64,000 bases of DNA from a bacterium (GTDB lineage Bacteria; Zhuqueibacterota; QNDG01; JAGLOF01), in contig JAGLOF010000074.1 of assembly GCA_023139105.1 (NCBI GenBank), forward strand, positions 1 to 64,000. Direction: 5' to 3'. Shown in pieces: positions 1 to 64,000 of this stretch; positions within the stretch are counted from its first letter, which is position 1, and each line of letters starts with the position of its first letter. Made by a program: the position numbers and the translations under genes. The notes beneath the pieces were generated by a model. The model saw nothing but the letters and a program-made list of their open reading frames with translations, was not told the DNA's origin and did not search any database.

Positions 1-150
1 TCTTTTAATAAAAGATTGTGCCTTGGTAGGGCCTCTCTATGCTTCATTTTAAAAAAAATCATCCCACAATCAAGCCAATTTTGGCTGACTGCGGGGTTTA
101 CGGGTTAGCAGCATTATTTGTAATTATTCAGTCATAATGGAGGAAAAATC

Positions 151-975
151 ATGAGAATGTGGACCATTTTTTTATTTAACTTTTTAATAGCATATTCATC
201 TGTGCAAAGCCAACATTTTATAACTCCAGAAAGCATAGTATTTGATAAGTCAAAACAACGATTTTTGGTATCTAACAAAGAAGGAAATTACATTTCAGAA
301 ATTGATTCATTATGGAATATTACAAAATTTTCAGAAGACATTTGTAAGTTACCGAGAGGACTATTTATAAAGGATAGTAAACTATATAGTGCCTGCACAA
401 ATCAGGTTGTTGTTTATGATTTGAAAACAGACAGCCACATCAAAAACATTAAAATAAAAGGCGCTACATTTCTAAATGATATTACCTCCGATAATAATTA
501 TTTATATGTAAGCGATTCTGAACAAAACAAAATTTATAGGATTAATTTAAAAAATGATAAATATGAGATTTTTATCGAAACGCATGATGATTCACCAAAT
601 GGTCTATATTGGGAAAAAGAAACGGAGTTAATATATGTTGGTTTTAGATGGGGAAAAGATATAATTGCCACATATGATTCAACTGGTAAAAAAATATGGT
701 CAAGATTTGAAGAAGGTAATTACGTCGACGGAATAGCTAAAGACAAAACTGGCACCTTTTATATTGGTTGTTGGAGCAAAGGAGTGTACTCTTTAGGTCT
801 GGAATGCAAAGGCAAACCTAAATTGGTTTCTGGTGGGCATTTAGGTGCTGCAGATATTCATATTGTTCCTGAAACACAAATTTTGGCAATACCTAATTTT
901 CTAGATAATTCTGTTGATTTTATTAAGTTAAATTTTAATGAAAAAGCAATTGAGAAAATCAAAAATTTAAAATAA
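151..975 (+). CDS. Secreted SMP-30/NHL-like beta-propeller protein
   Basis: A 274-residue protein with an N-terminal signal peptide (hydrophobic residues 5-16, likely cut after 'SVQSQ'). The rest is built of short repeats of the type 'LYVSDSEQNKIYRINL', 'FYIGCWSKGVYSL' and 'GLYWEKETELIYVGF', typical of six-bladed SMP-30/gluconolactonase/NHL propellers that fold in the periplasm or outside the cell. No enzymatic metal-site set is obvious, so a lactonase activity is not claimed. The start is supported by the Shine-Dalgarno sequence GGAGG about 8 bases upstream. The gene is clearly more AT-rich than the window beyond 6 kb. It stands alone between hairpin-rich spacers. The fold is fairly sure; the function is unknown. 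Confidence 0.7.
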   Translation: MRMWTIFLFNFLIAYSSVQSQHFITPESIVFDKSKQRFLVSNKEGNYISEIDSLWNITKFSEDICKLPRGLFIKDSKLYSACTNQVVVYDLKTDSHIKNIKIKGATFLNDITSDNNYLYVSDSEQNKIYRINLKNDKYEIFIETHDDSPNGLYWEKETELIYVGFRWGKDIIATYDSTGKKIWSRFEEGNYVDGIAKDKTGTFYIGCWSKGVYSLGLECKGKPKLVSGGHLGAADIHIVPETQILAIPNFLDNSVDFIKLNFNEKAIEKIKNLK

Positions 976-1470
976 GATTTTTTCTTTCTATATTAAGTAG
1001 CGTAATTAAAAAAATCTGCTAACAAAATGCTGAACGTGGACTGAACCGCGGCTCTTTAATTCTACTTTGGGGTGTTTAGTGGAATCCCATAAAACAGAAA
1101 TGTTGCTCTAGGCGTCGGGTGTCCCGGCCAGTGTGACATAGAAAAATAAATACGTGTGGCACGTGCCCCCGGCTTAAAGCATACCGGGGCATGCTTTAGG
1201 CCGTGCTAAAACTATCAGCATAATAAGTTATAATAAAATCATGATCGATCATTCAAAAAAACAATAAGAAAGAAAAGAAAAATAAACTTTCAATTGATGA
1301 GTTTGCACGGCCTAAAGGCACGTGCCACACGAGTGATTGTTAATTATCATGGTCACCCGTCGGATTTTGATCAACAATTGACGCAGCTTCGGGACGGTGT
1401 CTTGTTGCAACACCAATTATGCGGGTTAACGCGTATAAAACAAGTTAGCCAGCAACTCGATTTTTCATTT
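976..1470. other. Hairpin-rich spacer without a convincing gene
   Basis: This spacer of about 495 bases contains a large inverted repeat (1153-1331, listed separately). An open frame starting at a TTG (1294) runs through the right arm into the next gene, but it encodes no signal-like or family-like sequence before residue 60 and is treated as non-coding. The stretch at 1017-1050 (CTAACAAAATGCTG and following) resembles the left end of an integron attC site, but no matching right end could be fixed. Confidence 0.4.
1153..1331. repeat. Perfect 27-bp inverted repeat, left arm split by a small hairpin
   Basis: The right arm is 1305-1331. Its reverse complement is found exactly in two blocks, 1153-1167 (CGTGTGGCACGTGCC) and 1195-1206 (TTTAGGCCGTGC). 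The 27 bases between them (1168-1194) hold a local palindrome (CCCGG...CCGGGG), and GGCTTAAAGCAT there can pair with ATGCTTTAGGCC next to it. The DNA can therefore fold in two competing ways. It may be a REP/MITE-like element or a recombination site; no coding function is apparent. Confidence 0.75.
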
Positions 1471-2166
1471 ATGGCCAAGCTATTCTACACCTTTTTATTG
1501 TGCATGTTTTTTGTGCGGTGCTCTGTTTGTTTACCAGTAGTGGGTTATGTCATTGAGCATGCTACTAGAGACTCTCAGGCACATCCACGAATGGAAAAGT
1601 TAGCCAATCTTAATTGTGGTCAAAGAGTAAAAATTACAGATTTATCTCGAAAAACTTTTGAAGGATTTTATCGTGGAATACGATTGTATTCAGTTAAAAC
1701 TTATCACTCTATGTATGAAGAATACCTTCAATCTGCCGGATCAATAAATCTACCGGATTTGGATAGTACAGTTGAAATTGCAATGTTACAAAATTATAGT
1801 TTGAAGCTGATATTGTGTGGTTTTGATTTTGAGGTTGTACTAGTTAAACCAGAGCAAAATAGTGAAATGATTCAATTAAAAGTTGAGGAGATTTTCTCAA
1901 TTTCCAGCATGGCGAAGGGTGAGGTTAATCTTGATCAATTGGATGTTGCATTGAAGCAGCTGAAAGTGCCAACATACTCATACGTGGAAATTACTGACTT
2001 CAATAGAATTAAAAAAATATCTTTGTACAATATCGATAAGATTGAGATGAGCAGAAGTGCTAAATATATTGGAATATTAATGGGGACTGGCCTCATTATA
2101 GATTTTATAATTGGGATGACAATAGGACGTGGACTAAGTGATGCTTTTGAAAGTATGGGGCATTGA
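1471..2166 (+). CDS. Hypothetical exported or membrane-anchored protein
   Basis: From the ATG at 1471 the product is 231 residues. It opens with a hydrophobic signal-like stretch ('LFYTFLLCMFFV') and ends with a predicted membrane segment ('YIGILMGTGLIIDFIIGMTIG') followed by a short polar tail. Between them is a soluble part with a small SH3-like or ribosome-assembly-like look ('GQRVKITDLSRKTFEGFYRG'). I do not recognise the family. A longer frame begins at TTG 1294, but its first 59 residues come from an inverted repeat and carry no signal peptide, so the internal ATG is preferred even though it has no strong Shine-Dalgarno sequence. AT-rich like its neighbours. Confidence 0.5.
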   Translation: MAKLFYTFLLCMFFVRCSVCLPVVGYVIEHATRDSQAHPRMEKLANLNCGQRVKITDLSRKTFEGFYRGIRLYSVKTYHSMYEEYLQSAGSINLPDLDSTVEIAMLQNYSLKLILCGFDFEVVLVKPEQNSEMIQLKVEEIFSISSMAKGEVNLDQLDVALKQLKVPTYSYVEITDFNRIKKISLYNIDKIEMSRSAKYIGILMGTGLIIDFIIGMTIGRGLSDAFESMGH

Positions 2167-2175
2167 CTTAAAATA

Positions 2176-2270
2176 AATGCGTTAACAATTTACTGCACAG
2201 GATGCAAACGCAGCCTTCGGTTCGTTGGGTTGTTTCCTGTTTGTAAGGATTGGTAAGTAGTTGGACGCAG
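2176..2270. other. Hairpin with weak attC-like layout
   Basis: After the preceding gene the sequence GCGTTAACAA is followed by TTACTGCACAGGA, which can pair with TCCTGTTTGTAA about 35 bases on. A GTTGGAC heptamer fitting GTTRRRY follows near 2263-2269. This order is that of an integron attC site, but the left core fits RYYYAAC poorly, so it is only a candidate. Confidence 0.2.
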
Positions 2271-2325
2271 AGCGTACCGACTAATCAATGAATAAGTGAA
2301 GTGAAAAAGTTATAGGATAATTAAT

Positions 2326-2931
2326 ATGAAAACAAAGAATAATTTTCAAGCTGAAGCTTTATCTGATATTCCAAAAACCGGAAGAATTGGTAGATTTGCA
2401 AAAATACTTGAAAAAGAAGTAAGTGAAGATACTCTAAAAAAAATAATGCAAGATTCAGACAAATACAATTCACTTAAACCTGATAAAAAAGCATTATGGT
2501 GGAAGAATTCAATTGAAAACATGGAAAGTGAACTCGGTAAGATTAAGTCTATTACAATAATGAATGCTTGCGGAGAAAAATGTTGCGGAAAAGGTCAACG
2601 AAAAACAGCAAGAAGGTTAATGAATGAATCCAAATCAGTAGAAGAGTTTCTCGACAAAATCAGTAAATATGGGGTAAAAGAGGGAGAACTTGAATATAGA
2701 TTGGTTGATGGCAATACGATTATTGGGAAGCATAATAAATGTTTTTGTGGTCAGGTTAAGCAATCAAAAGTAAAATTCAAAAATGATATTTATTGTCAAT
2801 GTTCTGTTGCATTTAACAGACAGTTTTTTCAAGCGGCATTTAACAAGCCAGTAGAAGTTGAGCTTAAGCAATCAATACTCAATGGTGCTGATTGTTGTGA
2901 ATTTGTAATCTCTATTCCCTCATGGGATTAA
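2326..2931 (+). CDS. Cysteine-rich hypothetical protein with V4R-like tail
   Basis: A 201-residue soluble protein with no signal peptide. It has clustered cysteines in its middle ('ACGEKCCGKG' near 80-90, 'HNKCFCGQV' near 136-144, 'YCQCSVAF' near 154-161) and ends in 'GADCCEFVISIP'. That tail, with a preceding amphipathic helix, resembles the C-terminus of V4R/heme-NO-binding and amino-thiazoline-hydrolase-like domains. DUF6144 is a possible home, but I cannot confirm this. The cysteines suggest metal or iron-sulfur binding in the cytoplasm. It sits alone between two exported proteins, which gives no help with function. Confidence 0.5.
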   Translation: MKTKNNFQAEALSDIPKTGRIGRFAKILEKEVSEDTLKKIMQDSDKYNSLKPDKKALWWKNSIENMESELGKIKSITIMNACGEKCCGKGQRKTARRLMNESKSVEEFLDKISKYGVKEGELEYRLVDGNTIIGKHNKCFCGQVKQSKVKFKNDIYCQCSVAFNRQFFQAAFNKPVEVELKQSILNGADCCEFVISIPSWD

Positions 2932-2982
2932 ATGAAAATGATTCAGAATACTCAATGAGATGGAAAGGGATAAAGGGGTTAT

Positions 2983-3795
2983 ATGCTAAATTCAATAAAA
3001 AATTTGTCAGTATTATGTTTGTTTTTACTGCTCTGTGTTCTTCAAAGCTGTAGTAAAATCTACATGAAGAAATATTCAGAACTTAATGTCAATGATATTT
3101 TGGAGCATGATAGTTTTCAGTGGAAGCACGTAATTGCTGGAAACACCATATTATACTATGAGGAAAACAGCTATGCCAGCAGGAATATCAAACAAATAAT
3201 TACACAGTCAAAATTAAACATGAATAATGCCTTAAGCATATTGCATATAACGCAGTATGATCATGAAATTCACTCCTTTTTTCTGGAATCGCGGCAAAAA
3301 ATGAAAGAAATTATTGGTTTTGAATCAAATGGTGCTGCATATGTAAAGAGTCATATCATGCTTGATGTTTTCGCCGAAAAGTTGAAGACAAATACTACAC
3401 ATGAACTAATGCATATAATTTCATATAATTTATGGGGTTGGACTGAGCCATGGCTCAATGAGGGTTTAGCGGTCTGTTCTGATGATTCTTGGCATGGATA
3501 TAAATTAGATGAATTAGTAAGTTACTTAATGAGTAAAGGTGTATTGATACCGATTGCCGATTTAAAGATAGATTTTTATAATAAAAATGATCTGATCACT
3601 TATCCTCAAGTTGGTAGTTTTACCAAATACTTAATAGAAAAGTATGGAATTGATAATTATAGAAAGGTATGGACTCATGGTATGGAGTCAATTCCCCAAG
3701 TATTACTACACCCATTGGATGAAATAGAGAAAGAATGGAAAGAGTTCTTAAAAGAGAAGCCAATCAAGCACATTGATTATAAGTATTTGAAATAG
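2983..3795 (+). CDS. Lipoprotein with gluzincin-type zinc peptidase domain
   Basis: A 270-residue protein with a lipoprotein signal (lipobox 'LQSC', Cys23). The catalytic signature is a HExxH motif, 'HELMH' at 140-144, followed by 'NEGLA' with Glu160 as the likely third zinc ligand; this spacing is that of Peptidase_MA-like gluzincins. It should be a membrane-anchored metallopeptidase facing the periplasm or the outside. The N-terminal 100 residues are family-unspecific. The start is supported by AAAGGGG 6-7 bases upstream. The substrate is unknown and the neighbours (unrelated exported proteins) do not suggest one. Confidence 0.72.
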   Translation: MLNSIKNLSVLCLFLLLCVLQSCSKIYMKKYSELNVNDILEHDSFQWKHVIAGNTILYYEENSYASRNIKQIITQSKLNMNNALSILHITQYDHEIHSFFLESRQKMKEIIGFESNGAAYVKSHIMLDVFAEKLKTNTTHELMHIISYNLWGWTEPWLNEGLAVCSDDSWHGYKLDELVSYLMSKGVLIPIADLKIDFYNKNDLITYPQVGSFTKYLIEKYGIDNYRKVWTHGMESIPQVLLHPLDEIEKEWKEFLKEKPIKHIDYKYLK

Positions 3796-3822
3796 TGGTT
3801 AATGAGGCTATCGAAAAAGGTC

Positions 3823-3864
3823 AGACCCAGGTTGTCGTTCTTTTTACGACATCACCGGGTGTCT
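3823..3864. other. Imperfect hairpin in intergenic spacer
   Basis: AGACCCAGGTTGTCGT at 3823-3838 can pair imperfectly with ACGACATCACCGGGTGTCT at 3846-3864 across a T-rich loop. It is not followed by a T tract, so it is not a classical terminator. The next bases (GTCTAAC) match the attC left-core consensus RYYYAAC. It may be a repeat remnant. Confidence 0.3.
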
Positions 3865-3915
3865 AACTTATGTAAAAACAAGAAGCATAATAAGAAATAA
3901 TCATATGAGGATTAT

Positions 3916-5058
3916 ATGACTGGACAACCTTACTACAGAATTAAAACAGCGATAATTATCACCGGTATGTTGATATCTCATTGTGCTATATTTGCTCAAT
4001 CCAATGCGGTGGCAGTTAGAAATGGCCGGCCCAAATGGAAAGGCGATCCAATGGTTGGCCTGAACTTTCAAGATCATCTGGGCCTGATTGAATCTGATGA
4101 TGAAAGTTATCTGTTTTATAAGCCGGAGGACATTGCTTCAGATTCCCATGGTAATCTATATGTACTGGACAGCGGAAATGGGCAAGTAAAAAAGTTTGAT
4201 TGCATAGGCAGGTTTATATTGAGTTTTGGCCGTAGCGGTCAGGGGCCCGGGGAGCTTTCTCAAGCGCAGTGTATAGAGATCTCTGATGATGACAGGATTT
4301 ATGTGGGTGACAACGGGAATCAGCGCATTCAAATTTTTTCTGCGGCAGGAGAATATATCAATGTGATCAATCTTAATACAATAAGTATAGAATTTGGTTT
4401 GTTGAAGGATAATAGAATTGTTCTGCGTGAACCCGGGCTGAGTATCGGGAGTGGATTGAAAAAGGGCAATGTGCCTCTTTTTCGTCTTCTGACACCTGAT
4501 GGAAAGCTTATCAGAAAATTTGGGCAGGGGTGCTACTTTTCAGAACCTCCCTATTCAACTGGTGGGAATCGCTGTCTGACAACAACAGATAAAGAGGGAA
4601 ATGCTTATGTTGTTTTTCTTTTTCAGAACAAAATATTGAAATTTGACAAGCAGCAGGAGTTGGTTTTTACAGCATCACGCCCTTTGCCAAAGGAAAAGGT
4701 GACAGATAAATCTCCGGATATGTATACACTGATCTCGACAGGTATAGATGTAGATGAGACAGGGAGGATATGGGTCGCAACAATGGCACGCGACTGGAAT
4801 TATACTGATGGTGTGGTGACACCGAAAACAATTCGATATGATAAGAAAACAGGAAGATCGATTCTTCCAACCAAATCAACCAGTTATGAAACAGATCTCT
4901 ATGTACTTGAACTGTTCAGCTCTGATGGAGAATTACTTTACAGATATCCCCTGGATCATTCTGTAGATGGCGTGAAGATTATTGAAGACAGAATTTATCT
5001 TGTTGATACAAAACGATCCATGCGTTTCTATATTTATCAGATAGATGAAAGTTTGTAA
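3916..5058 (+). CDS. Secreted 6-bladed beta-propeller (NHL-type) protein
   Basis: A 380-residue protein with a signal peptide (hydrophobic 11-28, 'IFAQ' cleavage region). NHL-type blades are visible, for example 'PEDIASDSHGNLYVLDSG' near 71-88 and 'IEISDDDRIYVGDNGNQRI' near 123-141, each followed by a 'KFD..G....FG' or 'IFS..GEYI' strand. This matches the 6-bladed beta-propeller family (DUF4934-like) common in Bacteroidota, often surface or periplasmic and of unknown ligand. It is the second propeller in the first 5 kb, but the two are not close copies. The start at 3916 has GAGGA upstream. Confidence 0.75.
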   Translation: MTGQPYYRIKTAIIITGMLISHCAIFAQSNAVAVRNGRPKWKGDPMVGLNFQDHLGLIESDDESYLFYKPEDIASDSHGNLYVLDSGNGQVKKFDCIGRFILSFGRSGQGPGELSQAQCIEISDDDRIYVGDNGNQRIQIFSAAGEYINVINLNTISIEFGLLKDNRIVLREPGLSIGSGLKKGNVPLFRLLTPDGKLIRKFGQGCYFSEPPYSTGGNRCLTTTDKEGNAYVVFLFQNKILKFDKQQELVFTASRPLPKEKVTDKSPDMYTLISTGIDVDETGRIWVATMARDWNYTDGVVTPKTIRYDKKTGRSILPTKSTSYETDLYVLELFSSDGELLYRYPLDHSVDGVKIIEDRIYLVDTKRSMRFYIYQIDESL

Positions 5059-5160
5059 GATGGTCCGCAGACCAATCTTATAGATTGAGTGCGGTGTTCG
5101 GCAATAATTGTTGGTACTCCGCAAAAATAATTGTTAGTTGTTCAAAACAAGGAGTTTCAA

Positions 5161-5601
5161 ATGAAAAAATTTATTCAATTACTTGCCTTGGTCATTTTTA
5201 TTTCGGTAATCATCGGATGTGCAACGACATATAAAATTGGTACCGAGTTCCCTGTTGCCAATATCAAATTAATACAAATTGAACAGACTACATATCAAGA
5301 AATTATTGAACTTTTCGGTGAACCATGGAGAAAAGGTGCAATAAATGGAAATATCGTTCTCACATATACTAAAGAAGAATATGTATTTGAGGACACTGAT
5401 GAAGTTAAGAGGATTGGTAATACTCTGGTAATCGAATTTGATAAGCACAGAATAGTTAAAAATTATTATTTGAACGTCCCCGGTAAAGAAACTATAATGT
5501 TTGGTTATTTGATGCACAAGAGAAATAAAGAGAAAGAACAGGAAAGGCAAATGGCCCAACAGAATATGTTTATGAATAACGGTGTTGCAGCTGGATTCTG
5601 A
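5161..5601 (+). CDS. Small lipoprotein with BamE/SmpA-like fold
   Basis: A 146-residue lipoprotein (lipobox 'IIGC', Cys20). After the anchor comes 'KLIQIEQTTYQEIIELFGEPW', the pattern of BamE/SmpA/OmlA domains (a 'G.T..EV...LG.P' helix turn), then beta strands ending in 'LVIEFDKHRIVKNY', and a charged helix rich in K, E, Q and M. BamE members sit in the outer membrane and assist beta-barrel assembly, but many small lipoproteins share this fold, so that role is not assured. The start at 5161 is chosen over an in-frame TTG at 5131 because AAGGAG lies 6 bases upstream and the signal peptide begins there. Confidence 0.6.
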   Translation: MKKFIQLLALVIFISVIIGCATTYKIGTEFPVANIKLIQIEQTTYQEIIELFGEPWRKGAINGNIVLTYTKEEYVFEDTDEVKRIGNTLVIEFDKHRIVKNYYLNVPGKETIMFGYLMHKRNKEKEQERQMAQQNMFMNNGVAAGF

Positions 5602-5641
5602 ACTAGTTAATCAGCGTTTGTAATTTTCACGGCGGGTGGCC

Positions 5642-5666
5642 GTGATAATTACATATCACGTTTTTT
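5642..5666 (+). terminator. Intrinsic terminator after BamE-like gene
   Basis: GTGATA / TATCAC stem (5642-5659) with a 6-base loop, followed by six T residues after one G. It lies 40 bases after the stop codon of the upstream gene. Confidence 0.65.
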
Positions 5667-5803
5667 CGTATGGCATATACTACACCAGTGGTTGTTAATG
5701 TAATAGTCGCTCGTCGCTAAACTGGGCAAAGTATGATTGACGTCTGGTTTGTGCAGCATATTGATTCAAAATTCGATAAAGTGATTAAGAAAAGCGACAA
5801 CAT

Positions 5804-5842
5804 AAAAAGTCCCCGACGCTAAATTGCCCAGGGGCTTTTTTT
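5804..5842 (-). terminator. Intrinsic terminator of the TPR kinase gene
   Basis: AAAAAGTCCCC (5804-5814) pairs with GGGGCTTTTT (5831-5840). Read on the minus strand it is a GC stem flanked by A and T tracts, about 40 bases beyond the kinase stop codon. It may work in both directions. Confidence 0.65.
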
Positions 5843-5884
5843 GTTGATTTTTTTGGATATGGATTCATATCAGCTTGATGATGG

Positions 5885-7489
5885 TTATATTTGAGTATTA
5901 ACCGAATAAGAGGGCAGTGTAAACTCCACAACAGTACCTTGGCCCATTTGCCCACTGCTTTCGATTTTAATGCTTCCCTTATGCTTTTCAATAAATTCTT
6001 TGCATAGTATTAATCCCAGGCCTGTCCCTTTTTCATTTCCAGTTCCGGCAGTGGTGATATGCTGGTCCAGATGGAATAGTTTATCCATCTTTTTCGGTGA
6101 AATGCCAACCCCGGTATCTCTGATTGTAACCGTAGTTAATTTATTCTTACTCTTGGCCATAATTTCCACTTGGCCACCTATTTGTGTGAATTTAATGGCA
6201 TTGCTGATTAAGTTTTGAATAACCGATTGAATCATATTGATATCAGCACAGACCGGCAGTTTTTCATTTGCCTGGCAGGAGAGGGTTATCTTTTTCTTTT
6301 GAGCCATGGGCTGCAATAGTTTTACGTTTTGCACTATCATGGCTTGAAGGGCTATATAGGTTGGATTGAAGTCTATGCGGCCCATCTGTGTCATTGACCA
6401 GGTCAGTAGATTTTTAAGGAGTTCGTAAAAGTTTTTTGTGCTGTCACCCATCTCTATTGCTATTGTGCGGATTTCGTCCTTTGTTAAATCATCGATACTT
6501 TCAGCGAGTAGACGAGTGCCTGATAATTGCGTTTGAATGGTGTTATCTCTCTTTAATAACTCAATTTCACGCTGCTTGCTCTCCAGTTTATACCGGGTTT
6601 CAATGTCGGCAATCGCCCTGGCACTCTTATCAGAATAGATATCGTCTTTCAGTTTTTGATATTTTTCAAAATACAACTGTACCTTGGTCCAATGGCGTTG
6701 AGCAACGGCAAGCCGGTGCATGCCTTCATAATTATAGAGCAGTCGGTCTTTCATGTTCAGTGACTGGGCCAATGCCCTGGCTCGACCGAGAAAGGTTTCA
6801 GCCTGTTGATAGTTGTTCAAAATAATGTAAAGCATGCCTAAATGGTTGGCTGTTTCAACAATGCCAATGTTATTGTAGGCTCTGGCCATGCCCTTTTTAT
6901 TGTCAATGCTTTTATGCAGAGACAGGGCTCTCCGGAAATAGTCAATGGCTTGCTGGTGATTGCCTAAACGGTCAGCGCATATACCAGCCCATATATGAAT
7001 TGTTGCAGCTTCACTGGCATTCGGATTTTCATCCAGCAGATCAATGCATTGACTGTATAGTGCTAAGGCCTGTTCATAGTCTCCTTTTCTTTTGTACAGG
7101 TTACCAAGCATGCTTTTTACTTTAATGATGCTGACTGGCTTATTTCTATCTTGAAAAAACTTAAGCGATTTAAACATAAATGCTTCAGCTGAGTTGTAAT
7201 CCTTATTACTCCAATAGCATACACCTATATAATAGTTCGACCAGGCTTCTCTCTCTTGATCACCAAGTTTTTGTGCCAGGTTAAGTGCCTGCATTGCATA
7301 TGCCAGGGATGTGTCTTTGTGGCTTCTTATGGTTTTATAGGCAAGTTCATTCAGGACATCCACTCTGTGGCGTCCTTTTATTACTGGCAGCAGGGCCTTC
7401 AGGCTGTCTACTGCGGTTTGTGCGGGCAGCAGGCTGGATATAAGCATGATGATGGCTAAAGATGTTGTTCTGATTCTAATCATAGACAT
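5885..7489 (-). CDS. TPR histidine kinase-like protein lacking the H-box
   Basis: Signal-like N-terminus ('SLAIIMLISSLLPAQ'), then tetratricopeptide repeats ('AWSNYYIGVCYWSNKDYNSAE', 'GNLYKRKGDYEQALALYSQC', 'AGICADRLGNHQQAIDYFRR'), a coiled coil ('ETRYKLESKQREIELLK') and a HATPase domain with N-box 'NLISNAIKF', G1 'DTGVGI' and G2 'GTGLGL'. Relatives of this Bacteroidota-type architecture have a membrane helix and an H-box ('HDLRSP'-like) between the coil and 'LLKNLLTWSMTQMG'. Here only about 35 residues separate them and no phospho-acceptor His motif exists. A second short-cut is seen in the TPR array ('NNIGIV' directly joined to 'ETANHLGM'). The frame stays open throughout. The start is taken at ATG 7489; an upstream TTG (7552) adds residues without a signal. 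It may be a signalling-dead ATPase or decaying gene. Confidence 0.75.
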   Translation of the reverse strand: MSMIRIRTTSLAIIMLISSLLPAQTAVDSLKALLPVIKGRHRVDVLNELAYKTIRSHKDTSLAYAMQALNLAQKLGDQEREAWSNYYIGVCYWSNKDYNSAEAFMFKSLKFFQDRNKPVSIIKVKSMLGNLYKRKGDYEQALALYSQCIDLLDENPNASEAATIHIWAGICADRLGNHQQAIDYFRRALSLHKSIDNKKGMARAYNNIGIVETANHLGMLYIILNNYQQAETFLGRARALAQSLNMKDRLLYNYEGMHRLAVAQRHWTKVQLYFEKYQKLKDDIYSDKSARAIADIETRYKLESKQREIELLKRDNTIQTQLSGTRLLAESIDDLTKDEIRTIAIEMGDSTKNFYELLKNLLTWSMTQMGRIDFNPTYIALQAMIVQNVKLLQPMAQKKKITLSCQANEKLPVCADINMIQSVIQNLISNAIKFTQIGGQVEIMAKSKNKLTTVTIRDTGVGISPKKMDKLFHLDQHITTAGTGNEKGTGLGLILCKEFIEKHKGSIKIESSGQMGQGTVVEFTLPSYSVNTQI

Positions 7490-7659
7490 TCCGATGTGCA
7501 AGGGGAGAGGCAACGCACCATGGACGCATGGTTGATTTAATTTAATAAACAACTATGCTTAATGCTATGAATAAAATGAGTGGTTTTTTTAAAAAATAAG
7601 ATTTATAGTGTCAAATATCGGTTTTTTTACACATTTATGCCATTTTTTTAAGATTCGGC

Positions 7660-7688
7660 TTGCATCATATACAAACAACGTGTATATT
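7660..7688 (+). promoter_or_regulatory. Sigma-70-type promoter of cold-shock gene 1
   Basis: TTGCAT (7660-7665), 17-base spacer, TATATT (7683-7688). The same TTGCAT -35 with a 16-17-base spacer occurs upstream of the second cold-shock gene and the DHH gene. Confidence 0.6.
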
Positions 7689-7696
7689 CGGAATGT

Positions 7697-7722
7697 CAGG
7701 GTGGAACACCTGGGTTTTTTTT
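7697..7722 (+). promoter_or_regulatory. Hairpin plus T tract at the start of the csp leader
   Basis: CAGGGTG pairs with CACCTG (one bulge) around a GAA loop, then GG and eight T residues. It begins within a few bases of the predicted transcription start, so it would act as an attenuator. CspA-family proteins are known antiterminators that melt such hairpins, which would allow self-regulation; that link is inference. Confidence 0.4.
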
Positions 7723-7885
7723 ATTTTTGATACATGGTAGTACCCCGGTATTTTGGGGTGTCGGTTTACCGGCCAATATAACTTTATAGCAGTACTCTAT
7801 CTTGTTTCATTGTGTATTAAACCGGATCATCGGGTTCCACTATATGCCATCGCGGCAATTAATATTTGAGGAAAGGGACGAGTCC

Positions 7886-8089
7886 ATGGAACGCGGTACC
7901 GTCAAGTGGTTCAACAAAACCAAAGGTTTTGGTTTCATTCAACGTGAAGAAGGCGAAGATGTATTTGTACATTACAAAGCAATCGCCGGTGATGGATTCA
8001 AGGATCTATTAGAAGGAGAATCTGTCGAATTCGATGTTGAAGAAGGCCCCAAGGGTCTTCAAGCCGTGAATGTGCAACGAAATCAATAG
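7886..8089 (+). CDS. Cold-shock domain protein (CspA family), copy 1
   Basis: A 67-residue single cold-shock domain. It begins '[18 protein letters not shown]', with RNP-1 'KGFGFI' and RNP-2 'DVFVHY', and ends '[12 protein letters not shown]', so the length and both nucleic-acid-binding motifs are complete. It binds single-stranded RNA/DNA as an RNA chaperone or antiterminator in the cytoplasm. The ATG at 7886 is preceded by GAGGAAAGGG. An upstream in-frame extension (to 7802) lies in the leader and is not part of the family. It is followed by two intrinsic terminators and is therefore monocistronic. A second copy is at 20705. Confidence 0.95.
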
Positions 8090-8110
8090 ATAATAGTTCT
8101 TGTCTAATAA

Positions 8111-8140
8111 ACCGGTTTTCATTGAAGACCGGTTTTTTTT
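8111..8140 (+). terminator. Intrinsic terminator after csp 1
   Basis: ACCGGT..TTC / GAA..ACCGGT stem with an ATT loop followed by eight T residues, 20 bases past the stop codon. Confidence 0.75.
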
Positions 8141-8187
8141 ATGCGTATTCCGTAAAAAATTGATGTTTTAAGATCATTCTGCTTTAT

Positions 8188-8220
8188 ACCCTGGCACATT
8201 GTATTGTGCCGGGGTTTTTT
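8188..8220 (+). terminator. Second intrinsic terminator
   Basis: CCCTGGCACA (about 8190-8199) pairs with TGTGCCGGGG (about 8205-8214), followed by six T residues. It lies 50 bases after the first terminator and is either a back-up or the end of a very short RNA. Confidence 0.65.
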
Positions 8221-8573
8221 ATTATCCGATTAAAGAAAATATGCTCTATTTGTTTTATGCGTGTACATCATCTTTTTCTATCCAGTAGATCTCTGTTAAT
8301 CTCGCCAATAAACCTTTTTTAAGTAATATTGATAAGGATAATTTTATTCTTTTGCGTATCCACTATGTCATCTGTCTACAGGTGTGACACTCTGACTGTG
8401 TCATATTGTAACAGTGATGATAGTTGAATTTCTAATTTACCCTCAAATATGCGATGGTATGGCCTTTGCTTAAAGGGTTGTATAAGGAATATTGAGATAT
8501 ATGAAACATTATACTCTTTCCTCTGTCCGATTTGATGAGGAAATGTATATTAGTTTATAAGGAGGATTGAAAA
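8221..8573 (+). other. Upstream region of the efflux operon
   Basis: About 350 bases without a gene. It holds one clear inverted repeat (8385-8403) and several weak promoter-like pairs, none convincing enough to call. The only strong translation signal is AAGGAGG just before the adaptor gene. Confidence 0.4.
8385..8403. promoter_or_regulatory. Inverted repeat, possible operator of the RND operon
   Basis: TGACAC (8385-8390), seven bases, GTGTCA (8398-8403). A perfect dyad with half-site spacing typical of dimeric repressors, about 170 bases before the first gene. No regulator gene of the TetR or MarR type is in the window. Confidence 0.35.
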
Positions 8574-9644
8574 ATGCGTTATTATAAACAGGCTCTGCTT
8601 TTAATAATGATCTATGTGGCTGGTTTGATTTTAAGTGGATGCGGTGGTTCTTCGGGAGCGGCCACAGATACTGAAAAAAACATAACTATTCCTGTTGAAC
8701 TGGCCAGGGTGTTTAAAGGTGATATTGCTGCACATTTTTCAGGAACGGCAATTCTTGAGGCATTGGAAGAGACGGCAATCGTTCCAAAGACAGGTGGTAT
8801 AGTAAAAGACATATTAGTTGAAGAGGGTGACTATGTTAAACCGGGTCAGGTGTTGGCACGTCTTGATGATGAGAAGATTGCAGTACAGGTAGCACAGGCC
8901 AGAGCCTCTTTTGAAAAGTTGCAGAATCAAATATTGCGGGATGAGAAGCTGTTTAAAAAGAATTTGATCAGTGCTGAAGCATTCCAGCAGTCTAAAACTG
9001 ACTTTGAAGTACAAAAAGCCACATATGAATTGGCACGATTGGAGCTGGAATATACGGCAATTCGCTCTCCTATCGGAGGCGTTGTTTCGAATCGTATGAT
9101 TAAGACAGGTAATATGGTTACTACTGTTCAATCGATATTTCAAATTACAGATCTTGATCCGTTATTGGCAATATTACATGTTCCTGAGGCAAGGATGAAT
9201 CAGCTTGAGAAAGGGCACGTTGCCGATGTCATGCCCAGTGCCCTGCCTGGCAGATCTTTCAAAGGTAGAATCATCAGAATTAGTCCTATTGTGGATCCCT
9301 CTTCCGGAACAGTGAAAGTTACTATTAGCATAGATGATCGATCCGGTGAACTGAAACCCGGTATGTTTACACGTGTCAACATTATTCAGGATGTACGTAA
9401 GGGGGCGATTTTGGCACCAAAATCAGCTATTTTGAGAGAAGATAGAGAGACCAGGGTTTTTGTGGTCAGAGACAGTATGGCCTTTGAACGTGTTGTTACG
9501 CTTGGTTACATGAATACTGTAAATGTGGAAGTGTTGCATGGCCTGGATGCCGGTGATTTAATTGTCACTATAGGCAAATCAGGTATTATGGATTCAACCC
9601 TGGTAGAAGCAGTGGGTAATTCAAAAAGTTTGTTATTAAATTAA
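8574..9644 (+). CDS. RND efflux periplasmic adaptor lipoprotein
   Basis: A 356-residue protein with lipobox 'LSGC' (Cys23). The order of domains fits membrane-fusion proteins of tripartite pumps: a biotinyl-lipoyl half ('GGIVKDILVEEGDYVKPGQV' near 74-93), a short coiled hairpin ('AQARASFEKLQNQILRDEKL'), the second lipoyl half ('IRSPIGGVVSNRMIKTGNMV'), a beta-barrel ('LLAILHVPEARMNQLEKG') and a membrane-proximal domain. It links the inner-membrane RND pump to an outer-membrane channel. It is first in a same-strand operon with two RND pumps; no TolC-like gene is present nearby. Strong AAGGAGG before the start. Confidence 0.93.
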   Translation: MRYYKQALLLIMIYVAGLILSGCGGSSGAATDTEKNITIPVELARVFKGDIAAHFSGTAILEALEETAIVPKTGGIVKDILVEEGDYVKPGQVLARLDDEKIAVQVAQARASFEKLQNQILRDEKLFKKNLISAEAFQQSKTDFEVQKATYELARLELEYTAIRSPIGGVVSNRMIKTGNMVTTVQSIFQITDLDPLLAILHVPEARMNQLEKGHVADVMPSALPGRSFKGRIIRISPIVDPSSGTVKVTISIDDRSGELKPGMFTRVNIIQDVRKGAILAPKSAILREDRETRVFVVRDSMAFERVVTLGYMNTVNVEVLHGLDAGDLIVTIGKSGIMDSTLVEAVGNSKSLLLN

Positions 9645-9661
9645 TATAAAGCGGATAACCT

Positions 9662-12600
9662 ATGAAGCTTATAGATACAGCCACTCGCCGTCGGGTCACA
9701 ATTGCCATGTTTACTATGGCAGTGGCCCTATTTGGTCTGGTCTCATTTTTCAGATTGAAGATTAATCTGCTGCCGGATCTTTCATATCCTACGCTGACAA
9801 TACGAACGGAATACAAGGGTGCAGCACCGGTTGAGATAGAAAATCTTATATCCAAGCCTATTGAAGAGGCCCTGGGTATTGTCAAAGGTGTGAAACGAGT
9901 AAGTTCAATTTCCAGATCCGGGCAGTCTGATGTATTGCTGGAGTTTGAATGGGGCGTAAAGATGGACTATGCCGGTCTGGATGTGCGTGAAAAATTGGAT
10001 GCTTTAATTCTTCCGCTGGATGTTCCAAGGCCAACTATATTGCGTTTTGATCCTTCATTAGATCCCATCATGAGGTATGGTTTTTACAGGACAGGTGAAG
10101 AAGATAATGATTTTGATGAGGATGCGTTGAAAGAATTACGCAGATTTGCAGAAGAAGAGATCAAAAAAGAACTTGAAGTGGCTCTGGGTGTGGCGGCTGT
10201 AAAGGTTTCAGGCGGCCTTGAAGAAGAGATTCAGATATGTGTTGATCAGGCTAAAGCGGCACAATTGAATTTGTCTATAAGTCACGTTGCGGCACAGCTT
10301 GCAGCTGAGAATGTAAATCTTTCGGGTGGCCGTTTAAAGGAGGGATCTCGGCAATATCTTGTAAGGACTTTAAATGAGTTCCGGACAGTTGAAGAGATAG
10401 CGGGTGTTGTTGTGGCTGCACCGGGTGGTAAGTCCATACATCTGCGGGATATTGCAGAAATTCGTCAGGGGTATAAAGAACGTGAGGCTGTAACCCGGCT
10501 TGATGGACGTGAGTCAGTGGAAATAGCAATATACAAAGAGGGTGATGCAAATACTGTGGCAGTAGCCCGGGCTGTAGAGCGCCGCATTTCAATTGTGCAA
10601 GGCAGGCTGCCGCAGCATACGCGTCTGAGAAAAGTTATAGATCAGTCTACATTTATTACACAAGCTGTTGACGATGTAATTCAAGCAGGTTTAATAGGCG
10701 GCTTGCTTGCAGTATTTATTCTCTATTTTTTCTTGAGAGATATTTGGGCTACCATAATTATTTCCATGTCAATACCTGTGTCTGTAATTGCAACTTTTAA
10801 TCTTATGTACGGAGCTGATCTGACATTGAATATCATGTCGCTGGGAGGTATTGCTCTGGGTATTGGCATGCTTCTGGATAATTCCATTGTCGTACTTGAG
10901 AATATTGCAAAGCACAGAGAGAGAGGTAAGTCCGGTGCGGAGGCGGCACGTGATGGTGCCAGTGAAGTTGGAATGGCTGTTATTGCATCAACTTTGACAA
11001 CTGTGGCAGTTTTCTTCCCTCTGGTTTTTGTAAAGGGTATAGCAGGTCAACTGTTTCGTGATCAAGCCTTAACTGTCACTTTTGCATTGCTGGCATCCCT
11101 GGTTGTTGCTGTTACACTAATTCCAATGCTGGCATCCATGCAGGGAAGGAAAAAAGAAAAATTGCCGCCCAGGAATCTAAAAACGCCACGCAGGAAGATT
11201 GGGCGTTGGGCTCAGGCCGTTCATACATTTTGGTATTATAAGTTACCATCATTATTCATTCGTCTAATAGGTGTGGTATTCAAGGGTATTGGTGGGATTT
11301 TGGCAAGAGTATTTCGCCCCCTGCTTGTTGGATTTGATGCCATATATAAGCGCCTGGAGATAGCGTATCCGCGTTGGCTTGGTATTGCAATGGGCAGGTC
11401 GGGTATTATAGTTGTAGCGGCAATGATACTTTTCATTGTGTCTTTGCTTGTAGCATCTACATTGGGTAGGGAATTGATTCCTCAATTATCACAAGGTAGT
11501 TTTGATGTAGAATTCAAACTTCCCGCCGGCTCTCCTTTGGACAGAACAGATGGTGTTTTGCAGGCTGTGCAGATGCAGGCCCTGGAGATGGATGGTCTTG
11601 ATTTAACTTTTGCAGTGGCTGGCTCAGGGAATCGAATGGATGCAAATCCTGATCAGGGAGGTGAGAACTGGGGGACATTGAATGTTCTTATGCGGAAAGG
11701 GACCGGAGCCGGAACTGAAGCCAAAATTATGGAAGATTTCAGAGGCATGATACGCCGTTGGCCCGGAGTTATTTATAAAATGTCACGGCCAACGTTGTTT
11801 ACGTTTAAAACACCCGTTGAAATAGAGATTGCAGGTTATAATCTTGTGCAACTTACACAAATTTCCAGGGAAATTACCAATCTTCTATCGAGATCTCAAA
11901 GATTTGTGGATGTTAAATCGACAATGCTCAGTGGTCATCCCGAGATACAGATCCGCTTTGACAGAGAAAGAGCGGCGTCATTGGGACTTGCTGTACATGA
12001 AATCGCCAATGTCGTGGTCTCCAAGGTTCGAGGCGATGTTCCTACACGTTATTCCTGGCGGGATCGTAAAATTGATATTCGCGTGCGCAATATAGAGGAT
12101 GATCGTAATAGTGTTGCAAAAATTCGCAGCCTCATTATCAATCCTCAAAGTCCCAGACCGGTGACTTTAGATGCCGTAGCTGACGTAATAGAAGATATTG
12201 GCCCGGGAGAGATCAGGCGGATTAATCAGGAACGTGTGGCCCTGGTCTCGGCAAATCTGGCGTTTGGAGACCTGGGTGCTGCTGCTGAAGAAGTCGAAGC
12301 ACTATTGGATGGCCTTAGCTTGCCAACAGAAGTAGATGTCCGTCTTGCAGGTCAGAATGAAGAGATGTCCGTCTCCTTTAATTCATTGAAAAGTGCTCTT
12401 ATTCTAGCCGTGTTTCTGGTTTATCTTGTGATGGCCTCTCAATTTGAATCATTTTTACATCCATTGGTAATATTAATGACAATTCCTCTTGCACTGATAG
12501 GAGCGGTATTGGCATTGTGGATCACCGGAGCAGAATTGAGTGTAGTTGTTTTTATAGGTGCTATTTTACTGGCAGGTATTGTTGTTAATAATGCTATTGT

Positions 12601-12868
12601 GCTTATTGATAAAGTAAACGGGTTGCGAGCCGGCGGCATGAATAAAAGAGATGCGCTTATAGAAGGTGGGCGTTCACGTCTCAGGCCAATTTTAATGACA
12701 ACTCTGACAACGGCTCTTGGCTTGTTGCCAATGGCACTGGGTGTTGGTGAAGGTGCAGAGGTTCGTGCGCCTATGGCAATAACTGTGATAGGTGGACTTC
12801 TTGTTTCAACCATGCTGACTTTAATTGTGATTCCTGTAGTGTACAATATGGTAGATAGAAAGTCATGA
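9662..12868 (+). CDS. RND efflux pump, inner-membrane subunit 1
   Basis: A 1068-residue HAE1/AcrB-superfamily permease, full length: TM1 at about 12-32, a large periplasmic loop, a TM2-6 block from about 340 to 495, a second loop, and a TM8-12 block at the C-terminus. TM4 carries 'GMLLDNSIVVLEN', with the proton-relay Asp kept and the second Asp replaced by Asn, a common variant. A polar insert of about 60 residues ('RKKEKLPPRNLKTPRRKIGR') lies in the central cytoplasmic stretch. It exports drugs, lipids or other amphiphiles using the proton gradient. It starts 17 bases after the adaptor gene. Substrate unknown. Confidence 0.95.
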   Translation: MKLIDTATRRRVTIAMFTMAVALFGLVSFFRLKINLLPDLSYPTLTIRTEYKGAAPVEIENLISKPIEEALGIVKGVKRVSSISRSGQSDVLLEFEWGVKMDYAGLDVREKLDALILPLDVPRPTILRFDPSLDPIMRYGFYRTGEEDNDFDEDALKELRRFAEEEIKKELEVALGVAAVKVSGGLEEEIQICVDQAKAAQLNLSISHVAAQLAAENVNLSGGRLKEGSRQYLVRTLNEFRTVEEIAGVVVAAPGGKSIHLRDIAEIRQGYKEREAVTRLDGRESVEIAIYKEGDANTVAVARAVERRISIVQGRLPQHTRLRKVIDQSTFITQAVDDVIQAGLIGGLLAVFILYFFLRDIWATIIISMSIPVSVIATFNLMYGADLTLNIMSLGGIALGIGMLLDNSIVVLENIAKHRERGKSGAEAARDGASEVGMAVIASTLTTVAVFFPLVFVKGIAGQLFRDQALTVTFALLASLVVAVTLIPMLASMQGRKKEKLPPRNLKTPRRKIGRWAQAVHTFWYYKLPSLFIRLIGVVFKGIGGILARVFRPLLVGFDAIYKRLEIAYPRWLGIAMGRSGIIVVAAMILFIVSLLVASTLGRELIPQLSQGSFDVEFKLPAGSPLDRTDGVLQAVQMQALEMDGLDLTFAVAGSGNRMDANPDQGGENWGTLNVLMRKGTGAGTEAKIMEDFRGMIRRWPGVIYKMSRPTLFTFKTPVEIEIAGYNLVQLTQISREITNLLSRSQRFVDVKSTMLSGHPEIQIRFDRERAASLGLAVHEIANVVVSKVRGDVPTRYSWRDRKIDIRVRNIEDDRNSVAKIRSLIINPQSPRPVTLDAVADVIEDIGPGEIRRINQERVALVSANLAFGDLGAAAEEVEALLDGLSLPTEVDVRLAGQNEEMSVSFNSLKSALILAVFLVYLVMASQFESFLHPLVILMTIPLALIGAVLALWITGAELSVVVFIGAILLAGIVVNNAIVLIDKVNGLRAGGMNKRDALIEGGRSRLRPILMTTLTTALGLLPMALGVGEGAEVRAPMAITVIGGLLVSTMLTLIVIPVVYNMVDRKS

Positions 12869-12886
12869 TTTATTATTGGAGGTATT

Positions 12887-13864
12887 ATGAAAACTGTTAC
12901 AAAATTGCTTTTTCTATGCTTGTGTATTTGTAGTATACATACTGTTTGGGCAGACGATACTGTGCTTCTAAGCAAAGGTATAGGCCTTTTTAATGCTGAG
13001 GACTATGAGAATGCAAGAAAAGTGTTTAATGAATCCATTAAATCTGATAAGAAATGTCATGAAGCCAGGTACTATCTCGGCCGTATTGCATTTATCGAAG
13101 AAGATTATAAGAAAGCTTTGAAATGTTTTGAAAAGAGTATTGATGTTAAAGATGATGTTGCAAATTACCACTACTGGCTTGCAATGGCATCGGGTCAAAG
13201 GGCAGGAAATGCGGGAATATTAAAAAAAGCCGGTCTGGCAAAGAAAGCAAAGAAAGCGGCTCTGCAAGCTGTTGCGCTAAATCCTACTTTTATTGATGCC
13301 AGGTTTTTTTTGGTACAATACTATACATTTGCCCCCGGCTTGTTTGGCGGAAGTACTGAAAAGGCTTTAGAACAGGCTCAGGCTATCGAAAAATTAGATG
13401 AAAAACGAGGGCGTGAAGCATTTCTTGCTGTATATGCTAAAAATAAAGAATGGGATAAATGTGAGCATCTATATAAAACTTTGATAACAGATTATCCGGA
13501 AGATGTGCAATATTCTTACAATTTGGGTATGATGTATCAGGATCAAAAATTTTTTGACAAGGCCTTCAGGATCTTTGAAGAGTGTATCAAAAAACATCCT
13601 GATGACCTCTCAGCACTCTATCAATTGGGCCGAACGTCTATCTTTTCTGAACAGCAACTGGACAGGGGTATAGATTGTTTTAAAGAGTTTATTATCAAAT
13701 CAACAGATGATGATCAACCTACAGATGCTGACGCCTATTGGCGTATGGGTATGATTTATGAATTGAAATTGGATCACGAAGCTGCATTGTTTGCATATCA
13801 GCAGGCTTTGGTTTTGGATGAGTCCCATGAAAATGCCAAGAAGGCAATTAAAAAATTCAATTGA
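12887..13864 (+). CDS. Exported TPR-repeat protein in the efflux operon
   Basis: A 325-residue protein with a signal peptide (cut after 'TVWA'), followed by at least six tetratricopeptide units, for example 'ARYYLGRIAFIEEDYKKALKCFEKS' (quoted in part: 'YYLGRIAFIEEDYKKALKCF'), 'VQYSYNLGMMYQDQKFFDKA' and 'AYWRMGMIYELKLDHEAALF'. TPR domains act as protein-docking scaffolds; this one should be periplasmic. It starts 18 bases after the RND gene with GGAGGT upstream and is co-directional with both pumps, so it may bind the pump or its cargo. No enzymatic motif is seen. Confidence 0.8.
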   Translation: MKTVTKLLFLCLCICSIHTVWADDTVLLSKGIGLFNAEDYENARKVFNESIKSDKKCHEARYYLGRIAFIEEDYKKALKCFEKSIDVKDDVANYHYWLAMASGQRAGNAGILKKAGLAKKAKKAALQAVALNPTFIDARFFLVQYYTFAPGLFGGSTEKALEQAQAIEKLDEKRGREAFLAVYAKNKEWDKCEHLYKTLITDYPEDVQYSYNLGMMYQDQKFFDKAFRIFEECIKKHPDDLSALYQLGRTSIFSEQQLDRGIDCFKEFIIKSTDDDQPTDADAYWRMGMIYELKLDHEAALFAYQQALVLDESHENAKKAIKKFN

Positions 13865-13971
13865 GGATCAGTTGTTTTGTATCCCTTGAAAAAGATGTGT
13901 TTATCCGCAGAAATGGAAAAATATTACTTAATCAAATTAATCGGTAATTTTAAAATTAAGGAATGGAAAAG

Positions 13972-14916
13972 ATGAAGAAAAATATCAAATCGATTGTAAA
14001 TCTGGTATTGCTTCTGGTCTTATCAGGATCAACTATTGTGTCTGGCGCGGATGGCATCGGTTTTCCATCAAAAAAATGGGGTATTGGTTTTGGAAATTCA
14101 AAAAACTTTACAGGTATCCGTTTTAATTTCAGAGACAGCAAAGTAGAAAAAATTACAGGCATTAACTTTACACTATGGCAGCCGAGAGATGATAATAAGT
14201 ATGCTGAAGTCACAGGTTTTTCATTTGGATTTATTCCCGGCGGTGGTGATATGCGTGGTGTGCAGATTGGCATATTGGGTGTGGCAGGCATGGGCAATGT
14301 CTCGGGATTAACTATTGGACTTCTGGGTATTGGAGCTGGTGGTGATATGCATGGTATTAATGTGGGCGGACTTGGCTGTGGTGCTGGTGGCAGTATGCGC
14401 GGAATAAATTTAGGTCTTCTTGGTCTTGGTGCAGGAGAAGATCTGTGGGGTATAAATATAGCTGGACTTGGCTGTGGTGCTGGTGAGAATGTTACGGGAA
14501 TAACAGTCGGTCTCCTGGGAGCCGGTGCAGGCGAGCGTATGGCTGGTATTAATATTGGCGGACTTGGTTGTGGTGCAGGAAAAGAACTGCTGGGGCTAAC
14601 TTTAGCAGGTCTTGGTGCCGGATCTCCATTAGTCAAAGGCGTGGCCATAGCAGGTGGAGTAGTTGGTGGCCTGGATATCCAGGGAATTGCCATTGCTGTA
14701 GGTATGGTAAGAGTGGGTGATGAGAAAATGCAGGGTTCCATGCAGGGTATTGCTCTGAGTTCATGTAACTGGATTAGAGGGGAACAACGTGGGCTCTCAA
14801 TTGGCATTATAAACTATGCGAAGACGTTGAAGGGCGTTCAGTTAGGCCTGATAAATATTGCTAAAAACAATCCAAAAGGTGCTAAAGTGCTTCCTTTTGT
14901 GAATGCACATTTCTAA
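13972..14916 (+). CDS. Exported glycine-rich 16-residue-repeat protein
   Basis: A 314-residue protein with a signal peptide ('IVNLVLLLVLSGSTIVSG') and then about eight tandem 16-residue repeats between residues 95 and 230. Units read 'GINVGGLGCGAGGSMR', 'GINLGLLGLGAGEDLW', 'GINIAGLGCGAGENVT' and 'GITVGLLGAGAGERMA', alternating 'GGLGCG' and 'GLLGxG' so the true period is about 32. The pattern suggests a beta-solenoid like LA_2272-type surface-repeat proteins. Later units are shorter and degenerate, ending 'GLINIAKNNPKGAKVLPF'. ATG 13972 is preferred to 13963 because AAGGA then sits 9 bases upstream. It lies between two RND pump genes. Likely outer-membrane or periplasmic; function unknown. Confidence 0.75.
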   Translation: MKKNIKSIVNLVLLLVLSGSTIVSGADGIGFPSKKWGIGFGNSKNFTGIRFNFRDSKVEKITGINFTLWQPRDDNKYAEVTGFSFGFIPGGGDMRGVQIGILGVAGMGNVSGLTIGLLGIGAGGDMHGINVGGLGCGAGGSMRGINLGLLGLGAGEDLWGINIAGLGCGAGENVTGITVGLLGAGAGERMAGINIGGLGCGAGKELLGLTLAGLGAGSPLVKGVAIAGGVVGGLDIQGIAIAVGMVRVGDEKMQGSMQGIALSSCNWIRGEQRGLSIGIINYAKTLKGVQLGLINIAKNNPKGAKVLPFVNAHF

Positions 14917-14946
14917 AAATTTATATAGTAGAAGTAGGAAGTCTCT

Positions 14947-17900
14947 ATGAATTTGACAGATTTAGCACTACGCCGACCCGTCACTACAATGATGATATTT
15001 CTCTGTTTTGTAGTGATAGGTTTAATTGCCGGACGAATGTTGCCCCTGGAATTTTTCCCTGATCTGGATGCACCGTTTATTTCGGTGAATATACCATATC
15101 CTAATTCAACACCGGAAGAAGTAGAGCGGCAGATCACGCGGCCTGCTGAAGAGGTGCTGGCAACAATAAGCGGTATTAAGCGTCTGATTTCAAATTCAGG
15201 TGAAAATGGAGCCAATATTCAGCTTGAATTTGATTGGGGCGTAGATGCTAATGTCAAAGCTTTAGAGGCAAAAGAAAAACTCGACGGTGTGCGTCATCTC
15301 TTTCCTGACGATCTTGAACGTTATTTTGTACAGAAATTTTCAACCTCTGACATGGAATTGATGACAATACGTCTTTCAAGTGAGCGCGACCTCCAGGGTG
15401 CATATGATTTGCTTGACAGACATTTAAAAAGACGTCTTGAGCGTATTGACGGAATCTCACGGGTAGATCTCTATGGTGTTGAGAAACGTCAGATTAAAAT
15501 TGAGATGAATGTCGATAAAGTTGTTGCTCATAATATAGATATCGGTCGTCTGGCTGACATGCTTCAGCGTAGTCAGCTACAGGTAACAGCAGGCAAGATT
15601 ACAGATGGCGACAGACGTTTTGTTGTTCGGCCAATGGCTCAATTTGAATCTGTAGAAGAGATAGGTGCCATGGTCATTGCCGGTGCCAATGTTCGTCTTA
15701 AAGATATTGCTGAGATTAGATATGAACAGCCTGTGCTTGATTACGGCCGCCATTTGGATGGCAATTATGCTATCGGCGTCAATATATACAAAGAAGCCGG
15801 TGCCAATGCTGTTGATGTCTGTCGTCGTGTAGTGAAAGAGATTGACGAGATTAATACTATTCCGGATATGCAAGGTATCAGAATATTTTTTATGGATAAC
15901 CAGGGCGAAGGAATTGTCAGCTCTTTAAATGAACTTTTAAGATCCGGAATGTTGGGAGGATTGCTGGCGGTCATAGTATTGTATTTCTTTCTGCGCCGTT
16001 GGTCCACTACTCTCATGGTGGCAATTGCAGTTCCCTTCTCTCTTCTTATCACCCAGGCGTTCATGTATTTTTTTGGTATTTCCTTAAATATTTTATCTAT
16101 GATGGGACTGATGCTGGCAGTTGGAATGTTGGTAGACAATGCCGTAGTGGTTACCGAGAGTATGCATCGCCACCAATTGGCCCTTGAATCTACAAGTAAG
16201 GCTGTCAGGGCTGGAGTTAAAGAAGTTTCATTGGCTGTTACAGCAGGCACACTGACAACCGCCATTGTGTTTCTGCCTAATATCATTTCCAGTAATGATG
16301 CAACAGCAGTTTATTTAAAACATGTGGCCATTACAATTTGTATTGCCCTTGGCGCATCACTTCTTATGTCTCAGACAGTGGTGCCGCTTATTGCTTCCCG
16401 CGTAAAGCCGCCGGATCCAGCACAGCAGTCCAGGTTGATTGCCAGGATGATAGAGCGGTATATTAGTTTGCTAGGTTGGACAATGGCACATCGAAAAAGC
16501 ACTATTGCTATAATACTATTAATTCTCTTTAGTGCTGCTGTGCCAATGGCTCTGGTACGCCAGGAGATGTTTGATGAACAGGAAGACAGGAAACTAAGGC
16601 TGCAATTTAATATTAACGGAAGCTATAGTTTGGATATAATTGAGGCAACAGTTGATTCTGTTGAAGCCTATCTTTTTAAGAATAAAGAAGAGTTTGAGAT
16701 TGAATCTGTCTACAGCTATTATAATTTGAATTATGCACAATCAACACTGCTTTTGAAAAAAGGTAGTAATGCCAATAAGAGTATGGCTCAAATTGAAGAT
16801 TTGGTTCGAGAGCGATTGCCTAAAATTGCAGTTGGCAGATTGTCATTTGAATTTTTCTCCAATACAGGCAGGGGTGAATCATTACGTTTACAACTTGCAG
16901 GGAAATCTTCGGAGAGGTTGGCAGAATTGTCACGGGATATAGCATGGATGCTAGAGGGCATTGATGGATTGGAAGATGTACGTTCAGAGGCTGAGGCAGG
17001 TGAAGAGGAAGTACATATTGTAGTGGATCGATTACGAGCAGGCAGGGCAGGTCTCTCACCCCGGAGCATAGCTAGAGTAGTGTCAACGGCAATGAGGGGA
17101 ATGAGACTGAGAAAATACAGAGATGATCGTGAAGAAGTTGATATGTGGATGGCCTTCCAGGATGCAGACAGGCAGACTCTGGAGCAGCTTGCAGCTCTTC
17201 CATTGACAGGAGCCGATGGACGACATTATACTTTGGGTGCATTGGCCAGCTTTCACCAACAAAGGGGCCCCCGTAATATTCATCGTGAAAACCGTACTAC
17301 CACTATGGGTGTAAGGGCAAATCTTGATGGGCTAACTGTTTCAGAAGCTCGTGCCAAAATTCGTCCTGTAATGAACCGTTACAAGCTTCCGCCCGGTTAT
17401 TCATGGTCTTTTGGTAGCCGTTCTCTGGAAGATGATGAGGCTTTTAGTTCTATGCTGATCAACCTTTTGATGGCCCTGGCTTTGATATATTTTCTAATGG
17501 CAGCCTTGTTTGAATCATTGATCTTTCCAGCCGCTGTCTGGACACAGATTCTCTTTGCTATTGTTGGGGTTTATTGGTTTTTCTTAATTACAGGTACGAC
17601 AATGTCCATTATGGGGATGATAGGTATACTAATATTAATTGGAGTAGTTGTAAACAATGGTATTGTGCTGATAGATTATGTAAATCAATTAAGAGGACAA
17701 GGTCATGATCGCAGAGAGGCCATTCTCTTAGCCGGAAAAGATCGTTTACGTCCTATTCTAATGACAGCGGGGACAACGGTATTGAGCCTGGTGCCTCTGT
17801 GTATAAGTACGGCAGGAGTTGGCGGAAGCGGAGGTCCGCCCTATTTCCCTATGGCACGTGCCATGGTTGGGGGGTTGACATTTTCCACAGTGATAACTCT

Positions 17901-17982
17901 ATGTGTACTGCCTACAATATATCTTCTTTTGGATGATGCACGAAATTGGGGCAGGAGGGTCTGGGAATCAGCAAGACAGTGA
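14947..17982 (+). CDS. RND efflux pump, inner-membrane subunit 2
   Basis: A 1011-residue HAE1-type RND permease with the usual two halves. TM4 reads 'GMLVDNAVVVTES', keeping one of the two proton-relay Asp residues. The C-terminal TM block contains 'GVVVNNGIVLIDYVNQLRGQ' and 'GKDRLRPILMTAGTTVLSL', the standard RND signature. It is 57 residues shorter than subunit 1, mainly from a missing central cytoplasmic insert. It is last in the operon and followed by a strong terminator. Two different RND subunits with one adaptor resemble the MdtBC arrangement, where both are needed in one trimer; whether that holds here is inference. Confidence 0.93.
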   Translation: MNLTDLALRRPVTTMMIFLCFVVIGLIAGRMLPLEFFPDLDAPFISVNIPYPNSTPEEVERQITRPAEEVLATISGIKRLISNSGENGANIQLEFDWGVDANVKALEAKEKLDGVRHLFPDDLERYFVQKFSTSDMELMTIRLSSERDLQGAYDLLDRHLKRRLERIDGISRVDLYGVEKRQIKIEMNVDKVVAHNIDIGRLADMLQRSQLQVTAGKITDGDRRFVVRPMAQFESVEEIGAMVIAGANVRLKDIAEIRYEQPVLDYGRHLDGNYAIGVNIYKEAGANAVDVCRRVVKEIDEINTIPDMQGIRIFFMDNQGEGIVSSLNELLRSGMLGGLLAVIVLYFFLRRWSTTLMVAIAVPFSLLITQAFMYFFGISLNILSMMGLMLAVGMLVDNAVVVTESMHRHQLALESTSKAVRAGVKEVSLAVTAGTLTTAIVFLPNIISSNDATAVYLKHVAITICIALGASLLMSQTVVPLIASRVKPPDPAQQSRLIARMIERYISLLGWTMAHRKSTIAIILLILFSAAVPMALVRQEMFDEQEDRKLRLQFNINGSYSLDIIEATVDSVEAYLFKNKEEFEIESVYSYYNLNYAQSTLLLKKGSNANKSMAQIEDLVRERLPKIAVGRLSFEFFSNTGRGESLRLQLAGKSSERLAELSRDIAWMLEGIDGLEDVRSEAEAGEEEVHIVVDRLRAGRAGLSPRSIARVVSTAMRGMRLRKYRDDREEVDMWMAFQDADRQTLEQLAALPLTGADGRHYTLGALASFHQQRGPRNIHRENRTTTMGVRANLDGLTVSEARAKIRPVMNRYKLPPGYSWSFGSRSLEDDEAFSSMLINLLMALALIYFLMAALFESLIFPAAVWTQILFAIVGVYWFFLITGTTMSIMGMIGILILIGVVVNNGIVLIDYVNQLRGQGHDRREAILLAGKDRLRPILMTAGTTVLSLVPLCISTAGVGGSGGPPYFPMARAMVGGLTFSTVITLCVLPTIYLLLDDARNWGRRVWESARQ

Positions 17983-18159
17983 GTGCTCCTGCTGTTTAGA
18001 TGAATTGTCTGTCTGTAAAGAAGTTTGGGAGCCAGGAGCTATAGTGCAGATGTCCACAGTATGCTGATGTTGTTTTATTTATCTGACAATAGATCAGTGC
18101 GTTTAAAAGGTATTATTTCCTACTTAGTAATGCCAATTTTTTTATTGTCGGATAAATAA

Positions 18160-18193
18160 AAACACCCCCGTTCCATCAGGAACGGGGGTGTTT
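18160..18193. terminator. Bidirectional intrinsic terminator
   Basis: AAACACCCCCGTTCC (18160-18174) and GGAACGGGGGTGTTT (18179-18193) form a perfect 15-bp stem with a 4-base loop. It serves both the efflux operon (plus) and the convergent peptidase gene (minus). Confidence 0.9.
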
Positions 18194-18221
18194 GTAATTT
18201 ATATTAAACAAGTATAACTGC

Positions 18222-20306
18222 TTATTTAAGACCGCGTTTAGCAAGCAGGAAATCTACTTTTGGTTCACGTCCTCTGAAAGTTTTAAACAATTCCATAGGA
18301 TCTTTGCTGTTGCCTTTAGAGAATATATTTTCTCTTAAACTTGCAGCAGTAGCCTGGTCAAACAGACCTTTCTCTTCAAAGGCACCAAATGCATCTGTAT
18401 CCAGTACAGCTGCCCAGATATAGACATAATAACCAGCTGAATAACCGCCGGCGAAGATATGGCTGAAATAAGTGGAGCGGTAGCGAGGTATGATCTCATC
18501 AATTAATTTGATGCGTTTCATGGCTTTATTTTCAAAGATAGTGGGATCATGCTCAATTGATTCGGTCATGCTGTGCCAATCCATATCCAGAAAAGAAGCT
18601 GCCAGGTACTCACCTGTAATAAAACCTTGGTTGAAGTGGCTGGCTTTTTCGATTTTATTGATTAATTCCTGAGGAATAGCTTCGCCGGTTTCATAGTGTT
18701 TGGCATATAATTTCATAACCTCGGGATGGGAGGCCCAGTTTTCCATGATCTGTGAAGGTAGTTCAACAAAATCACGTTTTACGCTGGTTCCGGAGAGAGA
18801 ATTATATGTACATTTTGAAAGAAGACCGTGCAGAGCGTGTCCGAATTCATGGAAGAGTGTGGTGGCTTCATCAAAGGAAAGTAGAGATGGGGTGTCTCCT
18901 ACAGGGCGTGTAAAGTTGCCATTGTTGGTGATTACAGGAGTTACGCCTTTATGTTGTTTTCTGAAAGAGTTCATCCAGGCACCACCGCGTTTGGTTGCGC
19001 GGGGGAAGTAATCTGTATAGAGAATACCAACATGGCTGCCATCTGCTTCTTTGACTTCAAATACTTTTACTTCTTCGTGGTATACAGGGATATCATGGCG
19101 TTCGGTAAATGTCAGCCCCCATAATTTGTTGGCAACCATGAATGCGCCTTCACGCACATACTCTAACTTAAAGTAGGGGCGAATCTCAGCTTCATCCAGA
19201 TCGTATTTGGCTTTTTTTACTTTTTCTGCGTAGTTCCACCAATCCCATGATTGAAGTTTGAAACTATGACCTTCAGATTTAATAATTTTCTGCATGGCTT
19301 TAACTTCACGTTTGGCCATTTTCATAGTTGGTTTCCACAGGTCACCCAGCAGGTCATAGACAGCTTTAGGCGTTTGAGCCATGTTATTGGATATAATAAA
19401 ATCAGCATGAGAATTAAAGCCCATGATATTGGCGCGTTTTACACGTAGTGCGGCTAATTCAGACAAAATTGCATTATTGTCAGCTTCATTGTTGTTGTTG
19501 CCACGATTTATATATGCTTTGTAGAGAATTTCCCTAAGATTTCTCTTTGTGGAATATGTAAGGAAAGGGTACATGCTCGGACGATGTGTTGTAAATACCC
19601 ACTTGCCTTCATGTCCGCGAGTAGTGGCAGTTTCGGCAGCTCCCTGAATTATGCCCTCAGTTAGCCCGTCCAGGTCTTCTTTGTTGTCGATAACCAATTC
19701 AAAGGCATTGGTTTCTTTAAGAAGATTTTCTCCGAATTCAAGAGAAAGCATGCCGACTTTTTCATTTATTATGCGCAGTTCTGCTTTCTTATCATCTGAG
19801 AGATTGGCACCACCACGAATAAAATTCTTATATCTTTCTTCCAGTAAACGCATCTGTTCGCCATTGAGATCAAGAGATTCTTTTTGTTCATAGACTGCTT
19901 TAACACGCTTGAACAAGTCAGAATTCAGCTTGATATCATCATAATGTTTTGTTGTTAATGGAGATAAAGTGCGGGCAGTTGCCTGCATTTCGTCGGTTGT
20001 AATTACAGAATTAAGCACACCAAAAACATTACTGACTTTTGAAAGTAGTCCGCCGGCAGCATCCAATGCCTCTATTGTATTTTGGAATGTAGGGGCTTCA
20101 GTATTATTAACAATGTTGTCAATTTCTGTTTTGTGCTCTGCCATAGCGACTTTGTAGGCAGGTACATAGTGGCCTACCTCAATTTTATCCACAGGAGGCA
20201 CGCCGAAGGGTGTTTTCCATTCTTGAAGTAATGGGTTGCCCGATTGCTGTGAGCAACCTGCCAGAAGCAATGAAATCATACCCGTGATGATAATCCAACG
20301 TGTCAT
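18222..20306 (-). CDS. dcp: Peptidyl-dipeptidase Dcp-like M3 metallopeptidase, lipoprotein
   Basis: A 694-residue protein with lipobox 'LAGC' (Cys18) and the M3 zinc site 'HEFGHALHG' (His486, Glu487, His490) followed by 'RDFVELPSQ' with Glu515 as third ligand. 'SLSGTSVKRDFVE' is close to the Dcp subgroup, which removes dipeptides from peptide C-termini. Length fits Dcp (about 680). Unlike cytoplasmic E. coli Dcp it carries a lipoprotein signal, so it should act in the periplasm. A TTGACA/TATTTT promoter lies just upstream on the same strand. Monocistronic; convergent with the efflux operon. Confidence 0.9.
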   Translation of the reverse strand: MTRWIIITGMISLLLAGCSQQSGNPLLQEWKTPFGVPPVDKIEVGHYVPAYKVAMAEHKTEIDNIVNNTEAPTFQNTIEALDAAGGLLSKVSNVFGVLNSVITTDEMQATARTLSPLTTKHYDDIKLNSDLFKRVKAVYEQKESLDLNGEQMRLLEERYKNFIRGGANLSDDKKAELRIINEKVGMLSLEFGENLLKETNAFELVIDNKEDLDGLTEGIIQGAAETATTRGHEGKWVFTTHRPSMYPFLTYSTKRNLREILYKAYINRGNNNNEADNNAILSELAALRVKRANIMGFNSHADFIISNNMAQTPKAVYDLLGDLWKPTMKMAKREVKAMQKIIKSEGHSFKLQSWDWWNYAEKVKKAKYDLDEAEIRPYFKLEYVREGAFMVANKLWGLTFTERHDIPVYHEEVKVFEVKEADGSHVGILYTDYFPRATKRGGAWMNSFRKQHKGVTPVITNNGNFTRPVGDTPSLLSFDEATTLFHEFGHALHGLLSKCTYNSLSGTSVKRDFVELPSQIMENWASHPEVMKLYAKHYETGEAIPQELINKIEKASHFNQGFITGEYLAASFLDMDWHSMTESIEHDPTIFENKAMKRIKLIDEIIPRYRSTYFSHIFAGGYSAGYYVYIWAAVLDTDAFGAFEEKGLFDQATAASLRENIFSKGNSKDPMELFKTFRGREPKVDFLLAKRGLK

Positions 20307-20360
20307 TTATAGACTCCTTTAAATTTTTGGGTTTTCTGCCGGAATGCTCCGGTGTAGATT

Positions 20361-20389
20361 AAAATAGGTGTTTTTATGTAAAATGTCAA
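20361..20389 (-). promoter_or_regulatory. Sigma-70-type promoter of the Dcp-like gene
   Basis: On the minus strand TTGACA (20389-20384), 17 bases, TATTTT (20366-20361), about 55 bases before the start codon. Confidence 0.55.
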
Positions 20390-20516
20390 ATTTAATTCAC
20401 AATAATCTTTTTATTTGGGAATAGCTATGTTTAGGCAGATTTATATAAAATATAAAATAAATTTTATTTTTACGTATCATTTTTCCACCATATTTCAAAG
20501 AAACGATAAAAAAAGC

Positions 20517-20544
20517 TTGCATTTACCATATTTTATTGTAATAT
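20517..20544 (+). promoter_or_regulatory. Sigma-70-type promoter of cold-shock gene 2
   Basis: TTGCAT (20517-20522), 16 bases, TAATAT (20539-20544). The same -35 hexamer is seen at cold-shock gene 1. The predicted leader is about 155 bases, long as in cspA-type genes. Confidence 0.6.
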
Positions 20545-20704
20545 TGTAATTACTTATAAGCTGTACGCTGTAGGATCGCCTTTCATTTTATTATTCAGCT
20601 GAGCACCGAATCGGCTGTCATTCAACTTATGTTTATATCATATGTAGATTATGAAGGCCTTCATGCTATCGTGCAAAGTTGTGGATTAATAGAGAGGGAA
20701 TGTC

Positions 20705-20905
20705 ATGGAATCAGGAAAGGTAAAATGGTTCAACAGGACCAAAGGTTTTGGTTTTATCGAAAGGGACTCCGGGGACGATGTTTTTGTGCATTACAGTGCT
20801 ATTAATATGGATGGTTTCAAAATACTGAATGAAGGCGATAGTGTAGAATTTGAAGTTATAGAGGGGCCAAAAGGTGCGCATGCCTCTAATGTACTCAGAG
20901 CCTGA
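20705..20905 (+). CDS. Cold-shock domain protein (CspA family), copy 2
   Basis: A 66-residue cold-shock domain: '[18 protein letters not shown]' with RNP-1 'KGFGFI' and RNP-2 'DVFVHY', ending '[14 protein letters not shown]'. It is clearly paralogous to the copy at 7886, the two differing mostly in the middle and the tail. Single-stranded nucleic-acid chaperone of the cytoplasm. GAGAGGGA lies before the ATG. It has its own promoter, long leader and terminator, as for copy 1. Confidence 0.95.
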
Positions 20906-20924
20906 TTTTACCGCTATGACATTG

Positions 20925-20958
20925 AAGCTCCCCCGATGTAAGATTGGGGGAGCTTTTT
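20925..20958. terminator. Bidirectional intrinsic terminator
   Basis: AAGCTCCCCC (20925-20934) pairs with GGGGGAGCTT (20946-20955), followed by T residues; it lies between csp 2 and the convergent C69 peptidase. Confidence 0.85.
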
Positions 20959-20968
20959 ATTAAAATAC

Positions 20969-22534
20969 TTAATGATAAAATTGACTTTTCATCATGTGGT
21001 TAAGTTCGCGGGTTTTTTTAACAGTGCTCGCAGCCCATCCTGCCATATAGTCACAAAGGTAATTTTTTGCAAGGTCTGCATCATTTTTAAGTAGTGTTTT
21101 TACTGTGGATTCAATTGCTGCCTGCATTTTAAACAGGACGAGCTCCTTCTCTTGCCAGACCGGATATACTATAGAGATCATTCTTGCAAAATGACGGTCA
21201 ACCAGGTTCTCCAGTTCGTTGAAGGCCCACCATGCCGCTTCACTGTCATAGTCAAAAGTCCCAGGTACAGGATCAAAGTGATGACGAAGTGCAATGACAG
21301 GATCTTTAATGCCAGGTGTATTGTTGTATCCATGGGGAATGCACTCTGTAGCTGTATACCATGGAATATAGGCATTGCAATCAGGCCGTCCTGATGATGT
21401 CCAAAGAACAGTCTTCAAGAGATCGGGCTGATTGTCCCTTAGCTCGGCAACTGTCGAAAATACTGTAGTCAATGTTGAAATAGTACGTTCGCTTGTATTA
21501 TTAGGATTAGTCTTGATTTTAACAGGAACTGCTTCACCACGTTTCTCACCGGCATGCATTGTGGGTGGTAGTATTGCAGAAACTTCATAGGCCGGACCGT
21601 ATACAGTGCCTTCAAAATGGTGACGTAATACAGCCTGAATGTCTGTTACAGCCAATTTTCTATTGGGCTTAACACTGAAGGGCAATCCCTCTTTTTTTGC
21701 TTTATGTATAGATACGGATGTTCCCGTTATCAATCGCTGGGCAGCCCATTGACGCGTATCAAATCCCCGTTTCATGTACTTACTATCCTTACGGTGTATG
21801 TAAGTGTATGCACGGGCAAAATCAAAATCTTCACCTGATGCGGAATCATACCATCCCCGCTCAATTGCATAGTCTCTTATATTTTTTCCCGAAGAGATGA
21901 AGTTTTGTGTGTCGCTAAAATCAACGCCTCTAATTATGTATTGATTGGGTTGGAATACTACCTGATTATCCGGAACACGGCTGGCTACCCAATGTTTGCC
22001 TTCTACAACTGATAGAAGCCAGGCTTCGCGTGGGTCGGCAATTATGTATGTTCGTCCGGAGGAGGCATAACCAAAACGATCCAGAAGGGCGCCCGCAATT
22101 TCAATGCCTTCACGTGCGGTTGTTGCTCTTTCGGCTACCAACCTGCGGAGCATGTAACCTATTCCGCCGTCTGTTAATTCCGGATTATCTTCCCGTGATC
22201 TACATGCATTGCTTCCTATGTGCACATGCCATTCATTAGCATAGTAATCTGAAAATTCAAGATCATTGGTTTGAAACCAGGTAAAAGCCCATGTCTCTGC
22301 CACCTGCTCGAGCTTACCGCCTCTGTGAAGATTTACAAAGCTGCCAGACTCATATTTGATACGTGGTACAAACCATGCATTTACAACGCGTTGGCCGTAA
22401 TCATCTTCATTATGCCCAAAAAGTACTGCTCCGTTTTTTGTGGCCTTTTTTCCTGCCACTATGGAGGAGCATGCCCATGCAGTATTATTGCTGAGAATTG
22501 CAATAAGTATTGTGATGATTATAAAGCGTTTCAT
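20969..22534 (-). CDS. Secreted C69-family dipeptidase (Ntn hydrolase)
   Basis: A 521-residue protein with a signal peptide cut after 'NNTAWA', which exposes Cys22 of 'CSSIVAGKKATKNG' as the N-terminal nucleophile. 'LFGHNEDD' follows, as in peptidase family C69 (PepD-like dipeptidases). Later conserved stretches are 'YIIADPREAWLLSVVEGKHW' and 'RFGYASSGRTY'. Cleaves dipeptides with broad range, here probably in the periplasm or outside because of the signal. Length is typical of exported C69 members. It is 41 bases upstream (on the same strand, after) of the phosphofructokinase gene, so the two may be one transcript. Confidence 0.88.
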   Translation of the reverse strand: MKRFIIITILIAILSNNTAWACSSIVAGKKATKNGAVLFGHNEDDYGQRVVNAWFVPRIKYESGSFVNLHRGGKLEQVAETWAFTWFQTNDLEFSDYYANEWHVHIGSNACRSREDNPELTDGGIGYMLRRLVAERATTAREGIEIAGALLDRFGYASSGRTYIIADPREAWLLSVVEGKHWVASRVPDNQVVFQPNQYIIRGVDFSDTQNFISSGKNIRDYAIERGWYDSASGEDFDFARAYTYIHRKDSKYMKRGFDTRQWAAQRLITGTSVSIHKAKKEGLPFSVKPNRKLAVTDIQAVLRHHFEGTVYGPAYEVSAILPPTMHAGEKRGEAVPVKIKTNPNNTSERTISTLTTVFSTVAELRDNQPDLLKTVLWTSSGRPDCNAYIPWYTATECIPHGYNNTPGIKDPVIALRHHFDPVPGTFDYDSEAAWWAFNELENLVDRHFARMISIVYPVWQEKELVLFKMQAAIESTVKTLLKNDADLAKNYLCDYMAGWAASTVKKTRELNHMMKSQFYH

Positions 22535-22575
22535 TTCTAGCTCCTGGTAATGCAGGTTGAGTGCCTCTTTTGGGA

Positions 22576-23667
22576 TTAGCCCATACAGGTTCCAACTGAC
22601 TTGGCAACATCAATCAGAGGATGGTGTTCTTCAACAAGTCGCATTTTTCCACCGACGTCACTTAAGGGTACAGCGACAATATCACGACCGCGTACTGCAA
22701 CCATGACACCGCCAACGCCGTTATGACATAGTTCTGCGGCCTTTACTCCGAACCTTGTGGCCAGTATGCGGTCAAATGCCGTGGGTGTGCCGCCGCGCTG
22801 TAGATGCCCCAGGACTGTGACACGGCACTCCAGGCCGGTATTGTTTTCAATGTCATTGGCAACCTTCATACCAATGCCTCCGAGTCTTACCGGGTCTGTG
22901 CTCTCTTTAATAATTTTTTGTACAACTACATCACCGCCCTTTGGTTTGGCACCTTCCGATACTACTATAATAGAAAAGCCCTTGCCTTCTCCACTGCGGC
23001 GTTTAACGAACTTGCAAATTTTACTCATGTCATAGGGAAGTTCCGGCAGAAGAATTACGTCACCGCCACCTGCAATACCGGCTTCCAGCGCAAGCCAACC
23101 GGCATAGCGTCCCATTACTTCTATAATCATCACACGATGATGGCTCATGGCTGTAGTGTGTATCTTGTCTATGGCATCAGTTGCCGTGGCCATTGCCGTA
23201 TCAAAACCGAATGTTATATCAGTTCCCCAGATATCATTGTCAATAGTCTTGGGTACACCGACAATACGAATACCCTTTTGACTCATCAATCGTGACATGG
23301 CCATTGTGCCATCACCACCAATTGAGACAATGGTATCCAGTTTCAGTTCTTGTACGTATTTGGCCACATCATCGGATCTATCGATAAATTCAATTTCACC
23401 TTTTTCATTTTTTACCGGTACCCGGAAGGGGTTGGCAATGTTTGATGTTCCCAGAATAGTACCGCCTCTGGTGAGAATGCCGGATACATCGCTCCAATCC
23501 ATTTTTTTTACACGATTATCCAGGAGTCCTTGAAATCCGTCTTCAATTCCGTAGACTTCCATATTGTAATGGCTCATGCTGGCTTTAACGACCCCTCTTA
23601 TAACCGCATTTAAGCCAGGACAGTCCCCTCCGGCCGTTAGTACTCCGATTCTCTGTTTTTTCGCCAT
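22576..23667 (-). CDS. pfkA: 6-phosphofructokinase
   Basis: A 363-residue PfkA-family enzyme phosphorylating fructose 6-phosphate to the 1,6-bisphosphate in glycolysis. Visible motifs: 'GVLTAGGDCPGLNAVIRG' near 8-25, 'GGDGT' at 117-121, 'PKTIDNDI' at 139-146 (substrate/catalytic loop), 'EVMGRYAGWLAL' near 184-195, and 'LGHLQRGGTPTAFDR' near 299-313. Gly in 'GGDGT' favours ATP as donor, whereas Lys140 in 'PKTIDND' is the residue seen in PPi-dependent enzymes, so the phosphoryl donor is not certain. Length is that of the G/K mixed group rather than the 320-residue E. coli type. Confidence 0.93.
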   Translation of the reverse strand: MAKKQRIGVLTAGGDCPGLNAVIRGVVKASMSHYNMEVYGIEDGFQGLLDNRVKKMDWSDVSGILTRGGTILGTSNIANPFRVPVKNEKGEIEFIDRSDDVAKYVQELKLDTIVSIGGDGTMAMSRLMSQKGIRIVGVPKTIDNDIWGTDITFGFDTAMATATDAIDKIHTTAMSHHRVMIIEVMGRYAGWLALEAGIAGGGDVILLPELPYDMSKICKFVKRRSGEGKGFSIIVVSEGAKPKGGDVVVQKIIKESTDPVRLGGIGMKVANDIENNTGLECRVTVLGHLQRGGTPTAFDRILATRFGVKAAELCHNGVGGVMVAVRGRDIVAVPLSDVGGKMRLVEEHHPLIDVAKSVGTCMG

Positions 23668-24052
23668 AAGGCACCCCTATTATTTAAGTATGTTTGAAAT
23701 TGTCAGTATTTTTTTACGACGCACAAATTTTGCCGGACATTAAAGAAATGTTTTCCGGATCTGTTGTTACTCCGTAGATATTTGTGGAATCCTCACAGAA
23801 ATTCGGGAAAATTGTGTCCTGGATGAGTATGCGGATATCCTGATTCTCCAATTCCGACGCAAGAAATTAAATGTACGAAATTTTTTTTATAAAATCAATA
23901 AAAGCTTATGTTGATTATTTCATAAAGACCTGTGGAAATTGAGACAATGGAGTTGCATAGTCTCAGTTTTTTCTCAACCGCTAAAGAAAGTGAAAAAATA
24001 TAATAATTATTCAAGAAGCAGAGTAAAAACAAGCAGTTTATTAAAAAAAACC
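23668..24052. other. Divergent intergenic region
   Basis: About 385 bases between the pfk gene and the DHH gene promoter. AT-rich in its right half. No open frame, hairpin terminator or repeat stands out. Confidence 0.4.
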
Positions 24053-24081
24053 TTGCATTAAGACCAGGGGTTTTATAAAAT
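24053..24081 (+). promoter_or_regulatory. Sigma-70-type promoter of the DHH gene
   Basis: TTGCAT (24053-24058), 17 bases, TAAAAT (24076-24081). The predicted start near 24088 leaves a leader of about 22 bases with a full Shine-Dalgarno sequence. Confidence 0.6.
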
Positions 24082-24109
24082 ATATACTTGTTTGACTGGA
24101 GGTGTTTTT

Positions 24110-25090
24110 TTGTACGATCGAATTATTACACATGATGATTTTGACGGTATTATCAGTGCCGCTTTAGCCAGCAATATTTTGAAAATAGATAGATATGAAT
24201 TTGCCGGTCCGCGAACAATTTCTGATAACAGATTTCCTATTACCGAATCCGATGTGGTCTGTGACCTGCCTTGCCCGTCTGAAGTTGGATTATGGTTTGA
24301 TCATCACGCCGGAAATGTTGAAGATTTGTCTTATCTGGGTAGGTCTCCTGAAGATATTCCGGGACGTTTTGACACAAAACCTTCATGTGCACGGGTTGTT
24401 TTTGAACACTTTACATCTGAATTCCCTGAGCGTTTCACTGCTATGGTGGATGAGGCCGATCGTATTGACAGTTTTGACTGGCATAGTATTGAAGACTGGC
24501 GTGCTGAAACACCAGGCAAGGTAGTTGACGGTGCCATTAAGTTGAAGAGCGGGGAGCGTAGAGAACGTTTTGCTTTTTTGGCCAGGCTTGTAAGTGCCTT
24601 GCGTGATGGTGAGTTGCAGGCTGTTTCAGAACTTGCATGGGTTCGCACACGTTACGATGCCCATGTTGCCGAAGAGATATCCATGAAGGAAAAGATAGAG
24701 CGAGATGCATCTTTTCTGGATATGGATACAGGCAGAGAGATTGTCATTCTCGATCGTACTCATCATAAAAATCAAGATCCCATCAATAAAAATTTGGCTT
24801 ATTTGATCTATTCGGAAGCTCTGGCAGTCATTGAGATTAAGAGTCGTTTCCGTCGCGGCATCAAGACAAATGATATCGCCTTTTCTATGTCATTGAGCTT
24901 GAATTTGAATGAAAAAGAACATGGCAAGGATGTGGGGGAGATTATGCGACGTCTCAACATTGGTGATGGCCATAAGGGTGCAGGTGCAGGGACAATTGAT
25001 TGTGCTTCCAAAGATGCAATGTTGACACAAAAAGATCGTATATTGAATAAAATATTTAAATACTGGAAAGAGATGCCATATGAATTGTAG
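24110..25090 (+). CDS. DHH-superfamily phosphoesterase
   Basis: A 326-residue protein. N-terminal '[11 protein letters not shown]' (Asp9, Asp10, Asp12) and 'LWFDHHAGN' (Asp64-His65-His66) are the metal-binding DHH motifs, and the C-terminal DHHA1-like part has '[12 protein letters not shown]'. Family members hydrolyse phosphodiesters or phosphoanhydrides (nanoRNA, cyclic dinucleotide products, polyphosphate); the substrate cannot be told here. GGAGGTG at 24098-24104 sits 5 bases before TTG 24110, so this TTG is preferred to the TTG at 24092, which would put the ribosome site inside the gene. Overlaps the following small gene by 11 bases, implying coupling. Confidence 0.82.
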
Positions 25091-25274
25091 CAATGACGTT
25101 GCTAATAAGGCCGGATGTAACTGTAGTTATGAACCCTGTCCTCGTAAGGGACATTGCTGTGAATGTGTCGCCTATCACCGGAGCATGAAAGAGCTGCCCG
25201 CATGTTTTTTTCCGGATGATGTAGAGCGTAGTTATGACAGGTCTTATCGTCGTTTTATTCAGTGCCATTCATAG
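25080..25274 (+). CDS. Small cysteine-rich protein, DUF6485-like
   Basis: A 64-residue protein with nine or so cysteines in the pattern '[18 protein letters not shown]' followed by '[14 protein letters not shown]', which fits the DUF6485 family of short bacterial and archaeal proteins. The clustered Cys-x-Cys and Cys-Cys pairs suggest zinc or iron-sulfur binding; no signal peptide, so cytoplasmic. The ATG lies inside the end of the DHH gene (11-base overlap), so the two are translated together. Function unknown. Confidence 0.7.
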
Positions 25275-25400
25275 GCCGTTTTGTATTTTATTTTATAAAA
25301 TTTGGCGGAAATTATTTTACAGACCCGTCGTCCGGAGCATCTATTTAAAGACCCGGTCGACATTAATCATATATTTAATATAAATTATGTAGGTGAATCT

Positions 25401-26825
25401 ATGCGGATTGACGAACATCCCATTCTAAAATTTGAGAGAGGTAAACAGATTCAATTTGTCTGTGATGGTAAGCCCATTGAGGCTTTTGAGGGGGAAACCA
25501 TTGCCGCCGCATTGCATGCTGCCGGAATCAAGACGCTGAGTCATAGTGTTAAAGAGGGGCGTCCCCGGGGATTTTTCTGTGCAATTGGCAAATGTTCTTC
25601 TTGTATGATGCAGGTAAATGGAGTACCAAATGTAAAGACCTGTATGGTATTAGCTGAACAAGATATGGAAGTAACTTCACAGACAGGATGGGGCAAATTA
25701 GGGCAGGTTGATGCCCGGCAAGATTATAACAGAAAAAAGATCCCCGTTATTGAGACTGAAATTGCCATAGTTGGTGCAGGGCCTGCCGGATTGTCAGCAG
25801 CCTTATATGCATCTCGTTTTGGTGCTAAATGTATGGTATTTGAAGAAAATACTCAGGTGGGTGGTCAGCTGATCAAGCAGACCCATATGTTTTTCGGGTC
25901 CAAAGATCATCATGCAAAAGTGCGTGGTATTGACATTGGTCAGAAATTAATTGATGGACTCAATGAGAATGTGCAAGTACTTACCGGTACACCCGTGGTC
26001 GGTTATTATCCCGATAAAGAACTCGCAGTAATTAAAGATCGTCGTCTTACAATTATTAAAGCTGAAAAGGTTATTGTTGCAACCGGTGCTTCCGAGAATA
26101 TGCTCTCTTTTCCAAATAATGATCTTCCCGGAGTGTATGGAGCCGGTGCCGTACAGACTCTCATGAATGTATCCGGTATTCTGCCGGGCAAGAATATGTT
26201 GATGATTGGTGCCGGTAATATCGGTGTTATTGTGGCTTATCAATTATTGCAGGCAGGCGTTAAGGTTGAAGCAGTGCTTGAAGCTCTGCCCACTATCGGT
26301 GCTTATCAGGTGCATGCTTCCAAGCTGCGCCGTTGCGGTATTCCAATTTTAACGAGGCATACAATTAAACGTGCTTTTGGAGACGGCAAGGTTGAGGGTG
26401 CTACCATTGTTGAGCTGGATGATAATTGGCAGGAAATTCCCGGCACTGAGCGAGATGTTCAAGTAGACACAATATGCCTTTCGGTAGGGCTTAAACCTAC
26501 TACTGAAATTTTTGAAATGGCTGGCTGTACAATGGCCGTTATTCCTGAACTGGGTGGAGAGATTCCTGTTCGAGGTCATAATATGATGACTTCGGTTGAT
26601 GGAGTATATGTTGCCGGTGATGCATCGTCTATTGAAGAGGCATCAAGCGCCATGTTGGAAGGACGCATGGCCGGTCTGGATGCCGTGGAAAAATTAAAAG
26701 GTGTTTCAGAGGAGATATCCAAAGAGAAACAACATGTTAAAGATAGCCTTGATGAACTGCGTGCCGGTCCCTTCGGAGAGAAGATACGTCAGGGAGAAGC
26801 TAAGTTAGAGGAGGCCTGCAAATGA
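25401..26825 (+). CDS. Amine/proline dehydrogenase-type subunit with 2Fe-2S and FAD domains
   Basis: A 474-residue protein like HcnA/B-fused or sarcosine-oxidase-alpha-like subunits. Residues 1-85 are a Fer2_4 [2Fe-2S] domain (Cys60, Cys65, Cys68, Cys81). Residues 115 onward are a pyridine-nucleotide-disulphide oxidoreductase fold: 'GAGPAG' at 125-130, 'VGGQL', an inner 'MIGAGNIG' second Rossmann site and 'GVYVAGDASS' near the end. It would transfer electrons from an amine-oxidising flavoprotein partner. ATG 25401 has AGGTGA just upstream and begins where the family begins; a TTG-started frame reaches back to 25302. First of four overlapping genes. Confidence 0.85.
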   Translation: MRIDEHPILKFERGKQIQFVCDGKPIEAFEGETIAAALHAAGIKTLSHSVKEGRPRGFFCAIGKCSSCMMQVNGVPNVKTCMVLAEQDMEVTSQTGWGKLGQVDARQDYNRKKIPVIETEIAIVGAGPAGLSAALYASRFGAKCMVFEENTQVGGQLIKQTHMFFGSKDHHAKVRGIDIGQKLIDGLNENVQVLTGTPVVGYYPDKELAVIKDRRLTIIKAEKVIVATGASENMLSFPNNDLPGVYGAGAVQTLMNVSGILPGKNMLMIGAGNIGVIVAYQLLQAGVKVEAVLEALPTIGAYQVHASKLRRCGIPILTRHTIKRAFGDGKVEGATIVELDDNWQEIPGTERDVQVDTICLSVGLKPTTEIFEMAGCTMAVIPELGGEIPVRGHNMMTSVDGVYVAGDASSIEEASSAMLEGRMAGLDAVEKLKGVSEEISKEKQHVKDSLDELRAGPFGEKIRQGEAKLEEACK

Positions 26826-27304
26826 GTGATTATTTAAAAAACGGGTATCTAACCCTTGAAGATATCTCTCCGCCTGACATGGAGAGGCTGGAAAAAGGAC
26901 CTGTGGCGGTCATAGAATGTGTACAGGAAATTCCGTGTAATCCTTGTTCTGACTCCTGTCACAGGGGCGCCATAACCATGAAGACCTCGATAAATGACAG
27001 GCCGGACATTGACTATAAACTCTGTAATGGTTGTGGTATCTGTGTTGCCAATTGTCCGGGACTTGCCATCTTTTTAATAGATCAGAGTTATTCGGAGACC
27101 GAAGCATTGGTTGGTTTGCCCTATGAGTTTCTTCCGTTACCCGAGGCAGGTGAAAAGGTAATGCTGCTCAGCCGGCAGGGTGAAGTCTGTGGTGAAGGTG
27201 TTGTTCAAAAAGTTCGTAATACCAGGGCCATGGACCGCACTCCTATTGTCTTTATTTCTATGCGTAAAGACCTGGCAATGACTGTCCGGTTTTTCAGGAG
27301 ATAG
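26822..27304 (+). CDS. 4Fe-4S ferredoxin-type subunit of the dehydrogenase
   Basis: A 160-residue protein. 'CVQEIPCNPCSDSC' near 34-47 and 'CNGCGICVANCP' near 70-81 give eight cysteines for two [4Fe-4S] clusters. The C-terminal half is a small beta domain without a known motif. It should pass electrons from the flavin subunits. Its ATG overlaps the previous stop codon (ATGA), a sign of translational coupling. Ferredoxin-like subunits of this kind accompany multi-subunit proline or amine dehydrogenases of archaea and anaerobes (family knowledge). Confidence 0.82.
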   Translation: MSDYLKNGYLTLEDISPPDMERLEKGPVAVIECVQEIPCNPCSDSCHRGAITMKTSINDRPDIDYKLCNGCGICVANCPGLAIFLIDQSYSETEALVGLPYEFLPLPEAGEKVMLLSRQGEVCGEGVVQKVRNTRAMDRTPIVFISMRKDLAMTVRFFRR

Positions 27305-27307
27305 ATT

Positions 27308-27592
27308 ATGATTGAACAAGATATGCGCGATACAATTATCTGTCGCTGCCAGGATATCTCTTTAGGGGAAATTATGGAGGCAATTGATGGCGGCATTACA
27401 GATCCTGAGGAGCTGAAACGATTTCTGCATGTGGGAATGGGTTCTTGTCAGGGTAGAACCTGTGGCAAGTTGGTGACCCGCATTCTAGCCAATGTAACGG
27501 GTAAGTCTGTTTATGAAATCAAACAGACTTCGCAGCGTCCTCCATTGGTCTCAGTACCAATGAAAGAGATATTGGGGGATAATAATGAATAA
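27308..27592 (+). CDS. BFD-like [2Fe-2S] small subunit
   Basis: A 94-residue protein with 'IICRCQDISLGEIMEAI' and 'GMGSCQGRTCGKLV', giving the four cysteines (Cys-x-Cys ... Cys-x4-Cys) of BFD/Fer2_BFD domains. Such domains bind a [2Fe-2S] cluster and are often a tail of, or partner to, HcnB/SoxA-like oxidoreductases. Starts 3 bases after the ferredoxin gene and overlaps the next gene by 8 bases, so it is part of the same complex. Confidence 0.85.
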   Translation: MIEQDMRDTIICRCQDISLGEIMEAIDGGITDPEELKRFLHVGMGSCQGRTCGKLVTRILANVTGKSVYEIKQTSQRPPLVSVPMKEILGDNNE

Positions 27593-28715
27593 GAATTATG
27601 ATGTAATTATAATAGGTGGAGGTGTTATCGGCACTTCCACCGGTTACTACCTTTCCAAGAGTGGTATGAAAGTACTATTACTTGAAAAAGATTATCTTAC
27701 GGCCGGTTCTACAGGTAGATGTATTACCGGTGTCCGTCAGCAGTTTTCTACACCGGCGACAATTAGAACGGCTATGAGTGCTGTCAAGCTATTTGAAAAT
27801 ATGAAAGATGAATTGGGTGTGGATGTTGAATGGACCAATTCCGGTTATATGTTCATGGCCCATGATGAAGCTAAAGTAGAGGCGTTTAAGAAGAACATTG
27901 AGATTCAGAGAAAATTTGGTCTGGATGTATCATTTATAACGGCTTCTGAGGCAAAGGCCCTGGTTCCACATCTGGATACTGATCAGCTTTTAGGAGTTGC
28001 CTGGTGCCCCTCTGACGGTCAGGCCAGTCCATTTAAAGTTGTACTTGGCTATGCCAGAGGTATTCGGGATAACGGGGGAAGCATTATTACACGCCAGGAA
28101 GTGACAGATATAATTGTCGAGGACGGCCATGTAAAAGGTGTTACGACAGCTGCTGGCGTTACATATCATTCATCTCGTGTTATTAATTGCGCCGGCCCAT
28201 GGGCAAGAGAAGTTGGCTTAATGGCCGGTATTGATCTGCAAGTTGAACCGGAACGTCATGAAGCCCTCATAACCGACGGTGTTCAATATGAAAATATGCC
28301 TATGCTTGTTGATTACCGGGCGGATGGTGGTTATTTTGTCCAGCGTGTGACAGGACAGTTTATTGGTTGTTTCACTCCTGAAGTTCAAGTGCCGGGTAAA
28401 GACAAATCATCTACACTTGAGTTTATGAAGGAGATGTCTCGGCGCATGTGTAAAATTGTTCCGGCCTTGGAGAATGTAGCCATTCTGCGTCAATGGGCAG
28501 GATCATATTGTATGACTCCCGACGGCAGTCCGATAGTGGATGAGACTCCGGTTAAAGGTCTGTATTGTTCAGTTGGCATGAGTGGTCATGGTTTTATGCT
28601 GGGACCGGCTCTGGGCAAGTTTTTAGCAGAATATATTGTTGACGGTACATGGCCTTTTGATATGTCGGAGTTCGCTTATGGACGGAAGTTTGGCGATAAA
28701 GAGGCTATGGCATAA
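27585..28715 (+). CDS. FAD-dependent amine/amino-acid oxidoreductase (DAO family)
   Basis: A 376-residue DAO-type flavoprotein. The Rossmann FAD site is 'DVIIIGGGVIGTSTGYYLSK' near 5-24, followed by 'LLEKDYLTAGSTGR', and the C-terminal FAD contact is 'LYCSVGMSGHGFMLGPALGK'. It resembles the beta subunit of sarcosine oxidase, L-proline dehydrogenase or D-hydroxyproline dehydrogenase. It is likely the catalytic subunit that oxidises a secondary or primary amine to an imine. The three upstream genes supply its electron carriers. The substrate cannot be read from sequence. Confidence 0.87.
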   Translation: MNKNYDVIIIGGGVIGTSTGYYLSKSGMKVLLLEKDYLTAGSTGRCITGVRQQFSTPATIRTAMSAVKLFENMKDELGVDVEWTNSGYMFMAHDEAKVEAFKKNIEIQRKFGLDVSFITASEAKALVPHLDTDQLLGVAWCPSDGQASPFKVVLGYARGIRDNGGSIITRQEVTDIIVEDGHVKGVTTAAGVTYHSSRVINCAGPWAREVGLMAGIDLQVEPERHEALITDGVQYENMPMLVDYRADGGYFVQRVTGQFIGCFTPEVQVPGKDKSSTLEFMKEMSRRMCKIVPALENVAILRQWAGSYCMTPDGSPIVDETPVKGLYCSVGMSGHGFMLGPALGKFLAEYIVDGTWPFDMSEFAYGRKFGDKEAMA

Positions 28716-28722
28716 TATTATA

Positions 28723-28805
28723 CTCCACGGAAGGACACGGAAAGAGAACGTGGCAACATAAGAAATAGCATTAATTTTATTGCAATTCCGTGTATTTCCG
28801 TGGAG
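28723..28805. repeat. Inverted repeat of the CCACGGAA/ACACGGA type
   Basis: Left arm 28723-28742 and right arm 28786-28805 are reverse complements at 18 of 20 positions (CTCCACGGAAGGACACGGAA on the left). It lies between the DAO gene and the short-chain dehydrogenase. The arms share CACGGAA..ACACGGA with the direct repeats at 44743 and 63895. Confidence 0.75.
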
Positions 28806-28847
28806 ACAATTTTTTTTCTTACCTTTCCGACATATAAAGGAGAGCGC

Positions 28848-29639
28848 ATGGACCTGGGACTGAAAGATCGTGTAGCACTTGTTACTGCATCCAGTAAAGG
28901 ATTGGGTCGCGCAGTGGCCTGGTCATTGGCACGTGAAGGCACCAAGTTGGTTATATGCAGCCGTAATAAAGATATTCTTGAAAAAACTGCAGATGATATT
29001 TTTTTAGGGACAGGTGTGTCTGTTTTTCCATTAGCAGTAGATTTATCTGAGGCCGATCAAGTAGAGTGGCTAATGGATGAAACGCTGGATCTCTTTGGGC
29101 GCGTTGACATATTAGTCACCAATGCGGGTGGCCCTAAACCAGGTAACTTTACAGATTTGGAAGAGGCTGACTGGATGCATGCTATTCAGTTGAATTTGAT
29201 GAGCGTAGTGCGTCTCTGCCGTGCTGTTATTCCCAGTATGAAGAAGAATAATTGGGGCCGCATTATAAATCTGGCATCGGTCTCTGTGAAACAGCCTATT
29301 GATAACCTTTTCTTGTCCAATACCATACGGCCGGGAGTCATTGGTCTGACTAAATCATTATCACAGGAGCTAGCCAGGTATAATATTCTGGTGAATGCCG
29401 TTTGCCCGGGATATATTCTTACAGATCGTGTTGAACAGCTGTTAGAGGCCAAGTCCAAACAGACCGGTCAATCAACCGAAGAACTAAAGACTGCCCGTAT
29501 TGCCGATATTCCATTGGGCCGTATTGGTGATCCCGGTGAGCTGGCTAATATGGTGGCTTTTTTAGCTTCAGACAGGGCCAGTTATATTACAGGTACAACT
29601 ATTCCTGTAGATGGTGGGATGATAAAGGGGTTGATGTAG
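28848..29639 (+). CDS. Short-chain dehydrogenase/reductase without the usual Tyr-Lys pair
   Basis: A 263-residue SDR. The cofactor loop is 'TASSKGLG' near 12-19, 'NAGG' marks the core and the C-terminus reads 'FLASDRASYITGTTIPVDGG'. The catalytic region is 'LASVSVKQPIDNLFLSNTIR': the Ser is present but the expected YxxxK is replaced, as in a divergent SDR group with 'NLxLSN'. Its activity as a classical ketoreductase is therefore doubtful. ATG 28848 has AAAGGAGAG upstream; an in-frame ATG-less extension from 28800 falls in the inverted repeat. It may serve the amine pathway upstream, but the repeat between suggests a separate transcript is possible. Confidence 0.85.
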   Translation: MDLGLKDRVALVTASSKGLGRAVAWSLAREGTKLVICSRNKDILEKTADDIFLGTGVSVFPLAVDLSEADQVEWLMDETLDLFGRVDILVTNAGGPKPGNFTDLEEADWMHAIQLNLMSVVRLCRAVIPSMKKNNWGRIINLASVSVKQPIDNLFLSNTIRPGVIGLTKSLSQELARYNILVNAVCPGYILTDRVEQLLEAKSKQTGQSTEELKTARIADIPLGRIGDPGELANMVAFLASDRASYITGTTIPVDGGMIKGLM

Positions 29640-30019
29640 TTTTTAAAAAAAATTAACTTCAATGGAACGCGAATAATGTAGATTTAATGGATAATGCAAA
29701 ATCCTCGGGTTATCTTTCCCGGCCCGGGGGTGTCCTGATTAATGTTCTAAAAAATCCAAAATATACTACATCAAACAGCAAATAAATTTCTAACCTGACT
29801 TATTCAGGTTAATCCTAATTTAAAAACTTCAACGTCGGGAACAATGCCTGACTCCGTATTAGAATAATTTGTTGATACAGAAATAAATTGTTTAAGTTCT
29901 GCTAATTTTTTTATTACTTGTACTTGAAGTATTTTTTTATTACCTTATTTTTCTTCTACTTTTTATTAAACAATATGTAATGATGCCAAAACTTTTCTCT
30001 GTTAAAAAGGAGCTCTCTC
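29640..30019 (+). other. Intergenic region with a perfect dyad
   Basis: 380 AT-rich bases. The only clear structure is TAACCTGA / TCAGGTTA with a 5-base loop at 29791-29811, which could be an operator or a short hairpin. No gene is seen. AAAAGGAG precedes the next start codon. Confidence 0.4.
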
Positions 30020-33000
30020 ATGAAACGCTTTCTCCGACCTCTATCCTTTGTGTTTTTGATTGTCCTTCTCCGGCTTTTTAATTTATCAGAACTTCATGCC
30101 CAACATTTGGAATATAAATGGGTGAGGCATACTGGGGATCAGCTGGAAAGCCCTTCAATGAAGCGCATAGTAGCTTCTAATGAAGGATACGCATTTATGC
30201 TTGATTCGGATGATCATCATATCAATCTGATTGATGCCTCCGGTGATATATTGTGGGAGAAGCACTATCCTGTGTCTGTGCAGGAACTGGCTGCTGATGA
30301 TGCGGGTAATTGTCTGATTCTGGGTTATCTGGATGCTGATCTTACACTGGATCTGGTTGGTGGCGATCAGGTGACACTTATCAATACTCATACCGGTTCT
30401 TTGTTTCTTGGAATGATAAATAACCTGGGTAGATGGTTGTGGGCTTTCATGCCTGAAATATCAATTGGTCCACCGAAATACATGAAAAGTCTGCATCTGG
30501 CAATGAGTCCGTTGGCCGGAGAATTTGCCTTTGCTGTCAATAACTCAGAGAACGGCTTGGACAATGGTGTGGCCCTGCCTGACGGAGCATATATATGGTC
30601 TTATTCGGCAGATGGAACCCGGAAATGGATGCAAAAAATGTTGGGTCAGGACCATTGTGTCACTGATATGGTCTATGATGATTATGGGCGTTGTATTGCA
30701 GGAATTCGATTTAAAGGTGTCATGACCTATGAGGATATGAACGCTACCATTGAATGGGAGAGTGAAGGTGGATGTAATGGTGCTTTAGTGGCCATAGATC
30801 AGAATGGTGTTCTTAAATGGTCTTCCCAATTCGGTCAGGGCGGTAATATTATGCATTTGCGGTGTGATATAGACGGCACCGGAAATATTGTTGTCTGTGG
30901 AAATTTTAAAGATTCCGTGATTTTTGGAAAATCAGAAGTGAATGAGACAGTATTGGCTTTTCAGAGTGATATTGATTTCCGCGATTATATGTTTTGGGGC
31001 CAATATGATGAGCATGGCGAGCTCTCATATGTGAATAGTGAGTCGTGGTATACTTATTATCGCAATCCGGATATCCATGGAATGGCTGATGGCGGTTTTG
31101 TTGTTTCTGCAACCTATGATCCCTACATGCAAATGGCTGCCAAGACCGCCATTCCTCATAATGCCACCAGTATTATGCGTTTTGACACGGATGGAGATCT
31201 GCTAGCCTCTGTTGGGGGGTCAGCCCCGAGCCTGTGTGGACGGGGTCTATCTGATTTTGATTGTGATGATCAGGGACGATGCTATTATGTTGGTGGTGTA
31301 ACTGCCCGGCCATTCGACACAGTCTACTTTGGTCCATATGAATTCTCTATTCGATGTGATGAAGAAGCTGCTGCACTGGATCCCAGTATGTTCTATGTTT
31401 CTTGGAGCGAAGCTTTTATTGCCTGTATGCAAACAGGGCCTCTGTATGAAGATTCCCGTTTTATTTGTGGGGGGATAAGAAGTTATGATAAAATAAATAC
31501 AAGTGGAATACAGATTGATTTTAGTAACGGCGGTGGAAGTACTGTTACTGATGAGCATGGATACTTCCGGCAGATGCTGCCAAAAAATTGGTATGGAAAT
31601 GTTACTGTTGAGAACGGTCAGGCAGAAATTTCACCTGAAATGCATACATTTTCAGCATTGCAATATGATTATTATAGATGTAATTTTTTTTGGTTTGGCC
31701 CGGATACTGTTATACTCTCAGGCGTTATCTTTTTTAATCCCAGTCATGTGCCAATGGAAGGTGTTCACCTTGAGACGGATGATGGCCTTTTTGAGGCTAC
31801 TACCGATGAAGACGGATACTATAGATTAAAATTACCACGTGATTGGGCGGGTACTGTAATGCTCGAATGCCAGGGCTGGGATTTCAAAGACCATTATAGT
31901 ACATATGACAGGGTCTTTGAAGACATGGTTCAACAGGACTACTGGCTGGCCCAGGATGCTGTAATTAAGATGTCAGGCGTAATTTTTTATCATCCGAGTT
32001 TTTATTGGATAGAAGGAGTAGAGATTGTTTTTTCTGACGGAGGGGGTAGTGCCTTTACCAATGAAGCAGGATTTTATGAGAAAGAACTTCCCTATGGTTG
32101 GAGTGGAACAGTATATGCACAAATTAATGGACTGCCAATTGGCCCTTCTGAGAGGCAATATGATAGAACTCTAACTTACATCTATTCTCAGGATTATTAT
32201 GTTTTATTGCCTCCGACAAGTGAAATGCATGGAGCCATGAAGCGTGCCGGTGGATGGAGTACTGGAGAGCATTTATCAATTGAATTTGGCGGTACCATGG
32301 GATCTGTAAATATTGACAGTACAGAGCTGTTTACCCTGCGTCTGCCTACGCATTGGCAGGGTAGCTTGATTCCAAAGGCAGAGGGTTACAGGTTCTATCC
32401 CGACTCTATGACTTTTTCTGCTTATACATCACCTGACACACTGTTGAACTTTTTAATTTATCCTGAAGATGCCTCACAGGGCTTGATCTGCGGTGCCGGA
32501 TCTGATTCCCTGGGATTCAACGGTTTTTTTGAAGCATCACTCTATCCAATAGTCTCAGATACACTGCCTGCCGACTTAAATGAAATAGATGTGGTCATGC
32601 TTGGAGCATCGACAGTGACAGGAGAAGAGACTGCTGCGGAATTATCGGCTTTTGTTGCCGGCGGTGGAGGTGTGGTACTGACGGAAAATATTCCAGCCAT
32701 ATTAGCAGGTGGAGATGACCTTTCGTCAATTGCCGGTTGGTTTGGTGCTGCACAAATGGGACGCGTATACTCTTGTGAAGCTCAAGTCTCTGTGCCTTAT
32801 CCATTGCTATCTCAGCTGGATGAAGATAGTTTGCTTGCCTGCCCTGATTCGGCATGGGCAGTCAGCGGATTGGATGATTCTGCAATATCAGTCAGCACCT
32901 GGACAGGTGAAGATGATTTATGGCACAGTTTCGTGCGTGTTCACCAGCAGGGTAAACTTGCCTACTGGTCAACGGTTAATCCCGACACAGGGGCCTCCTT

Positions 33001-33361
33001 ATCGCTGTTTACTGCTATATTGCAATGGCTGGTTGATGAAAATACTGCTGTAGCGCAGGAAGAAGAATCGTCAATTATTCCGGATAGTTTTAATTTGCTG
33101 CCGGCATATCCCAATCCCTTTAATCCGACGACCAATTTGACCTATCACTTGTCAGAAGATTCACATGTCAAGCTTGAAATATATGATGTAAATGGTAGAT
33201 GTGTAAAAGTACTTGAAGACAGGATGAAGAGCGCAGGTACTCATCTACATACATGGCGTGCCACAGATGCGGATGGGATTCGTGTTGCCAGTGGTATTTA
33301 CCTTTGTAGGCTGTGTGCTGGTAGCGTGGTGAAAACGCAGAAGATTATTTTGATGAAGTAG
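30020..33361 (+). CDS. Large secreted surface protein with repeat domains and sorting tail
   Basis: A 1113-residue protein with a signal peptide (cut after 'ELHAQ'). Residues 30-470 look like a beta-propeller of 'GQGGNIMHLRCDIDGTGNIV'-like strands (cell-surface SBBP type). Residues about 490-815 contain three or four units of 75-85 residues, each with 'SGVIFY.P....EGV', 'TDEDGYYRLKLP..W.G.V', as in carboxypeptidase-regulatory-like domains. About 830-1000 is a DUF4350/ThuA-like segment. The last 75 residues are a sorting domain: 'YPNPFNPTTNLTYHL', 'LEIYDVNGRCVKVL', 'ASGIYLCRL'. It should be exported and surface attached. Function unknown. Confidence 0.82.
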   Translation: MKRFLRPLSFVFLIVLLRLFNLSELHAQHLEYKWVRHTGDQLESPSMKRIVASNEGYAFMLDSDDHHINLIDASGDILWEKHYPVSVQELAADDAGNCLILGYLDADLTLDLVGGDQVTLINTHTGSLFLGMINNLGRWLWAFMPEISIGPPKYMKSLHLAMSPLAGEFAFAVNNSENGLDNGVALPDGAYIWSYSADGTRKWMQKMLGQDHCVTDMVYDDYGRCIAGIRFKGVMTYEDMNATIEWESEGGCNGALVAIDQNGVLKWSSQFGQGGNIMHLRCDIDGTGNIVVCGNFKDSVIFGKSEVNETVLAFQSDIDFRDYMFWGQYDEHGELSYVNSESWYTYYRNPDIHGMADGGFVVSATYDPYMQMAAKTAIPHNATSIMRFDTDGDLLASVGGSAPSLCGRGLSDFDCDDQGRCYYVGGVTARPFDTVYFGPYEFSIRCDEEAAALDPSMFYVSWSEAFIACMQTGPLYEDSRFICGGIRSYDKINTSGIQIDFSNGGGSTVTDEHGYFRQMLPKNWYGNVTVENGQAEISPEMHTFSALQYDYYRCNFFWFGPDTVILSGVIFFNPSHVPMEGVHLETDDGLFEATTDEDGYYRLKLPRDWAGTVMLECQGWDFKDHYSTYDRVFEDMVQQDYWLAQDAVIKMSGVIFYHPSFYWIEGVEIVFSDGGGSAFTNEAGFYEKELPYGWSGTVYAQINGLPIGPSERQYDRTLTYIYSQDYYVLLPPTSEMHGAMKRAGGWSTGEHLSIEFGGTMGSVNIDSTELFTLRLPTHWQGSLIPKAEGYRFYPDSMTFSAYTSPDTLLNFLIYPEDASQGLICGAGSDSLGFNGFFEASLYPIVSDTLPADLNEIDVVMLGASTVTGEETAAELSAFVAGGGGVVLTENIPAILAGGDDLSSIAGWFGAAQMGRVYSCEAQVSVPYPLLSQLDEDSLLACPDSAWAVSGLDDSAISVSTWTGEDDLWHSFVRVHQQGKLAYWSTVNPDTGASLSLFTAILQWLVDENTAVAQEEESSIIPDSFNLLPAYPNPFNPTTNLTYHLSEDSHVKLEIYDVNGRCVKVLEDRMKSAGTHLHTWRATDADGIRVASGIYLCRLCAGSVVKTQKIILMK

Positions 33362-33384
33362 AATGTCATATAAGATTTACGAGG

Positions 33385-33411
33385 AGGCTCCTGATTTTCA
33401 GGGGCCTTTTC
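33385..33411 (+). terminator. Intrinsic terminator after the surface-protein gene
   Basis: AGGCTCCTG (33385-33393) pairs with CAGGGGCCT (33399-33407), followed by T residues; 24 bases past the stop codon. Confidence 0.7.
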
Positions 33412-33446
33412 CTTAATAAGTAAGAGCAAAGAGCAGGAGCACTTGA

Positions 33447-33540
33447 ACACGGATGACGCGGATTACACAGAAAAGGACGGATTTTAGATAATTAAAAAGC
33501 TCTATCTGTGTTTATCTGTGTCGATCAGTCAAATCCGTGT
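33447..33540. repeat. Inverted repeat of the ACACGGAT/ACACAGA type
   Basis: The stretch from 33447 (ACACGGATGACGCGGATT, ACACAGA) is partly mirrored by the reverse complement of 33500-33540 (ACACGGAT ... ACACAGAT). It is the only structure in the 310-base spacer between convergent genes and is of a type seen dispersed in many genomes. Confidence 0.5.
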
Positions 33541-33671
33541 ACTATTCTCTTTGGGGTGTGCAGTTGGGTGGAAGAGCAAAGATATTCATATAGATTGGAT
33601 TCTTATGAGATTGTGAAGGAGATCAAGAGCATCTGCCGACGACGAAGACGAAAATAACGAAAAAACAAATA

Positions 33672-34625
33672 TTAACTCCGAGGTTCCATAAGTAGTACAG
33701 GTGTATTACTGACAAAACGTTGATCATCAACATTCATTTTGTTTTTGACAATTGTGCCGTCTGTTTCATATTGTGTGATTGTTTTACTGGTAGTATCCCA
33801 TGATATACCATTCCAGCAGTAGTCTCTGGAGCTGGCCAGTTTTCCCGTACTGTTATATGTATATGTTGTTTTATCAAAGAATTCCAAAGCACCTTCTTCC
33901 CAGAATCGTGACTGAGTGGTTTCTGTAGTCAACTGCCGATGGTCATTATATTTGTAGGCTGTTTCCAGCATTAGAATCCATTGATTATTTATATTATGTT
34001 CAGTTTTTTTCCACAGTATAACCTTGCCATCTGCATTGAAATCATATGTGTCGATGGCATCATTTATCCACTCACATTCGCCGTCATTATCAGAATCTCG
34101 CCAATCATAGTGCAGGTCTACTATGTTTTGGTCATTATCCCATTGGCTCTCCAGCTTATAGTTAGGCTGCCAGCTCCTGGTTTGAGGATTCCAGATTTCA
34201 GAATCTTGTTTTATCAGTTGATTTTTTTTATTGTATTGAAAGAGAATCCGGCTGCTTAGAATCCAGTGATCATTCATCCAGATACATTTTCTAATTGATT
34301 GAATCTGTGTTGAACTGTTATATTGAATTCGCTGGCGATGATTATTAATCCATTGTCCGTCAAGTTGCAATTGAGTAACGATTAGTGCAATGTGTGTTTC
34401 TTGATTATAATCCTTTGTCTTTCTGTGAATAATTTCCTTGAAACCATTGTCATATTTAGCAATTATTACCTGTCTGCCAGTTATTTCGGGTTGACGCAAT
34501 AAATCAACGCATTGTTTATGTGGCCCAAAGTGCAGTCCTGTTGAGGGCTTAATTTGAATTACACTATCAGCATAGGCCAGAACAGAAGAGCAAAAGAGTA
34601 GTATTGCGAAGCTCCGAAAATTCAT
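33672..34625 (-). CDS. Exported repeat protein of Tyr/Trp-rich type, no sorting tail
   Basis: A 317-residue protein with a signal peptide (cut after 'VLAYA'). It is built of loose repeats of about 45 residues with 'W....W......Y.Y....QL' ('SRSWQPNYKLESQWDNDQNI', 'FEF DKTTYTYNSTGKLASS' style). The same repeat type forms the gene at 54075-55253, which also carries a sorting domain. This protein stops at 'NTPVLLMEPRS' without one, so it is either periplasmic or a truncated paralog. Repeats resemble YD/RHS-like beta strands but are not canonical. Function unknown. Confidence 0.65.
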   Translation of the reverse strand: MNFRSFAILLFCSSVLAYADSVIQIKPSTGLHFGPHKQCVDLLRQPEITGRQVIIAKYDNGFKEIIHRKTKDYNQETHIALIVTQLQLDGQWINNHRQRIQYNSSTQIQSIRKCIWMNDHWILSSRILFQYNKKNQLIKQDSEIWNPQTRSWQPNYKLESQWDNDQNIVDLHYDWRDSDNDGECEWINDAIDTYDFNADGKVILWKKTEHNINNQWILMLETAYKYNDHRQLTTETTQSRFWEEGALEFFDKTTYTYNSTGKLASSRDYCWNGISWDTTSKTITQYETDGTIVKNKMNVDDQRFVSNTPVLLMEPRS

Positions 34626-34742
34626 TAATTCAATCCTTAAGTTACCACACTGTTTGAATAGTAATACGGGGGCCGTATCAAAATCCCTTTGTTCCGGCTA
34701 CAAGATTGTAGGGATTGCAAAGAATTCATAATACAGCCCCTT

Positions 34743-34904
34743 GCAGTCTGTCTGACTTAACCAATATTGTCCTGTTTTTGATCTTTTTCCCCTATTCTGC
34801 GTTGCTCAATCGTTACATAAAGCCCTTTATGCGCCTCAATCACGCCTTGAATAGGGGGAAAATCTCTAAAAACATACCTAATAGCCTTAAGTCAGACAGA
34901 CTGC
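34743..34904. repeat. 162-bp nested palindrome (MITE- or REP-like element)
   Basis: Outer arms 34743-34760 and 34887-34904 are a perfect 18-bp inverted repeat (GCAGTCTGTCTGACTTAA). Inside, TTTTTCCCCTATTC is mirrored by GAATAGGGGGAAAA, and the core has CATAAAG / CTTTATG. No coding sequence is credible inside. It lies between two minus-strand genes. Its size and nested symmetry fit a non-autonomous mobile element or a structured RNA/DNA element. Confidence 0.75.
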
Positions 34905-34912
34905 TTGAAAAA

Positions 34913-37684
34913 TTATTTAATCAAATTAATTTTTTGTGTTTTGATCAGACCTTCGGACTCAAGTCTGACTAAATATGCACCTGATGCCAGATTTTCCGCT
35001 CTGAAATTAAGTCTGTGTGTTCCGGGACCATAGTTATTATCGGTCAATGTTTTTACAAGTCTACCGCGTATGTCATAGATCTTAATTGAAATATGGCGTG
35101 TCTTATCCACGGTAAACGGAATAGTTGTAGCGGGGTTGAACGGATTTGGATAATTGGGTTGAAGTGTCAGCTTATCCGGTTGAAGTGTCTCAGAATCTTC
35201 AACTCCGGTCACTACGGTTGTGGCAAAAACGCCTTTGCCATGAGTGGCGGCAACTACCCAGCCGTCTGACGGGCGGGCTACAACCATATCAACTACAACA
35301 TTACCAATGGCAACAGGGCCTTCTTGTGACCACTGCGTGGAGCCACCGTTAAGCATGGTTGTGGAGTAGAGTCCAGTACTGGTTCCAAGAAAGATCCAGT
35401 CTGTATTGCCTGCAGGCAGCCATGTTGCCCAGCGGCACGAGGGGCCTGCTCCGGAGCCGTCAATGTTTTCTTCAAGGTTTGCACTGACGTCTGTCCAGGA
35501 ACTACCACCATTATGTGAGTAAAAGACACTGGGGACGCTGTAATTTGAGAAGACGGCAATAACTTTGTCAGCATTGTCCGGATGAATGGCAAGACAGGAC
35601 ACATAACCATTTGGCAGCCCCTTGCCTGTGAAGATGTCTGTGACTGTCGCATCGGATGAATCGGCTTCATCGACACGGAAGATTTTACATCTAAATGCAT
35701 TATATGATGCATCATTTGATGTACCAAAGTAAACTATATTAGCCGGTGTCTTGCTGACGGCTATGGCGGAGATAATGGTATCAACTTCAGATGCAATACC
35801 GGGTATTGTATTCCAGCCAACAGTTGCCTTTTCATTACTGTATTTTGGAATCTGTGTGCAGTCGCCGTTTCTCCAAATTTTGTCTCGGCCTGCAAAGTAG
35901 ATACGCTTATTGTTAGCCGGATCCATAGCAGTTGGATTGATAAATTGATTTACTGTGCTGCCTTCAGGATCTACACGTGTCCACGGGCCGCCAGAAAGGC
36001 TCTGGGCATTCAATGTTTGCCAGAAAGTGACTCCGTTTTGATATGCAAAATAGGCAAAAGCACTACCATCACCTATTGCAGTAAAAGCACCATCACCGGA
36101 TATTTGAAGAGCCCAATGTGCCTGTGGACCGGCATTGCTGACGGCATATATTCCATGATCCTGTAAGCCTCCGAAGAGTACACGCTTTGATGGTGTTTTC
36201 CCATCAAGGGCTATGGTATAGAATTGTGTTGTATAGTAACCGCTGTTGAGAGTGTCCCATTTTACTTTGGCTGCAAGGTTGTCGCTAGTTATGCTTACTC
36301 CGCCGTCATGACCGGAAAGCATTTTTTGTGGTTCACCGGGCAGGAAGACCAGGCAGTGCTGATCAGGATGCTGGCCCGGCATGCTTCCCACTTCATTGGG
36401 ACTGGGATAACCGCCAACCCATGCGGCATATCGTGTGGGTTTGGTGGTGAAACCATTTGTAGAGCGGTATAAGTTTGTGCCGCCAATAAAGACTACATCA
36501 CGGTCATCGGGTTTCACTTTGACAAGCATATTATATGAGCCCTGGGGATTGTAGTCTCCTACGCGGTCTCCATAATCGGGTATGTTGTCTGAAAGGTCTG
36601 TCCACAGGCCGCCTGCGCCGGTACCGTCACCGGAAAGGTAGTTATAGCGCCACAGCATTGTGTTTAAGTCATTATGCCCCGGAGTGGCGCAGAGGAAGAA
36701 AACAGTATTTTCATCGGAAGGTGCTATGCCAATTACAATACGGTCATAGGTTGCTGGTAGTCCCGCTGGTGTAATATCGGTGAAATTAATACCATCTGTT
36801 GAGCGCCATATGCCTGGTGAAAATTGAATGCCATCATCATTACTGAAAGTAGAATATACAATACCGGTTGATGTAACATCAACGTCAGTATAGTATGACC
36901 ATTCTTTGCTACCGCCAATTACAACATTCCAGGACTGTCCGTCGTCAATAGATCTGTATAGTGTTCCGAAGGCAGCAAGATAGATCTCTTCCTGACTGCT
37001 GTTTGACGGGTCTATTGCTATATTCCATATCATATCATATGGTCTGTCAAAAACAGGAATTGATCCTTGTTGAAATACCGGTACAGGTTGCCATGTCAAA
37101 CCATTATCAGTGGATTTATATATACCTCGTCCTATGAAATAGGCACCGTCGGCACTTGCTGAATTACCGGATCCTTCTCCTGTTCCATAGTACCAGGTGT
37201 CTTCATGGCCGTTACGTATATCCTGAACCAGGCATGTGATGCTGTGCAGGGCATCAGGATGTGTCACATTGGTCCAGGAGGCACCTGCATCTGTTGAGCG
37301 GTACATGGCACCGGAGACGCCGCCTGCCAGGATTATATCAGAATTGCGAATATCAACGCCCAGTGCACGGGTGCGGCCGCCTACGTTGTAGGGCCCCATT
37401 GTAGTCCACTCTAGATCAGTCTCTGCTGACTTTGCCATTGGCTGCTGCCGGGCAAAGACCATGGCCTTGGCTTTTATATTTTGCGGTATTTCATTGGTTG
37501 CAGGATCACGTGTGCGCATAAATTCATATTGTTGGCGGCCGTATGCATCTTCTTTTTGGCCATTAATAGTGGCTGCACCTGGTTTTTGCGGTGGCTCTTG
37601 AAGCAGCCTGGCTGTAAAGAGAATTGTCATGCCCAGAACAAGCAGGCCTGATATGCTGATTATTAAAGGTTTTTTAGTGAACAT
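34913..37684 (-). CDS. Secreted VPS10/BNR-repeat protein with sorting tail
   Basis: A 923-residue protein. An N-terminal signal/anchor ('LIISISGLLVLGMTILFTA') is followed by BNR/sortilin-type repeats: 'MYRSTDAGASWTNV', 'IYKSTDNGLTWQPV', 'LYRSIDDGQSWNVV', 'FYSHNGGSSWTDVS'. These 'S.DGG.TW' Asp-box strands make beta-propellers seen in sialidases and sortilin-like glycosidases. The catalytic residues of sialidases are not identifiable. The end is a sorting domain ('YPNPFNPATTIPFTV', 'IKIYDIRGRLVKTL', 'ASGAYLVRLES'). ATG 37684 is preferred over TTG 37690 because GGAGG sits 6 bases upstream. Exported to the cell surface or medium. Confidence 0.82.
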   Translation of the reverse strand: MFTKKPLIISISGLLVLGMTILFTARLLQEPPQKPGAATINGQKEDAYGRQQYEFMRTRDPATNEIPQNIKAKAMVFARQQPMAKSAETDLEWTTMGPYNVGGRTRALGVDIRNSDIILAGGVSGAMYRSTDAGASWTNVTHPDALHSITCLVQDIRNGHEDTWYYGTGEGSGNSASADGAYFIGRGIYKSTDNGLTWQPVPVFQQGSIPVFDRPYDMIWNIAIDPSNSSQEEIYLAAFGTLYRSIDDGQSWNVVIGGSKEWSYYTDVDVTSTGIVYSTFSNDDGIQFSPGIWRSTDGINFTDITPAGLPATYDRIVIGIAPSDENTVFFLCATPGHNDLNTMLWRYNYLSGDGTGAGGLWTDLSDNIPDYGDRVGDYNPQGSYNMLVKVKPDDRDVVFIGGTNLYRSTNGFTTKPTRYAAWVGGYPSPNEVGSMPGQHPDQHCLVFLPGEPQKMLSGHDGGVSITSDNLAAKVKWDTLNSGYYTTQFYTIALDGKTPSKRVLFGGLQDHGIYAVSNAGPQAHWALQISGDGAFTAIGDGSAFAYFAYQNGVTFWQTLNAQSLSGGPWTRVDPEGSTVNQFINPTAMDPANNKRIYFAGRDKIWRNGDCTQIPKYSNEKATVGWNTIPGIASEVDTIISAIAVSKTPANIVYFGTSNDASYNAFRCKIFRVDEADSSDATVTDIFTGKGLPNGYVSCLAIHPDNADKVIAVFSNYSVPSVFYSHNGGSSWTDVSANLEENIDGSGAGPSCRWATWLPAGNTDWIFLGTSTGLYSTTMLNGGSTQWSQEGPVAIGNVVVDMVVARPSDGWVVAATHGKGVFATTVVTGVEDSETLQPDKLTLQPNYPNPFNPATTIPFTVDKTRHISIKIYDIRGRLVKTLTDNNYGPGTHRLNFRAENLASGAYLVRLESEGLIKTQKINLIK

Positions 37685-37700
37685 CTGCAACCTCCATGGT

Positions 37701-38114
37701 TCAGTGAAATTTGACCCAGTGCCATGCGCTGCTGGCCTCAGGCAATTGTGGCTTTCCTTGATACTTTATAGTAAGGCTATGAATATCGGCCTGCGTGTGT
37801 TTGCGTAAATGTCGTGCCCACATAGATCTGGGAATAGAGACCTCAATACGTTTACCGGGCCTGATGGGAGGTGCAACACTGCCTCTGGCTTTAACTTCTA
37901 CGACAGTAAAGTGGATTAGTATACGATGATTCTGCGTCTTGATCTGCACAATTTCGCCATCAATGCGTGCAGCACTGGGGTCGGCAAGATCGGCCATTGC
38001 CGGGAGATCTGCATCGTTTTCATTAGTGACTTCAATTGTTTTATCCATGCTTGCACATGATATCAAGCTAAGAGTCAGCAGTATAGGAAGCATGGCAGAC
38101 CATGAGGGCCGCAT
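37701..38114 (-). CDS. Small hypothetical lipoprotein
   Basis: A 137-residue protein with lipobox 'LISC' (about residue 20) and a mature part with a short beta-rich stretch ('ARIDGEIVQIKTQNHRILIH', 'GKRIEVSIPRSMW'). I do not recognise the family. The stop is 16 bases before the start of the BNR-repeat gene, so both are probably in one operon and the lipoprotein may assist that protein. AGGAA lies just before the ATG. Confidence 0.6.
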   Translation of the reverse strand: MRPSWSAMLPILLTLSLISCASMDKTIEVTNENDADLPAMADLADPSAARIDGEIVQIKTQNHRILIHFTVVEVKARGSVAPPIRPGKRIEVSIPRSMWARHLRKHTQADIHSLTIKYQGKPQLPEASSAWHWVKFH

Positions 38115-38203
38115 AGGTAGTTCCTGTTTGAAAAAATGATAATGATGAAGAAGAAATTTAATCTAATTAAATTAGTCGATAAATGAGTAAAAATCAAGTA
38201 CTT

Positions 38204-39547
38204 TTAAATGTTTTTATGCTTCCACTGTCCCCGTCTGAACCATATAAATAGTAATGTTCCCTTTAAGGCAGTAGTTCCGGCAATAACTGCCCAAATAGCT
38301 TCTACTCCCATATTGGCAATAATTGTAAGATAATAAGCCAGTGGTATACGAAGCAATGTACCGGGCACTATGATAAGAAAAGGTGGTCTGGTATCACCTG
38401 CACCGGAGAAAGCTCCTTCAAGGATAACTTCAAATCCCAGAAAAATTTCACATATGGCGATTATTTTTAAATACCGGATACCATGAGTAATAACATCCGG
38501 GTCATTTGTAAACAGGCCATATATCAGTTCCGGTTTAAAATAAAAGAAAATTGATAGGAGAAAGAGTCCGATGGATGTCATACGCAAAGACAGGTATACA
38601 GCCTTTTCAGCCCGATCCTGATGTCCTGCACCCAGGTTTTGTCCTACCATTGTGGCGGTTGCCATAGAAAAACCTAAAGCAAGGAAATATGGCAGTCCTT
38701 CAATGCGGTGGGCAATGCCTATGGCTGCCAGCGGGGCATCTCCAAAACGGCAGATGATACCGGATAGAACCAAGTATATGATTGAGAACATTGCGTGACT
38801 CAGTGCTACCGGTGCGCCAATGCTCAGAATTGGAAGCAGATCATTCCGCCAGAATTTATGTGAAGGTATAAGTTTGAAGTGGCAGGTCTGTGGTAATTTA
38901 CGCTTAACCATCCAGAGCATGCCAATGGCACCCATAATTTGAGCAATGATTGTAGCGTATGCCGCACCCTTTAGTCCCATATCAAAAATGAATATACAAA
39001 TGGGATCCAGCACTGCATTGAGAGCCAAAGAGAGGCCGGTGATGATCATTGGTGTTTTTGTGTCCCCTATTCCTCTGAGAATATGTTCACCAATAACCAT
39101 TAAATAGACAAAAAGCAGACCTGCGATGAAAACGCCGGCATATTCTATTGCAAGAATACGAACCCTTGGTGTGAGTCCAAGGCTATGAAAGACAGGTGAT
39201 AGCAGAGGTCCGAATATTACGATTATTGCTATGGAGTACAATAAAGTGGATAATATTGCCGAAGCAGTGGCCTGTGCAACGGCTGATGAATCTCCCTGGC
39301 CTGTTCTACGTGAAATTCTGGCCAAAGCACCAATGGCCGGTGCCATAGCCAGACCGCGCAGCATCCATACATAGAAAGAGCTGGCACTCAATGCTGCCAT
39401 GGGCTGAGCACCCAGTTTGCCTACCCAGAACATGTCCACAACTTCAAAGACCACGGTGAACATCATGGAGGCAATTGAAGGGCCCGCAAGGGATACTAAT
39501 CCTCCGAAGAGCGGGCCGTCAATGAGTCGTTTTTGTTGTTTGTCCAT
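38204..39547 (-). CDS. MATE-family multidrug efflux transporter
   Basis: A 447-residue integral membrane protein with about 12 helices and the internal two-fold repeat of MATE proteins. N-terminal 'GGLVSLAGPSIASMMFTVVF' and 'DMFWVGKLG' and the second-half 'GIAHRIEGLPYFLALGFSMA' are family-typical. It exports cationic drugs or metabolites using a Na+ or H+ gradient; the ion cannot be told. No regulator is adjacent. Length is normal for the family. Confidence 0.92.
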   Translation of the reverse strand: MDKQQKRLIDGPLFGGLVSLAGPSIASMMFTVVFEVVDMFWVGKLGAQPMAALSASSFYVWMLRGLAMAPAIGALARISRRTGQGDSSAVAQATASAILSTLLYSIAIIVIFGPLLSPVFHSLGLTPRVRILAIEYAGVFIAGLLFVYLMVIGEHILRGIGDTKTPMIITGLSLALNAVLDPICIFIFDMGLKGAAYATIIAQIMGAIGMLWMVKRKLPQTCHFKLIPSHKFWRNDLLPILSIGAPVALSHAMFSIIYLVLSGIICRFGDAPLAAIGIAHRIEGLPYFLALGFSMATATMVGQNLGAGHQDRAEKAVYLSLRMTSIGLFLLSIFFYFKPELIYGLFTNDPDVITHGIRYLKIIAICEIFLGFEVILEGAFSGAGDTRPPFLIIVPGTLLRIPLAYYLTIIANMGVEAIWAVIAGTTALKGTLLFIWFRRGQWKHKNI

Positions 39548-39673
39548 TATGTGCTAAGGTAGTGAAAATAATGCTGTCTGTACAATGGTAAATCTTGGAA
39601 AAATTAATTTGTCATGCGTATTTGACTAATGCTGTATTGAGTGAATGAATTTTTGTATGTTTGTATGAATTGG

Positions 39674-39708
39674 AATAAGAAATCCTGGGAACTCCAGGAT
39701 TTCTTATT
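39674..39708. terminator. Perfect 15-bp hairpin, likely bidirectional terminator
   Basis: AATAAGAAATCCTGG (39674-39688) and CCAGGATTTCTTATT (39694-39708) with a 5-base loop. It lies 39 bases downstream of the Cys-rich gene on the minus strand. Confidence 0.75.
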
Positions 39709-39746
39709 TATTAAGCAAGTTGGATAAGCATTTTTTATTATGAACC

Positions 39747-40304
39747 TTAAATAGTATAACTATTTGACCATGGCCAATATCTTCCACCGCCATAGGCACG
39801 CATTTTATATGTGCCCGGGCCATTGACAAGGTCTAATCCCCCAGGCGAAAAATTACAATAGTGTGAACCATTTTTATATACTTGATAAAAGCTTACACTA
39901 GACCTTCTGTTGTAAGTCATGCAATAAAACGTGTTAAATCCAAAATAATACGCACCTCTTATTGTAGGTGTTAAATAATCTCCACACCAATTTGTTGAGC
40001 CACCGTCATTGCATTTCCATCCGGCTAGAACGGATGAGTGGTCTAGGCATTTACTGCAATCATGTGAGCCGTTTGTCCATTTAGCTTTACATTGCTCACA
40101 AGATGTTCCGGATTCGTCACCAGGATCCAGGTCCCCCTGTGCTCCAAAACAATCTTCTCGATATAAATAAGTGTCTCCTTCACAAGATTCAGTTAATAGA
40201 TTAATAGCACCGTCGCAGCATTGGGGACTAAATGTCGCCGCTATCTGCATAAAACCAAAACATGCTATACTCAATAAAAACAGAACAGATACAAGCTTTT
40301 TCAT
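39747..40304 (-). CDS. Secreted 12-cysteine protein of unknown function
   Basis: A 185-residue protein with a signal peptide ('LVSVLFLLSIACFGFM') followed by a mature part with 12 cysteines in about 115 residues ('SPQCC', 'CEGDTYLYREDC', 'SCEQCKAKW', 'DCSKC', 'AGWKC', 'NWCGDY', 'FYCMTY', 'HYCNF') and several Trp. The even number of cysteines fits six disulphides. I do not recognise the family. ATG 40304 is used because GGAAAG lies just before it. The gene follows, on the same strand, a MauE-like and a thioredoxin-like gene, both of which act in disulphide formation in other systems, so this may be their folding client. A strong terminator follows. Confidence 0.65.
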   Translation of the reverse strand: MKKLVSVLFLLSIACFGFMQIAATFSPQCCDGAINLLTESCEGDTYLYREDCFGAQGDLDPGDESGTSCEQCKAKWTNGSHDCSKCLDHSSVLAGWKCNDGGSTNWCGDYLTPTIRGAYYFGFNTFYCMTYNRRSSVSFYQVYKNGSHYCNFSPGGLDLVNGPGTYKMRAYGGGRYWPWSNSYTI

Positions 40305-40402
40305 TTTCTTTCCTTTCAATAAAAGTCGAGTAATTAAAAAATTCCAGCTCGGAGGAGAGTCTGCTCATTTCAAAGGCATCACCCCTTTCTAATGTGAATA
40401 AT

Positions 40403-40996
40403 TTATTTTACAGGTGTATTGGAAAAAATATTGTTCAAAATTTCCTGCCTTGTCGATTCCGACAGGACACCAACAGAAGAATAGACTACACGCGCGGAAT
40501 CGTCTATCAACATAGTCGTAGGTACGTATTTAACACCATATGAATTTGCCATGGTAGTATCATTAATAGCACTTACTCCCACATCAAAACAGAGATTATA
40601 TCCTTTAGCATATTCTTTTATAGCTTCAACATCACCACGTGCAATTCCTAATATCCTTACATTATTCTCATCCTTGAGACTTGCGGTTAACTGTGTCCAT
40701 TGCGGGATATTACGCATACACTGCGGACAGGTCAGACTAAAGAAGTAGATCAAGGTCTTCTTATTTCTTTCCGTATAATTAAGTTCAAACGGCTTGTTGT
40801 CAAGTGTACTCAACGCCATAGGCGGGACTTTCATTCCTGCTTTAATTTCAAATTCATCCTTCTCTTGGCCTGCCTGCTGCTGAGATAAATATTTTTTTAA
40901 TTCTTTATTCTGCCTGGCCAGTACAACAACTTCAAAAGCAAATGCAATAAGCACAAGATAGAGTAAAATTTGAAAATTATTCGACGTCTTCATCAT
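40403..40996 (-). CDS. Membrane-anchored TlpA/MauD-like thioredoxin
   Basis: A 197-residue protein with one N-terminal membrane helix ('FQILLYLVLIAFAFEVVVLA') and a redoxin domain on the periplasmic side. The active site is 'TCPQC' (Cys90, Cys93) and the cis-Pro loop is 'VKYVPTTMLID'. It would exchange disulphides with exported proteins; MauD-like proteins do this in methylamine dehydrogenase maturation (established for that system). It overlaps the MauE-like gene by one base (TGATG) and is followed by the Cys-rich gene. AAGGAG lies upstream of its start. Confidence 0.85.
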   Translation of the reverse strand: MMKTSNNFQILLYLVLIAFAFEVVVLARQNKELKKYLSQQQAGQEKDEFEIKAGMKVPPMALSTLDNKPFELNYTERNKKTLIYFFSLTCPQCMRNIPQWTQLTASLKDENNVRILGIARGDVEAIKEYAKGYNLCFDVGVSAINDTTMANSYGVKYVPTTMLIDDSARVVYSSVGVLSESTRQEILNNIFSNTPVK

Positions 40997-41451
40997 CAGG
41001 CTCCTTGAGTTTTCTCTAACAGATAGTTGTCGGAAGTAAAAAAGTGCTTTTTATTTGTGAAAATAAAAAATGATATTGCAAACAATACACAGTCACGGAT
41101 AAATAAATTCAAGTCCACAGCCGAATCCATTAGTCCGCCAAAACAGCCACAGTCAGAAATCTTGGGGCCGCCTAATAACTGAGGGAAAATGGCAACGCAC
41201 ATAATCATTAAAAGAAAACTAATTCCCAGAGCACTCCACCGCGTTAAATATCCAGCCACAAGGCAGACGCCCAAAACCAATTCAACCGGTGGGAATAAAG
41301 CTGTAAAGGGAATAATTAAAACCGGTGGAAGGATATTGAACCTGGCGACTACATCCATAAATTCAGTTAATTGAAAGATTTTAGTAATGCCTGATAGAAT
41401 AAAGGAACCACCAATCAGCAGACGCAAAAGCAAAACGAGATACGGCCTCAT
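40996..41451 (-). CDS. MauE/DoxX-like membrane protein
   Basis: A 151-residue protein with four predicted membrane helices. 'LLIGGSFILSGITKIFQ' opens it, as in DoxX/MauE, and 'GGPKISDCGCFGG' (Cys101, Cys103) is the conserved Cys-x-Cys loop of MauE-type methylamine-utilisation proteins. It is thought to feed reducing or oxidising equivalents across the membrane to a MauD-like thioredoxin, here encoded by the next gene. AGGAGG lies upstream of the ATG. First gene of a three-gene group that ends in a 12-Cys secreted protein. Confidence 0.82.
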   Translation of the reverse strand: MRPYLVLLLRLLIGGSFILSGITKIFQLTEFMDVVARFNILPPVLIIPFTALFPPVELVLGVCLVAGYLTRWSALGISFLLMIMCVAIFPQLLGGPKISDCGCFGGLMDSAVDLNLFIRDCVLFAISFFIFTNKKHFFTSDNYLLEKTQGA

Positions 41452-41732
41452 TGCATAAACCTCCTAATAAGAAATGGACGAATCAGTGTAATACAGAATA
41501 ACGTATAGCAAGAAAACGCTATTAGCCTGCACAGCCAAGGCTGAATAAAAAAGATATTGGAAGTTGCATAAAGCCCCCCCCATTGAGGGCAACATACAAT
41601 ATCGGAAGGATATTTTAAATTGATATATATTTTATATAAACAAATGTACAATCACAGAGCAACAAATAGCAAGCAATATTAATTCATCTCCTGAATTAAG
41701 GATTCTAAAGACGGACAGGTCATTAGTGAAAA

Positions 41733-42626
41733 CTACGTGCTTTCAGTGCATAGTCTTTGAGTTTTATGTTTAACGTAAAGGCCTTCAATCATGTAAAAAA
41801 TAATGGCAGCCCAAACAAGGCCAAAACCAACGGCCTGAGCGTTGGAGAATGATTCTCCGTATACAAGTATACCCAACAAGAATTGAATGGTAGGTGCCAG
41901 ATACTGCATCATCCCTATCTTTGAGAGTGGAATGAGCCGGGCAGCAGCGGTGAAAAGCAGTAACGGTGCTGTTGTAGCCAGGCCGGTTAATATGAGCAAT
42001 ATATGATCAGATAAAGGTGCATTCCCAATTGCAGCTTTGCCTTGAATCTGTAATACGGATAGTAATATTATTCCAGGTAAAAAGAGCCACCCTGTTTCAG
42101 TTGCCATGCTCTCTATTGATTCAAGTGGACCTGTTTTCTTAATTAAACCATAGAAGGCGAAGGAGAAGGCCAAAATCAAGGCAACCCAGGGGATGCGGCC
42201 ATAGTGCAGCGTTGGAATTAAAATACCGGCCAGAACCAGGGCCATGGCAATCCATTGCCCTTTACGCAGTGATTCTTTAAGAAAAATCACTCCAAGAAGT
42301 ATGGTTATCAAGGGGTTGAGAAAGTATCCAAGGCTTGCTTCTACCAGATATCCGTTATTTACGGCCCAGATGAAAGTGAACCAGTTACCGGCCAGAATGA
42401 TGCCTGTCGCCAGATATGTTCGTTTGGTTCCTGTTATCAGCAACCGCGGTCTAAAGGCCGTCCATTGTTTTTTGTATCTGATCAGGGCACATAAAAAGAT
42501 AAAAGACCAGGCAATACGATGCCCCAGTATTTCCTGTGGCGGCAGATGGTGGATTTGTTTCCAGAAGAGTGGGAGAAATCCCCACAATAAGTAAGCTCCG
42601 GCGGCAAGCCATATTCCTTTTTTCAT
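41733..42626 (-). CDS. rarD: RarD-type EamA transporter
   Basis: A 297-residue protein with ten predicted membrane helices and the N-terminal 'YLLWGFLPLFWKQIHHLPPQEILGHR' pattern (in part 'LLWGFLPLFWKQIH', 'EILGHRIAWS') that marks RarD. The RarD family (chloramphenicol-sensitive protein) belongs to the EamA/DMT superfamily; the natural substrate is not settled. Length matches the family. It is 60 bases downstream of the GNAT gene on the same strand, so it may share a transcript with it. Confidence 0.88.
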   Translation of the reverse strand: MKKGIWLAAGAYLLWGFLPLFWKQIHHLPPQEILGHRIAWSFIFLCALIRYKKQWTAFRPRLLITGTKRTYLATGIILAGNWFTFIWAVNNGYLVEASLGYFLNPLITILLGVIFLKESLRKGQWIAMALVLAGILIPTLHYGRIPWVALILAFSFAFYGLIKKTGPLESIESMATETGWLFLPGIILLSVLQIQGKAAIGNAPLSDHILLILTGLATTAPLLLFTAAARLIPLSKIGMMQYLAPTIQFLLGILVYGESFSNAQAVGFGLVWAAIIFYMIEGLYVKHKTQRLCTEST

Positions 42627-42686
42627 AGGAGGCCTTTCATATACAGCACAAGGATAAAGGGTAAAAGTATACTGAATGTGTCAAAT

Positions 42687-43190
42687 TTAGACTATCGGGA
42701 GTGCATTGTCCAGTGATTTTTGCATCCAGATAAGATCAAAGATGTTATTGTGTTTTATTCCAATACTGCGGAAGCGGCCACATTCATGGAAACCCCGTTT
42801 ATGATGAAAAGACAGACTCTGTTCATTGAGGGACGAAATATGGGCCAGTAGTTGATTGATGCCCATCTGACGTGCGTCAGCTTCCAGCCGCCTGAGTATC
42901 TGAGTCCCGCGTCCCTGGCCGGATGCATCCGGCATTAGAAAGTAGGTCAAAGTGGCAGTTCCGTTAAAAGATGATGATTTCCTGAAGGGATTAAGACTGG
43001 CAAATCCTCTAACCGAGTGTCCGGCCTCAAAGACATAAAAGGCATATGCCCTCTTCATAAAAAGTGAGGCCCATGATGTATCTACAGGCTCTTCATTATA
43101 GGCTGCCATGCTGTTAGAGATGTGATAATTATATACATCTGTAACTCCCGGGGTGTCATCACTGGTTCCCGGTCTCCATCCTGTAATCAT
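42687..43190 (-). CDS. GNAT-family N-acetyltransferase
   Basis: A 167-residue protein of the phosphinothricin/methionine-sulfoximine acetyltransferase-like type: 'VTDVYNYHISNSMAAYNEEP' near the N-terminus and the acetyl-CoA loop 'SGQGRGTQILRRLEAD' near 89-104, then 'SLNEQSLSFHHKRGFHECGR'. It transfers an acetyl group to an amine; the substrate is not certain. It starts 2 bases after the MocR-type regulator gene stops, so it is probably co-transcribed with, and may be linked in function to, that regulator. Confidence 0.82.
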   Translation of the reverse strand: MITGWRPGTSDDTPGVTDVYNYHISNSMAAYNEEPVDTSWASLFMKRAYAFYVFEAGHSVRGFASLNPFRKSSSFNGTATLTYFLMPDASGQGRGTQILRRLEADARQMGINQLLAHISSLNEQSLSFHHKRGFHECGRFRSIGIKHNNIFDLIWMQKSLDNALPIV

Positions 43191-43192
43191 TT

Positions 43193-44680
43193 TCAGTCCT
43201 TATTTGGAGCTATGCCGTAAAGTTGTTTCAGAACATTGCATAAGAGCTTCAGCCCATTGATGATTTCATCCTTATCCCTCTGAGATATTGAAATTCTAAA
43301 ACAGGGCCATGGGTTGGAATTAACAGAAAAGCGGCTGCCGGGGCTTACTAAAATACCTTCTCTGTTTAATGCTGCAATAATTCTATGTTCAGTCAGTGGT
43401 ATGTCTACTAATGTAAGCCAGATGAGATAACCTCCGGAGGGAGGTGTCCATTGCACCTGAGCGGGAAGATTCTGCCTGAGAGTTTTGATGGCTGCCAGCA
43501 TTCTTTGTCTGAAGGCACGGTGCAGTCGCTGTATGTGTTTTTCAAAATCATCACGCCTTAAAATACGTGTAATAGCCGCTTGCAGGGGTAATGGTGATGA
43601 TAAATCCAGTGCGCGGCGAAAGTAGGTCATGGCGTCAATACATGGCGTTGGTGCGGCGATCCAGCCCATTCTCATGCCAGGTGAAAGTACTTTGGAAAAA
43701 GTACCAAGGTAGATAACATTTCCCTGACGATCCATAGATTTTATGGGTAGTGGCACTCTTCCAAAGTATTTCATCTCTTCATCGAATGCATCTTCAATAA
43801 TTACTATATTATGTTTTACGCAGAGCTCCAGCAGGCGTTCACGATGATGCTGATCAGTAGTGATTCCTGTAGGATTATGGAAGTTTGGCATTGTATAGAT
43901 CAGCTTTATATGCTGATCATGAATTAATTTCTCAAAAACATCAAGATCCATACCAGTGGAAAGCATGGGGATTCCATGAACTTTCAGTCTATGAGCGGCT
44001 GTAAGTGGCAGAAAAAGACCGTATGTGGGATCTTCTATGGTAATTGCATCTCCGGTATTGGTGAGAAGGCGTAAAACCAGATCCATTCCGTGTTGAGCAC
44101 CGTGAGTTATGAGTATCTCTTCAGGGAGTACTTTTATTGCGTGTACTGCCAGGCGACGTGCAATAAGTTTTCGCAGAGGATAATACCCAGCCGAAGGTCC
44201 GTATTTTAAGAGATCAGCACCTTCATCACATAATGCATGATTGATACTTTTACGTATTGTTTCAACAGGGATCATACGTTGATCCAGGTCGAAACTTTCA
44301 AAGTCCAGCTGATGTTTATTTTTATTAATAGAGCCAGGGGTCCAAATTTTGTCAATTGTCTGTTTTGCAGATTGTGATAGAGCCTCTTCCCAGCGGAAAT
44401 ATGTTTTGGAATGTTGTTTTGAACTTGTTGCCAATTTCTGTTTTTGTCTGACTGTTGAGTAGCCACCTTGCTGGCTGTGAATATATCCCAGGGCTAAGAG
44501 CTCATCATATGCACGGACAACTGTGGAACGATGTACTCCAAGCTGTCTTGCCAGCTGCCGTGTTGCAGGTAAACGATCACCGGGACGCAGGCTGTTGCTA
44601 TCAATCAGAGCGGCAAGCTGACGGATAATTTGTTGGTAGAGTGGATTTTTATTTTTTGGATTGATATCAATCAGAATCAT
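43193..44680 (-). CDS. MocR/GntR-type regulator with aminotransferase domain
   Basis: A 495-residue fusion. Residues 10-80 are a GntR winged helix ('LYQQIIRQLAALIDSN', 'LARQLGVHRSTVVRAYDELL'). Residues 115-490 are a fold-I aminotransferase with 'HGAQHGMDLVLRLL', 'NFHNPTGITT', 'EDAFDEEM' and the PLP lysine in 'LGTFSKVLSPGMRMGWI'. MocR regulators use PLP as an effector to sense vitamin B6 or amino compounds; some members are true transaminases. Length fits MocR. It heads a group with the GNAT and possibly RarD genes. Confidence 0.9.
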   Translation of the reverse strand: MILIDINPKNKNPLYQQIIRQLAALIDSNSLRPGDRLPATRQLARQLGVHRSTVVRAYDELLALGYIHSQQGGYSTVRQKQKLATSSKQHSKTYFRWEEALSQSAKQTIDKIWTPGSINKNKHQLDFESFDLDQRMIPVETIRKSINHALCDEGADLLKYGPSAGYYPLRKLIARRLAVHAIKVLPEEILITHGAQHGMDLVLRLLTNTGDAITIEDPTYGLFLPLTAAHRLKVHGIPMLSTGMDLDVFEKLIHDQHIKLIYTMPNFHNPTGITTDQHHRERLLELCVKHNIVIIEDAFDEEMKYFGRVPLPIKSMDRQGNVIYLGTFSKVLSPGMRMGWIAAPTPCIDAMTYFRRALDLSSPLPLQAAITRILRRDDFEKHIQRLHRAFRQRMLAAIKTLRQNLPAQVQWTPPSGGYLIWLTLVDIPLTEHRIIAALNREGILVSPGSRFSVNSNPWPCFRISISQRDKDEIINGLKLLCNVLKQLYGIAPNKD

Positions 44681-45268
44681 TACAGCTCCATTTTGATATG
44701 TTCAAAATAACATAAAATCAATGGAAGTGCAACTACCAATCGAAAAGAAAAAGCATTTCTTCACGGAATACACAGAGCCTCCCAGCCCTGCCCTACGATA
44801 TAAAGAAAGGGCAGGACAGGATCACAGGATTAACAGGATTAAAAAAAGCACAAATTAGCCCCCGGGGGCAATGTGTAGCCATTGGACTGATAAAGTTTTT
44901 AGCGGTACTTGTAAATGATAAATATCCAATAGCCAATATCGAATGTCGAAGTAAGAACTCCTTGGAAATTCGATATTCCATATTCTGCTGTTCAATATTC
45001 GCTCTATTAAATTTTAATAAAAGATCCGTCAGAACTCAATATCCTTGGGGCAGGGCAGAGTGGCTCCGTGTGCTTCGCGGGCAATGCTCCTGCTCTTTAC
45101 TAAACTCCATCTGTCACTGCGAGGGAGTCCGCTCCTTCAGGACGACTGCGGCAGTCCCCTCAAGGCTCAGCAGGAACTGTCCATTAATCACGCAACCATA
45201 AGGAGATTGATTTCAGCGGATGGGGGCAGAGTAAAAATTATTAATCATAATTTGCTATTCTGAACTTA
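44681..45268. other. 588-base intergenic region rich in repeat fragments
   Basis: It contains a 66-base direct repeat copy (44743-44808), a CCTGCCCT / AGGGCAGG dyad near 44788-44816, GGATTAACAGGATTAA near 44826, nested ATATCGAAT-type dyads at 44920-45000, and a block at 45108-45165 (CACTGCGAGGGAGTCC ... GGACGACTGCGGCAGTC) resembling dispersed repeats seen in other bacteria. No credible gene. Confidence 0.5.
44743..44808 (+). repeat. 66-bp dispersed direct repeat, copy A
   Basis: 60 of 66 bases are identical, without gaps, to 63895-63960. The shared core includes CACGGAATACAC and GAGCCTCCCAGCCCTGCCCT. Both copies lie in intergenic DNA upstream of a minus-strand gene start. Confidence 0.85.
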
Positions 45269-46156
45269 TCATGATGGTTTATTATTGATGTTACTTTTGC
45301 GTTGAACCAGTGCAATCCCGCAAAAAATGAAAATCATACCAATAATTGAGCGTAGAGGAACCATTTCGCCAAAGACAATATAATCAACAATCAGCGCAAT
45401 AATTGGCGTAACGTAAATGATCAGTGATAGAGTGACAGTGTTCATGACTTTGAGCAGTTTGAAATACATGACAAAAGCAAATGCCGAGCCAACCAGGGCA
45501 AGATAAAGAATTGACAGGATTACTTTAGGTGTAAGCATGATTGTACCGGGATCTTCAAAAGTAAATCCAATTAGAAATAAAAAGCAGATACCAATGCTCA
45601 TCTGATAGAAAGTAATTACACCAGCATCAATCTTCTGCATATAGCGTTTAACAAGAACGTTAGATAAAGCACCGCTTGCTGAGCCCAGAATGATACCCAG
45701 TATGGAGAGCATTACTCGCGTATTGAACTGTGTGATTGCCAGCTGATCATAAAAAACAATTCCAATTCCAAGCAATCCAAGGGCCAGTCCAGACCATTTG
45801 ATAGTAGTTAATTTTTCAGTTTTTAGAAAAATAGTGCTCCAAAGAGCGGTAAATATGGCAAATGTAGCAAAGAAGATAGCAGTTACGCCGGCGTTAAGCG
45901 TCAATTCTCCCCAGTAAATTAGCCCGTAATCAAGAGCATACATGAGAAAAGAGGCAATGATAAGAATTTTTAATGTGGGAGCTGATATTCTAATGGATTG
46001 TCGCCTGAATAAAAGCATAATGCCAACTGTTATTGCTGCAATTGCAAAACGTACACCCGCGCTCAGGAAGGGCGGAAAACCATCCAATGAAAATTTAATT
46101 GCCAACCAGGTTGTGCCCCAGATAAGACATAGTGTAAGAAATCCAAGAAGTCGCAT
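45269..46156 (-). CDS. EamA/DMT-family transporter
   Basis: A 295-residue protein with ten predicted helices in two EamA halves ('LIWGTTWLAIKFSLDGFPPF' at the N-terminus and 'GSAFAFVMYFKLLKVMNTVT' in the second half). Drug/metabolite transporters of this type export amino acids or other small molecules; the substrate is unknown. It differs from the RarD-type copy at 41733. Stands alone on the minus strand, with a terminator of the next gene upstream. Confidence 0.88.
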   Translation of the reverse strand: MRLLGFLTLCLIWGTTWLAIKFSLDGFPPFLSAGVRFAIAAITVGIMLLFRRQSIRISAPTLKILIIASFLMYALDYGLIYWGELTLNAGVTAIFFATFAIFTALWSTIFLKTEKLTTIKWSGLALGLLGIGIVFYDQLAITQFNTRVMLSILGIILGSASGALSNVLVKRYMQKIDAGVITFYQMSIGICFLFLIGFTFEDPGTIMLTPKVILSILYLALVGSAFAFVMYFKLLKVMNTVTLSLIIYVTPIIALIVDYIVFGEMVPLRSIIGMIFIFCGIALVQRKSNINNKPS

Positions 46157-46285
46157 GAGTCCTCGTTAAAGTAATCTGTTTTTGGATGTAGGATATCAGG
46201 TCTGAATAATTGTCACAATGTACAATGTTTCTATTTTGAGTCCAATAGGTTTCTTAATCCCTCTTCGGGATAATTTCTAAAGAAT

Positions 46286-46316
46286 AAAAAAACCCCGCCA
46301 GCAAGGACGGGGTTTT
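46286..46316 (-). terminator. Intrinsic terminator of the lipoprotein gene
   Basis: AAAACCCCG and CGGGGTTTT arms around an 11- to 12-base loop, 23 bases beyond the stop codon of the minus-strand lipoprotein gene. A and T tracts on both sides. Confidence 0.8.
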
Positions 46317-46338
46317 ATAAAAATTTTAAATGAAAATA

Positions 46339-47445
46339 TTATTTTTGAGCTTCTTTTGCAAGAATAATCATATTGCGGAAAGGGGTCATGACATGGTCAC
46401 GGATTGATATGCCCTTATAATTAGTTTTTGCTGCGGCTGTAGCAGGTGACAGTGTAATTGATATTTCTACGGGAATTGCCTTTAATGTGCCTAAGTTCAT
46501 ACCGAATACACTCTCAATGATGGCTTTAACCAGATCGAATGATAAAAATTCACCCTCTTCCATTTCATCCATAATTGTTTCAAGTTCAGACAGCAGATCC
46601 ACTTCAAATGTGAGTATCATGTCATCACCGTCGAAATCAACATCAGCTTCAAGATCGTTGCTTAATTCAAAGCCAAGTACAGCTGCATCGTCAACAGTAA
46701 GAGTAAGAACATTGTCGTCAAATGTCCAGTTTCCTTCTGCGTCAACATTCTCTTCATCAAAAGCAAAGTTACCATTGAATGTACCATCTTCATTGATGAC
46801 AAATTCACCTTGATTGGCAGGTACATCTTCGCTCATGGAGGTAATAGTCTTGGCATCGTCTTTTTTGAAACTGATTGATGCAGGCGTGAGTGTTCCGTTA
46901 AGTGCTGCGTTTACAGTGCCATCTCCGGATTGCATTTGGGCCTGTGTGGCAGAGGTTGCATATGAAGCCATGTCGAAGCCAAATCCGGTGCCGTCTGCGT
47001 TTTCCAGATAATTTGTGCCGCCATTTGTATAGGTTAGTGTTGCTTCGCCAGGAGTACCTTCCACTTCAATATCCAACTGATAAGTTGTAGGAGCGGCCTT
47101 TGCCATTACATCGTCTAGGTCTAATGTATTCAGCAGGGGTTGACTTGTCAGCATTACAGTATAAGTACCCAACATGCCTATGGCTAATTGATATTCCAGT
47201 GTTCCGGTGAGGTCTCCGGAGATTGCAATACCGCCACTGCCTTTTTCAAGCGGATTAACACCGTCCTGTGTTGTGGAGCTGGTCATTTTTAATTTAATTG
47301 ATGCATTTTGAGCCATCCAGTTGCCTATAATATCTGCTGCTTCATAAGTAGGGCCTGTATTGGATGCTTTGTCACAGCCTGTTATGCCAAGCATACTTAT
47401 AGAGATTAATCCCAAAATAAGGATTAATACTTTGAAAACTTTCAT
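46339..47445 (-). CDS. Hypothetical lipoprotein with lipocalin-like repeats
   Basis: A 368-residue protein with lipobox 'ITGC' (about Cys24). The mature part starts with 'ADIIGNWMAQNASIKLKM' and has a later strand set 'GEFVINEDGTFNGNFAFDEE', 'EGNWTFDDNVLTLTVDD', typical of lipocalin-like domains that open with G.W and contain 'G.W....' strands. It is rich in Asp, Glu and Thr. I do not recognise a specific family. Likely anchored to the inner face of the outer membrane. Monocistronic or coupled to the Rho_N-like gene upstream (49 bases). Confidence 0.65.
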   Translation of the reverse strand: MKVFKVLILILGLISISMLGITGCDKASNTGPTYEAADIIGNWMAQNASIKLKMTSSTTQDGVNPLEKGSGGIAISGDLTGTLEYQLAIGMLGTYTVMLTSQPLLNTLDLDDVMAKAAPTTYQLDIEVEGTPGEATLTYTNGGTNYLENADGTGFGFDMASYATSATQAQMQSGDGTVNAALNGTLTPASISFKKDDAKTITSMSEDVPANQGEFVINEDGTFNGNFAFDEENVDAEGNWTFDDNVLTLTVDDAAVLGFELSNDLEADVDFDGDDMILTFEVDLLSELETIMDEMEEGEFLSFDLVKAIIESVFGMNLGTLKAIPVEISITLSPATAAAKTNYKGISIRDHVMTPFRNMIILAKEAQK

Positions 47446-47494
47446 TGTTTACTCCTTTGGTATAATTAAATTTATAACGTTGCGATGTAGATTT

Positions 47495-47818
47495 TTAAAC
47501 AGTAGCACGACGCAGTGTGTTTTTCAGGTTTTTAATCTCCTTGCGCATTTTTAAAAATACTACACGGTCTTTGTCGTCAAGTGCCTTGTCTCTCTTGATT
47601 TTCAGCTCACGAATTTGTTTCTTGATTTTGCCTTTATCCAGGCCGACAACTTCATGGTGCTCATGCATGTCAATGTGAAGTGCCGTGCAGATAGCCTCAA
47701 GAAGATGGTCTTTGTTCAGTTGCGTGTAACCTTGAACAGCATCGTGTTCAATATCTTTGGCTATGTCTCTGAGTTCTGAAACTTTCATGTGCTTGAGTTC
47801 TTTGAACATATAAGCCAT
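47495..47818 (-). CDS. Small Rho_N-like domain protein
   Basis: A 107-residue protein. 'MKVSELRDIAKDIEHDAVQG' and 'LNKDHLLEAICTALHI' match the helix-extended-loop-helix of Rho termination factor N-terminal domains, which bind nucleic acid. The C-terminal half is a basic, charged helix ('KKQIRELKIKRDKALDDKDR'). It may bind RNA or DNA, but there is no Rho ATPase. GAGGAGG lies 8 bases before the ATG. It is read just ahead of a lipoprotein gene; a functional link is not apparent. Confidence 0.65.
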   Translation of the reverse strand: MAYMFKELKHMKVSELRDIAKDIEHDAVQGYTQLNKDHLLEAICTALHIDMHEHHEVVGLDKGKIKKQIRELKIKRDKALDDKDRVVFLKMRKEIKNLKNTLRRATV

Positions 47819-48015
47819 GGTATTTGCCTCCTCGTTTCAGTATTGGTTTTTTTTGTGAACTTCCTAAAATAATACAATTATTCACTAATAAGCAAGTAAA
47901 TTTTATGGTATTGTTAATACATTATGCTTGATTTATTTCTATCGAGTACGTAAATTTTAATATCTTTCGTCAAATCATTGAATCATCAGTAATTAATTAC
48001 AACCTTAGGGGGCCT

Positions 48016-49668
48016 ATGCGGACCATATCAAAAATCTATATGCTCTCCATTGTGATGTCGGTTTTTTTTCTTGGATGTGGCAGGCATATACCTTCAACTG
48101 CTGAGCAAATTCATTATGGTGGCGTTCTCAATTTACAAAGACTGGCGTCACTTGAGACACTGGACCCACCTGAAATTCTATTTATGACAGATCTTAATAC
48201 GGCTGCGTTGGTATATGAAGGTTTATTGAGGATAAAGGATAAATATCAATGCGAACCTGCTCTTGCCAGTTCAATGAAGGTTTTTGATGAAGGTCAGCGG
48301 TATCGTTTTTTTCTGAGAGACAGTGTGTATTTTCATGATGATCCCTGTTTTCCGGAAGGTCGGGGCAGCTCTGTCAGGGCCAGTGATATTGTGTATTGTT
48401 TTAATAGACTTGCAAGGTTGGAAGCAGGTGCGCCATTGGCATATTTGTTTGAACATAAAATACAAGGCTTTTTTGAATATAAAAATGGTGATGCATCATC
48501 CATCAAAGGAATCAAAATTATTGACTCCCTTACCGTTGAATTTAATCTGACAAAATCTTTTGCAAGTTTTCCTTTATTACTTACAACACCAGCTGCATTT
48601 ATTTATCCGGCAGAAGCAGTAGAATATTACCGGGAAGAATGGCCTTTGCATCCGGTTGGAACAGGTGCATTTAATTTAAGTCATTGGGTGGCGTTGGAGT
48701 CTTTGACATTTGTCAGGCATCATCGCTATTGGGGGCGTGGTACTCACGGTGGGGCATTGCCATATCTTGATGGTATTAAAGTACTATTAACGGATGATAG
48801 TGCTTTACATCAGGCAGCATTTTTGAAAGGGGATTTGGATATACTTGAAATTGATGCAGATAAGCTGCATGCCCTTTTAAAGGAGATGGCTGATAGTTCT
48901 TCGTTAACAATTCGAAAAATGCCTATAGGTCCTGTGCGGATGCTTGGTTTTTCTCTGGATAAAGATACGCCTGTAGCGAGGAACTCCAGCGTGAGGCAAT
49001 GTATTGCCAGGGCATTTAATCGCAGTAGAATGGTTGATGCACAGCATGATTCGTCACGTCTGGCGCAAGCCTTGATTCCTCCCGATCTGTTCAATATCAA
49101 TTCCGGTAATTGGTATGACTATGATCCGCATGCTGCATTGAATGATTTACATTATCTATTGCCATTTCCGCGCCGCTTTGATTTAAAAGTTATGAGTAAT
49201 ATTGAAGCGTCAGGAGTATTGCTTGCCGAAGAAGCTTTGCGGTTTCTTGGGTTCTCTGCACGGACAGTGATACAAAAAGGCGGTTATTATCAAGATATAA
49301 TAAATAAAAGACCTGATCTGTTCAGGATCTCTTTCAGGCCGGCATATCCGGATCCTGAGGAGTATTATTCCTTGTTCTATTCTAAAGCAGGTCCGGATGT
49401 TAATTTATTTTGTTATGAAAATAAGACATATGATTCTCTTTTTGATTCGGCATTATCTGAATTGGATCCGCACCGGCGTAATTCAATTTTTTCTAAAATG
49501 GAAAGCATCTTGAAAAATGATGTGCCGGCACTATGGCTCTGCCATAGTTCCGAGCCAGTGCTGGTTATACGGTCCCGGCTGCATGATTGTAAACTTCGCT
49601 ATAATGTAATAGACTATTCACGAGCATGGATGGATAATGATGCGTTCAGCGGTAAGTTTAAAGACTAA
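48016..49668 (+). CDS. Peptide/nickel-type solute-binding lipoprotein
   Basis: A 550-residue family-5 extracellular solute-binding protein (lipobox 'FLGC', about Cys20). 'GGVLNLQRLASLETLDPPE' opens the mature part and 'FFLRDSVYFHDDPCF', 'SDIVYCFNRL', 'PVGTGAFNLSHW' and 'RQCIARAFNRSRMV' are family-typical. Such proteins deliver peptides, nickel or sugars to ABC permeases, but no permease or ATPase gene is nearby. The gene instead overlaps a histidine kinase gene by 32 bases. It is therefore likely a sensory ligand-binding partner, which is inference. AGGGGG precedes the start. Confidence 0.85.
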   Translation: MRTISKIYMLSIVMSVFFLGCGRHIPSTAEQIHYGGVLNLQRLASLETLDPPEILFMTDLNTAALVYEGLLRIKDKYQCEPALASSMKVFDEGQRYRFFLRDSVYFHDDPCFPEGRGSSVRASDIVYCFNRLARLEAGAPLAYLFEHKIQGFFEYKNGDASSIKGIKIIDSLTVEFNLTKSFASFPLLLTTPAAFIYPAEAVEYYREEWPLHPVGTGAFNLSHWVALESLTFVRHHRYWGRGTHGGALPYLDGIKVLLTDDSALHQAAFLKGDLDILEIDADKLHALLKEMADSSSLTIRKMPIGPVRMLGFSLDKDTPVARNSSVRQCIARAFNRSRMVDAQHDSSRLAQALIPPDLFNINSGNWYDYDPHAALNDLHYLLPFPRRFDLKVMSNIEASGVLLAEEALRFLGFSARTVIQKGGYYQDIINKRPDLFRISFRPAYPDPEEYYSLFYSKAGPDVNLFCYENKTYDSLFDSALSELDPHRRNSIFSKMESILKNDVPALWLCHSSEPVLVIRSRLHDCKLRYNVIDYSRAWMDNDAFSGKFKD

Positions 49669-51436
49669 ATTAACTATATTTTTAATTATCATGGCCTCAC
49701 TGTTTTGTCTGGTCTATTGTCTCGATCTCTATTTTAATGGCCGCCGGACTATTCGTATTCAATCAGAATCATTGTTAATAAAGCATCAGGCAGTGATTAC
49801 CAGAGCCCTGGAGAACAGTTTACAGGCATTTCAATCAGATCTTTCTGCCCTGGCATCTCAAGTTGCGGCATTTCCCGAAGGTGAGACCGTTGCCCGGCAC
49901 ACGGCAATAAAGTCATTTGTAGAAGGTTCTGCCGGTAACATACAGTCCATCTGGCATCAACGTGATGATGGCACATCGATTATACATGTAAGGCCCATCA
50001 AAGTGCTTGGTGAGATAAGTTCTTTATTACAGAATAGCAAGGTTGATATATTCGAGTATTTTACAGAAGATAGTCTCAGGTGCCAGATAACGTCCGGCGG
50101 TACGGCTTTACGAATTTATTATAAAAGTGTTGAAGCGGGTAATTTTTGTATGCAAGTGCAGCTGCATAGATGGATTCATTCTGTTCTTGTGCCGCTTCAA
50201 ATACCTTCTGAATTGCAGGTATATATAACAGATCTGTCAGGCTTTTTGCGATATGATGCTGATTTATCAAGATTAAAACAGCAAATCGGGCATGCTTATG
50301 GTAACAGCATTCCTGACAGATTTGTTTCGCCGGATGAAATGATACATTGGAAAAAAGAAGCTCTGTGGAATTGCCAGGTGTTCAAGAGGCTTCCGCTTAA
50401 TCTATATCTTAGAGTGTCACAAGTGGCTGCCTGGAAAAGGCTGGAAACGCAGTTAATACGAAATATCGGTATTGCAGTTCTGTTGCTGATGCTGTCGCTG
50501 GTAGTCGCACAAATCTTGATCCGGCATATTTCCGATCCATTGAAAGAAGTGACTCGTGTGACATCCCTTGTGGCTGATGGAGATTTTACACAGAACCTTG
50601 ATATCCGCCGGAAGGATGAAATAGGCCTGCTTATCGACAGCTTCAATGCCATGGTTGACAGGTTAGGAGAATCTCATTCGGAATTGTGTGAAGTAAATGT
50701 CGCTTTAGAGAAGCAATATGTTGAATTAAAGCATACAAGAGCACAGCTGTCTGAGAAAGAACGCATGGCTCTTATTGGTGAGACTGTTTCAAAAATTTCG
50801 CATGAAATACAGAATCGTATTGGCGGTGTGAGTATCTGGGTGCAGAATATGGAGATTGTGGCAGGTGATAATGAGATATTGAGGCCTTATATAGATGAGA
50901 TTGATGGGGCTTTGAAACGATTTATGGAGCTATTGATACAATTCAAACAATTCTATAGATTACCGGATCTCAAATTAAATGATATCGACGTGAAAGTAAT
51001 GCTTGATCGTATTGTTAATATATATACACCTGAGTTTGAGAGGCAAGGAGTTGCATTGTATCTGGAATTTAATCAAAAGAATGTTTCGGTAATGGTAGAT
51101 GGTCCGCAATTGGAAGACGCTGTAATTAACCTTGTACGCAATGCTGCATATTATTCGCCGGTTGATTCCACTGTTATTCTTGCGGCTTCATATACAGATG
51201 AGGATTTTTATATTTCCGTAACTGATCAGGGGCCAGGCATTGATGAGGCTCATATTGATTCTTTGTTTCAACCTTTTTTCACAACGAAATCATCTGGCAG
51301 TGGACTGGGTCTGGCCATGGTGCAGCGAATAGCCAAGGGTCATGGAGGTAAGGCAACGGCCAATAATATTCCGGGAGGTGGAGCTGTGTTTACAATGCAA
51401 ATCTCCCGGAGAGTGGGAGCAATTAAACGCGGATAA
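49637..51436 (+). CDS. HAMP-containing sensor histidine kinase (NtrB-type)
   Basis: A 599-residue kinase: TM1 at about 12-30, a periplasmic sensor region 31-270, TM2 near 276-296, HAMP about 296-350, a coiled coil, then the H-box 'SKISHEIQNRIGG' (His389), N-box 'NLVRNAAYYS', G1 'DQGPGI' (530-535) and G2 'GSGLGL' (554-559). It should autophosphorylate His389 and pass the phosphate to the adjacent NtrC-type regulator. The start lies inside the solute-binding gene (32-base overlap), implying coupling; the next ATG (49640) is equally possible. The periplasmic part may meet the binding protein. Confidence 0.92.
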   Translation: MMRSAVSLKTKLTIFLIIMASLFCLVYCLDLYFNGRRTIRIQSESLLIKHQAVITRALENSLQAFQSDLSALASQVAAFPEGETVARHTAIKSFVEGSAGNIQSIWHQRDDGTSIIHVRPIKVLGEISSLLQNSKVDIFEYFTEDSLRCQITSGGTALRIYYKSVEAGNFCMQVQLHRWIHSVLVPLQIPSELQVYITDLSGFLRYDADLSRLKQQIGHAYGNSIPDRFVSPDEMIHWKKEALWNCQVFKRLPLNLYLRVSQVAAWKRLETQLIRNIGIAVLLLMLSLVVAQILIRHISDPLKEVTRVTSLVADGDFTQNLDIRRKDEIGLLIDSFNAMVDRLGESHSELCEVNVALEKQYVELKHTRAQLSEKERMALIGETVSKISHEIQNRIGGVSIWVQNMEIVAGDNEILRPYIDEIDGALKRFMELLIQFKQFYRLPDLKLNDIDVKVMLDRIVNIYTPEFERQGVALYLEFNQKNVSVMVDGPQLEDAVINLVRNAAYYSPVDSTVILAASYTDEDFYISVTDQGPGIDEAHIDSLFQPFFTTKSSGSGLGLAMVQRIAKGHGGKATANNIPGGGAVFTMQISRRVGAIKRG

Positions 51437-51453
51437 TGTAAGAAGGAGTTTTC

Positions 51454-52830
51454 ATGCGGATTCATTTGGTTGATGATGATGAGAATATTCGTAGGGGTCT
51501 TGCACATTTTTTAAGATCCATTGATCATGATATAATAGAGACAGGTGATGGGGTAGCGGCCTGGGCATTGCTTCAAACAGAGAGACCTGATCTGCTGATT
51601 ACAGATGTAAAGATGCCGGGAATGGACGGTCTGACACTATTGGATAAAATATCCACTCAAGAAGACTGGGATTTTCCTGTAATGGTGATGACTGCATTTG
51701 CCACAGTGGAAGATGCGGTTGAGGCCATGAGCAGGGGAGCCGCTGATTATCTGACAAAACCGGTGAATTTGAAAGCCCTTAGACTCAAAATTAAGCGAAT
51801 AGTTGATGGACGTGCTCTTGTGCGTGAGAATAAGCGTTTGAGGATCAAGCTTGCGCAATGGGAAAATGAAAAGATGATTGGCACTGGGCCGGCAATGACT
51901 TCGCTTCGTCGTTTTATAGAGCGAATTGCCACGGATGATGAGGCATCGGTTGTAATACATGGAGAGAGTGGCACAGGAAAGGAGCTGGCAGCAAGGGCCA
52001 TACATGATAAGAGCCCTCGTTTTAAGGGTCCGTTTATTCCTGTAAACTGTGCAGCATTGCCAGAAAATTTATTGGAGAGTGAGCTATTCGGATATAAAAA
52101 AGGTGCTTTTTCAGGAGCAAATGCTGATAAGCCCGGTTACTTTAATGCGGCTGACGGAGGGACTCTATTTTTAGATGAGATTGGCGAAATGCCAGCCTTG
52201 ATGCAGACAAAGCTGTTACGTGTTTTACAGGAAAAACAGGTACAGCGTCTGGGTGATACTCGTCCACAGAAAGTAGATGTTCGTGTTGTTGCAGCATCAA
52301 ACAGAGGGTTAAGGGACATGATGAGGGACGGTGAATTCCGTGAGGATTTGTTTTATCGTCTGGCTGTAATTGAGTTACAAATACCAGCACTTAGAGATCG
52401 TATTGAAGATTTACCTTTATTAATAGACTCTTTCATGGAGAGTATAGGTTGTGATCTTCGTATTTCAAAAGATGTGATGCTGCATCTGATGAATTATGAT
52501 TGGCCGGGTAATGTCAGGGAATTGGAAAATTTAATTAGAATGCTTAAAGTCACTGTAATCAGTGATGAGGTGGTAATTAATGACCTGCCCTCTCACTTTC
52601 TCAATGAACAAGAAAAGATTGTTGTTCAAGACCGCATGTGGCCGTTTGAAGAACCATATCATCGTGCATTGTCACAAATAACTGAGCAGTTTGAACGTAG
52701 TTATCTCTCTTATCATTTGAATGCGAATAATGGGAATGTAACTCAGGCTTCAAATGCAATTGGACTCTCAAGGGTAGGATTTCATAGAAAAATGAAAATA
52801 TTAGGTCTGGTGTCTGGCAAATGTACATGA
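51454..52830 (+). CDS. Sigma-54-dependent response regulator (NtrC family)
   Basis: A 458-residue enhancer-binding protein: receiver (residues 1-120, acidic pair Asp7-Asp8, phospho-Asp51 in 'LLITDVKMPGMDG', Lys102 in 'TKPVN'), AAA+ domain with Walker A 'GESGTGKE' (170-177), 'GAFSGA' (217-222) and Walker B 'GGTLFLDEIGE' (235-245), and a Fis-type helix-turn-helix at the end ('GNVTQASNAIGLSRVGFHRK'). The usual GAFTGA loop that touches sigma-54 reads GAFSGA, a conservative change. It is third in the operon with the binding protein and kinase and followed by a terminator. A predicted sigma-54 promoter lies about 215 bases downstream. Confidence 0.95.
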   Translation: MRIHLVDDDENIRRGLAHFLRSIDHDIIETGDGVAAWALLQTERPDLLITDVKMPGMDGLTLLDKISTQEDWDFPVMVMTAFATVEDAVEAMSRGAADYLTKPVNLKALRLKIKRIVDGRALVRENKRLRIKLAQWENEKMIGTGPAMTSLRRFIERIATDDEASVVIHGESGTGKELAARAIHDKSPRFKGPFIPVNCAALPENLLESELFGYKKGAFSGANADKPGYFNAADGGTLFLDEIGEMPALMQTKLLRVLQEKQVQRLGDTRPQKVDVRVVAASNRGLRDMMRDGEFREDLFYRLAVIELQIPALRDRIEDLPLLIDSFMESIGCDLRISKDVMLHLMNYDWPGNVRELENLIRMLKVTVISDEVVINDLPSHFLNEQEKIVVQDRMWPFEEPYHRALSQITEQFERSYLSYHLNANNGNVTQASNAIGLSRVGFHRKMKILGLVSGKCT

Positions 52831-52853
52831 TATTGAGTGGCATTTGGCAATAA

Positions 52854-52889
52854 AGCAGTGTAACTGAACAGTTACACTGCTTTTTTTTT
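52854..52889 (+). terminator. Intrinsic terminator of the sensor operon
   Basis: AGCAGTGTAACTG (52854-52866?) pairs with the reverse complement ending at 52880 around an AACA loop, followed by nine T residues. It lies 24 bases after the regulator stop codon. Confidence 0.88.
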
Positions 52890-53034
52890 GTTAAAATTAG
52901 TTTTTCTACGTGGATTTTGATATTTATCAGCAAATTAATTGGATTGGGTGTATCATGCGGGTAACAGGTCGAATGTATTACAAGTAAAAGAGGGAAGGTG
53001 TTAAGCACTTACAAAACAAGAAGTTGGGAAGGGG

Positions 53035-53070
53035 TTGTCAATTGTGGCATTAGCTTTGCTTAATTGACAA
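53035..53070 (+). promoter_or_regulatory. Sigma-54 promoter within a perfect inverted repeat
   Basis: TGGCAT (53045-53050), 5 bases, TTGCT (53056-53060) gives the -24/-12 spacing of sigma-54 promoters (GG and GC in place). It is flanked by TTGTCAATT (53035-53043) and AATTGACAA (53062-53070), a perfect 9-bp inverted repeat that would place a regulator on the promoter. The predicted start is about 53072, 41 bases before the GTG of the next gene. The NtrC-type activator gene is just upstream. Confidence 0.65.
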
Positions 53071-53112
53071 ATGATATATCAATACGCTGATACAATAATG
53101 GGGATTTGAAAA

Positions 53113-53478
53113 GTGCAAGCAGACAGGCGGCTTCTAATTGTTGAACCGGATAATGCATTGGCACGCGGAGTCATGGAGGCTTTGGGTAGTCTGTTTACGG
53201 AAATTGTGCTAACTGATAATCCTGTTCACGCGCTTCAATTAATAAATCAACACTGTTTTGAAGTCGTTCTTGCCGAGGCTGCATATCCGCTGACAAATGG
53301 TGTGGATATATTAAAAGTAATGGCAAAGATTAAACCGGATGTTCAGATAGTGGTGTGGACTTCCTATGCAGCGGAACTTAAGGAAATTTTATTAGAAGTT
53401 GGAATCAAGACTATTCTGGAAAAGCCTGTAGAGCTTGAGGTGTTAAAACTTGTATTTCATGGTCATCAAACATTTTAA
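53113..53478 (+). CDS. Stand-alone receiver domain with Glu at the phospho-site
   Basis: A 121-residue CheY-like domain. The acidic pocket is reduced to 'LIVEPDN' (one Asp kept), the phospho-acceptor position is Glu55 in 'VVLAEAAYPLTNGVDIL' where relatives have Asp, and the switch Thr ('VVWTSYA') and Lys ('LEKPVE') are retained. Glu mimics the phosphorylated state in many receivers, so this could be a constitutively active or phosphorylation-independent receiver. Starts at GTG 53113 after GGGGA. It is driven by a sigma-54-type promoter next to the NtrC-like gene and precedes a beta-barrel gene by 20 bases. Confidence 0.75.
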   Translation: MQADRRLLIVEPDNALARGVMEALGSLFTEIVLTDNPVHALQLINQHCFEVVLAEAAYPLTNGVDILKVMAKIKPDVQIVVWTSYAAELKEILLEVGIKTILEKPVELEVLKLVFHGHQTF

Positions 53479-53498
53479 TAAATTAAGGAGGGTACGCA

Positions 53499-54056
53499 AT
53501 GAAAAAGTTATTGTTGTTAGGAGTAGTTATTTGTCTGCTGGCTGTACCGGTTATGGCTCAATCACAGATTGGTCTCAAGGGGTATGGCGTGCATGCTGGA
53601 ATCGTCTTGCCTGAATCACCCGTTGAGAGTACGCTTGGTTTTGGTGCACGGATTGATATAGGAACAATTACTCCTACATTGCATATAGCCATCATTCTGG
53701 ATTATTGGTCAAAATCTTATGATCATGGTGTTGGCTTGGGCACTAACGCTGAGTGGAAATGGTCAGAAATTGTCATTGGACCGATGGCTACCTATTATCT
53801 GTCGGATATGGGTACGATGAAGCCCTATGTGGGTGGTGGTCTTGGGTTCACTATTGCTAAATGGTCCTGGGATTATAATGATGAATTCTTAGGTGATATG
53901 GATAGCTCTGGCTCAGATACAGAATTGGGCTTCTTTGGCGTAGCCGGTATTGAAACCGCATTATCCACAAGTATGATTGGCTTTGCTGAGGCCAAGTATC
54001 ACTTGGGTGGCGTTGATTACCTGGCCATATTTGCAGGCATCAAAATTCTGAAATAA
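53499..54056 (+). CDS. Outer-membrane beta-barrel protein
   Basis: A 185-residue protein with a signal peptide (cut after 'VPVMAQ') and eight or so amphipathic strands alternating with Gly/aromatic turns ('KPYVGGGLGFTIAKWSWDY', 'LGFFGVAGIETALSTSMIGF', 'VDYLAIFAGIKIL'). This is the small OmpA/OmpX-like 'OMP_b-brl' class. No enzymatic motif. AAGGAGGG before the start. It belongs to the same transcript as the receiver and the following sorted protein, on present evidence from spacing and direction. Confidence 0.8.
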   Translation: MKKLLLLGVVICLLAVPVMAQSQIGLKGYGVHAGIVLPESPVESTLGFGARIDIGTITPTLHIAIILDYWSKSYDHGVGLGTNAEWKWSEIVIGPMATYYLSDMGTMKPYVGGGLGFTIAKWSWDYNDEFLGDMDSSGSDTELGFFGVAGIETALSTSMIGFAEAKYHLGGVDYLAIFAGIKILK

Positions 54057-54074
54057 TGAGAAGGAGAATTGATT

Positions 54075-55253
54075 ATGTTTAAACGGCTAATATTTGCGTT
54101 GCTTTTGTCCGCCGTGGTGTTTTCAGCCCAGGCTGAGAAAACGGTGCCGGTCATGGTAGATCGGCCTTCTGTTATGTATTGGGATGACTGGCTCGATGGA
54201 AGTTGGGACTTGGAGTCACGCTGGGTGCATACCTATCAGAATGGTTTATTGACGAGAGTGGTGGAGCAGCTTTTTATTGATACTGACAATTGGTTGAATA
54301 ATTACAAATATGAAGTGACTTACAACGGTCAAGGAAATCAAACCCTATGGCAAGATACGTTCTGGGACAATAGCGATGATGCCTGGCGCTTTAATATGAA
54401 AAATGAGACAGAGTATGATGGTCAAGGTAAAGCGTCCATGACCACCTATCTGCACGATCAGACCAGTTATCTGGCTTTCAGCAAGATTACATATGAATAT
54501 GATGGACAAAATCGTTGTGTGAGAGAAATTTCATATACGTGGAATGATCCAGATTGGACATTATTTTCACAAACCGATCACACCTATAATGCAAATGGAC
54601 AAATTGAGCAGACAGTGAATAGTTCGATTAGTTATTTCACTAATGAACTGGAAGCTTCAACAAGAACCAGCCATACGTACAACAGCCATGGCGATCGAAC
54701 CACGGCAACCTCTGAAGTGTGGATGTCCATTTCATGGGCCAATACCAGTAAGCAGACTTGGACCTATGATGGAAATAATGTATTGACCAACCATTTAACC
54801 CAGCAATGGCTCTATGAAACCTGGACTAATTTTAAGCAAATGGACAACACGGTGGTTGATAGTAAAATCACACAGACTGTTGCGCAGGATTGGACAGACG
54901 GTGCTTGGGCGAATGATACGCGCATGCGCTTTGAGTATGGCAGTACGGCTGTTGAAGATGTAGCTATTCAACCTGAAGTATTTCAGCTTTCCAATTATCC
55001 TAATCCATTCAATCCGCAGACAACTATTCAGTTTGATCTGCCCGTGGTCTCAACTGCCAGTCTGGAAATATTTGATGTCAGCGGTCGTAAGATCAGAACG
55101 TTGCTGCCAGGCAGCTTATATAGTTCAGGTACGCATAAGAAGGTGTGGGACGGATGTAATGAATCCGGTGAGACAGTACCATCGGGAATTTATATCTATA
55201 GATTGAATTGTGATGGTGTATCTGTTACAAAGAGATGCCTTCTTTTAAAATAG
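54075..55253 (+). CDS. Exported Tyr/Trp-rich repeat protein with sorting tail
   Basis: A 392-residue protein with a signal peptide ('LIFALLLSAVVFSAQ'). Repeats of about 45 residues with the pattern 'W....W....QTDHTYNANGQI', 'SISWANTSKQTWTYDGNNVL' and 'ITYEYDGQNRCVRE' fill residues 50-300; they are of the same type as in the gene at 33672. The end is a complete sorting domain ('NYPNPFNPQTTIQFDL', 'LEIFDVSGRKIRTLL', 'PSGIYIYRLNC'). ATG 54075 is preferred over TTG 54069 because AAGGAG sits 8 bases upstream. Should be surface or secreted. Function unknown. Confidence 0.78.
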   Translation: MFKRLIFALLLSAVVFSAQAEKTVPVMVDRPSVMYWDDWLDGSWDLESRWVHTYQNGLLTRVVEQLFIDTDNWLNNYKYEVTYNGQGNQTLWQDTFWDNSDDAWRFNMKNETEYDGQGKASMTTYLHDQTSYLAFSKITYEYDGQNRCVREISYTWNDPDWTLFSQTDHTYNANGQIEQTVNSSISYFTNELEASTRTSHTYNSHGDRTTATSEVWMSISWANTSKQTWTYDGNNVLTNHLTQQWLYETWTNFKQMDNTVVDSKITQTVAQDWTDGAWANDTRMRFEYGSTAVEDVAIQPEVFQLSNYPNPFNPQTTIQFDLPVVSTASLEIFDVSGRKIRTLLPGSLYSSGTHKKVWDGCNESGETVPSGIYIYRLNCDGVSVTKRCLLLK

Positions 55254-55316
55254 TAGATACAAATAAAATTTACTACATGGGATGAAGCAAGACTCCGGAG
55301 AAAATCAATCTGTGAA

Positions 55317-55347
55317 ATGACCCCGGTGTTAAAACAACCGGGGTCAT
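55317..55347. terminator. GC-rich hairpin between convergent genes
   Basis: ATGACCCCGGT-type arms (55317-55327 and 55337-55347) around a 9-base A-rich loop. The T tract is weak, so it may be a terminator or a simple stem; it sits between a plus-strand gene and the convergent C25 gene. Confidence 0.55.
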
Positions 55348-55360
55348 AAGTGCATGATCT

Positions 55361-57739
55361 TTATCTGAGCAATGTCATCTTAAGTATGCTGCTGCCCGTG
55401 TCTGTGGAGAGCCTTGCTATGTAGAGGCCTGAAGCAACTTGTTGCCCTCTGTCATCACAGCCGTTCCATCTGATAGTATGATCTCCCGGAGAATGAATAT
55501 TATTACATAGCTCTGTGACACGTCTTCCTGATATGTCATAGATGGTGATTTTTGTTTTTGCGGCTGCTGGTAATGTATAGTACAGCATGGTTGACGGGTT
55601 AAAGGGATTGGGGTAATTGGCAGTGAGAGCCAGCCTACGTGGTTGTATTTCGTTTTCGTTAATTGATGTTATTGTCAGAGAGCGGCGTACAGGTAGTGTG
55701 TTATAACCGGATACAACAAGTTCTGCAGAGTCATAGCTCAGCATGATATCAGTTAGGTCGATGACTGCATCACCATTGCTGTCTGTACGTGAATATGCTA
55801 GGATTTCATTATTTTGGACAATGGTGCAGAAATAATTCTTGGCTGCATTGCTGTTACGTGTGACATGGACATTTAATTCTGCGGCATCAATAGCCAGCGT
55901 GCCAATCATGTCAATATTAACAGTCTGTGGTTCATCAGTCCAGAGCAGCATGGCTGGATCACCCAATACATTCAATGCATAAAAGACCCAGCGCTGTGCC
56001 CCGGGTTCATGTTCGGTCTTGTTATCAGGACGGTTATACGGATCTACCCATGTGGCAGTGGCCAGTTTGGACTCGAGATGGCAGTCGGCAATGTGGCCGG
56101 ATTCATCACCGTAGAGTGCAGAGACAAATTCACGTGCTAAATGAATACCCGGGCCCTCTGTCTGACCTTCATTGAACCAGTTGTTTTGAGAGGCTCCCAC
56201 ATATGCACAGGCAAAGTTATCAATTGTGACCATCTTCTCGCCGATACAGTCATTAACATGAAAACCACCTGCCTGGCAGCCCTGAGAATTGACCATGATA
56301 TAGTTATGATCGATTCCGTTGAGAGCAGAAAAATTCTGGTTGGTGATGTGCCCCATTCCAAGCTGCATGTTAAACTGATAGTTTGAGTGTCCACTGTGAT
56401 ATACGGCTGTTCCACCCTGATTGATCTTATCTATTAATAATGCAGCATCCCAGTCTACGTTATATTCATATAATTTTTGGATATCATGATCTGCCGGAAT
56501 GCCTTTTGTAGTATAACCATTGTCTGCATGTTCTCCAATGAGGAGATCCATGAATTCTTTGCTCCAGGTGAGGGGGTTTGACCACATTTTTTCTCCGGCC
56601 AACAGCACACGTTTCAATTCACCTGTTACAGGATTGTCCTGATATTGAGTAATCTTGTGATAGATGTTATCAAAGTCCAGCTGTGTACTAATGGGCCAGC
56701 GCGCGACAGCGACTTCCGGTAGCAGGTCGTCTTCGCCGGGTTCGCCCCATTTGCTATCACCATCATAATTCCATGTTCCATCCAGTGCAGAGAAATAGAG
56801 ATCTGCTGGAGCAAGAGTTTCAGATAGTGAACCACCACTAAGGGCGTTGGCATAAAAACTTCTAAATGGAACTACCTCTGCATCTCCGCCTAAAAGTACA
56901 TATTCAACGGCGTGTTGTGTTACTTCATTTTTAATAAAATTACGTATTTGATCAGGCTCATCCTGTCCTGAAGTTTGAGCGTATATGTTGCTCAATGTGA
57001 TGAGTGTGGCTTTGATTCCACGGGTTTTATAAAAATCTACAACATCGACAAAAGAGGCTTCAAAGTCATTGTTGGTGATGATAAGAAGGGGGTAGTCATC
57101 TGCATCATAAGAAGCTCTTGCATACTGTGCTACTACTTCAGGATTCTGTGCCAGTTTCTCAATCCTTCCATAAGCTGTGGGAGAGGCGGGCAGTTGAGAT
57201 ATAAATGCCTGCGTGTAGGTTGTTGCAGGCTTGGTATGTAAACGCACTGTCAATGTTTCGTTGTACAAGACTTTTCCTTTTGCCGGTATGTAGCTTACAG
57301 GTGTTACTGTAGCCAGTACAAAGGTGGCACCGTGAAGGTAATGCAGTGTTGCAACAGTGTGAGCCTGAGCCGGAAAAGGAGTGTGTGATTGATATATTGC
57401 CTTACTCATTATACGTTGTCCGTCAGCCGGCATTGAAGCGGGACGAAAATCCTGAGCCGGAGATAAAATATGTGTTCCTGCTAGTGTCTTTTGAGGTCCT
57501 GAGATTACTTCAATGCGGTCAAGAACCTGTCCCGGAGGCAGGCAAAGTGTAATGGCTTTGTAAGGGAGCAGAGGGTGGCCGGGCCGACCATTTAGTAGTG
57601 TGCCTTGTATTTGAAGACGCTGATGATCACCGTCTTGCTGTATAATTGGACGATTGAAATGATAGGTTTTCTCAATGATTTGTCCAAAGGATGAGCAAGA
57701 GACAAGTATGAGTAATATGCTGGTTATTTTACGAAACAT
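55361..57739 (-). CDS. Gingipain-like C25 cysteine peptidase with sorting tail
   Basis: A 792-residue precursor. Signal peptide (cut near 'SSFGQ'), a C25 propeptide (about 20-200, beta-rich), then the caspase-like catalytic domain with 'VYHSGHSNY' (His448/451) and 'VNSQGCQAGGF' (Cys488), the His-Cys dyad of family C25. A C-terminal beta domain and a sorting domain follow ('YPNPFNPSTMLYYTL', 'ITIYDISGRRVTEL', 'ASGLYIARLST'). By analogy with gingipains it should be secreted and processed outside the cell to degrade proteins. Start codon ATG 57739. Isolated on the minus strand, convergent with the sorted repeat gene. Confidence 0.88.
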   Translation of the reverse strand: MFRKITSILLILVSCSSFGQIIEKTYHFNRPIIQQDGDHQRLQIQGTLLNGRPGHPLLPYKAITLCLPPGQVLDRIEVISGPQKTLAGTHILSPAQDFRPASMPADGQRIMSKAIYQSHTPFPAQAHTVATLHYLHGATFVLATVTPVSYIPAKGKVLYNETLTVRLHTKPATTYTQAFISQLPASPTAYGRIEKLAQNPEVVAQYARASYDADDYPLLIITNNDFEASFVDVVDFYKTRGIKATLITLSNIYAQTSGQDEPDQIRNFIKNEVTQHAVEYVLLGGDAEVVPFRSFYANALSGGSLSETLAPADLYFSALDGTWNYDGDSKWGEPGEDDLLPEVAVARWPISTQLDFDNIYHKITQYQDNPVTGELKRVLLAGEKMWSNPLTWSKEFMDLLIGEHADNGYTTKGIPADHDIQKLYEYNVDWDAALLIDKINQGGTAVYHSGHSNYQFNMQLGMGHITNQNFSALNGIDHNYIMVNSQGCQAGGFHVNDCIGEKMVTIDNFACAYVGASQNNWFNEGQTEGPGIHLAREFVSALYGDESGHIADCHLESKLATATWVDPYNRPDNKTEHEPGAQRWVFYALNVLGDPAMLLWTDEPQTVNIDMIGTLAIDAAELNVHVTRNSNAAKNYFCTIVQNNEILAYSRTDSNGDAVIDLTDIMLSYDSAELVVSGYNTLPVRRSLTITSINENEIQPRRLALTANYPNPFNPSTMLYYTLPAAAKTKITIYDISGRRVTELCNNIHSPGDHTIRWNGCDDRGQQVASGLYIARLSTDTGSSILKMTLLR

Positions 57740-57906
57740 GATGCGGCTCCAAATAGTTAATATAAGGTGTTGTCTGTTATACGATTAAATAGGGTATTGC
57801 CCTGATTATATCACAATATCTAATGAGAAAAATATTTTCACTTTTAGAAGTTAGTCAAAAGTTTGTATATTGTAAAGTTGAAAATGACGGATGAACGGAG
57901 AATTCA

Positions 57907-58323
57907 ATGAAGCTTGTGTATGTGTTGATAGGCGTAACTATTTTAATATGGACGTGGTTCAGGAGACGTGTTTTTGCCAGCATTCCAATGATAAATCCAT
58001 CAGAATTGGCTGAAGCCCTGGATAATGACTGTGACTGGCTACTTCTTGATATGCGTCCCGGAATTCATTTTCAGCAGGGATATATTCCCGGCTCTGTCAA
58101 TTTGCCTATAGATAAATTGGAATCATCTATGCAGCAACTGGAAGCGTGGCGGGAACGACGTATTGTCTTGGTGTGTCATTCCGGCTATTCAAGTCGTTCT
58201 GCTGTTAAATATATTCAGTCCAAAGGATTTAAAGATGTTGTTAATCTTCGTGGCGGTGTAATGGCGTGGCGTAAAGCTACAGCTGGCGCAAGCTGGACCG
58301 AGCTTGATGTGGAGAATGCCTGA
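57907..58323 (+). CDS. Membrane-anchored rhodanese-domain protein
   Basis: A 138-residue protein with one N-terminal helix ('LVYVLIGVTILIWTWF') and a rhodanese fold: 'LLLDMRPGIHFQQGYIPGSV', 'CHSGYSSRSAVKYI' with active-site Cys90 and 'GGVMAWRKA' at the end. Rhodaneses move sulfane sulfur; the anchored form likely faces the periplasm or cytoplasmic side of the membrane. The active Cys and the six-residue loop after it are intact. It lies just upstream of the glutamine synthetase gene but a promoter separates them. Confidence 0.85.
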   Translation: MKLVYVLIGVTILIWTWFRRRVFASIPMINPSELAEALDNDCDWLLLDMRPGIHFQQGYIPGSVNLPIDKLESSMQQLEAWRERRIVLVCHSGYSSRSAVKYIQSKGFKDVVNLRGGVMAWRKATAGASWTELDVENA

Positions 58324-58351
58324 TGTCATTTGATTTTAATAAAAAAAAGAG

Positions 58352-58379
58352 TTGACAATTCATTTAGTTTTCCTATATT
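58352..58379 (+). promoter_or_regulatory. Consensus sigma-70-type promoter of the glutamine synthetase gene
   Basis: TTGACA (58352-58357), 16 bases, TATATT (58374-58379). Near-perfect consensus. The predicted start at about 58386 leaves a leader of roughly 183 bases. Confidence 0.75.
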
Positions 58380-58385
58380 GTTAAC

Positions 58386-58568
58386 CCCTTTTGTAGGGAG
58401 AATAAATAAAGGAAAGATATATTGAGACAACATTACCGGCAAAATACGCGTTGCAGGTTGTGACGCGGGGTTTAAGCATAGAGGCCTGAGCATTCCAAAT
58501 ATTTGGAATGGCCAGGCCATTTTTTTCTGTTCTGCCCGCCGGAAGATAAAGGACTCTTGGAGGAAAGT
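58386..58568 (+). promoter_or_regulatory. glnA leader with internal terminator
   Basis: The predicted leader contains a strong hairpin (GGCCTG at 58483-58488 and CAGGCC at 58513-58518, with CATTCCAAAT / ATTTGGAATG in between) followed by seven T residues at 58520-58526. It lies between the promoter and the start codon, so it can stop transcription before the gene. A short CGCGT / ACGCG stem is upstream at about 58447-58467. The arrangement is that of an attenuator or riboswitch. No known glutamine-riboswitch core could be recognised with confidence. Confidence 0.6.
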
Positions 58569-60107
58569 ATGAATACCTTTGCCCTGTCGAACCCGTTGGA
58601 ACGTATTCTTGACAAACCGCGGGACACCTTTGTCCGCGATGATTTCATTAAACTAGTCCGTGACATGGATATTGAACGCATTACTTTTCATTATACCGGC
58701 CTTGACGGAAAACTGAAAGAATTAAAAATTCCCATCGCCAATGAGAAGCAGGCCAGGCGCATTCTCACCAACGGTGAGCGTGTGGACGGCTCTTCTCTAT
58801 TCAAAGGTATGGTGGATGTGGCACTTTCAGACCTCTATGTGGTACCGTCCTACAAAACGGCTTTCCTGAATCCTTTTGACAATGGCAGTTTGGATTTTGT
58901 CTGTCGTTACCTCACTGCCGATGGACAGCGTGCGCCTTTCACGCTGGATAACGTGCTTCACAATGCCTATGATCTGTTCAAGGAACGGACAGGGCTGGAG
59001 CTCTATGCGTTGGGTGAATTAGAGTTCTTTCTCATGGATGTGCCTGAGGCCAATATCTTTCCGGCAATGAAGCAGAAGGGTTATCATGCCGGCGCACCCT
59101 TTGTTAAAACCGGTCAGCTCATGAATGAGATTCTTAAATATGTGACACAGATGACAGGTGCCGTAAAATATGCTCATTCGGAAGTCGGTTATATAGAGAG
59201 TGTTGGATCAGATCTTGATGAGATCAAGGGACGCCGTGCCGAGCAGATGGAAGTGGAGTTTTTGCCTACGCCTATTGATGAAGCTGCCGATAATCTGGTG
59301 CTGGCCCGTTGGTTGATCCGGAATATTGCTTACAGACATGGCTATGTGGCCACCTTTGCCCCCAAGATTGAAGAGGGTGTGGCCGGTAACGGCTATCATG
59401 TGCATATGGAAGTCCGTAAGGACGGCAAAAATGTCATGACACAAGATGATGGCAGCCTCTCCAAATATGCCAAAATGGTCATCGGCGGCCTTACGCAGTA
59501 CGCTGAGTCGCTGACCGCTTTCGGGAATACCACGTCGGCGGCCTATCTTCGTCTGGTGCCCAATCAGGAGGCACCCACACGTGTCTGCTGGAGTGATCAG
59601 AACCGTAGTGCCATGATTCGTGTGCCCCTGGGATGGAATAAAGTGAAAAATTTGATTCAGGCTGTCAATCCACAGCAGCCTGAGATTAAAGAAGAGATTG
59701 AAAAACTACAGACCGTGGAGCTGCGCACGCCCGATGGCAGTGCCATCACACATCTCATGCTGGCTGGAATCACCATGGCCGCAGAGTGGGGCCTGACCCA
59801 TGAAGAAGAAGCTCTGGCCATGGCTGAGAAGTACTATGTCACAGGCAATATTTTCAAAGACAAGGCACTGTTGAAGACCCTGCCTGCACTGCCGGCCAGT
59901 TGCGTGGCATCGGCCAAGCTGATTCGCAGCAAACGTAAACTTTACGAACGTGACGACATCTTTCCGCAGAGCATCATCGACTATGTGGCTGGCCTGTTGG
60001 AAAAAGAGCAGGATAAGAATATGAACCAGTATCTGGCCGATCTCCCGGCCGATGACCGGTTGCACAAGACTCGTGCAATCATGCACAAAGACTTGCATCG
60101 TCACTAG
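58569..60107 (+). CDS. glnA: Glutamine synthetase
   Basis: A 512-residue glutamine synthetase (ATP + glutamate + ammonia to glutamine). Family motifs: 'ELEFFLMD' near 165-172 (metal-binding Glu), 'GNGYHVHMEV' near 277-286 (ATP/metal), 'PNQEAPTRVCWSDQNRSAMIR' region (part: 'SDQNRSAMIRVPLG'), and 'NKMNQY'-like C-terminus. It is near the length of longer GS groups rather than the 470-residue GSI, and the classic adenylylated Tyr could not be located. GGAGGAAAGT before ATG 58569; a longer frame from 58503 would place the leader terminator in the coding region and is rejected. Cytoplasmic; central nitrogen assimilation. Confidence 0.92.
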   Translation: MNTFALSNPLERILDKPRDTFVRDDFIKLVRDMDIERITFHYTGLDGKLKELKIPIANEKQARRILTNGERVDGSSLFKGMVDVALSDLYVVPSYKTAFLNPFDNGSLDFVCRYLTADGQRAPFTLDNVLHNAYDLFKERTGLELYALGELEFFLMDVPEANIFPAMKQKGYHAGAPFVKTGQLMNEILKYVTQMTGAVKYAHSEVGYIESVGSDLDEIKGRRAEQMEVEFLPTPIDEAADNLVLARWLIRNIAYRHGYVATFAPKIEEGVAGNGYHVHMEVRKDGKNVMTQDDGSLSKYAKMVIGGLTQYAESLTAFGNTTSAAYLRLVPNQEAPTRVCWSDQNRSAMIRVPLGWNKVKNLIQAVNPQQPEIKEEIEKLQTVELRTPDGSAITHLMLAGITMAAEWGLTHEEEALAMAEKYYVTGNIFKDKALLKTLPALPASCVASAKLIRSKRKLYERDDIFPQSIIDYVAGLLEKEQDKNMNQYLADLPADDRLHKTRAIMHKDLHRH

Positions 60108-60139
60108 TTTATTTTAATATTAGAGTGAATGTTTTACAA

Positions 60140-60164
60140 GCCCCCGACAAAAACGGGGGTTTTC
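60140..60164 (+). terminator. Intrinsic terminator of the glutamine synthetase gene
   Basis: CCCCCG (60141-60146) pairs with CGGGGG (60154-60159) around an A-rich loop, followed by T residues. It lies 33 bases past the glutamine synthetase stop codon and just before the FKBP gene. Confidence 0.85.
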
Positions 60165-60188
60165 ATTGTATTTTACATGGAGTATCAT

Positions 60189-60623
60189 TTGAAAAAAGCT
60201 GCCATAGGAGACAAAGTTAAAGTTCACTATACCGGTACGTTGACAGACGGTAAAATGTTTGATTCATCTGAAGGGCGCGAACCACTGGAGTTTACTATTG
60301 GAGCTGGTCAGATGATAATGGGTTTTGATGCCGGTGTTCGTGATATGACGGAGGGTGAGTCCAAACGGTTGGAGATCTCTGCAGAGCAGGGCTATGGTGC
60401 TTTCCGTGAAGACTTGGTCATGGAAGTCGGTCTGGATCAATTCCCTGAAAATGAAGACCCAAAACTGGGGATGCGTTATCAGTTTCAGACTGAAGACGGG
60501 CATCAGATGGTTTTAACAGTGACTACTATAAATGAAGCTACAGTAGTTTTGGACGGAAACCATGAACTGGCCGGAAAAGATTTGATTTTTGATGTGACCA
60601 TGGTGGAGATTGAAAAAGGATAA
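60189..60623 (+). CDS. SlyD-like FKBP peptidyl-prolyl isomerase
   Basis: A 144-residue FKBP with the insert-in-flap of SlyD: 'KKAAIGDKVKVHYTGTLTDG' near 2-21, 'FDSSEGREPLEFTIGAGQMI', 'FDAGVRDMTEGESKRLEISA' and 'LAGKDLIFDVTMVEIEKG' at the end. It speeds Pro isomerisation and acts as a chaperone in the cytoplasm. The family begins at 'KKAAIGD', and GGAG (60179-60182) is 6 bases before TTG 60189, so TTG is preferred as start over ATG 60177. Terminator of the upstream gene lies immediately before. Confidence 0.9.
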   Translation: MKKAAIGDKVKVHYTGTLTDGKMFDSSEGREPLEFTIGAGQMIMGFDAGVRDMTEGESKRLEISAEQGYGAFREDLVMEVGLDQFPENEDPKLGMRYQFQTEDGHQMVLTVTTINEATVVLDGNHELAGKDLIFDVTMVEIEKG

Positions 60624-60709
60624 GCTCAAGAAGAAAGTCTAAAGTCAAAAGTAAAAAGGCTAAAGTATGATAGGCCTTATTTATACCAATATTATTTGGA
60701 ATGGGAAGC

Positions 60710-61456
60710 ATGGAAATAAAAGCTGTACTCTTTGACATCGATAATACGTTGATTCTCTTTAATGAGTTGGATTTTTTTAAGGATTATTTTAAGCGAGTGA
60801 CACCCCATTTTTCGGATTGGTTTGATGCAGAGGATTTTGGTGTACGGCTCATGAGTGCAAGCCGGGCGTTGACTCATAATAATGGGCAACAGTGGAATGT
60901 GGATTACTTCCTTCAGCGATTTAAAGATGGAGAGAGTTATAGGGTAGAGTCGCTTTGGAAATGTTTTGAGTCTTTCTATCAACGTGACTTTGATTCGTTA
61001 AAAGTGCATGCCCAAGTGACGCCGGGAAACAGTGAGGTTATTTCGACCCTGAAAGCAGCTGGATTAAAGCTGGTTGCGGCATCCAACCCTTTATGGCCTC
61101 TGGCTGTACAGAAAATGCGTCTTGTGTGGGGCGATCTGAATCCGACTGATTTTGACTTCTTTACGGGTATAGAAAACAGCCGTTATATGAAACCGCAAGC
61201 TGGATATTTTTTAGAGGTTGCCAAGGCCTTAGACATTATTCCAGAGCACTGTCTCATGGTGGGTAATGATCCCTTAAATGACATGGCAGCCAAGGCCGTG
61301 GGCATGCGTACCTATCTCACCACAGACAGCGAACCTATTGATCCGGATCTGCTTATGAGCCGGAAGATTCATGCAGGTGTGGAAGCGTTATTGCCTCCAG
61401 ATGGCAAGGGGCCTCTGGCAGAGGTTTTGACGTTTGTGGATGAAGTGGCTGGGTAG
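60710..61456 (+). CDS. HAD-superfamily hydrolase
   Basis: A 248-residue HAD protein. Motif I 'LFDIDNTL' (nucleophile Asp9, Asp11), Ser/Thr-like motif II near 'LVAASNP', Lys motif III before 'YMKPQAGYFLEVAK', and motif IV 'VGNDPLNDMAAKAVG'. Phosphatase or related phosphotransferase of small metabolites; the subclass is C1-cap with a helical cap inferred from the 80-residue insertion after motif I. ATG 60710 is preferred to 60701, as the family begins at 'MEIKAVLFD'. Followed by a palindromic repeat. Substrate unknown. Confidence 0.85.
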   Translation: MEIKAVLFDIDNTLILFNELDFFKDYFKRVTPHFSDWFDAEDFGVRLMSASRALTHNNGQQWNVDYFLQRFKDGESYRVESLWKCFESFYQRDFDSLKVHAQVTPGNSEVISTLKAAGLKLVAASNPLWPLAVQKMRLVWGDLNPTDFDFFTGIENSRYMKPQAGYFLEVAKALDIIPEHCLMVGNDPLNDMAAKAVGMRTYLTTDSEPIDPDLLMSRKIHAGVEALLPPDGKGPLAEVLTFVDEVAG

Positions 61457-61464
61457 AGAGTATG

Positions 61465-61544
61465 TCGCCCTTTCAGGGCTGGATGTTTTAATTCCATACC
61501 CCGGGCGGTGCCCGGGGCTGGTATGTATTGCCCTTTCAGGGCAA
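61465..61544. repeat. GCCCTTTCAGGGC-type palindromic repeat
   Basis: GCCCTTTCAGGGC occurs twice (61467-61479 and 61530-61542) around a core of CCCCGGGCGGTGCCCGGGG (61499-61517). Each block is itself a palindrome. Repeats of this kind are known to recur many times within single genomes of diverse bacteria (established in general; not checked here). It lies between the HAD gene and the convergent LolA-like gene. Confidence 0.8.
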
Positions 61545-61714
61545 GAACTCTGTTCTTCAGAATGTAAGTTCCTGACACTATTTTCAAAAGGCATGTTAAA
61601 AATTCCCTATAACATAACCTATGACCAGCATGCATATATTTTGTAATTTACTCACTCAAATCAATATAGATCCGGAATTTTTGTAGTGATCTTATTGCAT
61701 AAAGGGTGCTGAAG

Positions 61715-62503
61715 TTATTGATGTTGTTTTTTCCATGCTTCAGCTGTGAGTTTTCTAAAAGTATTGACATCTATTTCCGGATTCAGTTTAATTTCATCCA
61801 CTTCATACACGCGGTAACGAATGCCGTATTCCGACTCGATCAGATAGGGCAACTTGATGCCACCCACTTCACGATAGTCACTGAAAAAAGTCTCCAGTCT
61901 GTTTTTCATGCCAAAGTCATAGGTGTCACCAGTCATGCTCACTACCAGAAAAGTTTCTATACTGATGAACCAGTTTTCTACAGACTTATCTTTTAAAGTA
62001 ACTTTGAGGTTGTAGACTTCTTCACCGTCCAGATCTTCCTTTCCTATCAGTTCTACCTGATTGCCCCTGGCAGTATAATTCCAGAATACAGGTTCAAAGA
62101 AACGTTCTCTGAGTGTGACTTTATCCAGGTTGCCTTGTGTAGGTATGGTGCGGGGAGAAGCATGGTCTGGCCCCATCAGGGGATTTACCCACCATGCGTC
62201 GTTTCCGTCATAGGCATGCACTGTAAGCATGTTGATGCGTCTGCATTCAAAGCGGTAGAGATCGGGACGTTGACGAATGAGCGTGAAGCTTTCGGGATCA
62301 CTGAAATTAGTATAGGTGCCTGTCATTTTAAGGCTCTTGATATTTGCCCATTGTTCTGTTCCACCACAGGCATCCATGTTTTTTTGGATGATTTCATCGG
62401 CCGTCATGTTTTGGGCAGAGACAACGCTCCCCATGGAAGCTAAAAACAGAATCCAAACACCCACGATCATAGTCTTGTTGAAACGGTTATTTTGTGAGAT
62501 CAT
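61715..62503 (-). CDS. Periplasmic LolA-like outer-membrane lipoprotein-sorting protein
   Basis: A 262-residue protein with a signal peptide (cut after 'SVVSAQ'). 'MTADEIIQKNMDACGG' and 'WANIKSLKMTGTYTNF' at the start of the mature part, 'NDAWWVNP', 'DGEEVYNLKVTLKDKS' and 'FFSDYREVGGIKLPYLIESE' are typical of LolA/LolB-like half-barrels. It may carry a lipid or lipoprotein across the periplasm. It overlaps the upstream PQQ-propeller gene by 17 bases, so the two are co-translated. GGAGGAGATGG lies before its start. Confidence 0.8.
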   Translation of the reverse strand: MISQNNRFNKTMIVGVWILFLASMGSVVSAQNMTADEIIQKNMDACGGTEQWANIKSLKMTGTYTNFSDPESFTLIRQRPDLYRFECRRINMLTVHAYDGNDAWWVNPLMGPDHASPRTIPTQGNLDKVTLRERFFEPVFWNYTARGNQVELIGKEDLDGEEVYNLKVTLKDKSVENWFISIETFLVVSMTGDTYDFGMKNRLETFFSDYREVGGIKLPYLIESEYGIRYRVYEVDEIKLNPEIDVNTFRKLTAEAWKKQHQ

Positions 62504-63770
62504 AACAGGCCATCTCCTCCAGGTTTCTTACATATAATTTTCCATCAGCAAAAGTGGGTGTAGTCCAGGATTTGCCTTCTATGACCTGGGCTGCTGCCAG
62601 TTCAGTATATTTTTCAGGTGTTGCCTCTACAACATGCAGACTACCTTTGTCGCTCAGTACCAGCAGTTTGCCATCAGCAACAATGAGGCTGCCTTTACCC
62701 AGACCACGTTTTCGCCAGAGCCGTTTTCCTGTTTCAGCATTCTGGCATTCCAGTGTGGCATTGCTAAAGCCATACATATAGCCATCCATGTGGACTGCTG
62801 AGTTAAAATGATTTTTCATGGTTGTGGAGGTCCAGGCTTCTTTTACTGAATATACACCATTCTCTTTCATAATCTCCAGAGCTTTGCTGCCGGCACGCAT
62901 TTGGCTGGATACAAATATTTTATTGGGGGAGATGAGTACAGGCATGGTTATGACACCGGGCAGGCCCGGGCCGGTCCAGAGTATTTCGCCTTTGGCATTG
63001 AGTGATGTAAGCTCATAAACACCTCGCCTGCGACCATCAACTTGTATGACCCTTGTACTGGCAAAGATCACCTGTTTTTCACCGTGTATCTCTGTTAATG
63101 TAGGTGATGAGAATGTCGGAACACTGTTGGAGTTCTTCCAGAGGATTTTACCTGTAATTTTATCCAGACCCATGAAGGCAGTAGTGTCCATGCCACTGGC
63201 AAATAAAATAACTTTGCCATCAAGAATTACGGGAGATGCGGTGAAGCCACGGTTTTGAGCCGATGGCAGTTTGAACTGTTCGGCAATGGGGTTTTTCCAG
63301 ATCATTTCACCGGTCTGGAGATTGACACAGTGCATGACACCCCATGAGTCAAACATATAGGCGTTGCTTTCATCAATGGCCGGAGTGGCTCTGGGGCCAT
63401 CACCAAACTCTTCAACAAAAAGTTTATTCATGTTATAACGCCAAATCTCGTTGCCGTTTTGTCGGTCAAAAGCACCAAGGAATTCAGTACTGTCTTCACT
63501 GAAACCTGTGATCAGGCGGCTGCCGGCTATGGTAAGGCCGGAGAAAGCATCGCCAATGGACTGCTTCCATACTTGATGAGGTGTACCACCTTCAATCCAG
63601 GATGTGATTGTGGCAGTAGAATTGGAGATACCATCACTGTAGATTCCACGATACTGTGGCCATTGGTCTGTGAATTTATCATTTTGTAATCCGCAGCCAA
63701 GGCAAAGCACAAGAAACAGCAGTAGTGGTACTAGTTTGCTGCTGTTTAAAACATTTTTTTTGATGCTCAT
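62487..63770 (-). CDS. PQQ-type beta-propeller lipoprotein
   Basis: A 427-residue lipoprotein (lipobox ending 'LGC', about Cys26). It has repeats of the PQQ-like/BamB type: 'GAFDRQNGNEIWRYN', 'HCVNLQTGEMIWKN', 'MGLDKITGKILWKN', 'ECQNAETGKRLWRK', each with 'xxTGxxxW' motifs that make beta-propeller blades. 'QWPQYRGIYSDGISN' at the start is common in such exported proteins. No PQQ-binding dehydrogenase signature, so likely a structural or binding propeller in the periplasm. Co-transcribed with the LolA-like gene. A TTGCAC/TATCTT promoter lies upstream. Confidence 0.82.
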   Translation of the reverse strand: MSIKKNVLNSSKLVPLLLFLVLCLGCGLQNDKFTDQWPQYRGIYSDGISNSTATITSWIEGGTPHQVWKQSIGDAFSGLTIAGSRLITGFSEDSTEFLGAFDRQNGNEIWRYNMNKLFVEEFGDGPRATPAIDESNAYMFDSWGVMHCVNLQTGEMIWKNPIAEQFKLPSAQNRGFTASPVILDGKVILFASGMDTTAFMGLDKITGKILWKNSNSVPTFSSPTLTEIHGEKQVIFASTRVIQVDGRRRGVYELTSLNAKGEILWTGPGLPGVITMPVLISPNKIFVSSQMRAGSKALEIMKENGVYSVKEAWTSTTMKNHFNSAVHMDGYMYGFSNATLECQNAETGKRLWRKRGLGKGSLIVADGKLLVLSDKGSLHVVEATPEKYTELAAAQVIEGKSWTTPTFADGKLYVRNLEEMACYDLTK

Positions 63771-63824
63771 TAATCTCTCCTTGAATTTGTGAGGGTTATA
63801 GGGTGTCAGCTTGTACGCAACTTA

Positions 63825-63853
63825 AAGATAATGCCTGAGCTCTAATTGTGCAA
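63825..63853 (-). promoter_or_regulatory. Putative promoter of the PQQ-propeller gene
   Basis: On the minus strand TTGCAC (63853-63848), 17 bases, TATCTT (63830-63825). About 55 bases before the start codon. One base off the TTGCAT hexamer seen at three other promoters. Confidence 0.45.
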
Positions 63854-63894
63854 AGAAAACTTCTTCCCAATATAAAACATCAGGCTCTTTCTGC

Positions 63895-63960
63895 AAAAGA
63901 AAAAGCATTTGCCCACGGAATACACGGAGCCTCCCAGCCCTGCCCTGCGATATAAAAAAA
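63895..63960 (+). repeat. 66-bp dispersed direct repeat, copy B
   Basis: 60 of 66 bases match copy A (44743-44808) without gaps. It sits upstream of the PQQ-propeller gene and is followed by unassigned sequence to the end of the window. Confidence 0.85.
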
Positions 63961-64000
63961 AGAGCTCTTGTGGATAATATGTAGTCGACCCTTTTTTTAC

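What the first reader, a model, noticed from the sequence alone, without database searches (positions are those of the whole stretch)
39747..41451. MauE-like and TlpA-like genes followed by a 12-cysteine exported protein
Seen: three minus-strand genes in a row, a MauE/DoxX-like membrane protein with Cys-x-Cys-Phe-Gly, a membrane-anchored thioredoxin with CPQC, and a secreted protein with 12 cysteines in about 115 residues. Known: MauE and MauD are needed to form the six disulphides of the methylamine dehydrogenase small subunit. Inference: this is a small dedicated oxidative-folding module for one client. The client has no family I recognise, so its role (toxin, adhesin, enzyme, metal binder) is open.
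Basis: partly seen in the sequence, partly recalled or inferred. Interest (0 to 1): 0.72.

Follow-up and report, generated by a model that had tools for sequence, protein, structure and literature searches.

The report
MauE–TlpA operon with cysteine-rich exported client
Three neighbouring genes appear to make a cysteine-rich exported protein together with two membrane-bound redox helpers that probably form its disulphide bonds, in bacteria where the usual disulphide-making enzymes (DsbB, VKOR) were not found; the client belongs to a new, very narrowly distributed family.

Summary
Observation confirmed: a minus-strand operon of MauE (40996-41451), a TlpA-like thioredoxin (40403-40996, CPQC) and a 185-residue exported protein (39747-40304) with 12 cysteines after its leader, followed by a strong hairpin. 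The client has no Pfam, NCBIfam, PADLOC or PDB relative. Profile search of 82 phylum genomes finds its domain in three places (two genera), each directly downstream of the only three copies of this TlpA type; two also have MauE. The relatives (433 and 547 residues) share leader and Cys domain, then add FN3/BACON-like and T9SS-sorting domains. Eight cysteines are invariant. Between the two copies of one genome, TlpA, intergenic region and leader form one block about 90% identical in DNA that collapses right after the leader. DsbB and VKOR were not detected in the two genomes. Some other MauE loci of the phylum carry unrelated exported Cys-rich peptides (10 in 411 kb against 0 in 455 kb control). 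Best reading: a dedicated oxidative-folding module for a diverging Cys-framework exported protein. Redox direction and client function are not shown. MauE/MauD beside Cys-rich precursors was proposed before (decRiPPter): a new variant of a known kind.

The parts
40996..41451 (-). MauE/DoxX-family membrane protein, 151 aa, DCGCFG motif (P0003)
   Evidence: PF07291 76 bits against cut-off 27; 59% identical ortholog at the same relative place in G016
40403..40996 (-). membrane-anchored TlpA/ResA-like thioredoxin, 197 aa, CPQC (P0002)
   Evidence: PF00578, PF08534 and PF13905 above cut-off; nearest solved structures are ResA and other thioredoxin-family proteins; 56% identical ortholog; only three copies at E <= 1e-15 in 82 genomes
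39747..40304 (-). exported Cys-rich client, 185 aa, 12 Cys after the leader (P0001)
   Evidence: no family match; homologous to the Cys domains of P0004 and P0007 (BLASTP with P0004 E 8e-8; independent hit of the two-row profile on the third member, E 3.7e-12; three-row profile)
40230..40304 (-). conserved leader of the client (MKKL..VSV..LL.I..FG..Q...F)
   Evidence: conserved in all three family members; 25/26 identical between the two paralogs of G016
39963..40220 (-). Cys-framework domain of the client, 8 cysteines invariant in three members
   Evidence: alignment A6
39674..39708 (-). 15-bp inverted repeat after the client, probable transcription end before the downstream MATE gene
   Evidence: fold -20.9 kcal/mol, z = -6.5, 0 of 200 shuffles as stable; the consensus terminator scan did not list it

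Best explanation
A dedicated oxidative-folding operon. The client is exported through its leader with many reduced cysteines. The membrane-anchored TlpA-like thioredoxin, through its CPQC site, forms or reshuffles the client's disulphides at the membrane. MauE, a DoxX-like membrane protein with a CxC motif, re-oxidises that thioredoxin, most likely by passing electrons to quinone, and so takes the place that DsbB or VKOR holds elsewhere. The product is a compact domain held by about four or more disulphides, built on eight invariant cysteines, that acts outside the cytoplasm; in the sister genus it is joined to FN3-like and T9SS-sorting domains and so is probably displayed on or released from the cell surface, as an adhesin, a binding protein or an effector. 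Shown: the operon, its conservation with the client, the invariant cysteines, and the absence of detectable DsbB and VKOR. Inferred: redox direction, electron acceptor, disulphide state, location of the 185-residue client, and role.
For: Operon layout with overlapping or close genes and a closing hairpin. Syntenic MauE-TlpA-client in another genus of the same family. TlpA type and client domain found at the same three places in 82 genomes. Eight cysteines invariant while most other positions change. Second cassette in G016: TlpA, intergenic region and leader form one block about 90% identical in DNA, ending at the leader/mature boundary, with 48 synonymous against 9 amino-acid codon changes in TlpA, so helper and leader stay together while the client diverges. 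No DsbB and no VKOR found in G000 and G016 (control genomes rang). Some other MauE loci of the phylum carry unrelated exported Cys-rich peptides: 10 in 411 kb against 0 in 455 kb, one-sided p = 6e-4. Established knowledge: MauE and MauD are essential for methylamine metabolism in Paracoccus denitrificans (van der Palen et al. 1997, cited in PMC7794033), and the methylamine dehydrogenase small subunit carries six disulphides (general knowledge).
Against: Redox direction cannot be read from sequence: the nearest solved relatives of the TlpA include ResA, a reductase by general knowledge. In the second G016 cassette the bases just upstream of TlpA do not resemble the MauE end seen in the first, so MauE need not be next to the client. 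Most MauE loci in the phylum have no Cys-rich neighbour (49 of 56). Three homologs from two genomes, both under 90% complete, is a small sample. Two of three members have an odd number of cysteines in the domain, and one cysteine of the CxxC..CxxC pattern varies.
Confidence: 0.55

Rival explanations
1. General periplasmic oxidation system. MauE plus TlpA serve many exported proteins in a lineage without DsbB or VKOR, and the Cys-rich protein is just one co-transcribed substrate.
For: No DsbB or VKOR found in the two genomes. MauE-family proteins occur in 49 of 82 phylum genomes, mostly without a Cys-rich neighbour.
Against: This TlpA type is confined to three places, each directly upstream of a client with the same domain, and missing from the rest of the phylum. 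TlpA and the client leader are duplicated or converted as one block. The window's genome has another, unlinked MauE beside a rhodanese-like gene that could do general work.
Confidence: 0.17
2. Metal-handling pair. The client binds copper or zinc through its cysteines and TlpA/MauE keep those thiols reduced or loaded, in the manner of bufferin clusters with DoxX (HvfX) proteins or of TlpA-Sco copper delivery.
For: A CxxC-x10-CxxC pattern (exact in P0001, similar in P0004). MauE has a weak match to the HvfX copper-RiPP maturation model (E 5e-6, 26.7 bits against cut-off 80). DoxX genes are core parts of bufferin clusters (PMC12452194). The closest solved relatives of the TlpA include ResA.
Against: One ligand of the CxxC pair is Tyr in the third member. 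No MNIO or DUF2063 gene among the neighbours scanned. No metal-transport gene recognised directly beside it. The HvfX score is far below cut-off.
Confidence: 0.15
3. Antagonistic peptide or RiPP-like cassette. The client is a secreted toxin-like Cys-framework protein, with leader and helper conserved and the mature part changing fast.
For: Sharp break between a 90%-identical block and a strongly diverged mature part at the leader end. decRiPPter proposed MauE/MauD as modifiers of Cys-rich RiPP precursors in Streptomyces (PMC7794033).
Against: No immunity, protease or ABC exporter gene recognised beside it. The relatives carry FN3-like and T9SS sorting domains, which fit adhesins, enzymes or binding proteins as well. 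Their C-terminal part has diverged almost as much as the Cys domain (42% against 33% identity), so the Cys part is not specially hypervariable.
Confidence: 0.1

Closest known systems
mau cluster: MauE/MauD maturation of the methylamine dehydrogenase small subunit
   Same: MauE plus a membrane-anchored thioredoxin-fold protein encoded next to an exported protein rich in cysteines
   Different: The client is not the small subunit (no Pfam match), no methylamine dehydrogenase genes were seen nearby, and the thioredoxin scores 20 bits against MauD's cut-off of 189
MauE/MauD-containing candidate RiPP clusters of Streptomyces (decRiPPter, PMC7794033)
   Same: MauE, once with MauD, beside a predicted precursor with at least 8 cysteines; maturation role proposed by its authors
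   Different: Actinobacterial and named only as candidates; here the clients reach 433-547 aa with T9SS tails, and the conserved unit is TlpA plus leader
Bufferin clusters with DoxX/HvfX (PMC12452194)
   Same: DoxX-like membrane protein with a signal-peptide-bearing Cys-rich product
   Different: No MNIO or DUF2063 genes seen here; HvfX model well below cut-off
DsbA-DsbB and VKOR-Trx oxidative folding
   Same: Proposed logic: thioredoxin-fold oxidant recharged by a membrane protein
   Different: MauE is a different family; DsbB and VKOR undetected in the two genomes
MauE + redoxin-like + six-bladed propeller + Cys-rich peptide loci of the same phylum (L050, L065, L068, L108, L130)
   Same: MauE and an exported Cys-rich product, often with a redoxin-like gene
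   Different: The window operon has no such propeller beside it, and its client is unrelated in sequence

Membership tests
MauE (PF07291) | profile score above curated cut-off | tested here: met
   76.3 bits against 27
MauE (PF07291) | CxCFG-type motif in the second half | tested here: met
   DCGCFGG at residues 100-106
TlpA/ResA-like membrane-anchored thioredoxin | redoxin-fold profile, CxxC, cis-proline motif, N-terminal membrane segment | tested here: met
   PF00578, PF08534 and PF13905 above cut-off; CPQC, VPTT and hydrophobic N-terminus read from the sequence
MauD (TIGR02661) | score above the equivalog cut-off | tested here: not met
   20.3 bits against 188.6
Methylamine dehydrogenase small subunit | client matches the small-subunit family | tested here: not met
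   no such match in Pfam or NCBIfam at E <= 1
Bufferin/HvfX cluster | HvfX model above cut-off | tested here: not met
   26.7 bits against 80
Bufferin/HvfX cluster | MNIO (DUF692) gene next to the precursor | tested here: not met
   none among the neighbouring genes scanned with Pfam, 34.9-42.6 kb
Dedicated oxidative-folding module | client homologs co-occur with the helper genes | tested here: met
   3 of 3 with TlpA directly upstream, 2 of 3 with MauE
Dedicated oxidative-folding module | client cysteines are in disulphides formed by the helpers | not testable with these tools
   needs biochemistry; structure prediction gave mean pLDDT 42 and 34
T9SS cargo | C-terminal sorting domain | tested here: not met
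   absent from the window client P0001; its homologs P0004 and P0007 have it: TIGR04183 at 30.9 and 35.4 bits against 23

The most novel reading that the evidence does not exclude
A TlpA-plus-leader unit that is reused with different, diverging Cys-framework domains: a bacterial counterpart of the conserved-leader, variable-core layout of animal venom peptides, with MauE serving as the membrane oxidase in bacteria without detectable DsbB or VKOR, feeding disulphide-rich domains into T9SS-displayed proteins.
Probability: 0.2. Interest if true: 0.75.

Novelty: new variant of a known kind. Interest (0 to 1): 0.5.

Why it matters
To my knowledge, how MauE/DoxX proteins work and what they serve outside methylamine oxidation is still open. 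This operon gives a compact test: one MauE, one thioredoxin and one client whose eight invariant cysteines can be mapped, in a lineage where neither DsbB nor VKOR was found. If the pair oxidises the client, MauE would be a further kind of membrane partner for periplasmic disulphide formation, and the MauE loci with unrelated Cys-rich peptides in the same phylum would become predictable sets of disulphide-rich exported proteins.

Tried and rejected
Single-sequence searches for client homologs found nothing in the phylum or in genome contigs; the one weak own-genome hit (L016) lies in a region without a convincing gene and looks like chance. AlphaFold2, alone and with a three-row alignment, gave no usable model, so no fold search was made. 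A zinc ribbon (CxxC..CxxC) was considered and marked down because one cysteine is Tyr in a paralog. Cytochrome c was rejected (no CxxCH). Lipoprotein: C15 is not in a conserved lipobox (by eye; no signal-peptide program was at hand, and no canonical AxA cleavage site is seen). Defence system: no convincing PADLOC match. Phage or plasmid origin: no client match in phages or viral contigs, and in plasmids only generic C-terminal sorting domains of P0004. 396 genomes around a Bacteroidetes genome held no client domain, but that search had no positive control. A literature search for NVEALA found nothing, and two further searches found nothing on MauE-TlpA-propeller loci. Promoter scan: no better than shuffles. 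Rfam: nothing.

Full report
Observation. The MauE gene 40996-41451 encodes 151 aa with DCGCFG and matches PF07291 at E 3.5e-21. The next gene, 40403-40996, encodes a 197-aa thioredoxin with an N-terminal hydrophobic segment, FFSLTCPQC and VPTT; it matches AhpC-TSA, Redoxin and Thioredoxin_8 above their cut-offs. The third, 39747-40304, encodes 185 aa with a hydrophobic leader and cysteines at 15, 29, 30, 41, 52, 69, 72, 83, 86, 98, 107, 128 and 150. The first two genes overlap and the third starts 98 nt later. A 15-bp inverted repeat with z = -6.5 lies just after the client and before the MATE gene, so the operon is probably just these three genes.

The client has no recognised family: nothing meaningful in Pfam, NCBIfam, PADLOC or the PDB, and no PDB match for a profile of its domain. 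Single-sequence searches found no relative. The way in was synteny. A 59% identical MauE in G016, another genus of the same family, is followed by a 56% identical thioredoxin and then by a 433-aa exported protein, P0004. Its first 128 residues align with the client (BLASTP E 8e-8). A two-row profile then found a third member in G016, E 3.7e-12, a 547-aa protein P0007 directly downstream of a second copy of the thioredoxin. Across 82 genomes of the phylum the domain occurs in these three places only (four further hits at E 0.03-0.07 look like chance), and so does this thioredoxin type at E <= 1e-15. MauE is adjacent in two of three; in the third the bases just upstream of the thioredoxin do not resemble the first copy and the contig ends there. 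The genome G016 corresponds to a MAG named Zod_Metabat.86 (contig JAFGRY010000002.1).

Anatomy of the client family. Eight cysteines are invariant (29, 30, 41, 72, 83, 86, 98, 107 in the window protein) in otherwise strongly changed sequence. The leader is conserved. P0004 and P0007 continue into BACON/FN3-like regions (weak matches and by eye) and end in FlgD/T9SS type A sorting domains (TIGR04183 above cut-off). The window protein stops after about 75 further residues, which look like a short beta-rich domain by eye only; both AlphaFold2 models were too poor to use.

A striking boundary. In G016 the two cassettes share a block running from the thioredoxin's start through the 109-nt intergenic region to the end of the client leader, about 90% identical in DNA; identity falls to background within about 30 bases after the leader. 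The thioredoxins differ by 48 synonymous and 9 amino-acid codons. The Cys domains are 33% identical, the C-terminal parts 42%, the following VCBS-like proteins 54%. Gene conversion of the upstream block, or its reuse with another mature part, would both explain this. Either way the thioredoxin and the leader travel as one unit. The whole client is diverged, so this is not proof that the Cys domain is specially hypervariable.

Wider context. Around 56 other MauE loci in the phylum (411 kb), a uniform scan found 10 exported Cys-rich ORFs at 7 loci, one of them (L121) possibly spurious, against none in 455 kb of control DNA (one-sided p = 6e-4). Six of the seven loci also carry a gene with the six-bladed-propeller motif (DUF5128 confirmed by Pfam for L050 and L068), and several carry a redoxin-like gene. 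So Cys-rich products beside MauE recur here, although most MauE loci have none. DsbB and VKOR were not detected in the window's genome or in G016, with positive controls ringing; VKOR passes its cut-off in 4 of 82 genomes. Both genomes are incomplete (87% and 89%).

Mechanism. I favour oxidation: the TlpA-like thioredoxin makes or reshuffles the client's disulphides, and MauE recharges it, probably through quinone. The direction is inferred from the mau precedent and from the missing DsbB and VKOR; sequence does not decide it, and ResA, a reductase by general knowledge, is among the nearest solved relatives of the thioredoxin. The client is most likely a disulphide-stiffened surface or extracellular domain.

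Novelty. MauE/MauD beside Cys-rich precursors was already proposed as a maturation system in Streptomyces (PMC7794033), and DoxX proteins are core parts of bufferin clusters (PMC12452194). New here are the client family, its T9SS-tailed relatives, the thioredoxin-plus-leader unit, and its setting in genomes without detectable DsbB or VKOR. I file it as a new variant of a known kind.

Noticed in passing
L068, L050, L065, L108, L130 (same phylum): MauE loci with a six-bladed-propeller-type gene, often a redoxin-like gene, and small exported peptides with 6-12 cysteines; no Pfam or NCBIfam family for the peptides scanned.
   Followed up: partly
L049 3363-5150 and L092 2399-4291 (G016): Both client cassettes are followed by VCBS/FG-GAP-like secreted proteins, 54% identical to each other; no such gene follows the window's client.
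   Followed up: partly
82 genomes of the phylum: VKOR above cut-off in only 4 of 82 genomes, while MauE-family proteins occur in 49.
   Followed up: partly
L067 4789-5226 (window's genome, contig C223): A second MauE-family protein with SCGCY beside a rhodanese-like gene, no Cys-rich exported neighbour.
   Followed up: no
window 34913-37690: 925-aa BNR/sortilin-like repeat protein with a T9SS sorting tail, two genes downstream of the MATE gene.
   Followed up: no
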